NCBI RefSeq assembly: GCF_018128945.1
Contig: NZ_CP068393.1
Coordinates: forward strand, 1,240,001 to 1,304,000
Direction: 5' to 3'
Origin: Aristaeella hokkaidonensis
GTDB taxonomy: Bacteria > Bacillota > Clostridia > Christensenellales > Aristaeellaceae
Length of the DNA stretch: 64,000 nucleotides
Part shown: positions 1 to 64,000 of the stretch, piece by piece
How positions within the stretch are numbered: position 1 is the first letter of the stretch
How the letters are laid out: each line of letters begins with the position of its first letter
Program-made: the position numbers and the translations under genes
The notes under the pieces: model-generated
Databases searched by the model: none
The model's input: the letters and a program-made list of their open reading frames with translations, nothing else
What the model was told of the DNA's origin: nothing

Positions 1-100
1 GTTACTTCATAAGAATATAGATATATTTATCCTTTATAATACTTTATACCTTCTTAGTTTTATTTTCTTTTTTCAACTTCTTCTGATATTCATCCCAAAA

Positions 101-126
101 CAAGCCGGATCTTTTGATCCAGCTTG
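101..126 (-). terminator. terminator after the first RiPP operon
   Basis: An imperfect stem (CAAGC..GGATC pairing with GATCC..GCTTG around a TTTT loop) lies about 85 bases beyond the stop of the radical SAM gene. Read on the minus strand it is followed by TTTTGGG. This fits a Rho-independent terminator for the 2463-212 operon. Confidence 0.6.
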
Positions 127-139
127 CCCTTCCCTCCAT

Positions 140-172
140 AATTATGAATTGTGAATTATGAATTGTGAATTG
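140..172. repeat. AATTATG/AATTGTG short tandem repeat
   Basis: Alternating AATTATG and AATTGTG heptamers. The same sequence, or its complement, recurs at 63675-63717 and 63853-63886 at the other end of the window. It is followed at 174-210 by a pyrimidine-rich stretch of CTACCTCATACCTC-like units. This is a dispersed intergenic low-complexity element of unknown function. Confidence 0.75.
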
Positions 173-211
173 GTATACCTCCTACTTCCTACCTCATACC
201 TCCTACCTGTT

Positions 212-1129
212 TCACGCGCTACACGTCGTGAATCTTTTCTTCGCTTGTTCACACGTTTCCCTTACCTTCTCCAGATATCCTTCCTTCCACACATTCTCCA
301 TATCGTCTGTAATACGCTTCCACGATACAATCTGGCCGTCCGGGCCTATATACCAGCCTAAATATCCTTTTTTGCCTTCATTCTTATAATCTATAACCCT
401 GTATTCTCCTGTACCCTTATACAGATCCACTACGCCTTCAAAGCGCACAACTACACGCATTCCATCGGCATAATACTCTGGAATATACCGAAGTACGGCT
501 TCCACGTATTCCTTTGTGCTCATCTCATTCCCGGCGGCATAGTGCTTCCACATGTCATTATTTCTGACTTCATGACAAATGATCTTCCTGACGCCCAAGT
601 CTGCAAGTACATCCACCGTTTCCCGCAGAACATCCGTATTCCCGCGGTGAATGTTCATCTCAACGCTGGTCGGGAATCCCCTGAGACAGCAGCGGATCAG
701 TGCGTTCCTTGCCGCCTGTTCCGCTCCTTTGATGCCCCGCATCCAGTCATGCTTTTCCACGCCGTCAAAGCCCACGCAGAATTCCGGTTTCATACCGCGC
801 TGTTCAAACTGATCCAGTACGCTGTCCATCAGCAGCCAGCCGTTGGTATAGATCTTGTCGATCTTCATGCCTTTTTCCAGCGCATAGTCCACCAGGCTCC
901 AGAAGTCCTCCCGTACAAACGGTTCCCCTCCGGAAATCTTCAGGCTCCGCACGCCGCATTTTGCCATCCGGTCAATTGCCTGGATCGCTTCCAAATGTGT
1001 CATTTCATCCAGGGCGGAATCCGGCGTATTGACGCAGCAGAACCTGCACCGGAAGTTGCACCTTCCGGTGATCGTCCACAAAACCTGTTCAGTATATCGC
1101 TTGGCAAACGGATCACAGTACTTTTCCAT
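212..1129 (-). CDS. radical SAM enzyme, short, RiPP-associated
   Basis: A 305-aa radical SAM protein. The cluster-binding motif CNFRCRFC (CxxxCxxC) is near residue 24, followed by ISGGEPF, the usual SAM-contacting GGEP segment. Members next to PqqD-like proteins modify ribosomal peptides. The start at 1129 has AAGGAGAACAG directly upstream. The C-terminus (YIGPDGQIVSWKR) resembles the entry to a SPASM domain, but the expected cysteines are missing: the first is replaced by Trp, and only two Cys remain in the last 15 residues. It is therefore either a SPASM-less maturase or a shortened one. It is the last gene of the operon HPrK-like/PqqD/precursor/rSAM, so the upstream Gly-Trp peptide is the likely substrate. 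The chemistry is unknown. Confidence 0.85.
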   Translation of the reverse strand: MEKYCDPFAKRYTEQVLWTITGRCNFRCRFCCVNTPDSALDEMTHLEAIQAIDRMAKCGVRSLKISGGEPFVREDFWSLVDYALEKGMKIDKIYTNGWLLMDSVLDQFEQRGMKPEFCVGFDGVEKHDWMRGIKGAEQAARNALIRCCLRGFPTSVEMNIHRGNTDVLRETVDVLADLGVRKIICHEVRNNDMWKHYAAGNEMSTKEYVEAVLRYIPEYYADGMRVVVRFEGVVDLYKGTGEYRVIDYKNEGKKGYLGWYIGPDGQIVSWKRITDDMENVWKEGYLEKVRETCEQAKKRFTTCSA

Positions 1130-1187
1130 GCTGTTCTCCTTCGTCTTGTCGCGCTGTTCAAAGAAAACTTCTGACTATGCGAGTGAA

Positions 1188-1213
1188 GGGTATCAAAAGA
1201 TGCTTTGATACCC
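1188..1213 (-). other. stem-loop between precursor and radical SAM gene
   Basis: A perfect 10-bp stem (GGGTATCAAA / TTTGATACCC) with a 6-base loop lies between the precursor stop and the radical SAM start. No clear U-run follows, so it may stabilise the precursor mRNA or act as a weak attenuator rather than a full terminator. Such structures behind precursor genes commonly set a high precursor-to-enzyme ratio. Confidence 0.6.
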
Positions 1214-1242
1214 ATACAAAACAAAATGTATTTAGACGATTA

Positions 1243-1437
1243 TCAGAACCACCAGCCACCAAACCAGCCGCCGAACCATCCCCATCCCCATCCATGGGAT
1301 GCTTTTTTCGTATTCTTGGTATTTGTATTGTTATAAGGATTATAACAATTGAATGACTTCTGGTCATAACCGGAGCATGTCAGGATGTCTTCATTCCCCA
1401 GGTTGATAATGGTTACCTTCGCTTTCTCGTACTTCAT
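1243..1437 (-). CDS. putative RiPP precursor with Gly-Trp-Phe core
   Basis: A 64-aa peptide with AAAGGGG upstream of its ATG. The first 20 or so residues (MKYEKAKVTIINLGNEDI...) look like leaders of clostridial radical SAM peptides. A middle Asn/Thr/Lys-rich spacer follows. The last 16 residues, GWGWGWFGGWFGGWWF, contain only Gly, Trp and Phe (six Trp, three Phe). It sits between a PqqD-like gene and a radical SAM gene, which is the standard position for a modified-peptide precursor. Inference: the aromatic tail is the core and Trp/Phe side chains are the sites of crosslinking or another radical modification. Two cysteines (residues 21 and 31) lie before the core. I cannot assign it to a named family. 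Confidence 0.75.
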   Translation of the reverse strand: MKYEKAKVTIINLGNEDILTCSGYDQKSFNCYNPYNNTNTKNTKKASHGWGWGWFGGWFGGWWF

Positions 1438-1454
1438 TTTTGTTCCCCTTTCGA

Positions 1455-1727
1455 TTATTGAATGGTTTCTATTGCGGGAGAGATACTCTCCAGAAATTCG
1501 CCAATGTCCTGCCTGGCGGTAGGCTCATCCAGGTCCACGTAGCGTTCCATGGAAACTGCAATCAGCTTTTCAAAGGTCGTTCCCTTTTCAATCATTCCCC
1601 AGTAGAACGCCCCTGTTTCATTGGTCTGGATAATCTTCCTGAAATGATCCGCGTTCTCCCCGGTGGCTATGATCATGTATTCGTCCAGCATCTTCTGCAT
1701 GACGAACCCATCCCTGGCCCTGATCAT
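1455..1727 (-). CDS. PqqD-like peptide chaperone (RRE)
   Basis: A PqqD-family protein of 90 aa. PqqD folds are RiPP recognition elements that bind the leader and present it to the radical SAM enzyme. The FVMQKMLDEYMIIATGE segment, the central 'N-ETGAFYWGMIEKG' helix and the C-terminal acidic helix fit the family. The start at 1727 is preferred because AGGAGG lies 7 bases upstream; the ATG at 1733 is too close to it. It lies 28 bases after the HPrK-like gene and 17 bases before the precursor, in one transcription unit. Confidence 0.85.
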   Translation of the reverse strand: MIRARDGFVMQKMLDEYMIIATGENADHFRKIIQTNETGAFYWGMIEKGTTFEKLIAVSMERYVDLDEPTARQDIGEFLESISPAIETIQ

Positions 1728-1755
1728 CCGCATTCCTCCTTTTTCCTTTCTTCTG

Positions 1756-2463
1756 TCAAACAACGTATTGTACTTTCTTTTCCTTTTGAATCTGTTCCCA
1801 GAGCTTGTCCGGCTCTTCCTTGTACATATTGCAGGTGTACAGGTAAAACGGCACTTCCCGGATAAAGCGTTCCATCAGGTTCATGAAGACGCCCATGAGC
1901 TTGGGATTGCTGGGCACCAGCACCTGTTTGAAGAGCCGCTGCGAGATCTCCTTCGCGTCCATGCGCCGGAGGGATACTTCCTCGCCCCGCTCCAGGAAAC
2001 ACACCGCTTTCATCGGAACGCTGGTGTTCTCGCCCAGGTGCTCCTTGCCCCGCCAGGGCGTTCCGCAGGCGAAGAGATGGTCATTCACAAACCGGAGAAT
2101 GGGTTTATCCCCGTTTACCACCTGCATCCGCTTGCCGAAGGCTTTCTTCCAGAGCAGGACCCGGGTGGTTTTGCCCGTACCGCTCTCCGCCGTAAACACC
2201 ACGCCTTGTCCGTCGATATTGATCACCGCGGCGTGCATCAGGAAAGCGTTATAGTCCATCATCAGGAGGGCGATCTTCCGGTAGAGGCAGAGCTGCTCAT
2301 TCTCCTCCGGAGTCGGCTGCCCTTCCGCGGCCATTTCCACTTCCGAAGCGGAAACCGTTACCCAGGGTTTCTTACAGCTCAGGTAATCCTTGTAGATCAT
2401 CCTGGTGGATCCGAACCGACTTCTAATCTCGACCGGAATCCCTGCAATTTCGATGGTAAACAT
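1756..2463 (-). CDS. HPr kinase-like P-loop protein, RiPP-associated
   Basis: A 235-aa protein of the HPr kinase/phosphorylase C-terminal-domain type that recurs in RiPP operons. Visible features: MHAAVI near residue 96, a P-loop AESGTGKTT near 112-120, NGDKP about 20 residues later, and a conserved CGTPWRGKE segment. HPrK relatives in lasso-peptide clusters phosphorylate the precursor; whether this one does is unknown. It lacks the N-terminal half of true HPrK, and no HPr gene is adjacent. GGAAGGTG precedes the start. It is the first gene of a four-gene operon with PqqD, precursor and radical SAM genes. Paralogues lie at 10252-10977 and 15573-16304. Confidence 0.85.
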   Translation of the reverse strand: MFTIEIAGIPVEIRSRFGSTRMIYKDYLSCKKPWVTVSASEVEMAAEGQPTPEENEQLCLYRKIALLMMDYNAFLMHAAVINIDGQGVVFTAESGTGKTTRVLLWKKAFGKRMQVVNGDKPILRFVNDHLFACGTPWRGKEHLGENTSVPMKAVCFLERGEEVSLRRMDAKEISQRLFKQVLVPSNPKLMGVFMNLMERFIREVPFYLYTCNMYKEEPDKLWEQIQKEKKVQYVV

Positions 2464-2539
2464 CGGTCACCTTCCTCTGTTTCATCTCTTCGCAAATCAT
2501 TTTCAAGGGTTGCAAACGCAATCTGTTTCGTTACTTTGC

Positions 2540-2568
2540 ATTTTACCGGCCATGTATCTCAAATTCAA
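2540..2568 (-). promoter_or_regulatory. candidate sigma-A promoter of first RiPP operon
   Basis: On the minus strand, TTGAAT (2568-2563) is followed after 17 bases by TAAAAT (2545-2540), about 80 bases before the HPrK-like start. The motif GTTACATA sits immediately upstream of the -35 box. This is a sequence-only prediction. Confidence 0.45.
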
Positions 2569-2914
2569 TCCCCTATGTAACTATTGCTTATTTACGATTA
2601 CATAACCGTGTAATTATTAAGGCCTTAAAAACCATGTAACCCTTATAAATCAACGGTTCCAGTAAAATCCAGTGTTTACCATGCTTGTACGGTTTTTGGC
2701 GTACATTCGTGTCCAAAATATGTAAAACGTTTCGTGCTTTTTTCAGCTTCATTTTGGGTTACATAACCAATATGTATATTTTTCATGTAATCATCCATCA
2801 GCATAATAAAAGAATCTGGCCAAATATTGACCAGATCCGCTTGGTTCCTATTGATTCATCCGTACAATTGTCTATAAACCCCCGTACAACAGCGGGCTTG
2901 CCTTGTATGTTTGG
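2569..2914. promoter_or_regulatory. long AT-rich upstream region with GTTACATA motifs
   Basis: No gene is supported here. The stretch carries several copies of a TATGTAAC/GTTACATA type motif (2574-2581, about 2603, 2634, 2759 and 2914), one near-palindrome GGTTACATAACC, and an AAAACGTTTC sequence at 2724-2733. Similar elements occur upstream of the genes starting at 10977, 18474 and 50097, which suggests a shared regulator, unproven. A short hairpin (CTGGCCAAATATTGACCAG) is near 2816. Confidence 0.4.
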
Positions 2915-3595
2915 TTACATACATATCAAATTGTATTTGTTTTGTATTTTCACTAATGCCGTTAATTTTCCGCCTTTTCCGCAGCCTGTATCAATACAGA
3001 TTGTGCCCTTTTCCGGCAGCGGCCGTTCCTCATTATACGGCAGGACTTCCGTTGTGGCCTCGTCCCCTGCAAACCACGTCGGGTTTTCCAGGGCGATATG
3101 CCCCACGATCGTCAGCGGTCCTTTATAGCAGTTCCTCATCGCGATCCCGTGATCATGGATCAGGGTCTCTGTATCATTCGCTTCAATGGGATCGATCAAG
3201 AGCCCTGCATGCACGCACTGGAAGCCTTCTCCCTTGTAATACATCCTGCAGTGTTCCCGGATCCAGGGAGCCGCCTCTTCCATCTTCTCCCCGTGTGCCT
3301 TGAAGGAAGCGACCGTTGCGCCTTTTCCCACCTTATCCCAGATCATCCGCTCCTTCAGCGTCAGCTTCTCCCTCAGCAGGTAATCCTCATGGTTTCCCCG
3401 CAGGAGCACAAACTGATCTCCATAGGTCCGCTGCAGGCTCTTTACGGTATGGAATACTTCCCAGCTTTCCGGCCCACGGTCAAACAGGTCACCCAGCAGG
3501 ATGACCTGGTCTTCCTTTTCCGGTTTAACTTTATCCAGAAGTGCGCACAGTTCCTTATTGCACCCGTGGATATCGCCGATGATGATGGTTCTCAT
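2915..3595 (-). CDS. PPP-family metallophosphoesterase
   Basis: A 226-aa calcineurin-like phosphatase of the PPP serine/threonine type. Metal-binding motifs appear in order: GDIHG (8-12), GDLFDRG (about 35-41), GNHE (about 66-69), a later VHAG and IVGH. The length matches bacterial PrpA/PrpE-like stand-alone catalytic domains, cytosolic and without membrane segments. Substrate is unknown: protein phosphoserine/threonine or nucleotide tetraphosphate are both possible. It stands alone between the first RiPP operon and the signalling operon, on the same strand. Its stop lies close to GTTACATA elements. A link to the HPrK-like kinases next door is tempting but is only inference. Confidence 0.85.
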   Translation of the reverse strand: MRTIIIGDIHGCNKELCALLDKVKPEKEDQVILLGDLFDRGPESWEVFHTVKSLQRTYGDQFVLLRGNHEDYLLREKLTLKERMIWDKVGKGATVASFKAHGEKMEEAAPWIREHCRMYYKGEGFQCVHAGLLIDPIEANDTETLIHDHGIAMRNCYKGPLTIVGHIALENPTWFAGDEATTEVLPYNEERPLPEKGTICIDTGCGKGGKLTALVKIQNKYNLICM

Positions 3596-3688
3596 GGTGG
3601 TTGGTGTCCTTTGTGTACGGAATAGATGATATGTATGGATTATACAATAGGATGAGGATGTTTGTCATGGGATTTTGGATAAAAGAAA

Positions 3689-3716
3689 AGCAGGAATACC
3701 GGAGGGTGTTCCTGCT
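3689..3716 (-). terminator. terminator after signalling operon
   Basis: The stem AGCAGGAA / TTCCTGCT is followed on the minus strand by TTTTCTTTTAT. It lies about 230 bases beyond the stop of the solute-binding lipoprotein gene, separated from it by dispersed repeats. Confidence 0.55.
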
Positions 3717-3753
3717 GAAGGGAGTTCCGGATAGGTTGAAGGTTTAGGTCCCC

Positions 3754-3906
3754 GGAGGAGATCCCTCGACTACGCTCGGGATGACAAGTGGAGGCAATGA
3801 TGTTCCGAATAACGTTCGAGGAAACTTGTGGTACTGGGAATTGCGTCCTTCGGACGTAGTAAGGGATCCTTCGACGCACTCACTTCGTTCGTTTGCTCAG
3901 GATGAC
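3754..3906. repeat. two dispersed TTCGAC...CTCGGGATGAC elements
   Basis: Two copies of a dispersed intergenic repeat, at 3754-3785 and 3861-3906, of the form GGATCCTTCGACNNACTC..CTCAGGATGAC. Relatives occur at 41267-41313, 41371-41404, 62251-62300, 62336-62380 and 63757-63797. Each has a short internal inverted repeat and lies between genes. The 3596-3945 gap holds these, a terminator and nothing else I can recognise. Confidence 0.75.
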
Positions 3907-3945
3907 AGCCTTATTATGCCAATCCATACGCAATGGTGTTCCGTT

Positions 3946-5223
3946 TTATTGCAGGGTTCCGAAAGCGGCCACCGCTTCATCCACGGTCATGGTGCCGTTG
4001 CTCACCTGCCAGCCGGCCTTGCGCACCTGGGCGTCCGGCGTATCCGCCAGTCCCAGCTCCGACATGTTGATGACCCGGCTCGCGTCCATCCCGCCGAAGG
4101 CGGCATACACGCCGTCCAGGGACATATCCGTGCAGGGCGTCACCATCCGCTTGGCCTGGGCCATCCGGTTCATCTCCCCGGGTGTTACCAGGAAGCGCAT
4201 AAACTCATTGGCCATCTCCAGGTTCTGGCTGTTCTTGTTCACCGCAAACCCGATGGATACCAGGTTCAGGAAGTATCCTCCTTCCTTCGTGGAGGGCACC
4301 GGATGATAGCTGTACTTGAAGGGATGGGCGGTAAAGGCTTCCGACTTCTTTTCCCGCTTTTCCGTACCGGATACCGTATTGCCGGAAGCCATCATCATGG
4401 GAACGTCCCCTTCAAAGAACCGCAGGATCAATGCCTCATAGTTGTTGGCGATCTGGCTGCAGCTTTCCAAGTCTATATATCCCCGGCTCATGAAGTCCGC
4501 CGCCAGTTCCAGCGCGCTGCGCATATATTCGCCCGCGCCTTCCTCCATGTTGTTCATCTTCCGGATGACGTCCTCTTTCCCCTGGATCTGCGCGCAGAAG
4601 TAGGGATAGAACATGGGGAAAAGCATCTCGCTGCCGTTATTGTAGGCCATGATGGGGCTGGCATATCCGGCGGCCTTCAGGGCCTCACAGGCGGCGATCA
4701 GCTCGTCATAGGTCTTCGGGATCGCAATCTTGTTCTTCTCAAAGATCTCTTCATTCACCAGCATGCCGTAGGTGGTGGTATAGACCGGCACCGTCGGCAC
4801 GTTCCCTGCCGCGTCCTTATAAAGCAGGCTTTCCCTGATGCAGCTCAGGTCGATTCCCGTTGCCGGATCCGCCAGGTTCTCCGCCTGCGCGTATTCCGTG
4901 TCTCCCCAGGAAGAATAGGTAAAGAAGATATCCGGCGCCTCACTGCTCTCCAGCGCGGTCGCGATGTTGTTCTTATAGTCGTCCATGTAGACGTACTTCA
5001 GGTTCACGTTCGGATAGTGTTCCGCAAACCGGTTGAACTCCGTCTCCAGCGCTTCAAAGTTCTCATAGTGCCCGGATACGGTAATCGTGCAGTCGGCCTT
5101 GGTGTCCAGCTTCGGTGCAAAGCCTTCCTGCTTCTTTGCTTCCTTTCCCGCGCACCCTGTCAGGCACAGTGCGAGCACCAGAACCAATACCAGCGCAAGC
5201 TTCTTCATTCCCAGCTTTTTCAT
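3946..5223 (-). CDS. ABC-type solute-binding lipoprotein
   Basis: A 425-aa extracytoplasmic solute-binding protein of the sugar-type (family 1) class. It has a lipoprotein signal peptide ending in the lipobox LTGC (about residues 21-24), so the mature protein is anchored outside the membrane through a diacylglyceryl Cys. The body shows typical segments: FTYSSWGDTEYAQAEN, a hinge region, and VSIGFAVNKNSQNLEMANEF near the C-terminus. No permease genes are adjacent. Its ATG overlaps the stop of the histidine kinase gene (ATGA), which indicates translational coupling. Inference: it may feed ligand information to the sensor kinase rather than, or as well as, a transporter. Ligand unknown. Confidence 0.88.
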   Translation of the reverse strand: MKKLGMKKLALVLVLVLALCLTGCAGKEAKKQEGFAPKLDTKADCTITVSGHYENFEALETEFNRFAEHYPNVNLKYVYMDDYKNNIATALESSEAPDIFFTYSSWGDTEYAQAENLADPATGIDLSCIRESLLYKDAAGNVPTVPVYTTTYGMLVNEEIFEKNKIAIPKTYDELIAACEALKAAGYASPIMAYNNGSEMLFPMFYPYFCAQIQGKEDVIRKMNNMEEGAGEYMRSALELAADFMSRGYIDLESCSQIANNYEALILRFFEGDVPMMMASGNTVSGTEKREKKSEAFTAHPFKYSYHPVPSTKEGGYFLNLVSIGFAVNKNSQNLEMANEFMRFLVTPGEMNRMAQAKRMVTPCTDMSLDGVYAAFGGMDASRVINMSELGLADTPDAQVRKAGWQVSNGTMTVDEAVAAFGTLQ

Positions 5224-7754
5224 GCCCTGTTCTCCTCCTTGATTCTTCTGATTTCCTTCAGCACGATCTTCATGTCAATCGGTTTGGCGATATGGCCGTT
5301 CATTCCGGCCTCAAAGCATTCCGCTACGTTCTCGGAGAAGGCGTCCGCCGTCATGGCGATGATTGGGATCTGCCTGGCCCAGGGATCCTCCAGGGCCCGG
5401 ATCTGCTTCGTGGCCTCAATGCCATTCATCACCGGCATCTGGATATCCATGAAGATCAGGTCGAATTCACCCTTCCGGGCGTTCTTCATCCGCTCCACCG
5501 CTTCCAGGCCGTTCACCGCCCGCTCGGTCTCTACGCCCTGCATCTGCAGGAGCATGGAGATAATCTCCCAGTTGATGTCATTATCCTCTGTCACCAGGAT
5601 ATGCATGCCGGCAATATCCGCATTTTCATCCTCTGTACCGTTGTTCTCCCGCTCATTGCCCAGTACCTCACTCAGCTTGTTGTACAGGGTGGAGCGGAAC
5701 AGCGGCTTGCTGATAAACCCGTTCACCCCGGCTTCCTTCGCCGCCTCTTCCATATCACTCCAGTCATAGGCGGAAATCAGCACGATCGGAACCTTGTCGC
5801 CCATCTTTTCCCGGATCTTCCGGGCCGTCTCAATGCCGTCCATATCCGGCATCTTCAGATCCAGCAGCACCACCTGGTACTGGGCCCCGTCCTGGACCTT
5901 CTGTACCGCTTCCATGCCGCCCGCCGCGGTATCCGCTTCCACCCCGATGGACCGCAGGGTATCTGCGGCCGTCTGCCGGAGCACGTCGTCGTCATCCGCG
6001 ATCAGCACGTTCACCGGCGGAAGCTTCATTTCTTCCTCTGTCTTGTCCGCCACCGCGATCTCCAGTTTCACCGTGAAGGTTGTTCCCTTACCGACCTCAC
6101 TCTCACAGTCAATGGTGCCGTTCATCAGGTCAATCATCTTCTTGGTGATGGACAGTCCCAGGCCCGTTCCCTGGATGGTGTTCACCCGGCTGTCCGTCTG
6201 GCGGGTGAAGGGATCATACATATGCTGCATGTATTCCGGCGTCATCCCGATGCCGGTATCCGCCACCACATAGGTAATCTTTACGGTCTTGTCCGTTTCG
6301 CCCTTCTCTTCCCGGATATCCACGTCCACCGTCCCGCCCGGCTCCGTATACTTCACGGCATTGGACAGGATGTTGATGAAGATCTGGTTGATACGCAGCT
6401 GGTCCGCGTACAGGTATTCATGCTTAAAGTGGCTGACCCGGAAGTTGAAGTCGATGTTCTTTTCCTTCACCATCGGCTGGGAAATGTTCACCAGGTTCTC
6501 CGCGCATTCCACAATGGAGAAGGTCACCGGACTCAGGTTCAGTTTGCCGCTCTCCACCTTGGAGATGTCCAGGATGTCGTTGATCAGCGTCAACAGGTGG
6601 TTGCTGGCCAGGTTGATCTTCCGCAGGCTTTCCTTGACCGTCACCTGGTCTTCCGTGTTCTTCCCCGCGATCGTCGTAAGCCCGATGATCGCGTTCATGG
6701 GCGTCCGGATATCATGGGACATGGTGGACAGGAAGTCTGTCTTGGCCCGGTTCGCCTGGTCCGCGGCCACAGCCGCCGCCTTCAGCTGGCGGTTCAGGTT
6801 CATCACGCTGTGCAGGTTGAATATGAGGAGCAGCAGCAGGCCCGCCACGATAATCCCGATCAGCGTCCAGTTGCTTTCATGCTCCTTCAGTTCCCGCATC
6901 GGGATCATCGTCACGATGATCCAGTTGTCTGTGTAGTTCACCCGCGTGTGGCCAATCAGGCATTCCTGGTCCTGGGAGTTTATCATCTCCACACTTCCGG
7001 GTTCTCCCCCGACGACCGCCCGCAGCTCGTTCACGCTGGCGGCAGTAAAAGTGTTGTAGGACTGGTAAAACTCATAGAAGTTTGAGTTCTTGAAGGATTT
7101 CCCCCGGATAATATAATCCCCGTCCGCATCGATCAGGGAGATCACCGCATCCTGGTAATCCTCTGTCGGGAAGGCCCACCGCTGTTCAAAGGCGGAGATC
7201 GGGATAATCCGGAGGATCACGGCGTCCTTGTTCTCCCCGGTCTCTTCATCCCGGATCTTCACGTTACAGCAGAAGGCGATGGACTGGATCGCGTTCACCG
7301 GGTTGGTATAGGCTCTCGTCACCTTTACCACGCTGTCCTCGCTCATCAGCATCCCGTATTCTTCTTCCAGAATGTCGATGTTCTTATACGATACGGTATA
7401 ATCCCCGGGATCCTTTTTATGCGCTTCCGTGGAAAGGCCCACCAGTTCCCCGTTCTCCTCATACAGGATGTGGGCCATCACCTGCGGTCTGTTCACGCTC
7501 TTTCCCAGGAAGGAGATGGCTTCCTCCGCTGTGAGATCTGATGCGTTAATGTACCGTGCCCAGGCGTTACACACCTGCTGTTCTCCCAGCAGGTAGTTTG
7601 CCGTCACGCTTTCCATGGCGGCTGTCATATTCTCAAAGTCTTCCCGCTTGGTTTCCATCCGCCACTGCTGCTCGCTGCTCACGTCCAGGAACACAGCCGC
7701 CAGCACCGCCAGGATAATCAGGATATTCCCAAGGATGATCAAGCTTTTCTTCAT
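5220..7754 (-). CDS. hybrid sensor histidine kinase, two receiver domains
   Basis: An 844-aa membrane sensor. Order: TM segment (about 4-24), extracytoplasmic Cache-like sensor (about 30-300), second TM (about 300-322), HisKA with H-box MSHDIRTPMNAIIG, HATPase with N-box (RINQIFINILSNAVKYT), DTGIGM and GTGLGLSI, then two REC domains with phospho-acceptor Asp in VVLLDLKMPDMDG and LIFMDIQMPVMNG. The architecture predicts a multistep phosphorelay that needs a separate Hpt protein, which is encoded just upstream (7797-8147). The protein belongs to an operon with a REC-GGDEF-EAL output protein and a solute-binding lipoprotein. The sensed ligand is unknown; a sugar delivered by the lipoprotein is a reasonable guess. 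Confidence 0.93.
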   Translation of the reverse strand: MKKSLIILGNILIILAVLAAVFLDVSSEQQWRMETKREDFENMTAAMESVTANYLLGEQQVCNAWARYINASDLTAEEAISFLGKSVNRPQVMAHILYEENGELVGLSTEAHKKDPGDYTVSYKNIDILEEEYGMLMSEDSVVKVTRAYTNPVNAIQSIAFCCNVKIRDEETGENKDAVILRIIPISAFEQRWAFPTEDYQDAVISLIDADGDYIIRGKSFKNSNFYEFYQSYNTFTAASVNELRAVVGGEPGSVEMINSQDQECLIGHTRVNYTDNWIIVTMIPMRELKEHESNWTLIGIIVAGLLLLLIFNLHSVMNLNRQLKAAAVAADQANRAKTDFLSTMSHDIRTPMNAIIGLTTIAGKNTEDQVTVKESLRKINLASNHLLTLINDILDISKVESGKLNLSPVTFSIVECAENLVNISQPMVKEKNIDFNFRVSHFKHEYLYADQLRINQIFINILSNAVKYTEPGGTVDVDIREEKGETDKTVKITYVVADTGIGMTPEYMQHMYDPFTRQTDSRVNTIQGTGLGLSITKKMIDLMNGTIDCESEVGKGTTFTVKLEIAVADKTEEEMKLPPVNVLIADDDDVLRQTAADTLRSIGVEADTAAGGMEAVQKVQDGAQYQVVLLDLKMPDMDGIETARKIREKMGDKVPIVLISAYDWSDMEEAAKEAGVNGFISKPLFRSTLYNKLSEVLGNERENNGTEDENADIAGMHILVTEDNDINWEIISMLLQMQGVETERAVNGLEAVERMKNARKGEFDLIFMDIQMPVMNGIEATKQIRALEDPWARQIPIIAMTADAFSENVAECFEAGMNGHIAKPIDMKIVLKEIRRIKEENRA

Positions 7755-7796
7755 TTCGTCACACCTTTATAAACCCAGCCATTCCCGGCCAAAGCA

Positions 7797-8147
7797 TCAT
7801 TCCCCGCAAATCCCCAATAACTTCTCCCGTTCTTCCCGGATCACCTGAACCAGTGCGGAATAGTCCGTCTCCTTCTTCTCCCGCAGCATTTCTGTGATCT
7901 CGCACACCGGGGTCAGAATCGGCGTCAGGGCCAGGTTGCTCGTAGTTCCCTTCAGGGCATGCGCCGCGGCAAAGGCTCCGTCCAGGTCCCCGCTCTCAAC
8001 GCTGGAAAACAGCTTCTCAAAGTTGGCGTCTTGAGCGGCCATCTTCACCAGCCGGAAATAGAACCCCTCATTGTTCATGCACCGTGTCAGACCCTGTTCG
8101 GTATCCACGCCCAATGCCTTCAGTTCCGCAATCGTCATAAGGTTCAC
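7797..8147 (-). CDS. Hpt phosphotransfer protein
   Basis: A 116-aa histidine phosphotransfer domain protein. The motif AAHALKGTTSNLAL (about residues 61-74) matches the Hpt signature with the phospho-accepting His followed by LKG. It is helical and soluble. Its ATG overlaps the stop of the upstream REC-GGDEF-EAL gene (ATGA), and the hybrid kinase starts 42 bases downstream. Inference: it shuttles phosphate between the receiver domains of the hybrid kinase and the REC domain of the EAL protein. Confidence 0.88.
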   Translation of the reverse strand: MNLMTIAELKALGVDTEQGLTRCMNNEGFYFRLVKMAAQDANFEKLFSSVESGDLDGAFAAAHALKGTTSNLALTPILTPVCEITEMLREKKETDYSALVQVIREEREKLLGICGE

Positions 8148-9883
8148 CCTTCCTTCGGCCGGAAGCAGTCCCCGCCCGCCGGCCTGTTTTCCAGCATAAA
8201 GGTTTCAAAATCAGCCCCCGGCAGCGGCCTGGAGAAATAATAGCCCTGGATGATGTCGCAGCCCATTTCCTTCAGGGCTGCCACCTGCTCCGCCGTCTCC
8301 ACGCCTTCCGCGATCACCGGTACCCGGAAGGTTTCCGCCAGGCGGATCATCATCTCCAGGAGCCTTGTATCCTTCTTCTCCTTAAAGGCATTCCGGATAA
8401 ACTGCATATCCAGTTTCAGCGCGTCAATGGGCAGCGTGGACAGCATATTCAGCGAGGAGTATCCGGATCCGAAGTCATCCATCTCAATCCGGAACCCGAT
8501 CTCCCGCAGCTGCCTGACCTTCTCCACAATCTGTTCCGAATTCCCCGTATACGCGGACTCCGTCACTTCCAGCAGCAGCTCTCCGTCATGCAAACCATTT
8601 TGCTCACAGAGTTCCCGAAGCAGATCCACCAGTCCCGGCTCATACATATCAACCCGGGAGACGTTTACCGATACCGGCAGCGTAATCCCCAGCCGTTCCT
8701 TCCAGTCCCGGATCCGTCCAGCTGCTTCTGTCCAGACGTAGCAGTCCAGCTGGAAGATGAGGCCGTTATTCTCAAACAGCGGAATAAAGATCCCCGGGGA
8801 GATCATCCCCAGTTTGGGATGCTTCCACCGCACCAGTGCTTCCGCGCTGCACATCACCGGCTTCTCCGGCCGCACGTCAAACTTCGGCTGGAAGTATACG
8901 TCAAACTGCTTTTCCCGCAGCGCCGCCGGGAAATCCTCAATCAGCTGCTGCTCCAACATCTCCCGGTCATGCAGGGAATCGTCATATACCGCGATGTTCT
9001 TCGTGAAGTTTCCCTTCACGGTATCAGCCGCGCTCTTTGCCCGGTCAAACCGCTGTTCCACATCCAGTTCCTTGTCCACGCCGGCATAGACGCCCATCCG
9101 GATCCGGACCCGGTTCTCACCCTCTCCGTTTCCGCTGCCGGGCATCCGTACTGAAACCTTTTCAAGCAGAGAAGCATAATCCTCCCGGCTCGGGCAGTAC
9201 AGGAGGAAATTATCCGCTTCACTCCGGCAGGCGATGCCGCCTGCCTCCTCCACAAATTCCAGGGCTTTCTGCCCGATCTCCCGCAGCAGTTCATCCCCGT
9301 ACTTCTTCCCGTACCGTTCGTTGATCGTATGGAAGTGATTCACATTCAAAAGAATCGCGTCTGTCGGATAATCCTTATGGCGCGCGTCCAGCTGCACGGC
9401 ATACCGGCAGAAGAAGTCCTTGTTATACAGTCCCGTCAGCCGGTCCCGCTCCGTCCAGTGCAGGATATCCCGGTCCTCACTCAATTCAATGGTCCGGCGA
9501 ACCCGGGCCAGCACCACTTCCTGCCGGGGATAGGGCTTGGGTATAAAGTCAATGGCGCCCAGCGTCAGGCATTCCACTTCCGCGTCACTGTCCGCGGTCA
9601 TAACGATGACCGGAATCCGGGCGTACCGGCTGTCGTTCTTCATCTCCCACAGCACTTCCAGCCCATGGATATCCGGAAGGTTCAGATCCAGCAGCACCAG
9701 GTTCAGGATCTCATACTGCTCATGCAGGATATCCAGAGCCTCTTTCCCCGTCAGTGCCGGCACAACCTCATAGGTATCCCGCAGCATCATCTGCAGGATC
9801 TCCTGGTTAATCACCTCATCGTCCACCAGCAGGATTCTTCTTTTTTCTTCAGAAGGACGAAAACTCGTCTGGTTCTCCGCCAT
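8144..9883 (-). CDS. response regulator with degenerate GGDEF and EAL domains
   Basis: A 579-aa output protein. A REC domain (about 14-130, phospho-acceptor in VLLDLNLPDIHG) is followed by a GGDEF-type domain (about 155-290) whose active-site motif is degenerate (RSEADNF in place of GGDEF), then an EAL domain (about 310-560). EAL catalytic motifs are present: AEALVRW, EVTESAY, DDFGSGYSSL and IAEGVET. Prediction: a phosphorelay-controlled cyclic-di-GMP phosphodiesterase, with the GGDEF part regulatory. GGGAGGCC precedes the start. It is the first gene of the operon with Hpt, hybrid kinase and solute-binding lipoprotein. Confidence 0.92.
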   Translation of the reverse strand: MAENQTSFRPSEEKRRILLVDDEVINQEILQMMLRDTYEVVPALTGKEALDILHEQYEILNLVLLDLNLPDIHGLEVLWEMKNDSRYARIPVIVMTADSDAEVECLTLGAIDFIPKPYPRQEVVLARVRRTIELSEDRDILHWTERDRLTGLYNKDFFCRYAVQLDARHKDYPTDAILLNVNHFHTINERYGKKYGDELLREIGQKALEFVEEAGGIACRSEADNFLLYCPSREDYASLLEKVSVRMPGSGNGEGENRVRIRMGVYAGVDKELDVEQRFDRAKSAADTVKGNFTKNIAVYDDSLHDREMLEQQLIEDFPAALREKQFDVYFQPKFDVRPEKPVMCSAEALVRWKHPKLGMISPGIFIPLFENNGLIFQLDCYVWTEAAGRIRDWKERLGITLPVSVNVSRVDMYEPGLVDLLRELCEQNGLHDGELLLEVTESAYTGNSEQIVEKVRQLREIGFRIEMDDFGSGYSSLNMLSTLPIDALKLDMQFIRNAFKEKKDTRLLEMMIRLAETFRVPVIAEGVETAEQVAALKEMGCDIIQGYYFSRPLPGADFETFMLENRPAGGDCFRPKEG

Positions 9884-10083
9884 ATTTCTGGCCTCCCGAC
9901 GTTATCTAATGATATGCAAATCACCCTTCTCCTTCGAAAGGTGAAAGGGCCACTCTTTTCTCGTTTCTCATTCAGTTTCTGTACTTATTATTTTACCCGT
10001 TTTCCCCTTTATTTTCAATCCATCTGCCCAACCAACTTTTCCAATTATTGTGTAACCAAAGCAAGGATAACAAAGCGACAGAG

Positions 10084-10178
10084 GCGGCAAGAGTGTGACT
10101 GCTGGGGACTGACAGTCTGTCACTATTTTTCGAAGAAAATGTGACTGAGTGTCTGTCCCCCTGTCACTGCTCTTGCCG
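10084..10178. repeat. large inverted repeat, REP-like
   Basis: Arms of about 38 bases (CGGCAAGAG...CTGTCAC at 10084-10122 and GTGACTGAG...CTCTTGCCG at 10141-10178) form an imperfect palindrome around an A/T-rich loop. The core words GTGAC, GGGGAC and CTGTCAC resemble the 63-bp repeat array beside the RAYT gene at 55849-56292. Otherwise the 9884-10251 gap contains only a terminator and the leader of the signalling operon. Confidence 0.7.
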
Positions 10179-10220
10179 TACAATCCCTACTCACACTCTC
10201 TTCTTCATCTAATGAAAGAC

Positions 10221-10242
10221 AAGCCAGACATACGTCTGGCTT
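10221..10242 (-). terminator. terminator after orphan HPrK-like gene
   Basis: A perfect 9-bp stem, AAGCCAGAC / GTCTGGCTT with loop ATAC, lies just beyond the stop at 10252. Minus-strand transcripts continue into TGTCTTTC; the plus strand has TGTTTCCTT, so it could work in both directions. Confidence 0.7.
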
Positions 10243-10251
10243 GTTTCCTTA

Positions 10252-10977
10252 TCACCCATTGTTTTTGATTTGCTCCCACAGCATTTCCGGCTTTTCCTTC
10301 TCCAGGTTGCCGATATACACATAGAACGGCACCGTCTGCACAAACTTCTCCAGCAGGGAAATCAGCATGCTCATTTCCCTGTTTCCCCTGGGAATAATCA
10401 CCTGCTGCATCAGTCTCAGTGCGGCTTCGTCTTGCGTCATCCTTTCCAGGGAAACCTCTTCTCCGCGCTCAATAAAGCACATAGCTTTCATCGGGACACT
10501 TTCTTTGACACCCAGTTTTTCCAGACCCTTCCAGGGTGTTCCGCAGGCATATACGCCGTCTTCCTTAAGCCGGATGACAGGCTTGGCTCCGTTGATGACC
10601 TTTACCCTGTCTCCCATTGCTTTCTTCCACAGCAGTGCCCTGGTGGTCTTTCCTACGCCGTTTGCGGTTGCAAAGCCCACACCCTGCCCGTCCACGCTGA
10701 TCACCGCTGTCCTCGTCAGGAAAGCGTTATAATTTACCAGTGCGGCAGCAATCTTGCTGTTAATTACCATCTGCTCGGTGCGTTCGGAAATCTCTTCGTC
10801 TTCCATCATCATTTCCTCATCTGAAACCGATACAATCGTCATGGGCAACTGATCCGACAGATAATCCAGGAAAAACTCTTTGGTGGATTCAAACCTGCTG
10901 ATAATCCCAATCGGCACTCCGGCGATTTCGATCACGAACATCTGCTTCTGCAGAACATTCTGCCGGTATGCCGTCAT
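10252..10977 (-). CDS. orphan HPr kinase-like protein with altered active site
   Basis: A paralogue of the protein at 1756-2463 (shared MFxIEIAGxP start, CGTPWKG, FIERGEEVSLxRM and PFYVY segments). Three positions that are identical in the other two copies differ here: the His of HAA is Arg (LTRTAVIS), the P-loop is ANGVGKTT instead of SGTGKTT, and NGDKP is NGAKP. This suggests reduced or lost kinase activity. There is no PqqD, radical SAM gene or peptide next to it. The start is uncertain: the family start is at 10941, neither that ATG nor 10977 has a good ribosome site, and GGAGGG precedes an in-frame ATT near 11019. It may be a regulatory pseudo-kinase or a relic of a third peptide locus. 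Confidence 0.75.
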   Translation of the reverse strand: MTAYRQNVLQKQMFVIEIAGVPIGIISRFESTKEFFLDYLSDQLPMTIVSVSDEEMMMEDEEISERTEQMVINSKIAAALVNYNAFLTRTAVISVDGQGVGFATANGVGKTTRALLWKKAMGDRVKVINGAKPVIRLKEDGVYACGTPWKGLEKLGVKESVPMKAMCFIERGEEVSLERMTQDEAALRLMQQVIIPRGNREMSMLISLLEKFVQTVPFYVYIGNLEKEKPEMLWEQIKNNG

Positions 10978-11410
10978 CAGGAAACTGAGATCTTTTTCAA
11001 CAACTGCCTGAGTAATGATAATCCCTCCGCATCTGTCCTTATAGGACGGTCCCGATAATAAAATCGGGTATGCTTAATTATATTTTCACCTCTCCTCTCA
11101 ATCAATCCATCTGTGTAACTTTTTTATCCAAAAACCGCGTAACTATGTAACACTTCATCCAAATGCACCGCAAAACAGATGCTTTCAAACGTTTGCATCC
11201 TCTTTTCGTTCATTTTCAACCGTTTCAGCCTGTTCTATTCAGTACTGACAAGTTTGTGACGAAGTACCTTTTGGCCATTTGAGCAGCAATCCGGTTACGT
11301 AATCGATATGTCACTGTTCTTCCAAAACATTGTTGTCCGGTTTACACTGCACTTAACGCATATTTTATCCTCTAGTGTTCAAGTGTTTAGTGTTTAAGTG
11401 TCTTACCACC
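10978..11410 (-). promoter_or_regulatory. upstream region of orphan HPrK-like gene
   Basis: No gene is supported. It contains a CCCGAT/ATCGGG hairpin (11051-11068), TATGTAAC (11144-11151), GTGTAACTT (11112), GGTTACGTAA (about 11291) and the palindrome CAAACGTTTG (11186-11195). These words recur upstream of 2463, 18474 and 50097. CCTTTTGGCC (about 11269) is also found in the 50.1-kb intergenic region. Short AGTGTTCAAGTGTTTAG-type repeats follow at 11371-11400. Confidence 0.4.
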
Positions 11411-11483
11411 GGGCGGATACCAGGGACGGTTCTGCTACTGTCCACCTTATATGGATAGTCAGAACTGTCCCCTGGTGTCGCCC
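11411..11483. repeat. imperfect inverted repeat, REP-like
   Basis: GGGCGGATACCAGGGACGG (from 11411) pairs imperfectly with the sequence ending CCTGGTGTCGCCC (to 11483), with a second inner palindrome ACTGTCCA..TGGATAGT. The GGGACGGTTCTG/CAGAACTGTCCCC words resemble other RAYT-type repeats in the window. Confidence 0.65.
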
Positions 11484-11512
11484 ACAAAAAAACTGCAGAC
11501 ACTTTCTGTCTA

Positions 11513-11641
11513 CAGTCACTTCGCATCTTAATGCTATCACTCAAAACCACTTTACGCAACTATACATTACTATACGTTACTATACGATTTAAATAATTAT
11601 CGTTTTCTTTCCACAGTTACTTCGCATATTAACATTATCAC
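11513..11641. repeat. direct repeats in an AT-rich gap
   Basis: A 28-base imperfect direct repeat (CAGTCACTTCGCATCTTAAT at 11513, CAGTTACTTCGCATATTAAC at 11614) flanks a triple ACTATACRTT-like repeat (about 11567-11590). No gene is seen from 11484 to 11909. The function is unknown; it marks the change to AT-rich sequence. Confidence 0.6.
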
Positions 11642-11775
11642 GCGTCAAGCATGTCATTCAAGTGTCTTTTAGTGCATTATAGTGAACTTTAGGGAATTAT
11701 AGTGAAGTAATATGCAAAATGATCCTTGAAAAATTGACACTGAATTCACGGAAAACAATCTTCTGAAGTAAAAGA

Positions 11776-11810
11776 AAAACTCTGACAACCATAAAGGTTA
11801 CCAGAGTTTT
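11776..11810 (-). terminator. terminator after acyltransferase gene
   Basis: The outer stem AAAACTCTG / CAGAGTTTT with the inner stem AACC/GGTT is followed by T-rich sequence on both strands. It lies 100 bases beyond the acyltransferase stop. Confidence 0.75.
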
Positions 11811-11909
11811 TCTTTATGTCTTGTTATCCTCTGTATTCACATTCTCATATTTTCCCCTACGTTTGTCTGAATAATGAAAGAACACAATAATTAAAAATAA
11901 TAGTTAAGG

Positions 11910-12986
11910 TTAAATGCCTTTCTTCCATAAACGTTTTTCAATCATTTGATATATTTTGATTGCAAGCAAAGTTAGAGCAAATCCAACAATAATAGTAATA
12001 AAGAGAATAAGCCTATTATTCTCAACGTGGAATATTAGTTTTATGCCATACTCTACATAGTATAATACTTGTCTATGTATTAGAAAAAAATATGAACTGA
12101 CACTGGCAACAAAAAGTAGAATACGATTTGTAATAATTCTGGAAATCGTTCCATCTCCTTTTGCAAAAATCGCAATTAATCCCACAGAAAAAGGGAGAAA
12201 TAAACATGTATAGGAAAACCATTTCATGGATTCATCCGAAAAGTAATAAATCGCCCAAGATAGAATAGTAAAAGGTAAGATTAGGATTTCAGCTTTAGAT
12301 GTATTCTTCTTCCATAAAGAAATATTGTCACGCTTGAATGTAAAAAGATATCCAACCAAACAACCTATTGCAAAATCTCCAAGCCGATATAATGGGAAAC
12401 AATAGACAATCCACTTAATATCAATGTTGGGAATAAAGAAATGAAAAACAGCGCCGATTATTATTTGTGTAGTATATATGCATAAAATATAAAGAAATGT
12501 TTCTTTCTTATTTGGCGTACGTTTTTTTATAGCATTCAAAATAAAAGGAAAAATAAAATATAGAAATAATGTCACTGAAAGATACCAATCGACGCTATTA
12601 AGAGCTTGGTACCATTCAGAAGACCAAGTTTGTAATAATGGTATTGTTATCCCCAATTTTATTATCTCAGATTGAACTGATATTTCATGCTGAATTAAAA
12701 TCTCTCGGATTAATCCTACAATCAGCATTATAACATGCAATGGGAACAACTTTTTGATTTTTCGAATCGCGAAAGTAGTTGCACTCTTTATTGTTGGTTC
12801 AACAGGTCTCTTCCAATAAGAATACACCATAACAAAACCAGACATGACAAAGAAAACTGAGACTCCCCAGACTCCACCACAATTAAACCTTGAACCTACT
12901 CCGTGATACATAAAAATCATTAAGCAGGCAATTGCTCGAATTGCTTGCAGAGATAAAATCATTTTATTTTCCTTACATTCACCCAT
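11910..12986 (-). CDS. acyltransferase family 3 membrane protein
   Basis: A 358-aa integral membrane acyltransferase of the OafA/YrhL type. The N-terminal segment LQAIRAIACLMIFMYHGVGS carries the conserved R and H of the family, followed by GVWGVSVFFVMSGFVM and about ten hydrophobic segments. Such proteins transfer acetyl or other acyl groups to surface sugars or to peptidoglycan. The start may be 12986 (GGGAGG 11 bases upstream) or 12962 (AAGGA 7 bases upstream, closer to the family N-terminus). The gene is AT-rich, unlike the neighbouring signalling operon, and stands alone between two terminators. It may decorate the polysaccharide made by the 18.8-50 kb locus; that is inference. Confidence 0.88.
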   Translation of the reverse strand: MGECKENKMILSLQAIRAIACLMIFMYHGVGSRFNCGGVWGVSVFFVMSGFVMVYSYWKRPVEPTIKSATTFAIRKIKKLFPLHVIMLIVGLIREILIQHEISVQSEIIKLGITIPLLQTWSSEWYQALNSVDWYLSVTLFLYFIFPFILNAIKKRTPNKKETFLYILCIYTTQIIIGAVFHFFIPNIDIKWIVYCFPLYRLGDFAIGCLVGYLFTFKRDNISLWKKNTSKAEILILPFTILSWAIYYFSDESMKWFSYTCLFLPFSVGLIAIFAKGDGTISRIITNRILLFVASVSSYFFLIHRQVLYYVEYGIKLIFHVENNRLILFITIIVGFALTLLAIKIYQMIEKRLWKKGI

Positions 12987-13201
12987 GCAATCTGTAACCT
13001 CCCACGTAGTCGTTCCCTTGCAGAAAAAGCTCCTATTTATTTTTCATTTACTATATTTAGCAACATAAGAATTCAATCTGAACTATTAAGCTTTTCTGTA
13101 TTTCATAAATCAATCAACAATGAATCGTAATCTTTAGCTATGAATAAAAATATGGTATTAACAATGTACTTGTTTTCTCACCTTTTACCATAGATTTAAA
13201 A

Positions 13202-13230
13202 ACAAGCCGGGATTTATATATCCGGCTTGT
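13202..13230 (-). terminator. terminator of second RiPP operon
   Basis: ACAAGCCGG..AT / AT..CCGGCTTGT forms a strong stem right after the ABC exporter stop. The minus-strand transcript runs into TTTTTAA. It is a canonical Rho-independent terminator. Confidence 0.8.
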
Positions 13231-13246
13231 CTTCTTACTCTCTCAT

Positions 13247-14929
13247 TTATGAATTCTGAACTGCACTTGCTGTCAGTCTACCCTCCTGCAAATGGAATAT
13301 CCGATCACAAATTCCCAGTGCGGCCTTCCTATGCGTCACAATTATCACCGTCTTGTTCCGCATTGCGTCTATATTTCGCAGCACCTGGGCTTCAGTTTCT
13401 TCATCCAGTGCGCTTGTGGCTTCATCCAGCAGCAGTATCGGCGCGTTGCTCAACAGCGCCCTGGCAATCGCCACACGCTGCGCCTGGCCTTCGGAAAGGC
13501 CAATACCGCGTTCACCCAGTTTTGCTTCCATTCCGATCTTCCCAACCAGTTCATCCAAACAGGCTGCCTTCACAGCTTCCTGGATCTCTTCATCAGTTGT
13601 GTGATCGGTAAACATGGTCAGGTTGTCCTTCAGCGTACCGCTCATGAGCATATTACCCTGGGGCACATAGGCAAACAGGTTTCTGGTTCCCTTGCATGCC
13701 GGAACCTTCTTACCGCCGGAAACAAACGACACACTGCCTGCGGTAGGCTTATATATTCCCAATAGCAGCTGGAATAGGCTTGTCTTGCCGCCACCGGAAA
13801 TTCCGGTCAGTGCAACAAAGTCACCCCTCTGTATCGTTCCATCAACGTCCACAAGCACATCCTCTTCGTTTTCTGCATACTGGAAGTGGACGCCCTCCAT
13901 CCGGATTTCATCAAAGTTGTCAAGTTTATCCCCAACCACTTCATCTGGCAGTCCAATTACTTCCTGAAGTCTCTCAGCAGAAGCAACCACACCATATGCC
14001 TCGCTTACCAGGCTGATCGCATTGGCAATCGGTCCCTGAATCCGTCCAACCAACTGAATCAGTGCAGCAAGTCCGCCATATGTAAAAGTACCCTGATAGA
14101 TCTTAACACATCCCCACAGGTTACACACCAGCCAGCTGATATCAAACAAACTACCCATACCGTTGTTCAGGGCAATATTCAACTTTCCATTACGAATCTG
14201 TTCCTTTGCCAGGTGTTCGCGGTGCTCATCCATGTTATCCATTGCCCGTTCTTCACTGACAGAAGCTTTAATCAACCTTACATTCTCTATGGTTTCCTGT
14301 GTGCTGGCATGCAGTTTTGCCTGGGCATCCTGCATCCGCTTATGGCGCCGTTTCATGGGATTTCGGAAAGCAGCAGTTAATATGACACCCAAGAATCCCG
14401 CGATAATCAGAACCGGAATAAACCGCCAGTCCATGCTGATGAGGATGCCCGCAGCACCCACAAAAGAAACTATAATACGCAGAACAGATGGTAATAAATT
14501 CAGCACGCCATCTTTTACAACGCTCACATCACTGAAGACGCGGCTTACCAGTTCACCACTGTGAAAAGGTTTCAGTGCTGGATATTCTTTGTCCATCAGG
14601 CTGGCTGTTACCTGATGTTGCATTTCAAGCTGCATCCTTGCAGAAGTCCTAGTCCGCAGCCAGGATCCAAGCACTGAAATCAACCGTTCTACAGCAATGA
14701 TCATAACTAACAGAACGCCATATTTCCAGAGCAAACTGCTGTCATGGCTTACTGCTCCATCAATCAGTTCCTTTGTCACCAAAGTCAGCCAAAGGGATAA
14801 CAAGGTGCCTAGGATTCCCAACAAAGAAATCCCCAAGATTGCTCCACGAAACGGCCTTGCCCACCGATGAATAGACTTGTAGACCGGACTGCGAAATACA
14901 GTCTTAACTCTTTGCAAATTGCTTTCCAT
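13247..14929 (-). CDS. ABC exporter (fused permease and ATPase)
   Basis: A 560-aa half-transporter of the peptide/lipid exporter type. Six hydrophobic segments fill the first 310 residues. The ATPase has Walker A GISGGGKTS, signature LSEGQAQR, Walker B LLLDEATSALDEE and an H-loop THRK. There is no C39 peptidase domain at the N-terminus, consistent with leader removal by the separate S26-type peptidase encoded upstream. The start at 14929 is preferred: ACAGGAGAAAC precedes this ATG, while the upstream TTG at 14953 lacks a site. It is the last gene of the second RiPP operon, followed by a terminator. Prediction: exports the matured peptide. Confidence 0.92.
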   Translation of the reverse strand: MESNLQRVKTVFRSPVYKSIHRWARPFRGAILGISLLGILGTLLSLWLTLVTKELIDGAVSHDSSLLWKYGVLLVMIIAVERLISVLGSWLRTRTSARMQLEMQHQVTASLMDKEYPALKPFHSGELVSRVFSDVSVVKDGVLNLLPSVLRIIVSFVGAAGILISMDWRFIPVLIIAGFLGVILTAAFRNPMKRRHKRMQDAQAKLHASTQETIENVRLIKASVSEERAMDNMDEHREHLAKEQIRNGKLNIALNNGMGSLFDISWLVCNLWGCVKIYQGTFTYGGLAALIQLVGRIQGPIANAISLVSEAYGVVASAERLQEVIGLPDEVVGDKLDNFDEIRMEGVHFQYAENEEDVLVDVDGTIQRGDFVALTGISGGGKTSLFQLLLGIYKPTAGSVSFVSGGKKVPACKGTRNLFAYVPQGNMLMSGTLKDNLTMFTDHTTDEEIQEAVKAACLDELVGKIGMEAKLGERGIGLSEGQAQRVAIARALLSNAPILLLDEATSALDEETEAQVLRNIDAMRNKTVIIVTHRKAALGICDRIFHLQEGRLTASAVQNS

Positions 14930-15052
14930 GTTTCTCCTGTATCTATAATTCAACTAAATCATATATAAATTATACTACAGCGTTCAATATATTGTCATCG
15001 AGTCTTTCAATCTATACAGCAAAAAAGAGTGTTCAACATCCAGCAATAGCCA

Positions 15053-15529
15053 TTATCCGAACACTCTTCTTTTCACTGCGCTCCAATACCTATAAACAAA
15101 AGACTTCGTTTTTAGCAGGAAAACTCGAACCGGATAGAAATCACACCAGAGATGAACATAAACCTTATACCAGATATTATCTGGGGTTATACTCTTGCCG
15201 TCCCGGATGACCCGTGTCATGACACCTAGAATCATATCATCCATAACAGGTGGATCCAGGAAGGTGTTATGATCTCCAGCTACTACATATCGATCTGGAA
15301 GTACCTTCAGAACGCGATGTAAAATATATCGATCATCAATTTTATATAGAACAACATCATATTTTTTTATCTGCTTATCTAGCTTATGTATTACTATAAT
15401 ATCTTTATGCTGTCGAAGAAGAGGCATCATTGAATAACCAACACTTGTATAGACTATATACCCTTGTTCTTGTAATAATCTATCAAAAGTCAAATATTGA
15501 ATTGATGGCTCAGTATATCTATCCGGCAC
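15053..15529 (-). CDS. S24/S26-type signal peptidase-like protease
   Basis: A 158-aa protein of the signal peptidase I/LexA-like fold. The catalytic Ser lies in YTSVGYSMMPLL (GxSMxP, about residue 33) and the likely general-base Lys in YDVVLYKIDDRYILHR. GDH and ILGVM segments complete the core. It lacks an obvious N-terminal membrane anchor but has a hydrophobic C-terminal stretch. The start codon is GTG with AGAGGA upstream. In peptide loci, such proteins are candidates for removing leaders. The gene lies between the HPrK-like gene and the ABC exporter, which supports that role. Confidence 0.85.
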   Translation of the reverse strand: MPDRYTEPSIQYLTFDRLLQEQGYIVYTSVGYSMMPLLRQHKDIIVIHKLDKQIKKYDVVLYKIDDRYILHRVLKVLPDRYVVAGDHNTFLDPPVMDDMILGVMTRVIRDGKSITPDNIWYKVYVHLWCDFYPVRVFLLKTKSFVYRYWSAVKRRVFG

Positions 15530-15572
15530 TTTTTATTATTCCTCTATTCCGAATGTGATGCTTATTATACTA

Positions 15573-16304
15573 CTATTTTTTTATTCCATTACCAAGAGCA
15601 TCATATGCAACTTGGAAACAATCATCCTGGAAATTGTCAATTTTAAACTCATAAAAAGAGACTTTCCCTTGTAAAGACTGTATCATTTGAAGTGTTTTTC
15701 TGACTTTCTCAATTGGCTCTGGTCTGTATGCTTGTTGATAAAGATATGGAAACGCTTCTATAAACGAAATCTCTCGAATTGAATTTCGCTCCGCTCTCTC
15801 CAAAAACACAACGGCATTTAAGGGTACTATAGTATTTGTATTATAACCTTCCTTTCCAGCCCACGGAGACCCACAAATATAAGGGACTTCACCGGTAAGG
15901 ATAAATGGCTTATCTCCGTTCACCACTACAGTCTCCGGTTTGTTTTTACGCCAAAGATTTATATGCGTCGTTTTACCCGTTCCACTACTGGCAGAAAAAA
16001 TATATCCTTTTCCACTCAAAGCTATAGCTGCTCCATGATATAAAAGCACGCCTTCATCTATGAATCTATCTGCAAGTAATCTTAATAAAGTATATTCTTC
16101 GGCTAAGCCATCCCATGCATCACATTTTCCATGGTTAGCTGTTTCACACACTTTTTTATCTTTGTCTATTTCTGATTGTGTAGATACAATTTTAAAATCT
16201 GCTACTCCATCAGTAGTATAACCACGGCATATAGCTTGCGGACGGGTGTGTAGAGTCTCAACATCAATTATTCGACCGGCAATTTTAATCTTAAAGTTGT
16301 ACAT
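15573..16304 (-). CDS. HPr kinase-like P-loop protein, second RiPP locus
   Basis: Paralogue of the protein at 1756-2463, 243 aa from the ATG at 16304 (MYNFKIKIAG aligns with MFTIEIAG). A TTG 24 bases further upstream, overlapping the PqqD stop, is a less likely start. Active-site elements are intact: YHGAAI, P-loop ASSGTGKTT, NGDKP and CGSPWAGKE. The family is known from lasso-peptide and radical-SAM peptide operons, where some members phosphorylate the precursor. It lies between PqqD and the S26-type peptidase. Target residue and effect are unknown. Confidence 0.85.
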   Translation of the reverse strand: MYNFKIKIAGRIIDVETLHTRPQAICRGYTTDGVADFKIVSTQSEIDKDKKVCETANHGKCDAWDGLAEEYTLLRLLADRFIDEGVLLYHGAAIALSGKGYIFSASSGTGKTTHINLWRKNKPETVVVNGDKPFILTGEVPYICGSPWAGKEGYNTNTIVPLNAVVFLERAERNSIREISFIEAFPYLYQQAYRPEPIEKVRKTLQMIQSLQGKVSFYEFKIDNFQDDCFQVAYDALGNGIKK

Positions 16305-16317
16305 AATTGTATTATGA

Positions 16318-16584
16318 TTATTCCTCAATAAGATTGTTACTTCTCAAAAGTTCCACAATATCTCGAACATATTCAGCTATAGTATCTTCATTATTATCGT
16401 ATTTTGATGTCAATTGGGATATAATCTCCTCTATTGTTGTATCTTTTTCAAGAATTTGAATTATTTCCAGCCCAGTTTTGTTCAGTTTCAATACACCATG
16501 TACCTGATCAGCGCCGTTTCCCACAGGTACCGCAATAACTTCTGATCCCATATCAACCGCTTCGAAAGCGCATTTCATCTTCAT
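16318..16584 (-). CDS. PqqD-like peptide chaperone (RRE), second locus
   Basis: An 88-aa PqqD-family protein. The segment VDMGSEVIAVPVGNGADQVHG matches the beta-strand region, the segment around 'LNKTGLEIIQ' matches the conserved N-x-T/G-x2-I region, and the C-terminal helix contains DIVELLRSNNLI. The start has TTGGAGGATTATAACG upstream. It presumably binds the leader of the 58-aa peptide upstream and delivers it to the SPASM radical SAM enzyme. The gene follows a strong stem-loop that separates it from the peptide genes. Confidence 0.85.
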   Translation of the reverse strand: MKMKCAFEAVDMGSEVIAVPVGNGADQVHGVLKLNKTGLEIIQILEKDTTIEEIISQLTSKYDNNEDTIAEYVRDIVELLRSNNLIEE

Positions 16585-16605
16585 CGTTATAATCCTCCAA
16601 TGTAT

Positions 16606-16646
16606 AAAAGGGGCATGCGTGGTATTTTTCCAAACATGCCCCTTTT
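16606..16646 (-). terminator. intra-operon stem-loop after peptide genes
   Basis: A 12-bp perfect stem, AAAAGGGGCATG / CATGCCCCTTTT, with a 17-base loop. It is followed by only a short U-run (TTTTATAC). It lies between the small-peptide genes and PqqD, so it probably acts as an attenuator or 3' stabiliser giving more peptide than enzyme mRNA. Confidence 0.7.
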
Positions 16647-16671
16647 GTTATGCCCGGTGGGGTTCAACACA

Positions 16672-16908
16672 TTACAGCCAGCCCTTAGCCTTTAAGGCAT
16701 TCACACAAGCCTGGTCATACTCTTCAGTGGTGTTGTACTTCCCGATCAGCGCATCCATGACATCCATAGCCTGATTAGCAGTGCAATTCTTCAGCTGAAA
16801 AGCGACACCCTTGATGGTGGTGAAAGCCAGCTTCAGGTTGTTCTTATTGATATAATAATTTCCACCGTTAACCATATCCAGTTCGTTTTCATTAATTTCC
16901 ATTTTCAT
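16672..16908 (-). CDS. small peptide with double-glycine leader motif
   Basis: A 78-aa peptide with GAGGAAGAACA upstream of its ATG. Residues 5-16, NENELDMVNGG, form a classic double-glycine (bacteriocin-type) leader, which C39 peptidase transporters cleave after GG. The remaining 62 residues are predicted helical, with two Cys and no Trp until the end (KGWL). It is co-transcribed with a radical SAM precursor and lies just before the stem-loop. Options: a second precursor, a peptide secreted by the C39-type exporter at 51468-53648 (no C39 protein is in this operon), or an accessory/immunity peptide. I do not recognise the family. Confidence 0.65.
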   Translation of the reverse strand: MKMEINENELDMVNGGNYYINKNNLKLAFTTIKGVAFQLKNCTANQAMDVMDALIGKYNTTEEYDQACVNALKAKGWL

Positions 16909-16925
16909 TGTTCTTCCTCCTCAAA

Positions 16926-17102
16926 TTACACAATAAGCGGAGAGGTGTCATCGCAACCTACTCCTGTTGAATGTTCAGCGTTACCAACACAAGAAGTTCC
17001 GCCCTGATTTGAGATACCATCCGCAATACAGCCAGAATCCGTGGTAAGCTTTTCATTCAAATCAATTGAAACAAATTCAGCCTTCGGTTCTTCAAAATAC
17101 AT
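16926..17102 (-). CDS. radical SAM RiPP precursor, Cys-containing
   Basis: A 58-aa peptide. The start at 17102 is chosen because AAGGAGG lies 9 bases upstream; the ATG at 17111 abuts that site. The leader MYFEEPKAEFVSIDLNEKL resembles clostridial radical SAM peptide leaders and also the leader of the 1243-1437 peptide. The core is Gly/Ser/Thr-rich with three Cys (SGCIAD, TSCVGN, VGCDD). The gene overlaps the 3' end of the SPASM radical SAM gene, so the pair is translationally coupled. Candidate chemistry includes thioether (sactipeptide or ranthipeptide) bonds at Cys, based on the enzyme class; this is inference. Confidence 0.78.
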   Translation of the reverse strand: MYFEEPKAEFVSIDLNEKLTTDSGCIADGISNQGGTSCVGNAEHSTGVGCDDTSPLIV

Positions 17103-18474
17103 TACAATCATCCTCCTTTTTATTACTCAGGTTTTTACCTGAGGAAAACAAACTTATTATCGTATCTGTATATTTGCGATACGATTCAGGAAGGAATAAA
17201 CAACGATCTTTAGCAGGACACTTTTCTATTCTGTAACAATCCGGGAAAAATGTGCAATCCCTGCATTTGGGGTGATCCGCACTTATTTTCCAGGCTCCTG
17301 CGCGGTTTTCATCTGTTATTCCTTCAGTTACCGTTCCCGTGGTTTCTGTATCATCAAAACGTTCACAGCATCTGACTAATGAGCCATCTGGTGTGATCGT
17401 AACGGTGGAATCATTCTCTGCATCACAGCAATGATACCGAAAATGGGGCAATTGCTTCACCGAATGATATAACCCAGCTTCCCGGGACATATTATTCAAT
17501 TCCACAATTTTGTCTATGAACCATTCTTCACTCCCATGAAGTACATTACCTTCTTTGTCAGCATATTCCCCAATAACCGGGAATGCATACACAGACAAGT
17601 TCGGATTGTCTCCAAATCGGAGTTTTGCCTCTTTTACAAGTCCACCGAAATCCTGATAATTTGCCTTATCAAAATTCATTCGCATTCCGACTCGAATGCC
17701 ACTATCTAGTAGCAATCCGATATTTCTGAGAATACGCTGATAAGGATTATCACGCACATTTACAAAACTCTTTGTTGCATTATGCCTCTCTTCCAGCCCA
17801 TCGAAGCATATCTGTAGGTATTCCAGATTCCATTTTTCCTTTGCCTTCTGAACAAGTCCTTCATCAAACAGATATCCATTCGTTACCATTTGTGAAAGAT
17901 ACTTTATTCCACGAAGCCTCAATCCCTCTGTAATCTGGTCAATTCTATCAGAAGCAACTGTAGGTTCACCACCAAACCACGTGATACGGACAAATTTCTT
18001 TTCTCCACAATGTGACGCAATAAACTCGACAACTGAATCGGCAATTTCTTTCGACATCTTTGTCGTTTTTGCTCCTTGCTCGAAACAGTAATAGCATCTA
18101 GCGTTACATGCAGTAGTCGGTAGGATGGTATATTTCGTAATGTCTTTTGAAACCTGAGCTTCTTCCAACTTACGGAATATGCATCTCATATTCACAACCT
18201 GCTGATGCTCATCATATGATTCAGGGACCAGAAAATGATTATCAACAAGTTGCTCCATTCCTGGTATATACTTGACAGGAAGACTATTGATGATATCAAC
18301 CTCTTCTCCTTCAAGTACTGCGAGCTGGCTTGTGATGACATTGTATAGCAACACATTGCCCTCATGATCGACCCGCATAACATACCGCATCAGCCGGTAG
18401 GTGTCCGTATGCTTGATCTGTTGTTTCCCCCAGAGTTTTGCAATTTTTTCTTCAGGTTCCACAATCGTCCTCAC
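17092..18474 (-). CDS. SPASM-domain radical SAM peptide maturase
   Basis: A 460-aa peptide-modifying radical SAM enzyme. An N-terminal region of about 100 residues, possibly leader-binding, precedes the cluster motif TTACNARCYYCFEQG (CxxxCxxC) and TWFGGEP. The C-terminal SPASM region has many Cys (VRCCERFDD, HPKCRDCTFFPDCYRIEKC, KDRC) for two auxiliary iron-sulfur clusters. It is the first gene of the operon, behind a TTGACA-N17-TAATAT promoter, and overlaps the start of its likely substrate, the 58-aa Cys peptide. Enzymes of this kind install thioether or carbon crosslinks in precursors. It acts in the cytosol together with the PqqD protein. Confidence 0.92.
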   Translation of the reverse strand: MRTIVEPEEKIAKLWGKQQIKHTDTYRLMRYVMRVDHEGNVLLYNVITSQLAVLEGEEVDIINSLPVKYIPGMEQLVDNHFLVPESYDEHQQVVNMRCIFRKLEEAQVSKDITKYTILPTTACNARCYYCFEQGAKTTKMSKEIADSVVEFIASHCGEKKFVRITWFGGEPTVASDRIDQITEGLRLRGIKYLSQMVTNGYLFDEGLVQKAKEKWNLEYLQICFDGLEERHNATKSFVNVRDNPYQRILRNIGLLLDSGIRVGMRMNFDKANYQDFGGLVKEAKLRFGDNPNLSVYAFPVIGEYADKEGNVLHGSEEWFIDKIVELNNMSREAGLYHSVKQLPHFRYHCCDAENDSTVTITPDGSLVRCCERFDDTETTGTVTEGITDENRAGAWKISADHPKCRDCTFFPDCYRIEKCPAKDRCLFLPESYRKYTDTIISLFSSGKNLSNKKEDDCNVF

Positions 18475-18546
18475 TGATCGGCATCACCTCCCGGTCGGAT
18501 TCACAGTTACACTTCGTGCATTTAATGTATAGTATGTAACATATTT

Positions 18547-18575
18547 ATATTACACGATGCATAAGAGCCTGTCAA
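18547..18575 (-). promoter_or_regulatory. sigma-A promoter of second RiPP operon
   Basis: Read on the minus strand: TTGACA (18575-18570), 17 bases, TAATAT (18552-18547), about 75 bases before the radical SAM start. Overlapping the predicted start of transcription is TGTAATATAAATATGTTACA, with TGTAA/TTACA arms, followed by another GTGTAAC; these are candidate operator half-sites. The rest of 18475-18828 has a CAAACGTTTC word at 18685 and no gene. Confidence 0.7.
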
Positions 18576-18828
18576 CATTTATTTCCAACGGGTACAGGGT
18601 TTATTCTTCTATTGTCCCATTTGGTAAATATCGACTTTTGACATTCTGTGAATCCTAAAGAAGTGACTTCCCTCCTTTCTTTTGCAAACGTTTCCTTGTG
18701 GGTGGCCATCCCGTATGCTTTTCAGCATCTTCACCTATATATACGTTTGTAGTGACATGTTGGCAGTAAAAGTACGATTAAATAGTTACTAATTTTTCAA
18801 ATAGATTATAATATCAACTACAGCAAAA

Positions 18829-19914
18829 TCATAGCATATAAAAGTCTTTATACCACTCTGCAAACTTTCTTAACCCTTCCTGTATCCCGATTTTCGGTGT
18901 AAACCCATAGTCTCTTTCTAACCCAGTCGAATCCGCATAAGTCACCGGTACATCTCCTGGCTGCATAGCAACAAGCTTCTTATGTGCATCAAAGTCATAA
19001 TTCTCCGGCAACACGCCCGCCCGTACCAGTTCTTCCTGGAGCGTCTGTACATAATCCAAAAGGTTTTCAGGCTGTCCTCCGCCGATGTTATATATAGCAT
19101 AAGGAGGAATCGGAAGTCCGTCCTCCCCAATCTTTTTCTCCGGTGCACCCTGCATAACACGCAGAATGCCTTCTACGATATCATCAATATAGGTGAAGTC
19201 TCTTTTACAGTTCCCATAGTTAAAGATCTGAATATCTTGTCCCTTAATCAGCCTGTTGGTTGCAGAGAAATAGAACATATCCGGCCTTCCAGCAGGTCCA
19301 TATACGGTGAAGAATCTCAAACCCGTACTGGGAATATTATAAAGCTTAGCATAGCTGTGTGCCAATAATTCATTACTCTTTTTGGTGGCTGCATATAAGC
19401 TTACCGGATGATCCACCGGATCGTCTGTGCTAAAGGGTACTTTCTTGTTTCCGCCATATACGCTGCTGCTAGAAGCATAGATCAAATGCTGAACTCCAGA
19501 ATTACCGTTATCATAACTATGACGGCATGCTTCTAGGATGTTATAGAAACCAACGATATTGCTCTCGATATAGACATCTGGATGATCTATGCTGTAGCGT
19601 ACACCCGCTTGTGCTGCCAGATTCACCACAACATCAAAATTATATTTCTGGAATAGTTCATCCACTAGTTCTTTGTCAGCAATGCTTCCGCGTATGAAGT
19701 TATATTCGCATTTTCCATCCATTTCCGCATTCTTATTCTGCAGACAGCGATATTCCTTCAGTGCAGGATCGTAGTAATCATTCATGTTATCCAGTCCGAC
19801 TACGGTACATCCGGAAAATTCCCGCAGAATGCGCTGTGTTAAAGCTGCACCAATAAAACCTGCTGCGCCAGTAATCAGGATTGTTTGATTATTAAGATCA
19901 ATTCTCGTTTTCAT
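18829..19914 (-). CDS. UDP-glucuronate 4-epimerase-like SDR protein
   Basis: A 361-aa extended short-chain dehydrogenase. The NAD-binding motif GAAGFIGAAL is near residue 16, followed by VVGLDNMNDYYD, which is typical of UDP-glucuronate/galacturonate 4-epimerases. Catalytic residues are visible in YASSSSVYGG and YAATKKSNE (YxxxK), and TVYGPAGRPDMFYF is near residue 200. Prediction: interconverts UDP-glucuronate and UDP-galacturonate for polysaccharide synthesis in the cytosol. AGGGGGTTG precedes the start, one base after the nucleotidyltransferase gene. It is the last gene of a kinase/nucleotidyltransferase/epimerase module. An alternative substrate such as UDP-glucose cannot be excluded. Confidence 0.88.
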   Translation of the reverse strand: MKTRIDLNNQTILITGAAGFIGAALTQRILREFSGCTVVGLDNMNDYYDPALKEYRCLQNKNAEMDGKCEYNFIRGSIADKELVDELFQKYNFDVVVNLAAQAGVRYSIDHPDVYIESNIVGFYNILEACRHSYDNGNSGVQHLIYASSSSVYGGNKKVPFSTDDPVDHPVSLYAATKKSNELLAHSYAKLYNIPSTGLRFFTVYGPAGRPDMFYFSATNRLIKGQDIQIFNYGNCKRDFTYIDDIVEGILRVMQGAPEKKIGEDGLPIPPYAIYNIGGGQPENLLDYVQTLQEELVRAGVLPENYDFDAHKKLVAMQPGDVPVTYADSTGLERDYGFTPKIGIQEGLRKFAEWYKDFYML

Positions 19915-19915
19915 C

Positions 19916-20650
19916 TTATTTCAACCCCCTATAGATTTCCTGCACCATCTGATAGCTTTCCAAATTTCCGATATCATACCGTTTCCCAGGCATTTCATAA
20001 GCATGCACAGTAGTTTGCCCACTCAGCCACGCAATAAAGCTTCCTGGCGCGTCCACCCCACATCCACTCCCTATTCCCTTCTTTACGAGCGGTACATCTT
20101 CCGCTTTGTAAATGTAAAAAGGCGGTGTGCACCAGTTACTTTTCGGTTCAGCAGGTTTTTCTTCCATGGAAATGATCCGATCCTGATCATCCACTACTGC
20201 CACACCTGCTTTCCGGAGTTTATTGATATCCGGTTCATAGTACCGCATGATGCAGGTAGTGTTCTTATTCTTCTGATATTCAATATAATCTACCAAAGAG
20301 AAATCAAGCAAATTATCCCCAGCAATGACAAGCAGATCATCTGTCAGTTTCTCTTTCTCAATAGCAAACTGAATATCCCTCACTGCACCCAGGCGCGTTT
20401 CATTGTTTTCTGTCCCATCATCCAGCACAGTAATGGGGAGTTTGTGATTATCTGCCCATTTCTGGAAATGTTCAGCAAACTTATGGTTACTAATCAAGAT
20501 ATACTGATCAACACATCCCGCACTATCGATATCTTCCAGCAGCCAGTCAAGGATTGTCTTGCCCTGTACTTTCAATAAAGGTTTGGGGAAATTCTCCGTC
20601 AGCGGATAAAGCCGTGTAGCATATCCAGCCGCCAGGATGACACATTTCAT
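19916..20650 (-). CDS. sugar-1-phosphate nucleotidyltransferase
   Basis: A 244-aa nucleotidyltransferase of the glucose-1-phosphate thymidylyl/uridylyl type. The N-terminal signature is ILAAGYATRLYPLTENFPKP (GxxxR and the substrate Lys), with LVIAGDNLLDFSL for metal binding and MEEKP. The start at 20650 gives the family N-terminus and overlaps the kinase stop (ATGA). It is flanked by a GHMP sugar kinase and an epimerase, so it probably activates the sugar-1-phosphate made by the kinase. Which nucleotide it uses cannot be told from sequence. Confidence 0.88.
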   Translation of the reverse strand: MKCVILAAGYATRLYPLTENFPKPLLKVQGKTILDWLLEDIDSAGCVDQYILISNHKFAEHFQKWADNHKLPITVLDDGTENNETRLGAVRDIQFAIEKEKLTDDLLVIAGDNLLDFSLVDYIEYQKNKNTTCIMRYYEPDINKLRKAGVAVVDDQDRIISMEEKPAEPKSNWCTPPFYIYKAEDVPLVKKGIGSGCGVDAPGSFIAWLSGQTTVHAYEMPGKRYDIGNLESYQMVQEIYRGLK

Positions 20651-21822
20651 AAGCCTACTCCGATCCCATCCGCACTCTTGCATAGATGAAAACTGTATTT
20701 ACCCTTCATTTCCGGGAATGAATCAAGATATTTCTTTTCAACTTGTTCCTGGATGAAATCCACTTTATCCGGATTCACTAGTGCCATACAGCATCCTTTG
20801 AACCCCGCACCAGAGAAACGTCCTCCGTAGATTCCATCTGTTTCTCTCATGATCTCATAGAGTCGTATTTGCTCCGGTGCGCCGGATTCCCAGTTATGAA
20901 TGGAAGACCAACCGCTTTCGAAACTCAGCCGGCCATATTCTTCCAGATCTCCCCTTCTCCAAGCCTCCGCCCCGGCTTCTACTCTCTGAAATTCAGTATA
21001 CCAGTGTTCACACCTTTTTGCCCACTGCGTAGGAAGTTTATCTTTATAAGCTTGATATACTGAAAAAGATACATCCCTGGCATTTGCTTGATTGAACTTT
21101 CCATATTCATATCCAGAGAAAGCCTGCAGGGCATATACACCAGCCCTCAGCTCATCCACACGCATATTATACTTGGATCCGGCAAGTGAATGTTCCAGGC
21201 CAGAAAAGAAGATAGCTATAGCATAGGACTTCATATTCGGAGATTCCGGGATCAACTCATACCGATTATTCTTACAATCGAGGTACAGCAGATGATTTGC
21301 CTTTGAAAGCACTTCACAGCTCTGATCCAGTGTACCCACATTCACACCAACATAGTTTTTCTCAGCATCAAATGCGATATCTATCAGTTCCTGGGGCGCT
21401 AACTTAATCCGATTTACTTTAGCAAGAGCACCCAGGAAAGCAAGAATCACAGCAGCTGACGATGAAAGCCCGCCAATAGGGAGGCTTCCTTCAATTACAC
21501 CGCAAAGGCCGACAGATAGAGTATGCTCTTTCGACAGCGCCCATGTTGCCCCTCGCAGATAATCTGCCCAGTCTCCCGTCTTCTCTCCGATTTCCCGAAT
21601 ATGCCACTGGGCACGCTTTGGGAACTGAAGCGAGGTCATTTCAATAACTCCGTTCTGTTTCGGACGGAAGGCAATATGAATGCCCTTGTCAATAGCCAGG
21701 CCGGTAATCTTGCCCAGGTTGTGGTCACTGTGGGCTCCGATCGGGCAAATACGGTATGGTGAAAAAAAGAGTCCTTCCGCATCCCTTCCGTAGATTTCAT
21801 GGAATTTTTGTTCGCAGTGCAT
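20647..21822 (-). CDS. GHMP sugar kinase, galacturonokinase-like
   Basis: A 391-aa GHMP-superfamily kinase. The substrate loop reads RICPIGAHSDHNLGK, where true galactokinases have a GEHTDYN-type loop. The ATP loop is GSLPIGGLSSSAA, and a C-terminal GAGFKGCCMALV completes the fold. As I recall, plant galacturonokinase has the sequence GAHIDH at this position, so the substrate may be a uronic acid rather than galactose. This fits the downstream nucleotidyltransferase and UDP-uronate epimerase-like protein: sugar to sugar-1-phosphate to UDP-sugar to epimer. GGGAGA precedes the start. Cytosolic enzyme. Confidence 0.85.
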   Translation of the reverse strand: MHCEQKFHEIYGRDAEGLFFSPYRICPIGAHSDHNLGKITGLAIDKGIHIAFRPKQNGVIEMTSLQFPKRAQWHIREIGEKTGDWADYLRGATWALSKEHTLSVGLCGVIEGSLPIGGLSSSAAVILAFLGALAKVNRIKLAPQELIDIAFDAEKNYVGVNVGTLDQSCEVLSKANHLLYLDCKNNRYELIPESPNMKSYAIAIFFSGLEHSLAGSKYNMRVDELRAGVYALQAFSGYEYGKFNQANARDVSFSVYQAYKDKLPTQWAKRCEHWYTEFQRVEAGAEAWRRGDLEEYGRLSFESGWSSIHNWESGAPEQIRLYEIMRETDGIYGGRFSGAGFKGCCMALVNPDKVDFIQEQVEKKYLDSFPEMKGKYSFHLCKSADGIGVGL

Positions 21823-21889
21823 GATCAGAATCTCCCTAACAAGTTATGACAATTCAAATTCACTATCATTTCCCGAACTATAACCAATC

Positions 21890-22300
21890 TTATTTACTTA
21901 AGAATTTCATAAAATTCTCTTTTTTCTCCAGTGCTATCATTGTCGGCCTTCCCAAATCCTCCATGGCACCAATAGAACACTTGACTTCAAGCTTAACTCA
22001 TTCCGGCCTTTTGCGGCTTACAGCTCCTTGTCCAGGTCTTCAAAGGTATCCACACAGACAGCATTCGGATATCCGCAGGCTTTCGCAATAGCCACCAAGT
22101 CAATCTCTCCCGCCACTGTGGGCATACCGCCGACTGTCTTATGAGCCGCATTATTTGATCACCACATGGATCAAGTTCTTGGGCTTATTCGTGCCCATAA
22201 CTGCCATTGCGCCCATGTGCATGAGTACTGCACCGTCTCCGTCCACGCACCAGATTCACTGTTCCGGTTTGTTGATTGCTACGCCCAGGGCAATCTCTTT
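21890..22300 (-). pseudogene. decayed phosphonopyruvate decarboxylase fragment
   Basis: The minus strand encodes fragments of the C-terminal half of a thiamine-diphosphate phosphonopyruvate decarboxylase. One frame gives [20 protein letters not shown] and NLIHVVI, the next GGMPTVAGEIDLVAIAKACG and DTFEDLDKEL, and a third VKCSIGAMEDLGRP to a stop at 21890. There is an in-frame TGA before WCVDG and at least two frameshifts. The N-terminal half is absent. The enzyme makes phosphonoacetaldehyde on the way to 2-aminoethylphosphonate, so the ancestral locus may have added a phosphonate to its polysaccharide. No intact partner genes (phosphoenolpyruvate mutase, aminotransferase) are in the window. 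Confidence 0.8.
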
Positions 22301-22399
22301 CTTTGTTTTTCCCTATTATTGTTGCTATAAAGCATATACTCACATAACAAGGACTTTGTACAATTCCTTCTGTACAGTACAACTGAACAAATATTTAAA

Positions 22400-23863
22400 T
22401 CAATTAGCAGACGACTTGTATTTATAACCCAATGAATACGCAGCACTTAATTCGGAATAGTCATCCAATGCTATCTTTTCCATCTTATATCCAATAATCG
22501 CACCAATTCCGTTATGAACAATATCATCTAAATCACATGATCCTATTCCAGTCAAATACTGAATGATCTCAATCACTATAGATATTAAAACAGGTATCAT
22601 AATGATGATTTTTCGGGGATAAAGACGATAAAAAAGAGCACCCAACGGAATAAACAACCAGATATTTCTCAATATTTCCACTAGTATTCTATTATCTGTA
22701 ATGATTTTACTATAGTTCCAGAATAATGACACCTGTATTTTAGAACTAATGCTTTCCCTAAACATCAACGTCATATATCCTATTATTAAGATATACATAA
22801 TCAATAGAAGAGAATTCATCTTTTTGCTTAGGAAAGTAGAAACAAATACTATCAACAATACAAAAAAAACCACTACCCAAGATTGATTATATAGGAAGTT
22901 TTTTATATTTATCATCTTATTTCCGTTTTTATCAAGATATGTAGTTTGTCCGTTTTCTCTATTAATTCCATATTGTCCTTCTGATAGTGAAAAAGGATTC
23001 CCCAGCAAGTCATAATATTTTTCTGTTGCAATTTCTCCATTTGCCTGAAACTCTCGTACTATTGTAGTATATCCTTTGTTTGTTATCGTAGGATTACCAT
23101 CCATATCCAAATAAGTCAAGACAGTGGCCAACCCATTTTCATCATATTCTTTGTGCACTCCATATTGTCCCAACGATAGTTTGACTGGTTTTCCGCATTC
23201 ATCATAATATAATTCCCGTTCAACCTTATTTATATAATCAGTATCATGACAATAATATCTTTGTTTCATTATCGCATAACCGCGTTCAGTCATCACTGGA
23301 TTTCTTTTTTCATCCACAAATATGATCTTACATATTTCTCCTTTTTCATTATATTCATTTATCTTCCCACAACCATAGGATTTTGTAAAAACAGGCTCTC
23401 CACTCATCCCCAAATATCTTGTCTCTATTATTTGTCTTTTCTCGTTATATAGTTTTTCTTCTATTGAATACCCATCTGATCTGGTTACTGGTTTACCTTC
23501 TGCATCTTGAAAAGTTGTTCGGATATTATTGTTCATATCATCGTATTCACGAAATATCTGATAATATCCTGCTGATTGAGTGACTGGTTCTCCCTTATCA
23601 TCAAAAAAAGTTTCAATCTTACCCATTTCAGTTGTTATGATCTTCCTCGTTGCAAATCCTTGATTCGCTGCGATAGTAATTTCTCCATCCTCATTCACAT
23701 AATCAATTCTCACCACATTTTTTTCTTTTGTGGTAATTTCCTTCAATTGAGATGAATGATAATCTGATTTGGGTTTTTGTATGCTTGGATTAATAAATAC
23801 AAGTGATAAAATAACAAACAAAAAATAAAGTATAGAAATACGTTTTCTGTACAACATTTTCAT
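22400..23863 (-). CDS. repeat-domain/VanZ fusion membrane protein
   Basis: A 487-aa membrane protein. A TM segment (about 8-26) is followed by about 280 residues of roughly 32-residue repeats (GYA.....YD..G......YLD..GNP), the same repeat as in the 1976-aa protein at 42625-48555. The C-terminal 160 residues form a VanZ-like domain with four or five hydrophobic segments, including RNIWLFIPLGALFYRL and the motif CDLDDIVHNGIGAIIGY. The repeat domain is predicted to face outside. VanZ domains occur in glycopeptide resistance and polysaccharide loci; their function is poorly known. AT-rich like its neighbours. Confidence 0.85.
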   Translation of the reverse strand: MKMLYRKRISILYFLFVILSLVFINPSIQKPKSDYHSSQLKEITTKEKNVVRIDYVNEDGEITIAANQGFATRKIITTEMGKIETFFDDKGEPVTQSAGYYQIFREYDDMNNNIRTTFQDAEGKPVTRSDGYSIEEKLYNEKRQIIETRYLGMSGEPVFTKSYGCGKINEYNEKGEICKIIFVDEKRNPVMTERGYAIMKQRYYCHDTDYINKVERELYYDECGKPVKLSLGQYGVHKEYDENGLATVLTYLDMDGNPTITNKGYTTIVREFQANGEIATEKYYDLLGNPFSLSEGQYGINRENGQTTYLDKNGNKMINIKNFLYNQSWVVVFFVLLIVFVSTFLSKKMNSLLLIMYILIIGYMTLMFRESISSKIQVSLFWNYSKIITDNRILVEILRNIWLFIPLGALFYRLYPRKIIIMIPVLISIVIEIIQYLTGIGSCDLDDIVHNGIGAIIGYKMEKIALDDYSELSAAYSLGYKYKSSAN

Positions 23864-23901
23864 TGTGAATTACTTCCTACTTTTATATGCCCCATCTGAA
23901 A

Positions 23902-25062
23902 CTATTGCTTTCCTTTCTTATCCCTATTGACGCCTAATTTATTAAACATATTGTACTTTGTTTTTGCTATTTGATATTCATTCAACAATCGTCTCACAGG
24001 TTTCTTTCTTCTAATTCCTTTGTAAAAATATCGAAGCATCTGATAAACCCAAGCAAACGATTGAAGATGTTTCTTTCCCATACCAACTTTCCAGTTTATG
24101 AGTCCCCGCTTTTGAAATAGTCGAAACGCTTCCTTTGGCGAAAATGTAGCAAGAATAACATTCTCCCCAACACTTGTATTCTCTGCTTGCTTATTTCCAA
24201 AGTTCCCGCTTTTTTTTATATGATTCATCAGTTGATTACATAGTTCTTCATCTGCCATCTTACACCATTCATGTTCAGATAATCCTAAATACATTTCAGC
24301 CATTCGAGTCACAATTATTGCCAATTTGTCCAATCCAATACAATTTGCCTTTTTTTGAAACAAACTCCACTTACTAGTATCATCAAGGCATTTATCCACA
24401 AAAAAAATCCAATCAATAATCTGTCGTAAGCCCAGTCCTGTTCGTAAATGCTGTCGAATATGTTCAAGCAATACCAAACCGTTAATCAGGTCTGGCAAAA
24501 TATGTGTGTCAGCAATAATATTAGAAACAATCAAATTGTCTAGATAATTGGATGTGTCCAGATCATTCATAGCAGCGAAAAACTGATGAACCTCCACATG
24601 GATTCCATTCTTATAGAATTCTCTATGCCGTTTATTCTTTTCATCTGTATTACTACCTATTTCCATGTATCCCTTTTTAATAAGCATACAACACGCTGTC
24701 TCATAATCCTCCCGTCTTGTCATAATATCAATATCACCCATTACTCGAAGTTCAGGAAAAGGATAATATTTTGCTGCTGAAGTCCCCTTTAATATAACAT
24801 ATGGTACTGTAATAGGAAGTTGATTTTGTTCATATCTATATTTTATATTATAGTTCATTTGTTGCAAAATATATTTTTTCCATATGTTACGTAAATCATC
24901 TGGCATTTCAAGTCTGGAAAGGATTGGAGCAGCTAATAAAGCAATAGTATGCATGCGTAATTCTTTATATGTATTATATGATACCACTCCCGTATTCGTT
25001 CTCCAAATGCAGCATCTTATAATTTCTAACTCATCATAACTCTCCATTATTGCATCATTCAT
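23902..25062 (-). CDS. nucleotidyltransferase-fold protein (NTP_transf_5 type)
   Basis: A 386-aa protein with the nucleotidyltransferase signature VILKGTSAAKYYPFPELRVMGDIDI (a GT/S..RxxGDxDxxv pattern near residues 108-132). This places it in the uncharacterised nucleotidyltransferase family known as NTP_transf_5. The remainder is helical, with FDKCLDD-type and HLRTGLGLRQIIDW segments. Such proteins are found in surface-polysaccharide loci and also near RiPP genes with PqqD and HPrK-like proteins. The substrate is unknown. Soluble, cytosolic. It precedes the repeat/VanZ gene by 38 bases in the same direction. Confidence 0.8.
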   Translation of the reverse strand: MNDAIMESYDELEIIRCCIWRTNTGVVSYNTYKELRMHTIALLAAPILSRLEMPDDLRNIWKKYILQQMNYNIKYRYEQNQLPITVPYVILKGTSAAKYYPFPELRVMGDIDIMTRREDYETACCMLIKKGYMEIGSNTDEKNKRHREFYKNGIHVEVHQFFAAMNDLDTSNYLDNLIVSNIIADTHILPDLINGLVLLEHIRQHLRTGLGLRQIIDWIFFVDKCLDDTSKWSLFQKKANCIGLDKLAIIVTRMAEMYLGLSEHEWCKMADEELCNQLMNHIKKSGNFGNKQAENTSVGENVILATFSPKEAFRLFQKRGLINWKVGMGKKHLQSFAWVYQMLRYFYKGIRRKKPVRRLLNEYQIAKTKYNMFNKLGVNRDKKGKQ

Positions 25063-25515
25063 TTTTTTACCCCTGTCTATTATTCATCTAAACTACGTTT
25101 TCCTAACTACACCATATCAAGTATAGCCATTCCAGCCAACTGAAACGCATAGGGAATACGGATATCAAGTATTTGCTTACCAACTCATGCTTATACACAC
25201 TTCAATATAGCACTAAATGCGCAGATTTCTCTTCTTCTACCATTCCACAACCATTTTTACCGCGTGAAAGAAAAATGCCGAAAATCAGATACCCAACTAC
25301 TTTTAATCAACTATAACATTTCTATTCCTATTCCTGTTGAGATTTTGTGCTATAACCATCTTTGCCAAGTCATTCAGCAAAGCGACGCTTACCCTCTCAT
25401 CTTATCCGGATTATCTCTTAGCCATTACTGCTCTCAACTTTTTTTGCTCCGCAATCTAGCTGTTTTACTCTTCAAAACCGGCGATTAGCTAACACTTATT
25501 CTACTAATTAAGTAA
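25063..25515. other. gap without a recognisable gene
   Basis: About 450 bases of AT-rich sequence with many stops in all frames. I see no gene, repeat or clear terminator. The high stop density and position between polysaccharide genes suggest decayed sequence, but no family could be recognised. Confidence 0.5.
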
Positions 25516-26958
25516 TTATTTGAAAATAATACCTTGGATTTTATGAATTAGATATGGCAGCTGCTCAAACTTACAAACAATTGCTAAAACACAATACACA
25601 GTCATTCCAATCACAATGTCCATAATCAGTGTAACAACCGGATGAAACAATAAATAATTATCAAATATCATAACAATAATTGACATTATACAACTAGTTA
25701 TCACATATGGTAAAACGTCTTTCAATTGACTCCAAATAGAATATGAGAATAACCTTTTGCTATAAAACCCATTGATAAAAGTTGAAATAATACTTACAAA
25801 AGCACATCCTATTGCGATTCCAACTACACCATAATACATTGAAAAACACAACACTAAAATATGCATACTTTTTTTTATCACATCTAGAACTAATACCTTT
25901 TTACTTTCTCCTACCGCTATTAATGCTTGGATATTGATTGTATGCATTGGGTAAAACAAGCACATTATACAAGTAATTATAATATATGGAATACTACCAT
26001 TCCATTTTGAAGTTAGTATAACATCAACAAAACGATTAGAAATAGTAGCAAACCCAAACAACAATGGAGTAAGAGCAAATGAACTAAATGTTATTGCGCG
26101 TTTCATAAGCGTTCTCATTTCATCTTTATTACTTTGACATCTTGAAAGAGCAGGAAAGATAACACTTCCTATGGATGAATTGATATTTGTTACTATTAAA
26201 TTTGGATACTTCGTTCCATGATCATAGATTGCCAAATCTGTGGCACTATATCTTATTGATATTACAGTGCTTCGTATTTCATTAAACAATGCATCTAAAA
26301 CAGAAATGGACATAATACGAAATGCAAACTTATATAGATTCTTTAATCTTATAATTGAAAACTGCAATTTGGGCTTCCATTCACTAACTATATATAAAAC
26401 AATTGTGTCAATAATGACATTAGTTAAATACTGGGCTACCAAAGCCCATGGTCCTGCTCCTCTCAATGCCAAAGTGATTCCTACAATAGCAGATATGACT
26501 GTTCCAATAATGGTCGCAAAAAAGAATTTTCTGAATTGCATGTTTTTAGCAATATAGGATTGTTGAATTGAATTTATAGCAGCAATGGGTATTCTTAGCG
26601 CCATTACCCTAAGAACCCAGACCAGATCTTGATTTTTATAAAACGATGCAAAAGGGCGTGCTAAACAAAATACAACACTGTATAATACTAATGAAAATAC
26701 TATGCTAAAATAATACATAGTATTAAAATCTAATTCGTCCGCATCTTTCTTTTGAATCAATGCATTGCCAAATCCGCCTGTAACAAAAGAATTAAAAATT
26801 GTAATTAATATTGTAACCACTGAAACCACACCATAATCGGCAGGAAGCAAAATTCGTGCAAGAATAATAGATACTATCGTACTAACTAGTTGTGCAGAAA
26901 TTCTTTCAGCAAACTTCCATATTATTCCTGAAAATGTCCCATTTCTTTTATCTACCAT
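25516..26958 (-). CDS. polysaccharide flippase (Wzx-like, MOP superfamily)
   Basis: A 480-aa integral membrane protein with about 12-14 hydrophobic segments. The N-terminus GIIWKFAERISAQLVSTIVS and ILARILLPADYGVVS match the PST/MATE-like oligosaccharide flippases. Prediction: moves lipid-linked repeat units across the membrane, feeding the polymerase at 29357-30682. It lies in the AT-rich core of the polysaccharide locus. Confidence 0.9.
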   Translation of the reverse strand: MVDKRNGTFSGIIWKFAERISAQLVSTIVSIILARILLPADYGVVSVVTILITIFNSFVTGGFGNALIQKKDADELDFNTMYYFSIVFSLVLYSVVFCLARPFASFYKNQDLVWVLRVMALRIPIAAINSIQQSYIAKNMQFRKFFFATIIGTVISAIVGITLALRGAGPWALVAQYLTNVIIDTIVLYIVSEWKPKLQFSIIRLKNLYKFAFRIMSISVLDALFNEIRSTVISIRYSATDLAIYDHGTKYPNLIVTNINSSIGSVIFPALSRCQSNKDEMRTLMKRAITFSSFALTPLLFGFATISNRFVDVILTSKWNGSIPYIIITCIMCLFYPMHTINIQALIAVGESKKVLVLDVIKKSMHILVLCFSMYYGVVGIAIGCAFVSIISTFINGFYSKRLFSYSIWSQLKDVLPYVITSCIMSIIVMIFDNYLLFHPVVTLIMDIVIGMTVYCVLAIVCKFEQLPYLIHKIQGIIFK

Positions 26959-27137
26959 AATCGTTACAACTTCCCACTTTGATGATTTTCTAGAAAAACA
27001 ACTTACTACAATTGTATTAATCTATTATTATCTTGATCAACCACTAAATAGGGCTATGTTGTTATTGAATTGAATAATCCTATAATACATTTCAAAGTTC
27101 TATTATCATTATCTGACACATTATCATAGTTACTAGA

Positions 27138-28292
27138 TCATATATTATCATAATTAAGGTATTCACCCAATTCATCAGACGTCATAAAAACTATATCAGG
27201 ATACTTTTTTATTATATATTCCATAATTTTCTCTAATGCTTTTAGACTTCTTGTTCTATTGCCAGGATTGATTCGATCTATATAATTACATCTATGAGAA
27301 CTAATAATAGCAGGATAGTTATGTGAAAAAGCATACTCAATCTGAGAAATACATTTTTCACAGATATTATCTATATTACCCCCAAAGCATGGTTCAAATT
27401 CACAATTCCGAACAGTGTATATTTGACCAAATTCGTTTTTTTCACCCGTATAGTGTCGTATTTTTGTATATTTTCCCCCATCATAAATATATGGTTTGAA
27501 CTGAAACAAACCGGTTTGTATTTGTGTTACCCCGTTTTCATATAAAGCTTTCTCTATATTATTATCCCAAACATAACAACTAGCTACAAAAGATTTACTT
27601 CTAAAACCAAATATTTTTTCAAATAGCTTAGTTGCTTCCTGTATTGAGTTTTTTAGATACAACAATTCTTCATATGAACAATAATTGAATGTATCCATAT
27701 AACCATATTTATTATGTTCATTATGTGAAGCTCCTATTCCGTACATTCTATGCTCAAATGCAATTCGAGTATCTTTATCATGATTATTTAACGCTTTCAT
27801 CCATCTTTGTACAGAAAGATGCTCCAAGCAATGTAGTTGAGGCCAAATAAATCCCCTATTTATTTTTTCCTTTAATGTATTATATGTATTATCTCCTTTA
27901 AAAGATGTTTTGTATGTCTCTATGAAAGTTTCTCTAGCGTACTTTTTGGTCTCGGTGATTTTAGAAAAATCTGCATTGCACAGAGAATAATTTGCTGTGA
28001 ATACTAATGGACGTTTATTTTTATCAACAAATTTTGAAAGGGTATTACATAGTTCAATTATATCTTGTTCACTCTCTATTGCATCGTTTGCTATAAATGG
28101 TTCTTTGTATGGATTATCACCTATCGCAAAAAGTTCTTTTAAAGTACTTTGGCTTGGTGTCCTTATCGAACCCCAGTCATCAGATTCAATGACAAGAATT
28201 CGTTTATTTATATGAGCTGATTTTCTGTTGTTTTCATATAGTTTATACCATAATTTAAACTTATGTAATTCATTGGCTATTTCTTTTTTCAT
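27138..28292 (-). CDS. polysaccharide deacetylase-like protein
   Basis: About 384 aa. The start at 28292 is chosen because AAAGGA lies about 12 bases upstream; it overlaps the LicD gene by 23 bases. The segment RILVIESDDWGSIR near residue 30 resembles the first metal-binding strand of NodB-type deacetylases (an Asp pair). The later IISSHRCNYIDRINPGNRTRSLKALEK and the terminal 'VFMTSDELGEYL' fit the C-terminal motifs of the same fold (SHR..Y). There is no signal peptide, so it may act in the cytosol on lipid-linked or nucleotide-linked sugars. Assignment to the fold is fair; the reaction is inferred. Confidence 0.65.
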   Translation of the reverse strand: MKKEIANELHKFKLWYKLYENNRKSAHINKRILVIESDDWGSIRTPSQSTLKELFAIGDNPYKEPFIANDAIESEQDIIELCNTLSKFVDKNKRPLVFTANYSLCNADFSKITETKKYARETFIETYKTSFKGDNTYNTLKEKINRGFIWPQLHCLEHLSVQRWMKALNNHDKDTRIAFEHRMYGIGASHNEHNKYGYMDTFNYCSYEELLYLKNSIQEATKLFEKIFGFRSKSFVASCYVWDNNIEKALYENGVTQIQTGLFQFKPYIYDGGKYTKIRHYTGEKNEFGQIYTVRNCEFEPCFGGNIDNICEKCISQIEYAFSHNYPAIISSHRCNYIDRINPGNRTRSLKALEKIMEYIIKKYPDIVFMTSDELGEYLNYDNI

Positions 28293-29091
28293 ACATTCTA
28301 TATCCTTTTCTTCGTTTTTCTTCTGGTGGAATATCCAAATAATCTGAACCAAATAATTGTGTAAGGTATTCATCTGCTTTTGATGGCCCCATCAATTGAT
28401 GGTTTTCGAATCTGTATGATACAGGTCTACCATAGATGGTCACATCCATGTACTGTTTTTTATATTTGTATTGGCTTGCCATTGAGCATAAATGCTTCGT
28501 CTTTGAATAACGTTTCATTTCATTGTCTAATGATCTAAGTACAAGGTTTCTAAAAGGTTTCAATACAGCATGCAACAAACAACGTCCAAGTTTCTTAATT
28601 GAATCGATTTTAAACGTATATCCACATGTCCAAAATAAGAGTCTCTTTCTCTTGTTTATCCTTTTTTCTTGCTTTTTGCATTCTACAATATCATCCGGTG
28701 CATAATCCAGAGGAAACACATCAAAATATAATCGTTTGTCGTACTTTGTCTTATAATATAATGGATTATCAATATAAGTATTATTATCATATATTCGAAT
28801 AATAACATAATCACAATATTTATTATATCGATAGTTCTTTATCTCGTAGCCACTATAATCATGAAATTTAGATGCCAACAATAATAATTTTTCATAATCA
28901 GCTCTAATCATTCCAACATCTATGTCGTCATCCCAAGGAATATAACCATTATGCCTTACAGCTCCGAGCAATGTACCTCCAATAATATAATAATCCAAGC
29001 CTTCACTTTTGCAAAAATTATCAAACTTGATCATAATACCTAATAGTCTTCTTTGAACTTCTTCTAATTCTATCGTTGTATTATTATCCAT
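28270..29091 (-). CDS. LicD-family phosphotransferase
   Basis: A 273-aa LicD protein. The signature IIGGTLLGAVRHNGYIPWDDDIDVG (GTLLGxxRxxGxIPWDDDxD, about 36-60) holds the nucleotidyltransferase-fold Asp residues. LicD proteins transfer phosphocholine or similar phospho-groups from a CDP carrier onto surface glycans. A CDP-forming cytidylyltransferase gene lies in the same locus (33821-34243), which may supply the donor. The C-terminus ends in KRRKGYRMYEKRN. Soluble, presumably working on lipid-linked intermediates at the inner face. Confidence 0.9.
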   Translation of the reverse strand: MDNNTTIELEEVQRRLLGIMIKFDNFCKSEGLDYYIIGGTLLGAVRHNGYIPWDDDIDVGMIRADYEKLLLLASKFHDYSGYEIKNYRYNKYCDYVIIRIYDNNTYIDNPLYYKTKYDKRLYFDVFPLDYAPDDIVECKKQEKRINKRKRLLFWTCGYTFKIDSIKKLGRCLLHAVLKPFRNLVLRSLDNEMKRYSKTKHLCSMASQYKYKKQYMDVTIYGRPVSYRFENHQLMGPSKADEYLTQLFGSDYLDIPPEEKRRKGYRMYEKRNSQ

Positions 29092-29356
29092 TTTTCTCTT
29101 TGTATGATAATTACGAGAACGAATTCCATACTTTCCTTTCCTCTATGATTTTTTAACGATTAAAACAATGCAACCCCTTCTCAACGAAGTCCAAACCAGT
29201 TCTCCAACATGAAACACATTCTCCACCCGTCTTACTCTTATTTACATTGATATCGAGCACAGGTTTGTTCGGAATAGTCCACAGTCTAATATTATTACAG
29301 TAAAGCCAAGGCCAATAAAGCCGCTCACTCGCGAATCGTTATCGTTGATACCAAGC

Positions 29357-30682
29357 CTATAGATTATATCTTGTTCTATTATGTATTGAGTAATAGGCTG
29401 CATTTTTTTCTTTTGATAATAAATCTTCCAAAATAATATAACCAAATAGACTTATAGCAACCGGTGTCATATATGTTATGGATGTGGCAAGTGGAACAGT
29501 ACAACTCATCAAAAGTGTAAAAGAAAACGGCAATAAATCAATATAATCAAAATGTTTTCTTCTGTTATAAGTTATATTATACGCATACAGAAGAAAAAAC
29601 ACTGTATATATAACACCTCCACCGAACAAATATTGTAATGGCATACAATGCACTTCACAACTAAATAAACCAATTCCAAACATTATACTAATAATTGAAT
29701 TCGACCAGATTGCAAAATTGGCCTTGTTTATATCAATTCTTCCATTTCCTCCGATTGTATTTGAGTCTCTAAATCGAATAAATAATGAATCAAGAACATT
29801 AGATAAGTATTTATTTAGAACATAATAACCAATTCCGAATGCCAACAATAATATGAGTAGGTACTTTGCCTTTTTTTGTATAAAAAATATAACTAATATC
29901 ATTAAACAATATGTAATTGCATACGCTCTGGAAAGGCCTATTAATGCAATAATTGAACAAATGGCAACCGATACCGTCAAGAGAATTTTTATATATGATT
30001 TTTTTATTTTTTCTTTCCTCATAAGAACAAAATATAATGAGCACGCTGTTATTGCAAATAGTCCAAGATAATTAGGATCCATACTAATACTCATAGTCCC
30101 CATTTTATTGTATTTTACAGTTTCATCACCGAGTCTTTTCCCAATAGTAAGAATGTCATTAAGTGAATACACGCGTAATGTGGCTAATATAAAAATAATG
30201 CTCATTACAGATGTTCCAACTATATAGTAATATAAATTATCAATATCACTCGATTTATCCAACAATAGAACCGCAAAGAAAACTAATCCAATACATGAGA
30301 ATAAAACATCCGAATATCTGTAACTATATATAAACATTTGATATACGGATAGAATAGACATTATTAGTATACAAAACAATACTTGAATATTTACATAAAA
30401 ATCTCCTTTTTCCGCTATAATTCTAAAAAGATAAACCATAATTAGATAGTTTCCTGGCAAACCATTTAATATTGGCAGAATGAAAAATAAAACTCGGTCG
30501 AGTTGTTTTTTTTTCATAAATAATGCATCATATGCAAAAATCACAACAAATAACAATTTGTTTATTCCAATTGAAAAAACATCACGTAAAACTAATAATA
30601 GCACAATTAAAGCAATGGAAAAAAGCACACCAATATTACTATCAGAACACGTTTGCTTTATATATGATTTTTTTTCTATCAT
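29357..30682 (-). CDS. polysaccharide polymerase/ligase (Wzy-like)
   Basis: A 441-aa protein with about 10-12 hydrophobic segments and a large loop between residues about 290 and 340, typical of O-antigen polymerases and ligases. Polymerases of this type have little sequence conservation, so the call rests on topology and context (flippase, initiating transferase, chain-length protein). Its ATG overlaps the stop of the upstream glycosyltransferase gene (ATGA). The 29092-29356 gap downstream holds no gene. Confidence 0.8.
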   Translation of the reverse strand: MIEKKSYIKQTCSDSNIGVLFSIALIVLLLVLRDVFSIGINKLLFVVIFAYDALFMKKKQLDRVLFFILPILNGLPGNYLIMVYLFRIIAEKGDFYVNIQVLFCILIMSILSVYQMFIYSYRYSDVLFSCIGLVFFAVLLLDKSSDIDNLYYYIVGTSVMSIIFILATLRVYSLNDILTIGKRLGDETVKYNKMGTMSISMDPNYLGLFAITACSLYFVLMRKEKIKKSYIKILLTVSVAICSIIALIGLSRAYAITYCLMILVIFFIQKKAKYLLILLLAFGIGYYVLNKYLSNVLDSLFIRFRDSNTIGGNGRIDINKANFAIWSNSIISIMFGIGLFSCEVHCMPLQYLFGGGVIYTVFFLLYAYNITYNRRKHFDYIDLLPFSFTLLMSCTVPLATSITYMTPVAISLFGYIILEDLLSKEKNAAYYSIHNRTRYNL

Positions 30683-31851
30683 AATTCACCAACCACCTTA
30701 TTGATTGCCTCAATAAAGGACTGCTCATCTCGATACATTTTTACATTGTTGCATGTGGCAAATTCAATTTTCGATGAAAATGCATCTATTAGCATCTCTA
30801 AAATAGCTTCATCAGTATTATCACAAACCAACCCATAATTATGTTTTTTTATCATCTCTTCAGCTGATAAAGTATTGGTTGTTAATACAGGTATGCCAAG
30901 AATTATAGCTTCATCAAAAACTAAAGGGGCGGCCTCATGAAAAGATGGCACAAAAACATATGAGGCATTTTTCATAAATCTGTATGGATTACTCTGTCTG
31001 TCTTCAAGCACAACCACTCTATTTAAATGATAGAATTCGATTGCTTTTTCTAATGCTGTATATAAGCTCCCACCACCTACAATATGCCATTCGAATTCAA
31101 ATCCTTTATCTACTAAATGTTTAATAATTGGCATACACCGTAGCAAGCCTTTTTCTTCGCTAAGACGGCAAACACTAACTAATGTCGGTCTATTATATAT
31201 GATAGCGTCTTCATTGGCTTGTAAAACAATTGAGTCAGCATCACAGCAATTATATACAATACTTGTCTTGTTTCTTGCTTCAGGAATACAATCTATAAAT
31301 TGTTTTTTTACACTGGAAGATACTGCGCATATAAAATCCATTTTTTCATATATTTTTCTATTACGTATTGTATTACCACCATATAATTTGAAATCACAAT
31401 GGACAAACGAACCCTTTTTTTTTGCTTTACAACAATTAATTACAATTTCATTGGTTAAACAGAAAAAATCCCTATCGTCCGTTGGCTGTGAGTATGATAT
31501 GGCAATATCATATGTATCTTTAGTTTTTCCCAAGACAGCAGTATATAGTTTTGATGCTATATTCTTAAACCCCATCTTTGTGATTAAACTAGTAAACAAC
31601 CTAAAGAAAAAATGTATTTTCCCTTTTTCTTTACAATGCTTCAAATCCATTTCTGAGATCATTTGGTACTTCGATAATTCTATCAATTTAATGCTTTTAG
31701 GAATATGAGAATAATACTCTCCCATTCTATTTAAACATAATAATGAAATATCAAATCTATTATAAATAGTGATTTTTTTTATCAACTCTAGCAACGAGTG
31801 TTGTATTCCTCCTTGCTCCATATTGTTGATAACAAATAGAATTTTGATCAT
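30679..31851 (-). CDS. glycosyltransferase, GT4-like
   Basis: A 390-aa GT-B glycosyltransferase. N-terminal ILFVINNMEQGGIQHSLLE is the usual acceptor-site GG motif; C-terminal SYVFVPSFHEAAPLVFDEAI has the nucleotide-sugar-binding E-x7-E. Cytosolic, adds one sugar to the lipid-linked repeat unit. The donor sugar cannot be deduced. It is coupled to the polymerase gene and follows another glycosyltransferase gene by 12 bases. Confidence 0.88.
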   Translation of the reverse strand: MIKILFVINNMEQGGIQHSLLELIKKITIYNRFDISLLCLNRMGEYYSHIPKSIKLIELSKYQMISEMDLKHCKEKGKIHFFFRLFTSLITKMGFKNIASKLYTAVLGKTKDTYDIAISYSQPTDDRDFFCLTNEIVINCCKAKKKGSFVHCDFKLYGGNTIRNRKIYEKMDFICAVSSSVKKQFIDCIPEARNKTSIVYNCCDADSIVLQANEDAIIYNRPTLVSVCRLSEEKGLLRCMPIIKHLVDKGFEFEWHIVGGGSLYTALEKAIEFYHLNRVVVLEDRQSNPYRFMKNASYVFVPSFHEAAPLVFDEAIILGIPVLTTNTLSAEEMIKKHNYGLVCDNTDEAILEMLIDAFSSKIEFATCNNVKMYRDEQSFIEAINKVVGEL

Positions 31852-31863
31852 ATTCTCACCTGT

Positions 31864-32997
31864 TCAGATGTTTAAATTGCTTATCTGTCCATTAAAAACA
31901 ATTTCATTATCAAGTACTTCATCTACAACTTTATAATATTGTAGAATATCTTTTTTCCTTTGTTCTACTAATTCTTTCACTTCCATATTCGGAGAAAAAC
32001 TTGTATCCAGATGAAGAACATTATATTGATTTAGTATTCTATTAGGTTCTGCAAGAGCATCGTTTATACCAACAATCAACCCCGCAGCCAGATAATCAGA
32101 AAACTTGTTAGGAAATGCCACTTTATTAGTCATGTTTTTCTCTCTATATAGAAATCCAACATCACATGCGGAAAGATATCCGAAATAATCCTCATGATTT
32201 AAAAATGCACAATAATAGTTTCTTTTAGGAAATGACTCTTTCAAAAGATTCTCAAAATTAGTATCGATATTGCAGAAAAAGCAGAAATAACAATTATCAA
32301 TTGTTCTATCATAATTCTGGAATTGCTGTATAATTACATCAATCATTTGCCACGCTGAACGAAAGCCACTATAAACAAACACTATTGTATTATTATCTAC
32401 ACCCAGGGTTGTGCGATATTTTTCCCTGTCTTGTAGTAATTGTTTAGGTTGTTTATAACTGTTAATACCACATCGGACTTTATAAAATTTTACAGTTTTG
32501 TTTTTCTTTATATATTTCTGGCAATAATCCTTTAATTCTTCAGATACAACAAAACATGAATCTACATTATTTATAATATATCTAAATATTTCTTTTTGCA
32601 TTAAGTATTTTGCATATTGTTTTATGTTATTGCAATTGTATTCTATTTTTTCTTCGTTGCATGCTTGCATATCATATGAGATTTCCGATTTGAGTGCATT
32701 TTTATGTAGTGCTTTTTTAACTTTGTAGTGAATTCTCAATATTTTGAAGCCGTAATACAAAATAATATCCGGATTGTTCTCAGAAATAATCTGATCTATG
32801 TCTTCGATTTTCATCTTTGAAAAAGATATACCTTCATATCGTAAAGTATCAATTGAGTATTTTGTTTTGCCGAGAATATAACACTTCGTATAAATGTCTT
32901 TTTCTTGATACATCGCTTCTGCCCTTCTAACAATCAGCGATGTATTGCCTTCTTTTAATGTTAAATCTGAATTTGTAAACAACACTAAAATACGCAT
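31864..32997 (-). CDS. glycosyltransferase, GT4-like
   Basis: A 377-aa GT-B-like glycosyltransferase. Visible features: N-terminal RILVLFTNSDLTLKEGN, the central TIVFVYSGFRSAWQMID strand and the C-terminal donor-binding segment FPNKFSDYLAAGLIVG. The E-x7-E motif is weak, so the family is less certain than for its neighbours. It starts 13 bases downstream of the DUF2334-type gene in the same operon. Confidence 0.78.
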   Translation of the reverse strand: MRILVLFTNSDLTLKEGNTSLIVRRAEAMYQEKDIYTKCYILGKTKYSIDTLRYEGISFSKMKIEDIDQIISENNPDIILYYGFKILRIHYKVKKALHKNALKSEISYDMQACNEEKIEYNCNNIKQYAKYLMQKEIFRYIINNVDSCFVVSEELKDYCQKYIKKNKTVKFYKVRCGINSYKQPKQLLQDREKYRTTLGVDNNTIVFVYSGFRSAWQMIDVIIQQFQNYDRTIDNCYFCFFCNIDTNFENLLKESFPKRNYYCAFLNHEDYFGYLSACDVGFLYREKNMTNKVAFPNKFSDYLAAGLIVGINDALAEPNRILNQYNVLHLDTSFSPNMEVKELVEQRKKDILQYYKVVDEVLDNEIVFNGQISNLNI

Positions 32998-33010
32998 CTT
33001 ATCACTCTCT

Positions 33011-33730
33011 TTATCTATGTTTTCTGAGGTACATATAATTTAGAATTTTATCTAGTTTGGTCTTTTTTCTATCTGAAAAGAGTAATGATTGAAAATCTAC
33101 AAATTTATTAGATTGTTTTATAATAAAGGCCTCCAGCTTGTTAAAACTCTGTTCATTCATCATGTTTGGATGATAACAGAAAGTTACAATCTTGAAAGGA
33201 AGTTTCCTAACACTTCCGCTCTGTTGTGGAATGAACCAAAATCCATCATCTTTATATATATCCAATGCAATAGTATCAGAAATAATCCGTATAGGTGTTT
33301 CTATTTTAATTGCTTTTAATGTATTCTCATCAAACGTATGTGATGGTGCAAAAAATATATCAGGCGTTATACCATGTTTTAATAGGATTTCATACCCCTT
33401 CCTAATCTTTTCAGCTTGCTTCTCAAATGTAAGCCCTGCAAATTCAGATCTTTTATGTATAGGATTAATCCCGCCATCCTTTGTTATATATCGATGTTCA
33501 TAACCATGCATAGCGGGAGTCCATCCTTCAGCCACCCAATCATGAATCATATCCCAAAAGGTTGCATTATATTTATATTTTGAAATTAAACAATCATCTC
33601 TATTGTTTGGTATTATTCCAACAATTGGTTTAATATCATATTTAGCCAGCAGATTATAGATTCGTACCCATTTCTCCAAATCCATGTATTCAGAAGCATC
33701 ATCAAGTCGTATTAAATACATTATATTCAC
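33011..33730 (-). CDS. DUF2334/polysaccharide deacetylase-type protein
   Basis: A 239-aa protein with the NodB-like deacetylase core. MYLIRLDDASEYMDLEKW gives the first-strand Asp pair, IVGIIPNNRDD the next strand, and the metal-binding His pair lies in HGYEHRYI. FFAPSHTFDENTL is the fourth motif. It matches the DUF2334 group, whose members sit in exopolysaccharide loci. No signal peptide is seen. Possible role: N-deacetylation of a lipid-linked sugar. Confidence 0.82.
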   Translation of the reverse strand: MNIMYLIRLDDASEYMDLEKWVRIYNLLAKYDIKPIVGIIPNNRDDCLISKYKYNATFWDMIHDWVAEGWTPAMHGYEHRYITKDGGINPIHKRSEFAGLTFEKQAEKIRKGYEILLKHGITPDIFFAPSHTFDENTLKAIKIETPIRIISDTIALDIYKDDGFWFIPQQSGSVRKLPFKIVTFCYHPNMMNEQSFNKLEAFIIKQSNKFVDFQSLLFSDRKKTKLDKILNYMYLRKHR

Positions 33731-33820
33731 TTTCTCCTGTCCATCGATGAAGTAAGCTTTTCAATTATATCTGATCTTATCTAAAAGATAGTCAAACAAT
33801 CCTCAAGTCGTTTCATCCAT

Positions 33821-34243
33821 TTACTGCCCTCTTATTTTATCCCTCAATATGGTGGAAGAAACAGAATGTGTGTATGGTAAATATACAAGATCAACTCCAA
33901 TGTCTTTTAATTGTTCTTCTATTCGTGCCCATTTCTCGCTTCCTTTCCAATCATCCCCAACAAACATAACATCAATTCCATACTTTTTTGCTGCAGTTAT
34001 TTTATCGTTGTAATCAGTTTGAGGAACAACTTCATCTACATATCGAATCGCTTCAACTATTCGTATTCTATCCTCATATTTAATAATCGGAGCCTTATGC
34101 TTATTTGCCCGGACAACTTCATCTGTTGATACTGCAACAATAAGATGTTCACAGTATTGTTTAGCGTTCATTAATACGTTAAGATGTCCAATATGAAACA
34201 TATCATAGACACCTGCTGTATAACCAATTTTATACTTTTTCAT
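33821..34243 (-). CDS. cytidylyltransferase (glycerol-3-phosphate type)
   Basis: A 140-aa nucleotidyltransferase. GYTAGVYDMFHIGHLNVLM contains the HxGH motif; VGDDWKGSEKW and the final SVSSTILRDKI (the ISTT-like motif) complete the fold. The start at 34243 is preferred because GGGAG lies about 12 bases upstream; the 34261 ATG lacks a site. Family members make CDP-glycerol or related CDP-alcohols. The product could be used by the LicD protein to decorate the glycan. Confidence 0.85.
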   Translation of the reverse strand: MKKYKIGYTAGVYDMFHIGHLNVLMNAKQYCEHLIVAVSTDEVVRANKHKAPIIKYEDRIRIVEAIRYVDEVVPQTDYNDKITAAKKYGIDVMFVGDDWKGSEKWARIEEQLKDIGVDLVYLPYTHSVSSTILRDKIRGQ

Positions 34244-34261
34244 CGTTTTTCTTTCTCCCAT

Positions 34262-34644
34262 ATTCTTATAAGATCGTTTTATTATCTTTTGCTTTTGGCT
34301 TAACCAACAAATATTGCACCCAGCTGCTTTTCATTTCTCTTACGATCTTCCATATATATATATTAATATTTTACAAATACACATATATCAAGATGGCCAA
34401 TGCCGAATCTGATTTATATGTTCTCAAGGAGCATGATATTTTGCTTTATGGCGTATAAAACACATTATACTTTCCTGATATTTCGCAAACCCAAAATAGC
34501 CTTTATTTGGTATAAAACCAAAGTGATCTAAATGTATTACATATCCGTGATAGCATCAATCTGAATTCAATTATTCATATCCATATATACAGAAGCGTTG
34601 TAAAGCTGAAGAATACATGTCTTCATATTTCAACAATCCATACA
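34262..34644. other. gap without a recognisable gene
   Basis: AT-rich intergenic sequence of about 380 bases, dense in stops. It contains a short (AT)n run near 34350. No gene, repeat family or convincing terminator was found. Confidence 0.5.
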
Positions 34645-35766
34645 TTAAAGTGATTCATATAAATTAGTAATCCATGTAGCTGTATCAATTATATCAAAAC
34701 CTGCTTTCCTTATTTCTTCTCTCACATCTTTTCGTTTCATATCTGTATTTCTAATACAATTAATCCATGTGTCTGTACCTCGATCGATTGGCACCTTTTG
34801 AGCTAAAGAAGAGATAAAAACACTATCCGTCACATTTGCAGAAACAATACAAGGTAAGCCTGCTGCTTGTGCTTCTATAACTGCTACTGGCAACCCCTCC
34901 CATATGGATGGAAACAGAAAACAATCGGATGCATTTAAAAGATCAGGAACATCATCTCGTAAACCGAGAAAAAATACTTTATCAGCAATTGATAGTTCGC
35001 TTGCTCTTCTAATCATTTCTTCTTTTAATCCACCTTCACCAACTAAAAGAAGGACTGCGTTTTGATCATTCCGAACTATTTTACTAAATGTTTCTAATAA
35101 AAACGGATGATTTTTTGATGGATGAAATCTACCTATATGAATATATACAATTTCACTACCTATTCCTAATTTTCTTCTTGTAATAATCCGTCTTTCTTCG
35201 TTAAAAACGTATTGACTTAAGTCAATTGCATTCTGTAAAACATGATAGTTACTTTTATTCGTAATTCTTTTACCAAACAGCCATTCACCAGATTTTTTTG
35301 AACAACTTAAAAAATAATCCGCCTGATATCTCAAAGGGTATTGTAACAATTGTTTTGCAATTGAAGATATTCCTTTTCCATTTGATGTACTGTGACTATG
35401 TATTATAGTATATACTTTATGCTTTTTTGCCATTAGAAAAATCAAAGCTGCATAGCTCCTATTATGTGAATGTAATATCCTGTATTCTGGATGTTCATAA
35501 AAGAATCGATCCCAAGCCAACAATACTTCTCGAAAATTATAACCATTAAACTTAGGCATGGTGAAAATCCTTGATCCCATGCTTTCCACTAAAGATGCTT
35601 GTTCTCTATGAGTAGGTTCATCTAAAACAAAATCAAACTGTATTCTGTTTCTATCTATTGCTTTATATAGATTTAGAATCACCATCTGAGAGCCACCAAA
35701 GCCAAGACTTCCTATCATATGAAGAACTCTTATTGGCCTATTATGTGCAGTAGCATTCATATTCAT
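34645..35766 (-). CDS. glycosyltransferase, GT4 family
   Basis: A 373-aa GT-B glycosyltransferase. RVLHMIGSLGFGGSQMVILN is the N-terminal acceptor motif, IHIGRFHPSKNHPFLLETF the inter-domain strand, and FLFPSIWEGLPVAVIEAQAAG the donor motif with E-x7-E, all matching family GT4. Cytosolic, adds a sugar to the growing repeat unit. Donor and acceptor unknown. Confidence 0.9.
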   Translation of the reverse strand: MNMNATAHNRPIRVLHMIGSLGFGGSQMVILNLYKAIDRNRIQFDFVLDEPTHREQASLVESMGSRIFTMPKFNGYNFREVLLAWDRFFYEHPEYRILHSHNRSYAALIFLMAKKHKVYTIIHSHSTSNGKGISSIAKQLLQYPLRYQADYFLSCSKKSGEWLFGKRITNKSNYHVLQNAIDLSQYVFNEERRIITRRKLGIGSEIVYIHIGRFHPSKNHPFLLETFSKIVRNDQNAVLLLVGEGGLKEEMIRRASELSIADKVFFLGLRDDVPDLLNASDCFLFPSIWEGLPVAVIEAQAAGLPCIVSANVTDSVFISSLAQKVPIDRGTDTWINCIRNTDMKRKDVREEIRKAGFDIIDTATWITNLYESL

Positions 35767-35918
35767 TCTTCCTCTAGTCGTTTCATAACAACATTAATAC
35801 ATCAGCTAATCTGTTACTGATATTCTCATAGCAAACACAGAGCCATTGTATTATCAGCACAATCTATTAGCATATATACATAGATACTTACACATTCATG
35901 AATAGTTATCATACTTTT

Positions 35919-37040
35919 CTAGAAGGATAATGCTTTCTTCATAATACTATCCCAAGACAACGTTTCCTTTGCTATATTGCGCATCTCTTCAGACATTTTA
36001 GAATTGTCCCGTATCTTTTTATAAAATTCCCAAATTGAAGCAAAGTCAATAATACTCTCATCCGCTGGGATTCTATACACATAGGGAAATTCATTAGGAA
36101 GATCCTCTTCAACTCCAGAATAAATGTACGGTATTCCTATACCAAGATATTCTTTAGTTTTTAGCCCAGTATCTTTCTTTCCCCCAATTCTATGCTGAGC
36201 TAAAGGTCCAACACCCAAATTACACTTATTATATATTGTTTTTAATTCTTCCCCATATAATTTCCCATATAGTATCACTTTATCAGATAGATCAGGTGTG
36301 ATCATGGCTTTGGTTCTTTTGCTTACTTCTCCAACGATATGTATTGTAATTTTAACTTTCTCATTATGTTTCAGGTATTCTTTATAGCTAAAAATTAATC
36401 GATCATACCCATGATACTCTCGTTCATTCCCAACAGATATAAGGTTTAACTCATCTTTATTTCCTATATAATGATGTACAGGAAGAGTGTCAACATTAAC
36501 TCCTATCCGTCCTTTTTCAGATGGAATACCGTAAAAGTCTTTGATTTCTCCTTCGGTAATAACCTTATCGATAACGCTTTGTAATTGTCCTATGTTTCGC
36601 TTTACAAAAAACCATAAATACTTACTCTTTATTGTCTTCGGTTTTATACCTGGAAAATAAGACAACATTTCTACAATTACTTTGGCTCCTTGATTATGCA
36701 TTGTTCGTAAGATTGAAACATATCTGTTTGTAGCTGCCGATATTCTTGCATAGCAATAATTATATCTAATATTTGAAGTTGTAATATATTGATACGCCAA
36801 ATGAAGCAGCAAATTATATCTTAGTAAACGGTTTATCTTTCCATTTTTTGTTTTAAACTTTTCTGTAGCGACAATACTATCATTATTATTACATATCGCA
36901 ACGCCTTCGTTTTTATAGCAAGTGTAATATACATTATACCCAAGCTTTCGCAATGCGCTGATCTGTCCAGATATCTTCTTTGTTATTCCTATCGATTGAT
37001 CATCTGGTGTATAATTCACCAAAAAAAATACCGTCTTCAT
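35919..37040 (-). CDS. glycosyltransferase, GT4-like
   Basis: A 373-aa GT-B-type protein. VFFLVNYTPDDQSIGITKKI starts the acceptor domain; LISVGNEREYHGYDRLIFSY and LGVGPLAQHRIGGKKDTGLK with KEYLGIGIPYIYSG form the donor domain. The E-x7-E motif is less clear than in the neighbours. It starts two bases after the acetyltransferase gene, suggesting translational coupling. Confidence 0.8.
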   Translation of the reverse strand: MKTVFFLVNYTPDDQSIGITKKISGQISALRKLGYNVYYTCYKNEGVAICNNNDSIVATEKFKTKNGKINRLLRYNLLLHLAYQYITTSNIRYNYCYARISAATNRYVSILRTMHNQGAKVIVEMLSYFPGIKPKTIKSKYLWFFVKRNIGQLQSVIDKVITEGEIKDFYGIPSEKGRIGVNVDTLPVHHYIGNKDELNLISVGNEREYHGYDRLIFSYKEYLKHNEKVKITIHIVGEVSKRTKAMITPDLSDKVILYGKLYGEELKTIYNKCNLGVGPLAQHRIGGKKDTGLKTKEYLGIGIPYIYSGVEEDLPNEFPYVYRIPADESIIDFASIWEFYKKIRDNSKMSEEMRNIAKETLSWDSIMKKALSF

Positions 37041-37042
37041 TG

Positions 37043-37546
37043 TTATGCCTTCTCTCTTGTTTTTTCACGAATAATTACTCTAGGTTTGTTCATTACAACT
37101 GTTGCATTATCCGGAATATTCTCAACAACAATCGCTCCAGCTCCTATTCGAACATTGTCCCCAATATTACATGGTCCTATTATCTTAGCACCTGCTCCAA
37201 TATAACAGTTTTTCCCTATCGTTGGAGCAATCGCTGATCCTTTTTTTTCATCTTGCAACAATTCATTTTGTCCAATTGTTACATGTTGGAAGATAGTGCA
37301 TCCACTTTCAACTTTGGCATACTTCGAAATAAAAATGCCATGAAAAGCATGTGGCGTTCTAAAAGGCATAATTGTTTTCAATGTTGGAATTCCCGCACCG
37401 TACCTTCTTCTAATGATCGAACACATAGAATTATATATATGAGTTCTTATATCTTTTTTTTCAAGCTTTATCACTTTTTCTCTAATTATCCAAAAAGTCT
37501 CTACATTTTTGTACCCAAATAACACTTTTATCAATAATATTATCAT
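37043..37546 (-). CDS. serine acetyltransferase-like hexapeptide protein
   Basis: A 167-aa left-handed beta-helix acetyltransferase. Hexapeptide repeats appear from about residue 70: ISKYAKVESGCTIFQHVTIG, IGKNCYIGAGAKIIGPCNIG and VRIGAGAIVVENIP. This is a CysE/serine-acetyltransferase-like form commonly found in capsule loci, where it probably O-acetylates a sugar rather than serine. It is coupled to the glycosyltransferase gene downstream. Confidence 0.88.
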   Translation of the reverse strand: MIILLIKVLFGYKNVETFWIIREKVIKLEKKDIRTHIYNSMCSIIRRRYGAGIPTLKTIMPFRTPHAFHGIFISKYAKVESGCTIFQHVTIGQNELLQDEKKGSAIAPTIGKNCYIGAGAKIIGPCNIGDNVRIGAGAIVVENIPDNATVVMNKPRVIIREKTREKA

Positions 37547-37957
37547 TAAACTATCCCACCCATCTCAGAGATATATGCACTTACTACAAGTTATCAACTA
37601 AATATATTCTACTTAATCTATTTATCCCGTTCTTCTCTTCTCATTCACATCCATAACAATTTCTATACTATCCACTAATACATCTTCATCCCTAATAGGT
37701 CTCAACTACCCAGCCCTATCATTTTCGATCGTTTCTCTGTATCCAACACGATCTATATATAGCTATTATTGAATGATCATAAGCAGTTGCTTCATGCAAC
37801 ACAATACTCAGATCTTTAAAGATAATAGCTCTGACGAATTTTACGATGGACCAGCTAAAAGAAGAGAATCATATCTTTCTGCTCACCATGATATACTAAA
37901 TGAATCACTTTCATTCCTCTGCATTGGCGCTATATATTTCTTACCTTAAATACTTTC
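37547..37957. other. gap without a recognisable gene
   Basis: About 410 AT-rich bases with no supported reading frame. The word TTTCTGCTCACCATGATAT at about 37877 also occurs inside the next glycosyltransferase gene (about 38296), so a small gene fragment may have been copied here. Nothing else is recognisable. Confidence 0.5.
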
Positions 37958-39049
37958 TCATGCCTTTTTCACTTCTTCTAAATACTTTTCTGCAACAATC
38001 TGTCGATCAAATTCCTTTTCAACTTTTTGTCTTGCAGCTATACCCATTGCCTTTTTCTCTAACCAACATAATTTCATAAACATCTCAATAGACTCTATAA
38101 GTTTCTCATGACTATGGCATGGAATTATATAGCCATTTATCCCATTATCTACAATTTCGCGACAACCAGATCTGTCTGTAGTAATAATAGGTCGACAATG
38201 TGCCGCTGCTTCTAGAAGCACATTGCTCATTCCTTCCGGATAAAAACTTGGATGAACGATACAATGAGCCATCTCATAAAATGGTATCATGTTTTTCTGC
38301 TCACCATGATATTGGATATATTTATCGGTCTCTTTTAGCTTTTTCAAGTACTTTTCGTCATCACATATTCCACATATATGAAAGAGTGTATTATTATATT
38401 TTTGATGAATCTGCTTAGCTGCATTCAAGTAAATATCTATACCTTTCTCTTTCATAACTCGTGCAACAAAAAGAAAATTGATAACTTCTCCCTTTGGATA
38501 TTCTAATGGCAAGTGTTTTTTGAGATTTACACCAGATCCAGGAAGAAGAACAGTCTTACATTTTTTTCTTAACATACTATGATTTATAAAGAATTGCCTG
38601 TTTTCCTCATTCTGAAAAAACACACAACAAGCCCCTGCAACTCCTGCTTTGTATATTTTTTTAGCAATTATCTGTAATATGCTTGGATTCTCAATAGCTG
38701 TACCAAGTCCTGTAATATTTGTTAAATATCGTGTCTTTGTTAATCTGCAAGCTATACCTCCATACGAATTTGGCTTGATGTTATAAGTTAAAACTATATC
38801 TGGTTTTTCTGTTTTTATCAATTTGTAATACTTCTGCAGAAGTAGAATATCAGATAATGGATTTTTTCCATGCCGATTCGTCTGAATATCAATTAATCGG
38901 ACACCTAATGATTGTAATTCATCTTGATAATGAAGCATTTTTGCTGCAATAACAACCTCATACTTTTCTTTTATTAGGCGTTCTATTACTTCATCTCGAA
39001 GATTATAGGTATATGTTGTATCATTTGCCAAAATCATTATTTTTTCCAT
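37958..39049 (-). CDS. glycosyltransferase, GT4 family
   Basis: About 363 aa from the ATG at 39049, which matches the family start (MEKIMILANDTTYTYNLRDE); an ATG at 39079 is also possible. Features: the LLPGSGVNLKKH strand and HPSFYPEGMSNVLLEAAAHC with E-x7-E, close to the GT4 subgroup that includes PglA/WbiF-like transferases. It immediately follows the initiating sugar transferase gene, so it probably adds the second sugar to the undecaprenyl-linked first sugar. Confidence 0.9.
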   Translation of the reverse strand: MEKIMILANDTTYTYNLRDEVIERLIKEKYEVVIAAKMLHYQDELQSLGVRLIDIQTNRHGKNPLSDILLLQKYYKLIKTEKPDIVLTYNIKPNSYGGIACRLTKTRYLTNITGLGTAIENPSILQIIAKKIYKAGVAGACCVFFQNEENRQFFINHSMLRKKCKTVLLPGSGVNLKKHLPLEYPKGEVINFLFVARVMKEKGIDIYLNAAKQIHQKYNNTLFHICGICDDEKYLKKLKETDKYIQYHGEQKNMIPFYEMAHCIVHPSFYPEGMSNVLLEAAAHCRPIITTDRSGCREIVDNGINGYIIPCHSHEKLIESIEMFMKLCWLEKKAMGIAARQKVEKEFDRQIVAEKYLEEVKKA

Positions 39050-39118
39050 AAAAGCATTTCTCTCTCTTTGTATATTCATTCAATATATTCCCATTTTAAA
39101 CAGCATCAAAATTATCCT

Positions 39119-40552
39119 TTAATTGTCATATTCTTCAGACATTTTGTTTCTCTCTTTACAATTTATGTTTTTTTCACTATCTATTGCAGTTATCCCTGTA
39201 ACACCTTCTGTACTGTCTTTTCTAAATACAGTCATAAGTGTAGCAAAGCATAACTGAACATCTATGAGAATGCTCATATTATTTATATATAGCAGATCAA
39301 ACTCAAGCTTTTCATATGGAGAAGTATTGTATTTCCCATACACTTGTGCATAGCCAGTAAGGCCAGCTTTTACTTGAAGTCTAAGTTTGAATTCAGGCAT
39401 GCTCTGACAATACTGTTCTGCTATTTCAGGTCTTTCAGGTCTAGGGCCTACAACAGACATATCTCCCTTGAATATATTTATAAGTTGCGGTATTTCATCG
39501 AGTCGATATCTACGTACAATCCTTCCAACAGGAGTAATTCGATCATCATTTTCCCCTGTACTCAATCTAGCAACTCCATCCTTTTCAGCATCTACTCTCA
39601 TAGACCGGAATTTTAAGATTTGAAACTCTTTACCATCTCGAGTGAGGCGTGTTTGCCGATAGAAAGCAGGACCGCCATCATACAGTTTTATCACCAACGC
39701 AGTAACAAGAATAACCGGACTTAAGAGGATCAGCGCTAAACCAGAAGAAACAATATCAAACACTCTCTTTATAACAGCAAATTCAGGACTTAATTCTTTT
39801 CTGCTAATCGCCAAAACCGGGGAATCAAAAGCCTGAATATGTTTTGCATCCTGCATAATGGTATCACCAATATGCGGCAAGAAAAGACCATATACATTGT
39901 TTTCTTTACAATATTTCAAGATACCGTTTCTACAACGAGAATTAACACCAGCAACGAAAATAGTATCGTATCCTTGAAGCTTGTCTTTCAGTGCTGAAAA
40001 GGAGCCATCATATTGAAGTTCATCTGTTACTTCATACATACGCTCTGTTGGTTTTCCTTTTATTGTGCCAAAGCGTATTTTATCAATCTGATTTCTATAG
40101 ATTAGTAAGGTTTTTCTCTTACCGTATAGTTTATAGAAAATCGTATTACCATAATAAGACCAAATTACATCCAAGATAATCTGAGCAATAAGCATAGGAA
40201 AGAAAACAAGAAAACTGGTGAACTTACTCCATGCTATAGATATAACAAAATATAGAATTACTATACTAAGCAATTGTGCAAGAAACTGTCCAAAAACCAA
40301 TGTCCTGACTCTGGTATAGCCCAGAAGATATGCATTATAAGTGCGAACGAAAAACACAATCATTGCTCCATAGATTAATGCAACAAAATAGTTATAACGG
40401 AAACCATATGTATCCACGCTTGTTAAAGATCCATATCTAAACAAAATAAAGAATATATAGAATAAACCAACTGACAGTATCAAATGAGCCCCTTTATAAG
40501 CAAAAAGCTTGTAACTGCTCTTCTTCAGATATGACCCGATGTGCTTGATCAT
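39119..40552 (-). CDS. initiating polyprenyl-phosphate sugar transferase
   Basis: A 477-aa membrane protein. Four or five N-terminal TM segments and a nucleotide-binding-like middle domain (FVAGVNSRCRNGILKYC) precede the catalytic C-terminal domain: RVFDIVSSGLALILLSPVIL, then FYRQTRLTRDGKEFQILKFR, SMRVDAEKDG, RLDEIPQLINIFKGDMSVVG and PRPERPE. This is the WbaP/WcaJ type that transfers a sugar-1-phosphate to undecaprenyl phosphate and starts the repeat unit at the inner membrane face. First biosynthetic gene downstream of the NusG-like gene. Confidence 0.93.
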   Translation of the reverse strand: MIKHIGSYLKKSSYKLFAYKGAHLILSVGLFYIFFILFRYGSLTSVDTYGFRYNYFVALIYGAMIVFFVRTYNAYLLGYTRVRTLVFGQFLAQLLSIVILYFVISIAWSKFTSFLVFFPMLIAQIILDVIWSYYGNTIFYKLYGKRKTLLIYRNQIDKIRFGTIKGKPTERMYEVTDELQYDGSFSALKDKLQGYDTIFVAGVNSRCRNGILKYCKENNVYGLFLPHIGDTIMQDAKHIQAFDSPVLAISRKELSPEFAVIKRVFDIVSSGLALILLSPVILVTALVIKLYDGGPAFYRQTRLTRDGKEFQILKFRSMRVDAEKDGVARLSTGENDDRITPVGRIVRRYRLDEIPQLINIFKGDMSVVGPRPERPEIAEQYCQSMPEFKLRLQVKAGLTGYAQVYGKYNTSPYEKLEFDLLYINNMSILIDVQLCFATLMTVFRKDSTEGVTGITAIDSEKNINCKERNKMSEEYDN

Positions 40553-40685
40553 GATATTACATCTCCTATAACTTTACTGTCTATTATGTTGGTATTGAAG
40601 ATATCCTTCGCAAGTTAATACGTTCTTTTCTTATTCGTTGTCAGTATTATGTAGGTATTATGTGTACAAGCTATGTTTATGATGA

Positions 40686-41186
40686 TTATGATTTGTCATT
40701 CTCTTTAGGCTGAATCATTTCATATCCCAGCCAAACAGTACGTCGAACACCATCAAAGGTAAATTCTACACAACAGCGTTTCCTTCCGCGATCGATTTTG
40801 ATTACCTTTCCCTCCATCTTCTGCCAGAGATGATCGGTTACGGTGCAATACTGTCCTTCTTCAGCTAGATATATGGTTCCCATGATGCCATTGTGCTCAT
40901 AAAGCATGTTGGCAAAGGCAAGATCTTCGTTCTTTAGTTCTCCGTCGCCCAAGCGACGAATTATGCCCGGCATATAAATCGGATGATCCTGGGGTTCTTC
41001 CGTATAGTGGAAGATATATCCCGGAAGCCAAGGATGACGAACTTCTTCACAGATGCCTTTGGTCCATTTACGCTGTATGATTTCCGGGGAAAAACATGTC
41101 TCGTTTAAGGTCCGACGGATGAGAGCAGCAATTGTGCTGCATTTCTGGGTTTCGCAGAAGTAACAATATGCGTACAGTGCTCTCAC
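40686..41186 (-). CDS. NusG-like specialised antitermination factor
   Basis: A 166-aa NusG paralogue. The N-terminal NGN domain includes ALYAYCYFCETQKCSTIAAL and LPGYIFHY; a C-terminal KOW motif is in EGKVIKIDRGRKRCCVEF. Specialised NusG proteins (RfaH, UpxY, LoaP) sit at the head of long polysaccharide operons and suppress termination. Its place right before the initiating transferase gene, at the start of about 20 kb of co-oriented genes, fits a LoaP-like role. The Cys-rich NGN domain is unusual. Confidence 0.85.
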   Translation of the reverse strand: MRALYAYCYFCETQKCSTIAALIRRTLNETCFSPEIIQRKWTKGICEEVRHPWLPGYIFHYTEEPQDHPIYMPGIIRRLGDGELKNEDLAFANMLYEHNGIMGTIYLAEEGQYCTVTDHLWQKMEGKVIKIDRGRKRCCVEFTFDGVRRTVWLGYEMIQPKENDKS

Positions 41187-41266
41187 CTCCGATCCTTACA
41201 ATGCATAATTGTTGGTTACTATTGGGATTAAAGATGTTCCGATTGCGTTCCCGAACGTATATGGGC

Positions 41267-41404
41267 GGGGAGATTCTTCGATGCGGCAGCTTTGCTGCCT
41301 TACTCAGAATGACAACGTGCCGCTATCGGATGTTCCGGATAACTATCTGAAGTCATAACAATATCGCTGCGGCGGGGAGATCTCTCAACTACGCTCGAGA
41401 TGAC
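41267..41404. repeat. two dispersed TTCGA...GATGAC elements
   Basis: Copies at 41267-41313 (GGGGAGATTCTTCGATGCGG...) and 41371-41404 (GGGGAGATCTCTCAACTACGC...), of the same family as 3754-3906 and 62251-62380. They lie in the gap between the NusG-like gene and the LCP gene. The rest of 41187-41554 holds only the hairpin described separately. Confidence 0.7.
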
Positions 41405-41457
41405 ATCTAAAAATGGGTAGGCTCCGCCGTCCCGGTTGTTTATGCCGGGATAAAGTG

Positions 41458-41487
41458 CTGCCCGCGGAATGTTATTTCCGCGGGCAG
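41458..41487 (-). terminator. strong stem-loop after LCP gene
   Basis: A perfect 12-bp GC-rich stem, CTGCCCGCGGAA / TTCCGCGGGCAG, with a 6-base loop, about 70 bases beyond the LCP stop. The following sequence is CACTTTATC with a weak U-run, so it may be a partial terminator separating the export/anchoring genes from the NusG-led operon. Confidence 0.6.
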
Positions 41488-41554
41488 GCTTCGGTATGTT
41501 CCAGGGATTCGTCAGCCTGCCAATCCGGTCAGTACTTGGTTGCCCTTTCTTGCT

Positions 41555-42610
41555 TTAGTCTTCTGTGTACAGGAACTCTTTTACAGCAACGATGTTGGCT
41601 TCTTTGTCGATCAAATGTCCCTGTGCACCAGCCACAATGTCATAAGGCTGGGTCGCTTCTAGAGGAAGAATGGTAGATTTAATCAAATCAAAGATACTCG
41701 CACCTTCCCGTTCCGCCTGATAGGCAATCTTGGCGAGAGCGAGTGTAATACTCCGTATTTCATCCTCAGTCATATTGTTTACAGACATCTGGAAAATGGG
41801 AGCGATCTGGTCACGAAGGAACTGATAATCTTCTTCGGTAATTTCATCCAGGTTGATGAGTCTCCTGGCGTAATCGTCTGTAGGTACACCGGTTTCATTA
41901 GTATACAGAGCTACCTTGTCCGCGATAAAGTTTCCTGCGCTATGGAAAAGACCCGCGACAACATTCGCATCCCTTTGACAGCAGTTATACACGCTGTCAT
42001 ACTGCAGCCATCCGTAACCAACCGCCTGAAGGCCATTCAGGTGAGTGTTGGGACCAAAGTCGTTAAGATAGTATTCCTGAGCCAGCATATCTATGACAGT
42101 CTGTCCCAATTCACCGGCAGCCACCTGCTCCTGCAGGCGGATCTTTTTGGAGGCCACCATACCATTCAGGGCATTACGCTCTGCACGGGTGATATCTACA
42201 TTGATTCCGCCGTATTCATCAATCAAAGAAGCCAGATTCAGGTAGTTTAAACTCAGATAGTGCTTGATGTTCAGGCCAAAGTTTTCATTGAACACCTTGA
42301 CTGCTTCTTCCGGGCCGTTATTCCTATAGGGCATATCCAGCTTCTGGGGTACATCATAGCCTTCATAATCAATGAACGTATCCCAGGTGAACATCATAAG
42401 GTGGATTCTGCCCTGATCAGGTTCCATGGCAGCAACCATCAAGGTGTTGCCAGCATTGCCCTTATCGTTGTTCATGCCCTCATTGCAGATCAGCAGGAAA
42501 GATTCCCATTTGTCATCCTTCTCTTCCTCGGCTGTTACTGCCATAGGAAGCAGACACAGGAGAAGAAGCAAGGCGATCAGTTTGATAATCATTTTAGTCA
42601 TCTTTTTCAT
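41555..42610 (-). CDS. LCP (LytR-CpsA-Psr) family protein
   Basis: A 351-aa secreted or membrane-anchored protein with a signal peptide (KLIALLLLLCLLPMAVTAEE). The LCP core is visible as LLICNEGMNNDKGNAGNTLM, FNENFGLNIKHYLSLNYLNL and SLIDEYGGINVDIT. LCP enzymes attach lipid-linked glycans to the cell wall outside the membrane. The usual 'PRDT' Arg-Asp is FTWDTF here, with Trp replacing Arg, and the second Arg-rich motif is also altered (YNCCQRDANV), so catalysis may differ. It follows the 1976-aa repeat gene by 14 bases. Prediction: final attachment of the polysaccharide. Confidence 0.82.
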   Translation of the reverse strand: MKKMTKMIIKLIALLLLLCLLPMAVTAEEEKDDKWESFLLICNEGMNNDKGNAGNTLMVAAMEPDQGRIHLMMFTWDTFIDYEGYDVPQKLDMPYRNNGPEEAVKVFNENFGLNIKHYLSLNYLNLASLIDEYGGINVDITRAERNALNGMVASKKIRLQEQVAAGELGQTVIDMLAQEYYLNDFGPNTHLNGLQAVGYGWLQYDSVYNCCQRDANVVAGLFHSAGNFIADKVALYTNETGVPTDDYARRLINLDEITEEDYQFLRDQIAPIFQMSVNNMTEDEIRSITLALAKIAYQAEREGASIFDLIKSTILPLEATQPYDIVAGAQGHLIDKEANIVAVKEFLYTED

Positions 42611-42624
42611 TGTGCTTCCCTCCT

Positions 42625-45600
42625 TTAAGGATTCTCAGTCGGAAGTGCTTCCCTATTCAGATCGTACTTACTTGTCAGGATCAGGTTACCTTCCGCGTCA
42701 TAGTAGCCATTCCATCCTGCAAAACCTTCAGCATTGTTTGTCAGTTTGTTGTAACGATCCAGGTACCGCTCGGCGATCAGGCGTCCTGCACTGTCGTATT
42801 CACTTTCCTTGCTTGAATAGCCTTCGTCGCAGTTAGCTTGTCCGCCATGCTTGTCGAAGTAGCCTTCCCAGGTACGATTTCCGTTTTCATCCTCTTCGTA
42901 CTGAAGCTGGGCATATCCCTTTGTTGTATTAATCGGTTTACCTTCATCGTCCAGGTAGGTTACCTCGTGAACCCGTGTATTCGGATAGTAGAGGATGCTG
43001 ACGCCATAGGCTCCCAGGATATCTGCACAAGGCTCATCATTCTCATCAAAGTATTTCTGGATATATTTTTCTACCTTGGCGGCATTGGTCAGATCATATG
43101 AATAGGTCAAAGCCGCATAGCCATCAGCATTGGGTGCAGGATTACCGTCCTCATCCAGCCAGGTCTGTTTATCAATACGGCCAAAGGGAGTATAGGTAGT
43201 AGCCACACCATAAGCACCGTTCACAGCGGTTGCTTTATTTGCCGCATCGTAGAACTTCTCCAGCGCGATCTGGCCGCGTCCGGTATATTCCTTCTCTACC
43301 GTACTGGCGCCTTCCGCACCAACAGCCGGATTCCCAGCCTTATCGAAGTAGCTTATCCTAATCATCCGGTCATACTTATCGAATGTCTGGCGGCTTTCGA
43401 TATAGGACTCGTCATCCATGGTTTCATTCATGACACGGAGGGTGTATGTATTTTTCTCTTCATCTTCCTCAACTAGTTCACGCTTAGAGTAACCATTATA
43501 AGCAACAGGCTTATTCTCGTTGTCCAGATAGGTTTCTACCTTCAGGCGTCCCTTTTCGGTATATTCGGCGTAATGGGCATAATAGCCTTCCCTGCACAAA
43601 GTGGGCTTGTCCATTTCATCGTAGTATTCTTCACTCAGGATCCGCCCAGCATCATCGTAGTCCATCAGGTAATAAGCATATGCTGAGCCTTCCGGAACAA
43701 CCTGCAGCTGCGCAGTGTTCAAATATTTGACAGATAGTCGGTTACCTAAATCATCATAGGTGGATACTTCCTTGGCATAACCCATCTGGGTATCCACCAG
43801 GTTACCGTCTACATCGTAGTAGGCTTCCTCGGTTTTCAGACCCAGCGTATTGTATTCTGTTGTCATTCTTGCATAGCCGCGGCGTACTGCCATCGGATTA
43901 CCTTCATTATCATAGTAGCTTACTTCTGTCTGCCGTCCGGCCAGGTCATAAACATACCGAGCTTCAGCATAGTCGTTGGCATAGAAGGTAGGCCGTCCCT
44001 GCTCATCATAGAAGTGGACTTCCAGCACACGTCCGTCCTCATCCACCTTGCGGGTCATGGAAGAGTAGCGTCCATAGTTGTGAACGGCAGGCTTCCCGCC
44101 CCTGGTCAGAAGACGTTCTTCGATGCAATGGTTCCGCTCGTCATATTTCAACAAAATCTCGCAATAACCGTCATTATTCCAGATCAGTTCGCCATCCTTG
44201 TTATAGTAGGACTCACGGATCTTGTTGCTGTTACTGTCATACTGATAAGTAACAGAACAGTAACCGCTGGAAAGCTTAGCCGGCTGGCCATCCTTATCCA
44301 GATAGTCTCTACGAACCACCCTGCGAAGGTTATCCCAGGTGTTGCGTCGCGTGGCGTATCCGCCCGCACCTGCCACCGGCAGGTCTTCATTATCCAGGTA
44401 GATTTCTGTCAGGATGTCCCCATTTTTATCCACTGCGCGGCGGATGCCAGAATATCCAGCACTGATATAAGTTCTGTTGTACTTGTCATCCAGGTAGATG
44501 GTGCCAATCTGGTTCAGATCATTGTCATAGATAAACTCGCTGGCAGCGTATCCATCCTTGAAAAGCGTCGGTTGGCCAGAAACATCAAGGTAAGTGGTGC
44601 GCCAGATCTTGCCCTGATCACTGTATTCATACCGAATGCCGGCATAACCAGCGGAGATCATAGTGTTCAATCCATTAACATCCAGGTAGGTAATGTTGGT
44701 ACGGCGATCCTGATCATCGTATGCATACTGTATAGTTGCGTAGCCAAATTGTGTCTCAATAGCTTGTAAACCTGTATTCAGGTATTCTATGCGCACAAGA
44801 CGTCCTCTTGCATCATATACATTTCTGGAAGCAGGAGCACGGTCAGTGAGAGAAGCAATCCGTTCATTCTCATCCAGGAACTGTTCCAGGATCACGTGAT
44901 TGTTTTTGTCATACTCACGCTGCCAAACGCTGAAGCCCTCCGGCAGGCGGGTCAGCTTATCATTGACATCCAGGTAACGGACCTGCAAGACATTATTGGC
45001 ATTATCATAGACCTTCTGTTCAGCAGAATAACCCTTCTTCGTCATTACCCGCTGCATCTTATCATCCAGGCAGGAAGTCTTAGTGATCCGACCCCTGGCG
45101 TCATATTCGAAGGTCTTGGCAGCATATCCTTCCGGCAGGGTCACAATATCCATGTTGTAATACCAGACACTACGGACCCGGCGATCAAAGGCATTATATA
45201 CGTGAACCACACGGTTATAACCGTCCGCTAGTATGGTCGGAGCTCCTTCATGGTGATACCAAGCCTCTTCTGTCAGGTTATTATGGTTATCATATTTATA
45301 GGTCTTATATCCGTAGGTGTTTTCCTGCAGGGCAGGCTGATTGGATTCATCGAACCAGGCTTCACTCAGCAGATTACCGTGGCTGTCCCAAGTCTGCAAC
45401 TTCTTCGCGTAGCCGATCTGCTGCATCAGAAGATTGCCTTTGCCATCGGAGTATTCTTCAGACAGGAGATGACCGCGGATATCATAGGTGTCCGTCTTCT
45501 GGGCATAGCCCTTGGTAGAGATCACCGGCTGTCCCTCTATGCCGAAGAATTTTTCGCTCAGCAGATTGCCACGAGCGTCATATTCGCATTCAGTGGCTGC

Positions 45601-48555
45601 ATAGTCACCGCGCAGCATAAAGGGCATACCGGTTTCATCAAGATATTTTTCATTCAGGAGACGATTCTCATCGTCATACTCCCGCAGGACTTCCGGAGCA
45701 CCGGCAATGACCTTGGCAACTTCTCCGTTCACACCAAAGTACACTTCCCGAGTGGTGTTTCCATTCTTATCATACTCACAGATGAAGGAAGCATAGCCCT
45801 TCGGACAGGCAACAGGTTTGCCGTTTTCGTCAAAGTACTTCTCGCTCAGCTGGTGGCCTTCCATATCCCAGGTGTTTTTCTGGGTATGGTATCCGTCAGC
45901 GATTTTTACAGGCTCATTCTTTGCACCGAAGTAAGCGATACTCACGGTGTTGCCCATATAATCGATTTCAGTTTCTTTCTTTGCATAGCCAAAGGAAGTA
46001 TCCGCGGGTTCACGGTTCGCATTCAGATAAGCAATCGTAGTTTTGTTGTCTTCATAAATGGTCTGGGTTACCGCATAACCCTCACGATTTTCCTGCAAGG
46101 ATCCGTCTGCGTTATAACGGACTTCCTCAGTTACCCGCCCCTGGGCGTCGATCTGCCGTTCCAGCTTGGCATAACCGGGATTAGCGGGAGCAATAAGCTC
46201 GCCCTTTTCGTCATAATAAGCACGCAGAGTCAGATTTCCGGCGTGGTCATATTTCACTTCATAGGAAGCATAGCCCTGGGAGATCACAACCGGTTCGCCC
46301 TGGGCGTCCAGATATTCAACCTTCGCGGTCAAACCGGTTTCAGGATCATAGGTCAGTTTCCGAGCAGCATAGCCATCGCTCTGCAGAACCGGGCGACCAT
46401 TGGTACCAACGTTCAGTTCATAGGTCATATGGTGGGCGTTATCATATTCCCGTTCCACTTTAGCCCGTCCGCTGACAAGAGTAGGCATATTCTCCGCATT
46501 GTAATAGGAAATGGAAGTGATATTGCCTTTCGCATCATATTCATAGATGGCACTGGCATAACCATTACTGTTGGTCACAGGAGTGCCGTTCTCATCGAAG
46601 AACTTCTCACCTGTATGATGTCCGGCGTAGTCATAACTATGAACCTGGGCAGCATTGGTACCATTCACTGCCATGGGTTTATTATCGTCCCCGAAGGTGA
46701 ATTCCCACAGCAGGCTTCCCTTGCTGTTATACTCCCGCAGCATAGCCGCTTCCCCGTTTCGGGTAGCGAAAAGTGTACCGTCCGAATTGTAGTAATGGAC
46801 TGAAGTCTGCAGCAGATTGCGGTCGTAAGTGTATGTAGCTTTATGTGCACCGGTTATCACGCTGGTATCAGGATTACCTTCTGCATCAAAGAAGGATTCC
46901 TCAAGAAGCAGGTTCTTCTTCGGTCCACCGTAGACCATGCTACGGGCATAGGCACCGGTAATGCCTTCCACCGGATTGCCATCCTTATCGAAGTAAGCTT
47001 CATAGCAGGCGGGTTCTGTCGGATCATTGGTTTCATACTGATATTCGATCCAGGCATACTGTCCTTCCTCATATCGGGTAGGTTGCCATTGGTCATTCAT
47101 ATACACTGTTTTAATGACTTGACCATATTCGTTGCGTATATTCTCTATCCCAGCATGACCTGCCTTACGTTCAATCAGGTTCATATCTGTACCATAATAT
47201 TTTTCCCACCGATCATAGTCTGGATTCAACACCCAGATTTCATTGCCCTTATTGTCATAAGTACGGACTTCATCCCATTTCCATTCAATCCGGGCAAAGC
47301 CACCGTTGGACTGAGTGTATTCATCCAGAATATCATAATAGGTTTCCCGCTTATCCCAGTCGAATTCGTTGTTATCGTCATATTCGAATTCAATCATAGA
47401 TATACCGGATGTAATCATGGTACGGTTACCATCTGCACCGAAATAGCGGATATAATGCACGCGATCGCTACTTCCGTAGTACTCATAGGTTACTCGGGCA
47501 TAGCCGTTCAGCATTTTGAGTAGCTGACCATCACGATCCAGGTAATCAATCTGGATCACGCGGTTCAGTTCATCATAAGTATTAACAGTAGACGCAGTTC
47601 CGGTAGAAGAAATGATGAGTTCCCCATCCGCACCATAATAGTCTGTACGGGTAAGGTTTCCGCGTTCATCATAGCTTCGAACTTCCCGCTGCCAGCGCTG
47701 AGCACCCAGCGTCTTGCTACCGTCTGTACCATAGATTTCTGTGGAAACAAGCATAGGCTTCCGATCATTATCATCCAGAACTACAGTGTTGAACAGCTCT
47801 CCCCGTTCACTTTCAGGTATGGAATTCGGAACACCTTCGCGATCACCATTTGACGTATTGGCAAGCATCATTCCAAGCCCCATATTGTCTACCCGAGCAT
47901 TGGAAGCAGCCGTCAGACCCTTGGCGTAGGTGGAAACAACTTTTGCTCCGCCTTCCGAACCCAGCAGGACATTGCCGTTTGCGTCTTCATAACGCTTGGT
48001 GATCACAACAGCGTTTTCATCCTCTTCCAGGCTGTAGAGGATCCGGGCGTAACCACCTGTAGGCTGGGTCAGATTGTCCTTTGCATCGTAGTATGAAGTG
48101 GAGAAAATCTGATCCCCATCCCAGATATCCCGGCGATAGCTGTAGCTTCCGGGGATATCTGCACGGCTGCCGTCAGCTGCATAGCGATCTTCCGCCACGA
48201 TGTGGGGAACTCCCTTGGAGTTGTTCTCATAAGTGAAAACAGTTTTGGCATAGCCACTGTCAGCCACAACAAGTTCACCGTTCAGACCGGTATAGTTCTC
48301 GGTCAGCGGATTGCCTTTTGCGTCCCAGGTATATTCCGCCTTATGGAACCCCCGGCTGTTAACAGCGGGATTGCCATCCACATCATGCGCTGTTTCGCTG
48401 ACCAGCTGACCGTTTTCATTCCACTCACAATCCGTCAAGGTGTAAGCAGGAATACGCAGGCTCTGGGGCGTCACTGCGGCAGACGCTCCATAAATGGTGC
48501 TGAGTAACAGTGTCAGAATCAGAAGAACCGGAATCACCCTGATGAGCTTTTTCAT
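42625..48555 (-). CDS. giant secreted protein of 32-residue repeats
   Basis: A 1976-aa protein. A signal peptide (MKKLIRVIPVLLILTLLLST..ASA) is followed by an almost unbroken array of about 55-60 repeats of 32 residues with the pattern GYA.....YD..G......YLD..GxP....., somewhat like YD/RHS repeats but with a longer, strict period. There is no C-terminal sorting signal or enzyme domain; it ends in the repeats. Predicted to form a long beta-rich rod or solenoid on the surface. It is encoded between the chain-length/tyrosine-kinase protein and the LCP protein, so a role in polysaccharide export or scaffolding is likely. The same repeat caps the VanZ fusion at 22400-23863. Function unknown. Confidence 0.85.
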   Translation of the reverse strand: MKKLIRVIPVLLILTLLLSTIYGASAAVTPQSLRIPAYTLTDCEWNENGQLVSETAHDVDGNPAVNSRGFHKAEYTWDAKGNPLTENYTGLNGELVVADSGYAKTVFTYENNSKGVPHIVAEDRYAADGSRADIPGSYSYRRDIWDGDQIFSTSYYDAKDNLTQPTGGYARILYSLEEDENAVVITKRYEDANGNVLLGSEGGAKVVSTYAKGLTAASNARVDNMGLGMMLANTSNGDREGVPNSIPESERGELFNTVVLDDNDRKPMLVSTEIYGTDGSKTLGAQRWQREVRSYDERGNLTRTDYYGADGELIISSTGTASTVNTYDELNRVIQIDYLDRDGQLLKMLNGYARVTYEYYGSSDRVHYIRYFGADGNRTMITSGISMIEFEYDDNNEFDWDKRETYYDILDEYTQSNGGFARIEWKWDEVRTYDNKGNEIWVLNPDYDRWEKYYGTDMNLIERKAGHAGIENIRNEYGQVIKTVYMNDQWQPTRYEEGQYAWIEYQYETNDPTEPACYEAYFDKDGNPVEGITGAYARSMVYGGPKKNLLLEESFFDAEGNPDTSVITGAHKATYTYDRNLLQTSVHYYNSDGTLFATRNGEAAMLREYNSKGSLLWEFTFGDDNKPMAVNGTNAAQVHSYDYAGHHTGEKFFDENGTPVTNSNGYASAIYEYDAKGNITSISYYNAENMPTLVSGRAKVEREYDNAHHMTYELNVGTNGRPVLQSDGYAARKLTYDPETGLTAKVEYLDAQGEPVVISQGYASYEVKYDHAGNLTLRAYYDEKGELIAPANPGYAKLERQIDAQGRVTEEVRYNADGSLQENREGYAVTQTIYEDNKTTIAYLNANREPADTSFGYAKKETEIDYMGNTVSIAYFGAKNEPVKIADGYHTQKNTWDMEGHQLSEKYFDENGKPVACPKGYASFICEYDKNGNTTREVYFGVNGEVAKVIAGAPEVLREYDDENRLLNEKYLDETGMPFMLRGDYAATECEYDARGNLLSEKFFGIEGQPVISTKGYAQKTDTYDIRGHLLSEEYSDGKGNLLMQQIGYAKKLQTWDSHGNLLSEAWFDESNQPALQENTYGYKTYKYDNHNNLTEEAWYHHEGAPTILADGYNRVVHVYNAFDRRVRSVWYYNMDIVTLPEGYAAKTFEYDARGRITKTSCLDDKMQRVMTKKGYSAEQKVYDNANNVLQVRYLDVNDKLTRLPEGFSVWQREYDKNNHVILEQFLDENERIASLTDRAPASRNVYDARGRLVRIEYLNTGLQAIETQFGYATIQYAYDDQDRRTNITYLDVNGLNTMISAGYAGIRYEYSDQGKIWRTTYLDVSGQPTLFKDGYAASEFIYDNDLNQIGTIYLDDKYNRTYISAGYSGIRRAVDKNGDILTEIYLDNEDLPVAGAGGYATRRNTWDNLRRVVRRDYLDKDGQPAKLSSGYCSVTYQYDSNSNKIRESYYNKDGELIWNNDGYCEILLKYDERNHCIEERLLTRGGKPAVHNYGRYSSMTRKVDEDGRVLEVHFYDEQGRPTFYANDYAEARYVYDLAGRQTEVSYYDNEGNPMAVRRGYARMTTEYNTLGLKTEEAYYDVDGNLVDTQMGYAKEVSTYDDLGNRLSVKYLNTAQLQVVPEGSAYAYYLMDYDDAGRILSEEYYDEMDKPTLCREGYYAHYAEYTEKGRLKVETYLDNENKPVAYNGYSKRELVEEDEEKNTYTLRVMNETMDDESYIESRQTFDKYDRMIRISYFDKAGNPAVGAEGASTVEKEYTGRGQIALEKFYDAANKATAVNGAYGVATTYTPFGRIDKQTWLDEDGNPAPNADGYAALTYSYDLTNAAKVEKYIQKYFDENDEPCADILGAYGVSILYYPNTRVHEVTYLDDEGKPINTTKGYAQLQYEEDENGNRTWEGYFDKHGGQANCDEGYSSKESEYDSAGRLIAERYLDRYNKLTNNAEGFAGWNGYYDAEGNLILTSKYDLNREALPTENP

Positions 48556-48600
48556 ACCTTTTTCCCCCGTAGTCCCTTCATGCTTTGTATCAGTTCATTC

Positions 48601-50097
48601 TCATTGTTTCTGTTTCTTCTTTGGGTTGTCCGGATCACCAATCACTCTGGACCGGGTATCATATTTGTTATAGTATTCATATCCCCGCTGGGAGCGCTTA
48701 CTGTAATACTTGCCCTGATGCAATTTCTCCCCGTAGAAGACAAAGCCCAATACCTCCAGGCCAGTCATTTCACAGGAAACCAATGCCCTACGGATTTCCC
48801 GATGATCCGAGAACTCCTGGCGAACCACGAACAAGGTACCCGCAGCCTGGCTGGATAGTGCCAAAGGATCGGAAACAATATTGATTGGTGGTACGTCCAT
48901 TAGCACCAGGTCGTACTGTTCTTCCAGTTCCTGAATCAGTTTGGCCATCGTCGGGCTTTCCAGCAGTTCGCAAGGATTGCTCGGCATGGAGCCTGCAGGC
49001 AGGATGTCCAGGTTTTCCCATACAGTAGAAACAATCGCTTTCTTCGCTGTTGTACTTCCAGTCAGGATATCCGCCAAGCCAGAGGCATTGGGATCATAGT
49101 AGAAAATCTCGCTCTGGCAAGCTCGACGCATATCCGCGTCCACCAGCAAGATCTTTTTTCCGCTCATGGCCAGGGAAACTGCCAGGTTTGCGGCAATGGT
49201 GCTCTTTCCTTCCCCGGAAATGGCGCTGGTAACCAGTACTGTTCTGTGCATCTTTTCGGATAAGGTATAGAGCAGATTCATGCGGAGCTTGGCATATCCT
49301 TCCACAAGATCCATGTCGCTTTTCTCGTTTAACAGATATGCTCCCGCATCTTTTTCTGATCCTTTTGCTCTCCTGATGTAAGAAAGGATAGGCGGTGTAT
49401 AATGATCTGTTATCTCACCGGGTTTTTCTACCTGATGGTTCATCATGAACAGTAGGGTCAGGAAAGCACAAGCCAGAATTGCGCCAGCCAGTCCACCTAT
49501 GAAGCCTTTCTTCATATCAGCCCTACCGTTGGCAAGAAGCGGAACAACAGCATAATCCTGAGCTTTAGCTTCACCAGCAGTAACTACATCTTTGATAGCT
49601 GTTGGAGCAACCTGTAACACACTGTTGCAAATATCAGCAGAGAGTTTGGGATCTGTTGTCGTACAACTCACCTGAACCATGGGTGTTTCATGAATAGAGT
49701 TCATGGAAATTACTTTGCGAATGTCATCTGTAGTAAGTCCAGGGTATTTCTGGCTGAGCAGAATATCCTCCTCATTTCCATTCTCGCCTGCAGGTTCTAT
49801 AGCGTATTCCAGGACACGCTGCATAACAGTTTCACTTTTAACCACTTCACTATAGATATTTACCAGCTGAACAGCGCTGGAGATATCAGAGGTGCTTGTG
49901 TAACCATAGTTCACCAGATTGGGATTGCTGTTGGTCACGAACATCGTTCCGGAAGCTGTGTATGTATCCGGAGCTTTAGAAGCGCGGTAATACATCACAC
50001 CAAAGCCAATGGCAGCGCAGAGGATTACCAGCCAAATGCGCTTGAGAATGTAGACGGCCAATCTCGCAAGATCGATGCTTCCGCCCTGTTTGTTCAT
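48601..50097 (-). CDS. polysaccharide co-polymerase/BY-kinase (Wzc/CpsCD-like)
   Basis: A 498-aa fusion. The N-terminal Wzz domain has a TM at about 18-33 (IWLVILCAAIGFGVMYYRAS) and a second TM near 205-225. The kinase domain has Walker A SAISGEGKSTIAANLA, Walker A' LLVDADMRR and Walker B LVLMDVPP. The C-terminal Tyr cluster (KYYSKRSQRGYEYYNKYDTR) is the autophosphorylation site. It controls chain length together with polymerase and flippase. GGAGGGTTAACG precedes the ATG. First gene of the locus. Confidence 0.93.
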   Translation of the reverse strand: MNKQGGSIDLARLAVYILKRIWLVILCAAIGFGVMYYRASKAPDTYTASGTMFVTNSNPNLVNYGYTSTSDISSAVQLVNIYSEVVKSETVMQRVLEYAIEPAGENGNEEDILLSQKYPGLTTDDIRKVISMNSIHETPMVQVSCTTTDPKLSADICNSVLQVAPTAIKDVVTAGEAKAQDYAVVPLLANGRADMKKGFIGGLAGAILACAFLTLLFMMNHQVEKPGEITDHYTPPILSYIRRAKGSEKDAGAYLLNEKSDMDLVEGYAKLRMNLLYTLSEKMHRTVLVTSAISGEGKSTIAANLAVSLAMSGKKILLVDADMRRACQSEIFYYDPNASGLADILTGSTTAKKAIVSTVWENLDILPAGSMPSNPCELLESPTMAKLIQELEEQYDLVLMDVPPINIVSDPLALSSQAAGTLFVVRQEFSDHREIRRALVSCEMTGLEVLGFVFYGEKLHQGKYYSKRSQRGYEYYNKYDTRSRVIGDPDNPKKKQKQ

Positions 50098-50910
50098 CGT
50101 TAACCCTCCAGCTTCTGATTCAGTTCGAGTGGTGTAACTTGGTTGTATTGATTACATCGTATATCTACTTGATTTTACCATATGACCTTTTGGCCTGTAA
50201 AGGTAAAAACATGCAATTTGAAGAGGTTTTTTCAATGTTTTTTCAACGTTTTCAGGCGTCCTATGCACATTCTGCAACGTATAGTCGTTTCATCATGGAA
50301 AAACTGCAAGGAATTTGTTCAAACGTTTGCAAATAGTAATGCGATGTTGTCACATTTCCCACTCTCTTCTCTGTAAGGATGGAATGATTTTCACATAAGG
50401 TTATACGCAGGCATTTGGCAGATGGCAGTGGGGTTGCAAAAAAGTTTGTATATTTTTTGCAGAATGAGATAAATGCAACTGTGGCCAGCAGGATCTGCGT
50501 ATTTTTCCCACCCAAAGAATTGGGTTACGTTGGTACGTTTTTGATGGCTTGGTCCGTATTTGTATGTACTTTTGAAGGCTCTCATGTATCTCTTATGTAA
50601 CTATTCATGATTTTGACCTCCTTCTTGTGGGAAGCATAAAATGGAGATACATCCGTCGAGAAGTTACCTGGGTCATTATATACTAGTGCGAGTAACTTTT
50701 GTTTTCGGTTCGTCCCTATTTCGCGCCGTTTGTCCCGCAGTTAAGTCATTAGGTTACGCGCCCTTTGAACCTATACCCTTGTATTTATAAGAGTTCATGC
50801 AGCGTTTTACTTTATATGGCGCTGGGTGATGTTGTCTCTTGCTAGAAATGTATTTTGTTTGATATACTTCTCTCAGGTTTTACAATCGAATGTCGAGAGG
50901 GGCTGTTGGT
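50098..50910. promoter_or_regulatory. divergent regulatory region, kinase and NHLP genes
   Basis: An 813-base gap between divergent genes, without a supported gene. It carries TGTAAC..TTACA (50133-50156), CCTTTTGGCC (about 50187), CAAACGTTTG (50320-50329), GGGTTACG (about 50522), CATGTATCTC plus TATGTAACTATT (50583-50605) and further GTTAC words to 50755. The CATGTATCTC/TATGTAACTATT pair also occurs in the same orientation upstream of the first RiPP operon (2551-2585). Promoters are not clear enough to place. Confidence 0.45.
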
Positions 50911-51399
50911 GTGTCTGAACAGACAAAGGTTAAGCTGTTCCGGGAAAAGAGCCTGGAGGCCGTGGAGTCTCCGGAGAGTTTGAATGATTATCTTCGGGTA
51001 ACGTCTCCCGGGGTGTGGCTGGTACTGGCGGCAGTGATTGCATTGCTGGTGGGGGCCATCCTGTGGGGTGTGTTTGGTCATATCAAAACCACTTCTTCCG
51101 TGGCGGTGAGGGTGGAGGAAGGCAAGAGCCTCTGCTATATTCCGTATGACAAGGCGGAAGGTGTTCTTTCCTATGGAAATGTAAGTATAGACGAGAAGGA
51201 GTATCCCCTCGCCTCTTCTTCTGAATTTGAAGTCATCGTCATCCAGGCGGATGAAAGCATCCGCCTGCTGAAAGCCGGCGGGCTGAACGTGGGTGATCCC
51301 GTGGTGGTGGTTCCGGCGGATACCGGACTGCCGGACGGGGTATATTCCGGGGTGGCGGTGACGGAAGATCTGAGACCCATTTCGCTGTTGCTGCAGTGA
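50911..51399 (+). CDS. NHLP-type secretion protein, short membrane fusion
   Basis: A 162-aa membrane protein. The GTG start at 50911 is preferred, with AGAGGGG 8 bases upstream. The N-terminus EKSLEAVESPESLNDYLRVT is typical of NHLP/NHLM bacteriocin-system secretion proteins; one TM (VWLVLAAVIALLVGAILWGV) follows at about residues 35-55. The C-terminal 100 residues form a beta domain. Compared with the full HlyD-like adaptor it is short and lacks a coiled-coil hairpin. It precedes two NHLP-type ABC transporter genes and probably completes the export complex. Confidence 0.82.
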   Translation: MSEQTKVKLFREKSLEAVESPESLNDYLRVTSPGVWLVLAAVIALLVGAILWGVFGHIKTTSSVAVRVEEGKSLCYIPYDKAEGVLSYGNVSIDEKEYPLASSSEFEVIVIQADESIRLLKAGGLNVGDPVVVVPADTGLPDGVYSGVAVTEDLRPISLLLQ

Positions 51400-51467
51400 T
51401 GGGTTGGTTTATTGCTCTTTCATATATTATAGGAAGATATGAGCGTAAGATTGTGTGAGGGTTTGAT

Positions 51468-53648
51468 ATGTTCGGATTGAAGAAGAAGGTACCGGCGCCC
51501 ATTACAAAGGGTGTGTGCCAGGTGCCGGTGGTTATGCAGATGGAGGCGCTGGAATGCGGTGCGGCTTCTCTGACCATGATCATGCATTACTATAAAAACT
51601 GGATCCCGCTGGAGCAGGCCCGGGTGGACTGCGGCGTGAGCATGGACGGTGCTTCCGCCAAGAACATTCTGGTGGCGGCGCGGAGCTACGGGCTTGTGGC
51701 CAATGCCTGGCGGGTCGAGCCGGAGGATCTGCTGGAGGAAGGGCCCTTCCCCTGCATTATTCACTGGGGATTCAATCACTTTGTGGTGCTGTGCGGTTTC
51801 CAGGGAAAACGGGCCGTGCTGAATGACCCGGCCCGTGGACGGGTGAAGGTGGAATGGGAGGAGTTTGACCGGGAGTTTACCGGGGTGTGCATGTGCTTCG
51901 AGCCCGGTGAGGAGTTTAAGCCCTCCGGAAAACCGAAGAGCGTGCTTTCTTACGCTAAGGAGCGGCTTCGTGGTTCCGGGACGGCAGTGGCCTTTGTGGT
52001 GCTGACGACGACGATTTCTTCCCTGCTGGGGATTATCTCCCCGGTGTTTAACCGGACATTCCTGGACCGGCTGCTGACGGGATCGAACCCGGAATGGCTG
52101 CCCATGTTCCTGGTGCTGTTTGCGGTGTTCGGGGTGGTGTCCATTGTTGTGACCTGGATCTCTGCGGTGTATTCGCTGCGGATTCAGGGCAAGATGACCT
52201 CCTACGGCAGCAGTTCCTACCTGTGGAAGGTGCTGCGGCTGCCGATGCAGTTCTTCTCCCAGCGGCTGTCGGGTGATATTGCGGACCGGCAGGCCACCAA
52301 TGCCTCCATTGCGTCGGCACTGGTGCAGACCTTCGCTCCCCTGGCCATCCAGGCCGGGATGATGATCTTCTACCTGGCGGTGATGATTCATTACAGTCCC
52401 ATGCTGGCGCTCATCGGTGTGGGAGCGATTGTGTTGAATTTGGTCGTTTCCGCGTATGTGACTTCGAAGCGGGTGAACATCACCCGGGTGCAGCAGCGGG
52501 ACGCGGCAAAATTGTCGTCTGCGACCATGTCGGGTATCTCGATGATCGAGACGATCAAGTCGAGCGGCGCGGAGAACGGGTTCTTCGGGCGCTGGGCGGG
52601 ATACCAGGCCAGTGTTAATTCCCAGAATGTTTCATATACTAAGCTGAACCTGTTCCTGGGCACGCTGCCGAGCGCCATCACCGCAACGGCGAACATCGCG
52701 GTGCTGGGACTGGGCGTGCTGCTGGTGATCCGGGGAAAGTTCACCGCCGGTATGGTGATGGCCTTCCAGGGGTTCTTGTCGTCGTTTATGGCGCCTGCGT
52801 CGTCTTTGATTTCCGCGGGGCAGAGCATGCAGGAGATGACCACCCAGATGGAACGGGTGGACGACGTGATGAGCTATCCCGAGGATCCCTCCTTTGTGGT
52901 GAGGGAGAAGACGGCGGAATACCAGAAGCTGAGCGGGAATATTGAACTGAAGAACGTGACCTTCGGTTACTCCCGGCTGGGCAACCCCCAGGTGACGGAC
53001 TTCTCCATGACGGTGAAGCCGGGACAGAAGATCGCGTTTGTGGGACGGACGGGCTGCGGCAAGAGCACGCTGGCCAAGCTGATCTCCGGACTGTACCGGC
53101 CCTGGAGCGGGGAAATCCTGTTTGACGGGGTGCCGATCTCCGAGATTGACCGGGATGTGTTTACGGGATCTGTGAGCGTTATCGACCAGGATATTACCCT
53201 GTTTGAGGATACGGTGAGCCAGAACATTAAGATGTGGGATGACTCCATCGAGGACTTTGAAGTGACCCTGGCCGCCCGGGACGCGGGCATCTATGACGAT
53301 ATCGTGACCCGGGACGGCGGCTTCCTCCACAAACTGCTGGACGGCGGACGGGACCTGAGCGGCGGGCAGCGGCAGCGGCTGGAGATTGCCCGGGCGCTGA
53401 GCCAGGACCCCACGATCTGCATCATGGACGAGGCGACCAGCGCCCTGGATGCCCGGACGGAGTATGAGGTGATCAAGAGCATCAACGCCCGGGGGATTAC
53501 GTGCATCATCATCGCACACAGGCTGAGCACCATCCGGGACTGCGATGAGATCATCGTGCTGGATAAGGGAAAGATTGTGGAGCGGGGCACCCACGATGAA
53601 CTGTATGCCAGGGGCGGATATTACGCCGACCTGGTGAGCAATGAGTAA
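51468..53648 (+). CDS. NHLP-type ABC transporter with C39 peptidase domain
   Basis: A 726-aa peptidase/permease/ATPase. The C39 domain has the catalytic Cys in MEALECGAASLTM (about residue 27), His in GFNHFVVLCG and Asp in LNDPARG; this cuts double-glycine leaders. Six TM segments are between about 160 and 430. The ATPase has GRTGCGKSTLAKL, LSGGQRQRLEIARAL, IMDEATSALDART and an H-loop IAHR. Prediction: removes leaders and exports peptides. GAGGG precedes the ATG. A partner ABC transporter gene follows after 17 bases. Confidence 0.93.
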   Translation: MFGLKKKVPAPITKGVCQVPVVMQMEALECGAASLTMIMHYYKNWIPLEQARVDCGVSMDGASAKNILVAARSYGLVANAWRVEPEDLLEEGPFPCIIHWGFNHFVVLCGFQGKRAVLNDPARGRVKVEWEEFDREFTGVCMCFEPGEEFKPSGKPKSVLSYAKERLRGSGTAVAFVVLTTTISSLLGIISPVFNRTFLDRLLTGSNPEWLPMFLVLFAVFGVVSIVVTWISAVYSLRIQGKMTSYGSSSYLWKVLRLPMQFFSQRLSGDIADRQATNASIASALVQTFAPLAIQAGMMIFYLAVMIHYSPMLALIGVGAIVLNLVVSAYVTSKRVNITRVQQRDAAKLSSATMSGISMIETIKSSGAENGFFGRWAGYQASVNSQNVSYTKLNLFLGTLPSAITATANIAVLGLGVLLVIRGKFTAGMVMAFQGFLSSFMAPASSLISAGQSMQEMTTQMERVDDVMSYPEDPSFVVREKTAEYQKLSGNIELKNVTFGYSRLGNPQVTDFSMTVKPGQKIAFVGRTGCGKSTLAKLISGLYRPWSGEILFDGVPISEIDRDVFTGSVSVIDQDITLFEDTVSQNIKMWDDSIEDFEVTLAARDAGIYDDIVTRDGGFLHKLLDGGRDLSGGQRQRLEIARALSQDPTICIMDEATSALDARTEYEVIKSINARGITCIIIAHRLSTIRDCDEIIVLDKGKIVERGTHDELYARGGYYADLVSNE

Positions 53649-53665
53649 GGAAGGAGGCGCTGAAG

Positions 53666-55852
53666 ATGGGCTGGTTTGATGATCAGATAGAGTTCAGGAA
53701 AAAACATGAACGGGAGCTTCTCAGCGACTCCTTTGAAAACATCGCCCGGTCTGTGACCGGACGGAAGATCCATACCTTCCTTTCCGAGGAAGAGGACGTT
53801 AACGACGCGGTGTCGGGTCTGCTGAAGCACATGGGCGTCAAGGAGCGGGAGGTGCCCGCTACGGTCCGGGGGCTCCGGGACCGGCTGGACTTCCTGCTGA
53901 GTTCCACGGGCATACTGTACCGGGAGATCATCCTCTCCCGGGGATGGCAGAACGACGCCATGGGGCCAATGATCGGGAGCCTGAAGGATACGGGGACTGT
54001 GGTGGCCATCCTGCCCTCCGAAATGGGCGGATATGAGTATACGGATCCCGCCAGCGGGGCGAAGGTAAAGATCAACGGGCATACGGCGGCGAACATCTCC
54101 GAGGAAGCCCTGTGCTTTTACCGTCCCCTGCCCATGCGGGAGCTGAAGCTGAAGGACCTGCTGCGGTATATGCTTTCCTGCCTGACGCCCCGGGACCGGA
54201 TTTCCTTCCTGGTGGCGGCGGGAGCCATCGCCTTGGTGGGCCTTTTGATCCCGAAACTGAACCAGATCCTGACAGGTACAGTCATCGCGGCGGGCAGCAC
54301 GAGGCTGCTGGTGGCTGTGGTGAGCTTCCTGTTCTTTGCCACGGTGACGACGATCCTGCTGACCATTATCCGGAACATGCTGCTTTCCCGGATCCGGTAT
54401 AAGCTGAACGTGAACGTATCCGCCGCGACCATGATGCGGATATTGAGCCTGCCGGCAGCCTTCTTCCGGGATTACAGCGTGGGTGAACTGAACCAGTATA
54501 TCGCCTATATGGACAGCCTGTGCACCACGATTGTGGACAGCCTGTTCTCCACGGCGATCACGGGCCTGTTCTCCCTGATCTACCTGGGGCAGATCTTCGC
54601 CTTCGCGCCGAGCCTGGTGGTGCCCAGTTTGGTGATCACCATCGCAACGCTGGCGATCAGCCTGCTGAGCGCCCGGGTGCAGATGAAGATTGACCAGGAG
54701 ACCATGGTGACCACCGCCAAGGAGCGGGGCCTGGTGTACGCGTTTATCAACGGCATCCAGAAGATCCGGCTTTCCGGTGCGGAGAACCGGGCCTTTGCCA
54801 AGTGGTCGGACCTGTATGTGGAGACGGCGACCACCACCTTTAACCCGCCGAGCATCATTAAGCTGAGCTCCGTGATGACCACAGCAGTTTCGCTCATCGG
54901 TACCGGGGTCATGTACTTCATCGCCGTGAGAAGCAAGGTGACCGTGGCGGACTACTTCGCCTTCAACGCGAGCTATGCGTATATTTCCACCGCCTTCTCC
55001 TCCCTGGCGGCCATGGCGCTGAGCGCGGCATCCATCAAACCGGTGATCAACCTGGTGAAGCCCCTGCTTTCCGCGAAGCCGGAAACCTCGGACCACCGGG
55101 AAACCGTAACAAGGCTGAGCGGAAACATCGAAATCAGCCACGTGACCTTCGGGTATGATCCGGAGAGCAAGCCGATTTTTGAGGACTTTAACCTGTCCAT
55201 CCCCGCACGGCAGTATGTGGCCATCGTGGGCAAGAGCGGTTGCGGCAAGAGCACCCTAGTCAGGCTGCTCCTGGGCTTTGAGAAGCCGGCAAGAGGCGTC
55301 ATCAACTATGACCGGAAGGACCTGAACCAGCTGGACCTGCGGAGCGTGCGGCGGCAGATCGGCACGGTGATGCAGGACGGGCGGCTGTTCAGCGGTTCGA
55401 TTTTTGACAATATTGTAATTTCCAACCCCACGTTGAAGCTGGATGAAGCCTGGGAGGCTGCGGAAATCGCCGGCATCGCCGATGATATCCGGGATATGCC
55501 CATGGGCATGCATACCATGCTGCAGGACGGCGGCGGCACCATCTCCGGCGGCCAGCGCCAGCGGCTGATGATCGCCCGGGCCATCGCCCCCAAGCCGAAG
55601 ATCCTGATCTTTGACGAAGCGACCAGCGCCCTGGACAACATTACCCAGAGGAAGGTTTCCGAGGCCCTGGACAAGATGAAGTGCACCAGGATCGTGATTG
55701 CCCACCGGCTGAGCACGATCAAGCACTGCGACCGCATCCTCGTCATCGACGGCGGCAAGATCGCCGAGGACGGCACCTACGACCAGCTGATCGAAAAGAA
55801 CGGCATCTTCGCCGAGCTGGTGGAAAGGCAGAGACTGGCTTCGGAAACGTGA
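53666..55852 (+). CDS. NHLP-type second ABC transporter
   Basis: A 728-aa protein. The N-terminal 170 residues form a cytosolic region without C39 active-site residues, followed by six TM segments and an ATPase domain: GKSGCGKSTLVRLLLG, ISGGQRQRLMIARAI, IFDEATSALDNIT and IAHRLSTI. It is the usual partner of the C39-type protein in NHLP loci, perhaps forming a heterodimer. AAGGAAGGAGG precedes the ATG. The stop codon TGA lies within the first copy of the 63-bp repeat, so the array starts exactly at the gene end. Confidence 0.92.
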   Translation: MGWFDDQIEFRKKHERELLSDSFENIARSVTGRKIHTFLSEEEDVNDAVSGLLKHMGVKEREVPATVRGLRDRLDFLLSSTGILYREIILSRGWQNDAMGPMIGSLKDTGTVVAILPSEMGGYEYTDPASGAKVKINGHTAANISEEALCFYRPLPMRELKLKDLLRYMLSCLTPRDRISFLVAAGAIALVGLLIPKLNQILTGTVIAAGSTRLLVAVVSFLFFATVTTILLTIIRNMLLSRIRYKLNVNVSAATMMRILSLPAAFFRDYSVGELNQYIAYMDSLCTTIVDSLFSTAITGLFSLIYLGQIFAFAPSLVVPSLVITIATLAISLLSARVQMKIDQETMVTTAKERGLVYAFINGIQKIRLSGAENRAFAKWSDLYVETATTTFNPPSIIKLSSVMTTAVSLIGTGVMYFIAVRSKVTVADYFAFNASYAYISTAFSSLAAMALSAASIKPVINLVKPLLSAKPETSDHRETVTRLSGNIEISHVTFGYDPESKPIFEDFNLSIPARQYVAIVGKSGCGKSTLVRLLLGFEKPARGVINYDRKDLNQLDLRSVRRQIGTVMQDGRLFSGSIFDNIVISNPTLKLDEAWEAAEIAGIADDIRDMPMGMHTMLQDGGGTISGGQRQRLMIARAIAPKPKILIFDEATSALDNITQRKVSEALDKMKCTRIVIAHRLSTIKHCDRILVIDGGKIAEDGTYDQLIEKNGIFAELVERQRLASET

Positions 55853-56226
55853 CAAAGGGACAGACCAACTGTCACGTTTTTCCCCGGTTATTCGACTGGC
55901 TGAGCTCCAATGTGACAAGGGGACAGACCAACTGTCACGTTTTTCCCCGGTTATTCGACTGGCTGAGCTCCAATGTGACAAAGGGACAGACCAACTGTCA
56001 CGTTTTTCCCCGGTTATTCGACTGGCTGAGCTCCAATGTGACAAAGGGACAGACCAACTGTCACGTTTTTCCCCGGTTATTCGACTGGCTGAGCTCCAAT
56101 GTGACAAAGGGACAGACCAACTGTCACGTTTTTCCCCGGTTATTCGACTGGCTGAGCTCCAATGTGACAAAGGGACAGACCAACTGTCACGTTTTTCCCC
56201 GGTTATTCGACTGGCTGAGCTCCAAT
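55849..56226. repeat. 63-bp tandem repeat array (six units)
   Basis: Six near-identical 63-bp units start at 55849, 55912, 55975, 56038, 56101 and 56164. Each contains the palindrome GTGACA..GGGACAGACC..TGTCAC followed by a TTTTTCCCCGG..CTGAGCTCCAAT spacer. Only one unit differs visibly (ACAAGGGG for ACAAAGGG at 55912). The period is a multiple of three, so both strands stay open without coding. It lies between the NHLP transporter gene and the RAYT gene and is best read as a REP/BIME-type element amplified in tandem. Confidence 0.92.
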
Positions 56227-56292
56227 GTGACAAAGGGACAGACCAACTGTCACGTCCTGACAGACGTGACAGTTGGTCTGTCCCCTTGTCAC
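56227..56292. repeat. inverted REP pair at end of array
   Basis: The seventh repeat head (GTGACAAAGGGACAGACCAA at 56227) meets an inverted copy ending in TTGTCAC at 56292, giving an almost perfect palindrome of about 30 bases per arm with a 6-base centre. It ends three bases from the stop of the RAYT gene. This head-to-head pair resembles a BIME. Confidence 0.9.
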
Positions 56293-56294
56293 AT

Positions 56295-57044
56295 TCATAC
56301 GCGCATGATGATTGATCTGGGTATACCTGTCAAGCGCTCGATCTGTCTGATGGATAATCCCTGATCTCTCAGGATTCGAAGACATTTATCCCTGTTTGTC
56401 CTGTCCATCTTCTGAATCTGGGTGCCGGATTCCAGATGCAATACGTCATGGATGACAGACATTGCTGTATTATCTGATTTCCTTGCATTCTCAAACTCGA
56501 AATATCCATCATCTTCTTCATCAGTACAAACTACTGAACTATATTTCAGAAAGCCTTCCCTGCCACCAAGCAGATGAAGCACATATTCTGTATCAATAAA
56601 GGTTTGAATGACTCCTGAATAACATCTCCAGCTGCTCCAGCGATATCTGTCAGGCAAACATATTCCAGCTTTTGCCGGATTGTTATGGATATACCGGACT
56701 GCAGTCAAAAGGTATAAATCACTTTCAATCGGCTTACTCCTGTATCTGTCCTGATACAGATGTCCTGTGCGATCATACTTTTTATTGTAATAGGCGGCAT
56801 ATGTTGACTGGAGTTTCTGCATGATCCTATCTACTCCCTCATCCGCCTTCATCAGGAGATGTACATGGTTTTCCATCAGGCAGAAAGCGATAACACTGAA
56901 CGCTCCTTCTGACACATATGTCTTCAGCATTTTCAGAAAGAAAAGATGATCCTCATCATCCTCAAACAGAACTTGTTTCCCGATCCCCCGGGCAATAACA
57001 TGGTAATACCCGCTGACGCTTTTTATTCTTGCTGTTCTGGGCAT
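56295..57044 (-). CDS. REP-associated tyrosine transposase (RAYT, IS200-like)
   Basis: A 249-aa transposase of the Y1/IS200 superfamily. MPRTARIKSVSGYYHVIARG is a typical RAYT start, with AGGGGGTGAT upstream of the 57044 ATG. The HUH-type motif is in MENHVHLL, the catalytic Tyr is likely in LQSTYAAYYNKKY, and RTGHLYQDRYRSKPIE follows. The C-terminal helical region (CLRILRDQGLSIRQIERLTG) resembles an HTH. RAYTs act on REP palindromes; a matching 63-bp array and an inverted pair lie immediately after its stop, supporting a RAYT/REP pair. No flanking insertion-sequence ends were seen. Confidence 0.92.
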   Translation of the reverse strand: MPRTARIKSVSGYYHVIARGIGKQVLFEDDEDHLFFLKMLKTYVSEGAFSVIAFCLMENHVHLLMKADEGVDRIMQKLQSTYAAYYNKKYDRTGHLYQDRYRSKPIESDLYLLTAVRYIHNNPAKAGICLPDRYRWSSWRCYSGVIQTFIDTEYVLHLLGGREGFLKYSSVVCTDEEDDGYFEFENARKSDNTAMSVIHDVLHLESGTQIQKMDRTNRDKCLRILRDQGLSIRQIERLTGIPRSIIMRV

Positions 57045-57383
57045 GATTATCACCCCCTTTGGCATCAGTATAGGCAGTTCTTCCGGCGAACTCAAGGCGA
57101 ACAAAAAATTATCTGCAAAAAGTCTGTTGATTGGATAATGTAATTATTTTTCATTTTTCTCCTGTTTTTTGCAGTTTTGCCCTTGCCAGAAGATGGTAAA
57201 TCATGGTATTTTTATTAAGGCAAAAGCTTTCTGAGACAAAAATGATACCGTTTGCAAAGCTTTTGCTTCTTTTTTTCGGTTTTTGCAATTGTCTGCTGCC
57301 ATCCATTCAGATTCCTGCGTATAAAGGAATGGAGAAAGCAATGACAATTGTTTCAACACCATATCACGCCCTGGAGGTATTTT
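57045..57383. other. intergenic region, divergent promoters likely
   Basis: An AT-rich stretch between the divergent RAYT and surface-protein genes. It has the inverted repeat AAAGCTTT..AAAGCTTTTG near 57220-57270 and a GGAGG ribosome site at the end for the downstream gene. No gene is supported; a promoter for the surface protein probably lies here but cannot be placed. Confidence 0.4.
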
Positions 57384-60300
57384 ATGAAAAAGTTCTATCG
57401 GATTTTTCTGGCATCGGTTCTTGCCCTGTCACTCCTGACGGGCAGCATCGGTATTCCCGTTTTCGCGGAAGAAGCCGAAACCGCTGAACAGGAAGAAGTC
57501 CTCAGCGGTGCAGCCCCGGAAAGCAATGAAACTGCCGGGCAGGAGGAAGAATCCCTCAGCGGTGAAGCCCCTGAAAGGGATTATTACCCGATCAATCATC
57601 CAAATCCACTTAATTATGTGGCCGATACAGGGAACATCTCCGGCCAGTTAGTCGGCTGGGTCTATATTGAAAACGACGGTAAAGAAAAGGGCCCGGAGCA
57701 AACTGCCGTTACGCTCGGCGCTGCGAACGGACACAGAAACAATGTAGGTTTAACAAACATCTACATTCACGTCAACTACGCCGGAGAGCAGGTAACGCAA
57801 TCCGAGCCCACCGCCCTTCATGTTTTCGCTGAAAATGAAGGCACGGCCGACATCACCCTGGAAGGCATGGCTATCGCTGAAACGGCCGGTTCCAATGCGC
57901 CCGGCGATCCCACAGCCATCAAGGCAGAATCCAGTTCCGGCGGCCAGACCACGGTGACGGCCAAGGGACAGGTAATTGCCGGCGAGGACACAGACAGCGA
58001 TTACATCGACCATACACTTGTGAACGCCTCCTCCACGGGTGAAGGCAGCAGCACCACCGTTACACTGCTCAACACGGCCGACGGCGATGTGAAAATCAGC
58101 GCAGCGGACGGCGGTACGTCGGTCATCAATATTGACAACGAGGGACAGGGTCTCGGCAGACGCGCCACGCTGTCCTCCAACGACGACGGCAGCCTGGCCC
58201 AGCTCAACCTGAAGGAAGGCAATGTGTCCGAGATCTGTTTCCGCGGTGAAGGCGGTACGCGTGAAGCGAACATTAACGGCGACGTCGAAGCGCAGGTATA
58301 CGCACACTTCACAGGCGGCGAAGCCAACGCCAACATTACCGGCAATGTCGGCGACCCCAATGCCTCACAAGGCGGCATCAACGCCACGGTCAAGGAAGGC
58401 GGAACCGCTAATTATGATGTGGACGGAACCATTTACGGCCATGTTTATCTGAACGAAAACAGAAACGAAGATCACCTGGACGGCGCCAACATCAATGTGC
58501 AGGCCGCGAATGTCGAAGGCGAAGTCAGCATTGGTTCCCAGCATGACGGCAAATACAACGTCACGATCGAAGAAGACATTACAGCCAAGGAAGACGCCCT
58601 GACGATCAGGAACAACAATTCCGAAGTCAACGTTGATGTCAAGGGAAGCATTACCTCCAACGGCGGAACAGGCATTGATGTAAACAATGTCGGCGATCTT
58701 GAATGGGTTAAAGCCGGCACGTTTGACAGCGTGGATGATCTGCCGGCAGGGCGCAGCGAGATGAATCCCGAGCTGATCCCCAACCCCACAGAGGATGAAA
58801 TGAGGTTCATCCTCGATCACAAGAGCACAATCAACGATAACAACGAGCAATACAACGACGACATTCTCTACGAATACAAAACCGACCTGTACACGGAGGA
58901 AGAGATTCCCCTCCACAAGGATGACAAACCGGATAACCCCACCATTGAATCCTGGACCCTGCCGCATGGAGACGGATCAAAGATCGGGGTCTACTATCCG
59001 GAAGGCGATGACTACTACTACAAGGAATATTATTCGACCGGCGAGGAATACAAACCGGAAACCCAGGAAATCTACGGCCGGGAACGCAAGGACTACGGCA
59101 ACAAAGACGTAACAAACGTGAACGTCGGCGAAGACCTGATTGTCAAAGGCGAATCCAAGGAGCTTACGGGCATCAGCGTCCGGAGCGATAACAAATTCAA
59201 TGAAACCAATATCAACATCGGCGACAACGTGAAGGTGACCTCCCTGGACACCAATGAAGAAGGTGACCACACCGCCACCGGTATCCGCGTGGACGCCCTG
59301 GAAGGCGACATCAACATCAACATCGCGACTGACCTGGTGGTCGAAGGCGGCGTCAACGACACCGGCATCGTCCTCAACCGGCATGCCCATGAAGAATTTG
59401 CCGCCAGCGACGCGGAAAAAGTCAACCCCGAGAAGCTGAACGGCATCTCCCTGGGCGACCAGATCATCGACGGCAAAGTTGTTCAAGTGTATGAAGCGGA
59501 ACAGGAAGACGGTACCGCGCTGTATTACGACGAAGAAGGCAATGTATACGACTGCGTCACCGTGGCAAACGAAGGCACGACCCAGATTGTCATCGGGCGC
59601 GACGTGATCAGCGACGGCAACGGCGTTGAACTGACCGCGGGCGGAGAAGAAAAGACCGACCTGATCATCGACGGCTCCCTGGTCGCCACCGGCGGCACCA
59701 GCGTTGTGCTCAAGGACGACACGGCCCTCGGCGATAACCTGACCCTGACCGTATGGGAAATGACGGCAGACAGGGACGGCGACTACGTCAAGCGTGAGGA
59801 ATATGACGAAACCACGGACAGCAAGAAGCTTGTTGCCGACCGGGAAGCTGAAAAAGCCATTCAGTACATTATCCGGGTTGACCCCAGCCAGGAGAGCATC
59901 ATCCACACCGACGGCACCAGGGATTACAAGGGCCGCGATGTTGCCAATGAAGGCGACATCATTGTGCTGAAGATTGACGTGCCCGCAGGCCTGATGATCG
60001 ACGAGGTTTACGGCGACCAGGCCCATAACAAGCTGATCCAGGACAGCTACGGCAACTATTTCATGATCGTTCCGCGCGGCGGCGGCGTGCTCTTCTCCGT
60101 AATCCTGAAGGATTATGTTGAGCCGGAACCGGAACCCCAGCCGGAACCCAAGCCCCAGCCCAATCCCGAACCCAAGCCCGTGCCGAAACCAGATCCCGAA
60201 CCCAAGCCGGAACCGGAACCCGATCCTGAACCCAAGCCCGAACCCAAGCCTGAACCGCAGCCGGAACCCAAGCCCGAACCCGAACCCGAACCCGAACCGC

Positions 60301-60758
60301 AGCCCGAACCGCAGCCGGAACCCGAACCTGAACCCAAGCCGGAACCGCAGCCGGAACCGCAGCCGGAACCCGAGCCTGAACCCAAGCCGGAACCGCAGCC
60401 GGAACCGAAGCCCGAACCCAAGCCCGAACCGCAGCCGCTTGATGAGGGCATCAACAAGCCCGCTGAGATTGCCGTTCATGTAGTACGTCCTCTCCTCTCG
60501 GCTACCGACATCACCGGAAGCGTACAGCTGAACTGCTTCCGCGGCGGTACTTTCACAGTCCACCTCCTGAAGGGCCGCACCACTTTTACAGGCAAGATCA
60601 CTCTTTACAGTGATGGCACTCTGTACCTAATCGGACCGGACGGTTTGGAAATGCCGATCAACGAAAAAGGTGATTTCACCTTGATCGTGGGAAGCGAACG
60701 GTTCTCCTTCGTGTTCACTGCAGCAGATCTCGCTGTTCTGCGGGCCTGCCTCCCATAA
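57384..60758 (+). CDS. large secreted protein with Pro-Glu-rich linker
   Basis: A 1124-aa exported protein. The ATG at 57384 has CTGGAGGTATTTT upstream; the signal peptide is [23 protein letters not shown]. Residues about 50-900 form a Gly/Asp/Asn-rich region with repeated strands such as [20 protein letters not shown] and [11 protein letters not shown], suggesting a beta-helix. About residues 911-1016 are a [11 protein letters not shown] linker, followed by a 100-residue C-terminal domain. There is no LPxTG motif, so the attachment mode is unknown. Followed by a terminator. Likely a surface adhesin or structural protein; family not recognised. Confidence 0.85.
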
Positions 60759-60775
60759 ACCTGACAAACCCAACA

Positions 60776-60806
60776 GACAGGGGAGCCTGCCTCCCCTGTC
60801 CTCTTT
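60776..60806 (+). terminator. terminator of surface-protein gene
   Basis: A perfect 10-bp stem, GACAGGGGAG / CTCCCCTGTC, with a 5-base loop, followed by CTCTTTTT, 17 bases after the stop. Confidence 0.85.
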
Positions 60807-60923
60807 TTAACCTATTTTCTGCTTGAATCATACAGTGATATCCTATATAATATTTTTAATGAAAAAAAGATGATTTGACCGTTTGGAATCCTATCACTGC
60901 ATATTCCGCAGACTGAACGGAGA

Positions 60924-61340
60924 ATGAGCGTGAAAGAGCTGACCCTTGAAGCCAAAGTGGCGAATCTCCAGCAGGTGCTGGATTTTGTGGACGAGAATCT
61001 CAAGTCCATGCGCTGCCCCATGAAGATCCTGATGCAGATCGACGTGGCCGTGGAAGAGATCTTTGTCAACGTCGCCAGCTATGCCTATGCCCCGGATACC
61101 GGCTCCGTCACCATCCGGATGGACCTGCAGGAAAATCCCCGCACCGTGGTGATCACCTTCATCGACAGCGGGGTGCCCTATAATCCCCTGGCGAAGGCTG
61201 ATCCTGACGTTACGCTTTCCGCGGAGGAAAGGGCCATCGGCGGGCTGGGGATCTATATGGTGAAGAAGAGCATGGACAAGATGGAATATGAGTATACGGA
61301 CAAGCAGAACATACTGACCATGATCAAGGGCATAGAGTGA
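60924..61340 (+). CDS. anti-sigma/serine-kinase type ATP-binding protein
   Basis: A 138-aa HATPase_c protein of the RsbW/SpoIIAB class. VEEIFVNVASYAYAP is the N-box, FIDSGVPYNPLAK the G1 box and IGGLGIYMVKKSMDKMEY the G2 box. Proteins of this size act alone as anti-sigma factors or serine kinases of anti-anti-sigma proteins. No partner is adjacent; it stands alone between the surface-protein gene and the glycolytic genes. The start is uncertain: ATG at 60924 has a close GGAGA, and a GTG two codons later has better spacing. Confidence 0.85.
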   Translation: MSVKELTLEAKVANLQQVLDFVDENLKSMRCPMKILMQIDVAVEEIFVNVASYAYAPDTGSVTIRMDLQENPRTVVITFIDSGVPYNPLAKADPDVTLSAEERAIGGLGIYMVKKSMDKMEYEYTDKQNILTMIKGIE

Positions 61341-61352
61341 TTCTGCGATCGC

Positions 61353-61387
61353 GACGATACCGAGGGGACGGTTCCGCCGGTATCGTC
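61353..61387. other. inverted repeat GACGATACC...GGTATCGTC
   Basis: A 9-bp stem with a 17-base loop that contains GGGGACGGTTCCGCC, similar in wording to the inverted repeat at 11411-11483. It may be a REP-like relic or part of the convergent terminator region. Confidence 0.5.
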
Positions 61388-61406
61388 TACCCACCCCAAC
61401 AAAAAA

Positions 61407-61430
61407 GTCCGGGAACTTTCGTTCCCGGAC
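61407..61430. terminator. bidirectional terminator
   Basis: A perfect 10-bp stem, GTCCGGGAAC / GTTCCCGGAC, with a TTTC loop lies between the convergent 61340 and 61449 gene ends. The minus-strand transcript reads into TTTTTT, the plus strand into CTTTTC. Confidence 0.85.
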
Positions 61431-61448
61431 CTTTTCATATCCTGAGGA

Positions 61449-62201
61449 TTATTTGTCGTAGTTGACAACCTGGCTGAAGTCAGGAGCCTTCAGGCTGGCG
61501 CCGCCGATCAGGCCGCCGTCGATTTCGGGCTGAGCCATGAGACCCTTCACGTTCTTGGGGTTCATGGATCCGCCGTACTGGATACGGACCTTGTTGGCAG
61601 TGCCCTTGCCATACTTGCGGGCCACGGCGGCACGGATGACGCCGATGGTCTCGTTTGCCTGCTCATCGGTGGCGGTCAGGCCGGTGCCGATGGCCCAAAC
61701 GGGCTCGTAAGCGATGATGATCTTGGCAACCTGTTCCTTGGTCAGGCCGTTCAGGCCGATCAGGGTCTGGTATTCAACCAGCGCGTCGGTGTAGCCGGCT
61801 TCGCGCTCTTCCTTGTTTTCGCCCACGCACATAATGACCTTCAGGCCGGCTTCGACAGCGGCCAGCACGCGCTGGTTCACGGTCTTGTCGGTTTCGCCGA
61901 AGTACTGGCGGCGCTCAGAGTGGCCGATGATGACGTATTCCACGCCGCAGGCCTTGAGCATATCAGCGGACAGTTCGCCGGTGAAGGCACCGCTCTTTGC
62001 CCAGTGCACATTCTCAGCACCCAGCTTGATCTTGCTGCCCTTGGCGGCTTCCTTCACAGCGGCAAAGTTCACCGCGGGAACGCACACCACGACATCACAG
62101 TTGGCGTCCTTCACCAGGGGCTTCAGCTCGGTTACCAGAGCCTTCGCCTCTTCGGGCGTCTTGTTCATCTTCCAGTTACCGGCAATAATCGGTTTACGCA
62201 T
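61449..62201 (-). CDS. tpiA: triosephosphate isomerase
   Basis: A 250-aa TIM-barrel enzyme that interconverts dihydroxyacetone phosphate and glyceraldehyde 3-phosphate. Catalytic residues are visible: Lys in AGNWKMNKT, His in VIIGHSERR, Glu in IAYEPVWAIGTG, and the phosphate-binding GGSMNPKNVKG and GGASL loops. Full length for the family. Cytosolic glycolysis/gluconeogenesis, next to pgk in the same direction, separated by dispersed repeats. A terminator follows. Confidence 0.97.
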   Translation of the reverse strand: MRKPIIAGNWKMNKTPEEAKALVTELKPLVKDANCDVVVCVPAVNFAAVKEAAKGSKIKLGAENVHWAKSGAFTGELSADMLKACGVEYVIIGHSERRQYFGETDKTVNQRVLAAVEAGLKVIMCVGENKEEREAGYTDALVEYQTLIGLNGLTKEQVAKIIIAYEPVWAIGTGLTATDEQANETIGVIRAAVARKYGKGTANKVRIQYGGSMNPKNVKGLMAQPEIDGGLIGGASLKAPDFSQVVNYDK

Positions 62202-62250
62202 TGTTTTCGTCTCCTTATCGATTCAATTAAGCAAGTAGCAACGTGTCCCC

Positions 62251-62380
62251 GGGAGGAGATTCTTCGACGCGCTCACTATGTTCGCTTGCTCAGAATGACA
62301 TCTATACGCTATGAAAAATCCATTGCGTTTACTTTGTCATCCTGAACGGAGCGAAGCGGAGTCGAAGGATCTCCCCGCCC
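62251..62380. repeat. two opposed dispersed repeat elements
   Basis: Copies at 62251-62300 (GATTCTTCGACGCGCTCACT..) and, inverted, at 62336-62380 (GTCATCCTGAACGGAGCGAA..). They belong to the same family as those at 3.8, 41.3 and 63.8 kb. They fill most of the gap between tpiA and pgk. Confidence 0.75.
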
Positions 62381-62398
62381 GCAGGCGACGTTAAACTC

Positions 62399-63601
62399 TT
62401 ATTTCTCGTCCAGGCAGGCAACGCCGGGCAGGGTCTTGCCTTCGAGGAACTCGAGGGAGGCACCGCCGCCGGTGGAGATGTGGGTCATCTTGGCGCCCAG
62501 GCCCATCTGTTCAACAGCCGCAGCGCTGTCGCCGCCGCCGATGATGGTCACAGCGTCAGAATCAGCCATCGCCTGAGCGACAGCCAGGGTGCCCTGAGCC
62601 AGAGTGGGATTCTCGAACACGCCCATAGGTCCGTTCCAGACCACGGTCTTGGCGGTCTTCACGGCCTCAGCGAACAGCTCGCGGGTCTTGGGTCCGATGT
62701 CCAGGCCTTCCACGTCAGCGGGGATCTTGTCGGAGTCAACCACGCACACATCCACAGGTCCGTCGATCGGATCCGGGAAGCCGGCAGCGCACACGGTGTC
62801 GATGGGCAGAAGCAGCTTCACGCCCTTTTCGGCAGCCTTGGCCATCATGTCCTTGCAGTAGTCGATCTTGCTCTCGTCCAGCAGGGACTTACCAACTTCG
62901 TAGCCCTTCGCCTTCAGGAAGGTGAAAGCCATACCGCCGCCGATGATCAGGGTGTCAACCTTTTCCAGCAGGTTGTTGATCACGTTCAGCTTGTCTTCGA
63001 TCTTCGCGCCACCCAGGACAGCAACGAAGGGACGATCAGCATTCTCCAGGGCCTTGCCCATGATGGACAGTTCCTTGCCGATCAGATAGCCGGCCACGTT
63101 GGGGCTGGTGTAAGCGGTGACACCGGCGGTGGAGCAGTGAGCGCGGTGGCAGGAGCCGAAAGCGTCATCCACGTAAGCGTCAGCCAGGGTCGCCAGATCC
63201 TTGCTGAAGGCTTCGCCGTTCTTGGTTTCTTCCGCACGGAAGCGGGTGTTCTGCAGCAGCACCACGTCGCCGTCCTTCATGGCGGCAACAGCAGCCTTGG
63301 CGTTCTCGCCGACCACGTTGTCGTCATTGGCGAAAACGACGTTCTGACCCAGCAGCTCGCTCAGGCGGACAGCCACAGGAGCCAGGGAGAACTTTTCTTC
63401 CGGACCGTTCTTCGGCTTGCCCAGGTGGGAGCACAGGATCACCTTGCCGCCGTCAGCGATCAGCTTTTTGATCGTGGGCAGAGCCGCAACAATGCGCTTG
63501 TCGTTCGTGATCTTGCCGTCCTTCATGGGGACGTTGAAATCGCAGCGGACCAGTACCCGCTTGCCTTTTACCTGAATGTCATCAACCGTCTTCTTTGCCA
63601 T
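62399..63601 (-). CDS. pgk: phosphoglycerate kinase
   Basis: A 400-aa enzyme that transfers phosphate from 1,3-bisphosphoglycerate to ADP in the cytosol. N-terminal [15 protein letters not shown] and the LCSHLGKPK segment carry the substrate-binding Arg/Asp and Gly residues; the C-terminal [13 protein letters not shown] and [13 protein letters not shown] bind nucleotide. The start at 63601 (MAKKTVDD) is chosen because AAAGGAGAG lies just upstream. The gene order regulator-pgk-tpiA resembles the Bacillus cggR operon but lacks gapA between regulator and pgk. Confidence 0.97.
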
Positions 63602-63674
63602 GATTTTATCTCTCCTTTTCTTATTGGATACTTGGTTATATTGTAAAGCCTGAAGGCTTAACAATCAAATTTTG

Positions 63675-63797
63675 GAATTCACAATTCATAATTCATAATT
63701 CATAATTCACAATTATGTTTTGTGAACCTCTCCCTCAATCCTATCGATCAAAAAGATGTCATTCCGGGAAACCGAACGGAGTCGAGCAATCCCTTAC
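63675..63797. repeat. AATTCATAATTC repeat and dispersed element
   Basis: Heptamer-type repeats (AATTCATAATTCAC..) at 63675-63717 and an inverted TTCGAC-family element at 63757-63797. Both occupy the gap between the regulator gene and pgk. Confidence 0.7.
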
Positions 63798-63852
63798 TAC
63801 GCCGAAGGTGCTGTCGATACTTTCCCGACTTCTTCCAATCCTTCATAACCTA

Positions 63853-63886
63853 CAATTATGAATTGTGAATTATGAATTATGAATTC
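63853..63886. repeat. AATTATG/AATTGTG repeat at regulator gene end
   Basis: Third copy of the AATTATG/AATTGTG repeat. The stop codon of the regulator gene (TAA, 63877-63879) falls inside it, so the repeat overlaps the 3' end of the coding sequence. Confidence 0.75.
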
Positions 63887-64000
63887 GTCAGAATGCTAAG
63901 CATTCTTTCAGCAGCACCCTGATCCGTCACCAGCAGGTAGTGCCTTGTATGCCGCAGGATCGAAATAATCGCTTCTGCCTTGGAAGCGCCCGCCGCCGCA
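63877..64000 (-). CDS. SorC/CggR-like transcriptional regulator, 3' end
   Basis: Only the last 40 or so codons are in the window. The translation ends ...AGASKAEAIISILRHTRHYL then LVTDQGAAERMLSILTNS, matching the C-terminus of sugar-binding regulators of the SorC/CggR group (GGxxKAxAIxxxLR..xxxLxTDexAA). CggR senses fructose bisphosphate and represses the glycolytic operon; its place upstream of pgk and tpiA supports that role. The gene begins beyond the window. Confidence 0.75.
   Translation of the reverse strand, partial: AAAGASKAEAIISILRHTRHYLLVTDQGAAERMLSILTNS

What the first reader, a model, noticed from the sequence alone, without database searches (positions are those of the whole stretch)
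212..2463. Compact radical-SAM peptide operon with a Gly/Trp/Phe-only core
Four genes: HPrK-like kinase, PqqD-like protein, a 64-aa peptide and a radical SAM enzyme. The last 16 residues of the peptide are only Gly, Trp and Phe (six Trp). I know of no described family with this tail; it suggests aromatic crosslinks (cyclophane-like) or another Trp modification. No exporter or protease is encoded next to it.
Basis: partly seen in the sequence, partly recalled or inferred. Interest (0 to 1): 0.75.

Follow-up and report, generated by a model that had tools for sequence, protein, structure and literature searches.

The report
Trp/Gly-tailed peptide with pared-down maturase
A Clostridia bacterium carries a tiny gene set that appears to make and chemically alter a small peptide ending only in glycine, tryptophan and phenylalanine, using a radical enzyme that has lost the two accessory domains its relatives have, so its chemistry may be unusual.

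Summary
In detail: four minus-strand genes (HPrK-like kinase, PqqD-type RRE, 64-aa precursor, radical SAM enzyme) at 212-2463; the last 16 peptide residues are only G, W, F (six W). It looks like a real RiPP system: a same-genus genome has the same operon with conserved enzymes and another aromatic/Gly-rich core, and 24 of 31 leader-family peptides are Trp-rich. (1) Kinase and RRE, together with a signal-peptidase-I-like gene, an MsbA-like exporter and an NTP_transf_5 gene 11-21 kb away, resemble the 'linear polyphosphorylated peptide' (LPP) gene set of 2026, though two defining LPP features are not met. (2) The radical SAM enzyme is reduced: most relatives (461-513 aa) carry an N-terminal RRE-like domain, and those aligned an 8-Cys SPASM domain; here both are deleted, in a well-supported clade that includes an intermediate with the N-terminal domain. 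Seventeen candidate precursors at SPASM-type loci all have Cys-containing cores with at most two Trp. Crosslinking is untested; loss of all auxiliary-cluster Cys argues against known cyclophane chemistry, and epimerisation or another one-cluster reaction is at least as likely. New variant of a known kind.

The parts
1756..2463 (-). HPrK-like kinase (LppK-like by position and motifs): MHAAVI, SGTGKTT, NGDKP all present
   Evidence: 98.7% aa identity to the G023 copy, dN/dS 0.14
1455..1763 (-). PqqD-type discrete RRE; real start probably ATG at 1733 or 1727 (by eye)
   Evidence: PF05402 E 3e-10; only PDB match at E up to 10 is TbiB1, E 0.047; lasso_PqqD NCBIfam matches far below cut-off
1243..1437 (-). 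precursor peptide, 64 aa
1378..1437 (-). predicted leader, residues 1-20 (Y3xxA6xV8 ... D17-I-L-T20); T20-C21-S22 in 29 of 31 family members
   Evidence: cleavage after T20 and phosphorylation of S22 are inferred by analogy with LPP
1246..1293 (-). C-terminal 16 residues, only Gly/Trp/Phe
1188..1213 (-). 11-bp hairpin between the peptide and enzyme genes; different hairpins lie in the same place in G023
   Evidence: z -4.5 (window), -5.1 (G023)
212..1129 (-). compact radical SAM enzyme, 305 aa: CNFRCRFC and GGEP motifs kept, no N-terminal RRE-like domain, SPASM core deleted, C-terminal helix kept
15053..15529 (-). signal peptidase I-like protein, candidate leader peptidase in trans; its only match in this genome at E up to 0.001 is itself
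   Evidence: TIGR02228 E 4e-8, below its cut-off
13247..14953 (-). MsbA-like ABC exporter without a peptidase domain, candidate exporter in trans
   Evidence: best NCBIfam MsbA_rel, below cut-off; homologue upstream of the phosphatase and SPASM-less enzyme genes in G001
23902..25062 (-). NTP_transf_5 nucleotidyltransferase beside polysaccharide genes; possible counterpart of the LPP 'NTP transferase'
   Evidence: PF14907 E 1e-29; that LppN is of the same Pfam family was not tested

Best explanation
A RiPP operon with an LPP-like kinase/RRE module and an added, pared-down radical SAM maturase. Proposed working: the discrete PqqD protein binds the leader at Y3xxA6xV8 and presents the precursor; the HPrK-like kinase phosphorylates the conserved Ser22; the compact radical SAM enzyme, probably holding only the SAM-binding cluster, abstracts hydrogens in the Gly/Trp/Phe tail; a signal-peptidase-I-like protein encoded in the same island removes the leader after Thr20 and the MsbA-like exporter secretes the product, a basic linker with an aromatic tail. 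Shown by sequence: gene content, conservation, the domain deletions and their likely order, co-variation of core type with enzyme type. Inferred: leader binding, phosphorylation, cleavage and export (by analogy with LPP). Guessed: the tail chemistry. My split: C-alpha chemistry such as L-to-D epimerisation of aromatic residues about 0.35, aromatic C-C or C-O crosslinks about 0.3, thioether from Cys21 or another reaction about 0.35.
For: Same operon in G023 with the kinase, RRE and enzyme at 92-99% aa identity and dN/dS 0.07-0.14, while the core differs but is again aromatic/Gly-rich. 24 of 31 leader-family peptides have 4 or more Trp after residue 22, against 0 of 17 (at most 2) candidate precursors beside SPASM-bearing relatives. 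TCS in 29 of 31 against 0 of 17. Compact plus N-domain-only enzymes form one clade (100/100) nested among full-length enzymes. All eight C-terminal Cys invariant in 15 of 15 full-length enzymes are missing from the window enzyme, while the end of the protein and its Cys293 are kept, in 19 of 19 aligned rows that reach there. 15 of 18 HPrK-linked SPASM loci have the signal-peptidase-like gene within 3 kb and 17 of 18 a PqqD gene. LPP biochemistry: PMC13381572, sections read. One-cluster epimerases with a critical Cys: PMC8326336, passages.
Against: No product or activity is known. Leaders carry YxxA (26) or FxxA, never YxxP (0 of 31), though LPP complex formation drops when that Pro is changed (passage); the Ser is at +2 after Thr, not +3. 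Peptidase and exporter are not in the operon and adjoin another RiPP-like cluster; L040 and L041 of the same genus also lack the peptidase nearby. Only 2 of 45 genomes of the genus have the compact enzyme. G001 has the SPASM-less enzyme without a findable precursor. Some compact relatives align one or two Cys with old SPASM positions (P0032-P0034, P0039). Cys293 is also in the nearest full-length enzymes, so it is no special mark of the compact form. EpeE, another epimerase, does have a second cluster. The N-terminal domain of full-length relatives is called RRE-like only from its modelled fold pattern; Pfam names nothing there.
Confidence: 0.6

Rival explanations
1. Cyclophane or ether maker: the compact enzyme crosslinks aromatic residues of the tail (net -2 Da per link), like triceptide, streptide or darobactin enzymes, sending the spare electron elsewhere.
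For: Tail rich in Trp and Phe with short spacings, kept in most homologues; known radical SAM crosslinks involve Trp (darobactin, start of the abstract of PMC9055067).
Against: No SPASM domain and none of the eight auxiliary-cluster Cys; review passages call such clusters essential for the modification in the C-C cyclases (PMC8326336). Gly next to aromatic residues offers no C-beta for a three-residue cyclophane (general knowledge).
Confidence: 0.3
2. Thioether or other chemistry at the leader-proximal end: the enzyme acts on Cys21 beside Ser22, and the Trp/Gly tail is unmodified, perhaps membrane-active, sequence.
For: TCS in 29 of 31 and in 0 of 17 SPASM-type candidate precursors; SPASM-type candidates have Cys-containing cores; best solved-structure match is SkfB, a sactisynthase.
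Against: In sactisynthases an auxiliary cluster is proposed to bind the Cys, though another mechanism is proposed too (PMC8326336); these clusters are lost here. No Cys beyond the leader end in 6 of 31 (table).
Confidence: 0.12
3. Decaying system: enzyme domains, peptidase and exporter were lost because the pathway is degenerating, and the tail is a drifting simple repeat.
For: Loss of two domains and of adjacent genes; a kinase paralogue with its catalytic H and D replaced nearby; GGATGG three times in a row in the DNA; some family members look truncated or frameshifted (P0012, P0014, P0017, P0020).
Against: dN/dS 0.07-0.14 for kinase, RRE and enzyme; ten compact relatives at 64-92% identity have open frames; tails differ in sequence but mostly keep their composition.
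Confidence: 0.12

Closest known systems
Linear polyphosphorylated peptides (LPP; Popov et al. 2026, PMC13381572)
   Same: HPrK-like kinase, discrete RRE, and in the same island a signal-peptidase-I-like gene, an MsbA-like exporter and an NTP transferase beside polysaccharide genes; leader with an aromatic-xx-small-x-hydrophobic motif and a conserved Thr and Ser at its end
   Different: Adds a radical SAM enzyme (term absent from the LPP paper's main text); A instead of P in the leader motif; Ser at +2; peptidase and exporter not in the operon; Clostridia (the LPP sections read work on Bacilli)
SynChlorMet cassette (NCBIfam ScmC/ScmE/ScmF)
   Same: A cassette with radical SAM enzymes whose ScmC model weakly matches the kinase; that ScmC is HPrK-like and a PqqD-like ScmD exists is recalled, not from a call
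   Different: All matches far below the curated cut-offs (ScmC 20.8 of 125, ScmE 66.5 of 400 bits)
Sactisynthase SkfB and other SPASM/twitch RiPP maturases
   Same: SkfB is the best sequence and fold match among solved structures
   Different: No RRE domain, no SPASM Cys, and an aromatic/Gly-rich core
Proteusin epimerases (PoyD type)
   Same: Only the radical SAM cluster (here inferred), and a conserved Cys towards the C-terminus (PMC8326336 passages)
   Different: No PoyD-type model among the 25 of 68 NCBIfam matches shown; different leader; direct comparison with PoyD not made

Membership tests
LPP | HPrK-like kinase with catalytic motifs | tested here: met
   motifs; homology to LppK itself not tested
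LPP | discrete RRE next to the precursor | tested here: met
LPP | signal-peptidase-I-like leader peptidase in the cluster | tested here: not met
   not in the operon; one homologue 12.6 kb away in the same island
LPP | leader motif YxxPxVLxHQxIxFETxxS | tested here: not met
   YxxP in 0 of 31, YxxA in 26 of 31; only a loose form is met
LPP | polyphosphorylation of the core Ser | not testable with these tools
   needs mass spectrometry
SPASM RiPP maturases (sacti-, ranthi-, streptide, triceptide type) | SPASM auxiliary-cluster Cys | tested here: not met
   none of eight in the window enzyme
Radical SAM superfamily | CxxxCxxC and GGEP with the radical SAM barrel | tested here: met
SynChlorMet | ScmC/ScmE/ScmF models at curated cut-off | tested here: not met
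Lasso peptides (paeninodin-like) | macrolactam synthetase and leader peptidase B2 beside the precursor | tested here: not met
   Pfam of the larger neighbours on both sides shows neither; other ORFs up to 24 kb judged by eye only
PoyD-type epimerases | epimerised residues; catalytic Cys | tested here: inconclusive
   Cys293 kept in 19 of 19 rows, but also in full-length relatives; activity not testable here

The most novel reading that the evidence does not exclude
A ribosomally made analogue of gramicidin-like peptides (likeness recalled, not tested): a one-cluster radical SAM enzyme, derived by domain loss from a SPASM maturase of Cys-containing peptides, turns Trp/Phe residues of a Gly-alternating tail into D-residues (or links them), giving a Trp-lined membrane-inserting tail on a phosphorylated, basic stem.
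Probability: 0.14. Interest if true: 0.88.

Novelty: new variant of a known kind. Interest (0 to 1): 0.67.

Why it matters
It offers a natural experiment on what auxiliary clusters are for: one enzyme lineage lost its SPASM core and, it seems later, its N-terminal domain, and the substrate appears to have changed from Cys-containing to Trp/Gly-rich. Comparing full-length, intermediate and compact enzymes could show whether single-cluster enzymes can crosslink peptides or do other chemistry. It also links radical SAM peptide chemistry to a newly described phosphorylation module, in gut Clostridia including Faecalibacterium and candidate Blautia species.

Tried and rejected
Named-genome scan with the enzyme alone found nothing; with alignment A3 it found 32 loci. 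Viral contigs gave no relatives of enzyme or peptide. The metallophosphatase at 2915-3595 looked like a kinase partner, but it matches in 13 of 45 genus genomes, of which 10 are neither the window's own, G023 nor G001, so I do not count it as a part. SynChlorMet and lasso membership rejected on cut-offs and gene content. Shared longest-contig length (2712) of P0018 and P0033 suggests they lie together, but the contig was not fetched, so it is not used. The Trp comparison (Mann-Whitney p 2e-6) ignores kinship, and the leader family was found with a profile made of the first ten peptides, mostly Trp-rich, so it is partly circular; two members found by leader (P0023, and P0029 at E only 0.18) are Cys-containing and Trp-free. 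The 17 SPASM-type precursors come from 15 of 18 loci and were picked with a loose motif plus eye; I dropped three motif hits without such a leader (L067 1676, L073 5942, L091 5517). L039 was left out as the same locus as L068. P0062 (64% identity, 308 aa) is a fragment that keeps the N-terminal domain and ends before the SPASM region, so it says nothing on SPASM; it was left out of the Cys293 count. The matches L059, L061 and L062 were not resolved. Structure models are of middling confidence (mean pLDDT 78 and 76).

Full report
What is there. On the minus strand at 2463-212 lie four closely packed genes: an HPrK-like kinase (235 aa), a PqqD-type RRE, a 64-aa peptide and a 305-aa radical SAM enzyme. 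PqqD and radical SAM pass Pfam cut-offs; the kinase does not, but has the H, P-loop and D motifs of its relatives. No Pfam or NCBIfam model fits the peptide. A hairpin separates peptide and enzyme genes in the window, and others do so in G023. Downstream lie an AAA ATPase, two proteins without a Pfam match and a SpoIIE-type sensor; upstream a phosphatase, a solute-binding protein and signalling proteins.

Is it more than chance. In 150 genomes searched with the peptide, the own genome and G023 of the same genus matched. The G023 locus has the same four genes (L006 6994-9242). The DNA is 95% identical over 8.1 kb up to within the peptide gene, just past the leader; then the core region does not align; then the enzyme gene aligns at 89.5%. 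dN/dS is 0.14, 0.07 and 0.13 for kinase, PqqD and enzyme. The G023 peptide ends SFWGGFWGWFHW. Protein searches gave 29 peptides, P0029 only at E 0.18. With the window and G023 ones these make 31: 29 have TCS at the leader's end, 24 have at least four Trp after residue 22, and only the window peptide and P0001 end in 16 residues of W, F and G alone. The seven with fewer Trp are P0006, four that look truncated or frameshifted (P0012, P0014, P0017, P0020) and the Trp-free P0023 and P0029. In 300 genomes of the family the peptide profile matched 6 at E up to 0.01: the two known; L060, a locus of the SPASM type; and three that I did not resolve. In 45 genomes of the genus, 13 have an enzyme match at E up to 1e-60; two of these (own, G023) have the compact length, G001 has a SPASM-less form with the N-terminal domain, the rest have frames of 471 aa or more.

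The enzyme. A search of 5.8 billion proteins gave 136 hits, 120 listed. P0030 to P0037 and P0039 (64-91% identity) are 272-311 aa. P0038 (388 aa) differs from the G001 form by one residue over its length. Of the other 110, 103 are 461-513 aa; the seven outside are P0062, P0068, P0073, P0109, P0113, P0143 and P0147, 308-437 aa. The full-length forms that I aligned have about 80-90 extra residues in front (strands and helices like an RRE in the model of P0040; no Pfam match there) and a SPASM region with eight Cys invariant in 15 of 15. In the window enzyme the stretch between a beta hairpin and the final helix is gone, with all eight Cys, while the last 25 or so residues align with the end of the full-length form. 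Some compact relatives align one or two Cys there. In the tree, 11 compact and 2 N-domain-only rows form one clade at 100/100 inside full-length enzymes; the compact group itself has only 87/62 support, the bootstrap had not fully settled and the root is a midpoint. The simplest order is loss of the SPASM core first, then of the N-terminal domain. The model of the window enzyme keeps the alternating strands and helices of the radical SAM core and a C-terminal helix; the best solved match is SkfB by sequence and by fold. Cys293 is kept in 19 of 19 rows that reach it, full-length ones included.

The SPASM-type class. One search scanned 48 loci. With window, L006 and L063 set apart, 18 of 45 have an HPrK-like gene near a full-length enzyme: 17 of 18 have a PqqD gene and 15 of 18 a signal-peptidase-I-like gene within 3 kb. 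The other 27 show no kinase in the stretch held, some because contigs end. Named hosts include Faecalibacterium, candidate Blautia species and Pseudoflavonifractor. Seventeen candidate precursors from 15 of these 18 loci have at most two Trp, and at least two Cys after residue 24. They were picked by a loose motif near the enzyme, so some may be wrong. 16 of 17 carry a loose aromatic-xx-small-x-hydrophobic leader motif, YxxP in 2.

The LPP link. Popov et al. 2026 (PMC13381572; [quoted passage not shown] the kinase phosphorylates a Ser three residues after the cleaved Thr. The window holds the operon's kinase and RRE and, in the same island, a signal-peptidase-like gene (15053-15529, the only match in the genome), an MsbA-like exporter (13247-14953) and an NTP_transf_5 gene (23902-25062) next to polysaccharide genes. 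G023 and G001 have homologues of peptidase and exporter in the corresponding island. In the window these genes adjoin another radical SAM RiPP-like cluster (15-18.5 kb), so their use by this operon is inference. The leader lacks the LPP Pro and the full LPP motif. The LPP paper's main text has no hit for radical SAM or Clostridia.

Chemistry. The passages seen in PMC8326336 say auxiliary clusters are essential for the modification in the C-C cyclases discussed, and that proteusin epimerases hold only the radical SAM cluster and need a Cys, while the epimerase EpeE has two clusters. The compact enzyme therefore fits a one-cluster reaction better than a SPASM-type crosslink, but nothing here shows what it does.

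Print. Searches of the paper library for combinations of PqqD, HPr kinase, radical SAM and RiPP, for Trp- and Gly-rich cyclophane precursors, for HprK with signal peptidase, and for SPASM-less RiPP enzymes listed no paper whose title or abstract start describes this combination; I judged listings, not full texts, and most subscription journals are not in that library.

Distances, the length ranges of relatives and several attributions were corrected, the downstream flank was examined, and I lowered confidence from 0.62 to 0.6 and interest from 0.68 to 0.67 because two defining LPP features are not met and the precursor set is partly circular.

Noticed in passing
window 10252-10977 (-): Second HPrK-like protein, 51% identical to the operon's kinase, with the catalytic His replaced by Arg and the Asp of NGDKP by Ala; 98% identical copies in G001 and G023, so a conserved, probably inactive kinase.
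   Followed up: partly
window 15053-18474 (-): A second radical SAM RiPP-like cluster: signal-peptidase-like, HPrK-like, PqqD, a 78-aa and a 61-aa small protein, and a 460-aa radical SAM enzyme nearest to TIGR04463 (below cut-off). G023 and G001 have counterparts with different small proteins.
   Followed up: partly
window 2915-3595 (-): Calcineurin-like phosphatase beside the operon in the window and G023, and beside the SPASM-less enzyme in G001, but also matched in ten other genus genomes (13 of 45 in all).
   Followed up: yes
L092 55-2479: Contiguous HPrK-like (354 aa), radical SAM (368 aa) and PqqD (86 aa) genes in a cattle-cecum Oscillospiraceae genome, only distantly related (27% identity).
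   Followed up: no
L006 8093-8261 against window 1192-1369: The peptide core and the gap after it are the only unalignable stretch between two highly similar flanks, as if cores are swapped as cassettes.
   Followed up: partly
P0022, P0024-P0028: A subgroup with a Trp-rich block soon after the leader and a shared tail ending in FGHW, unlike the window's C-terminal block.
   Followed up: no
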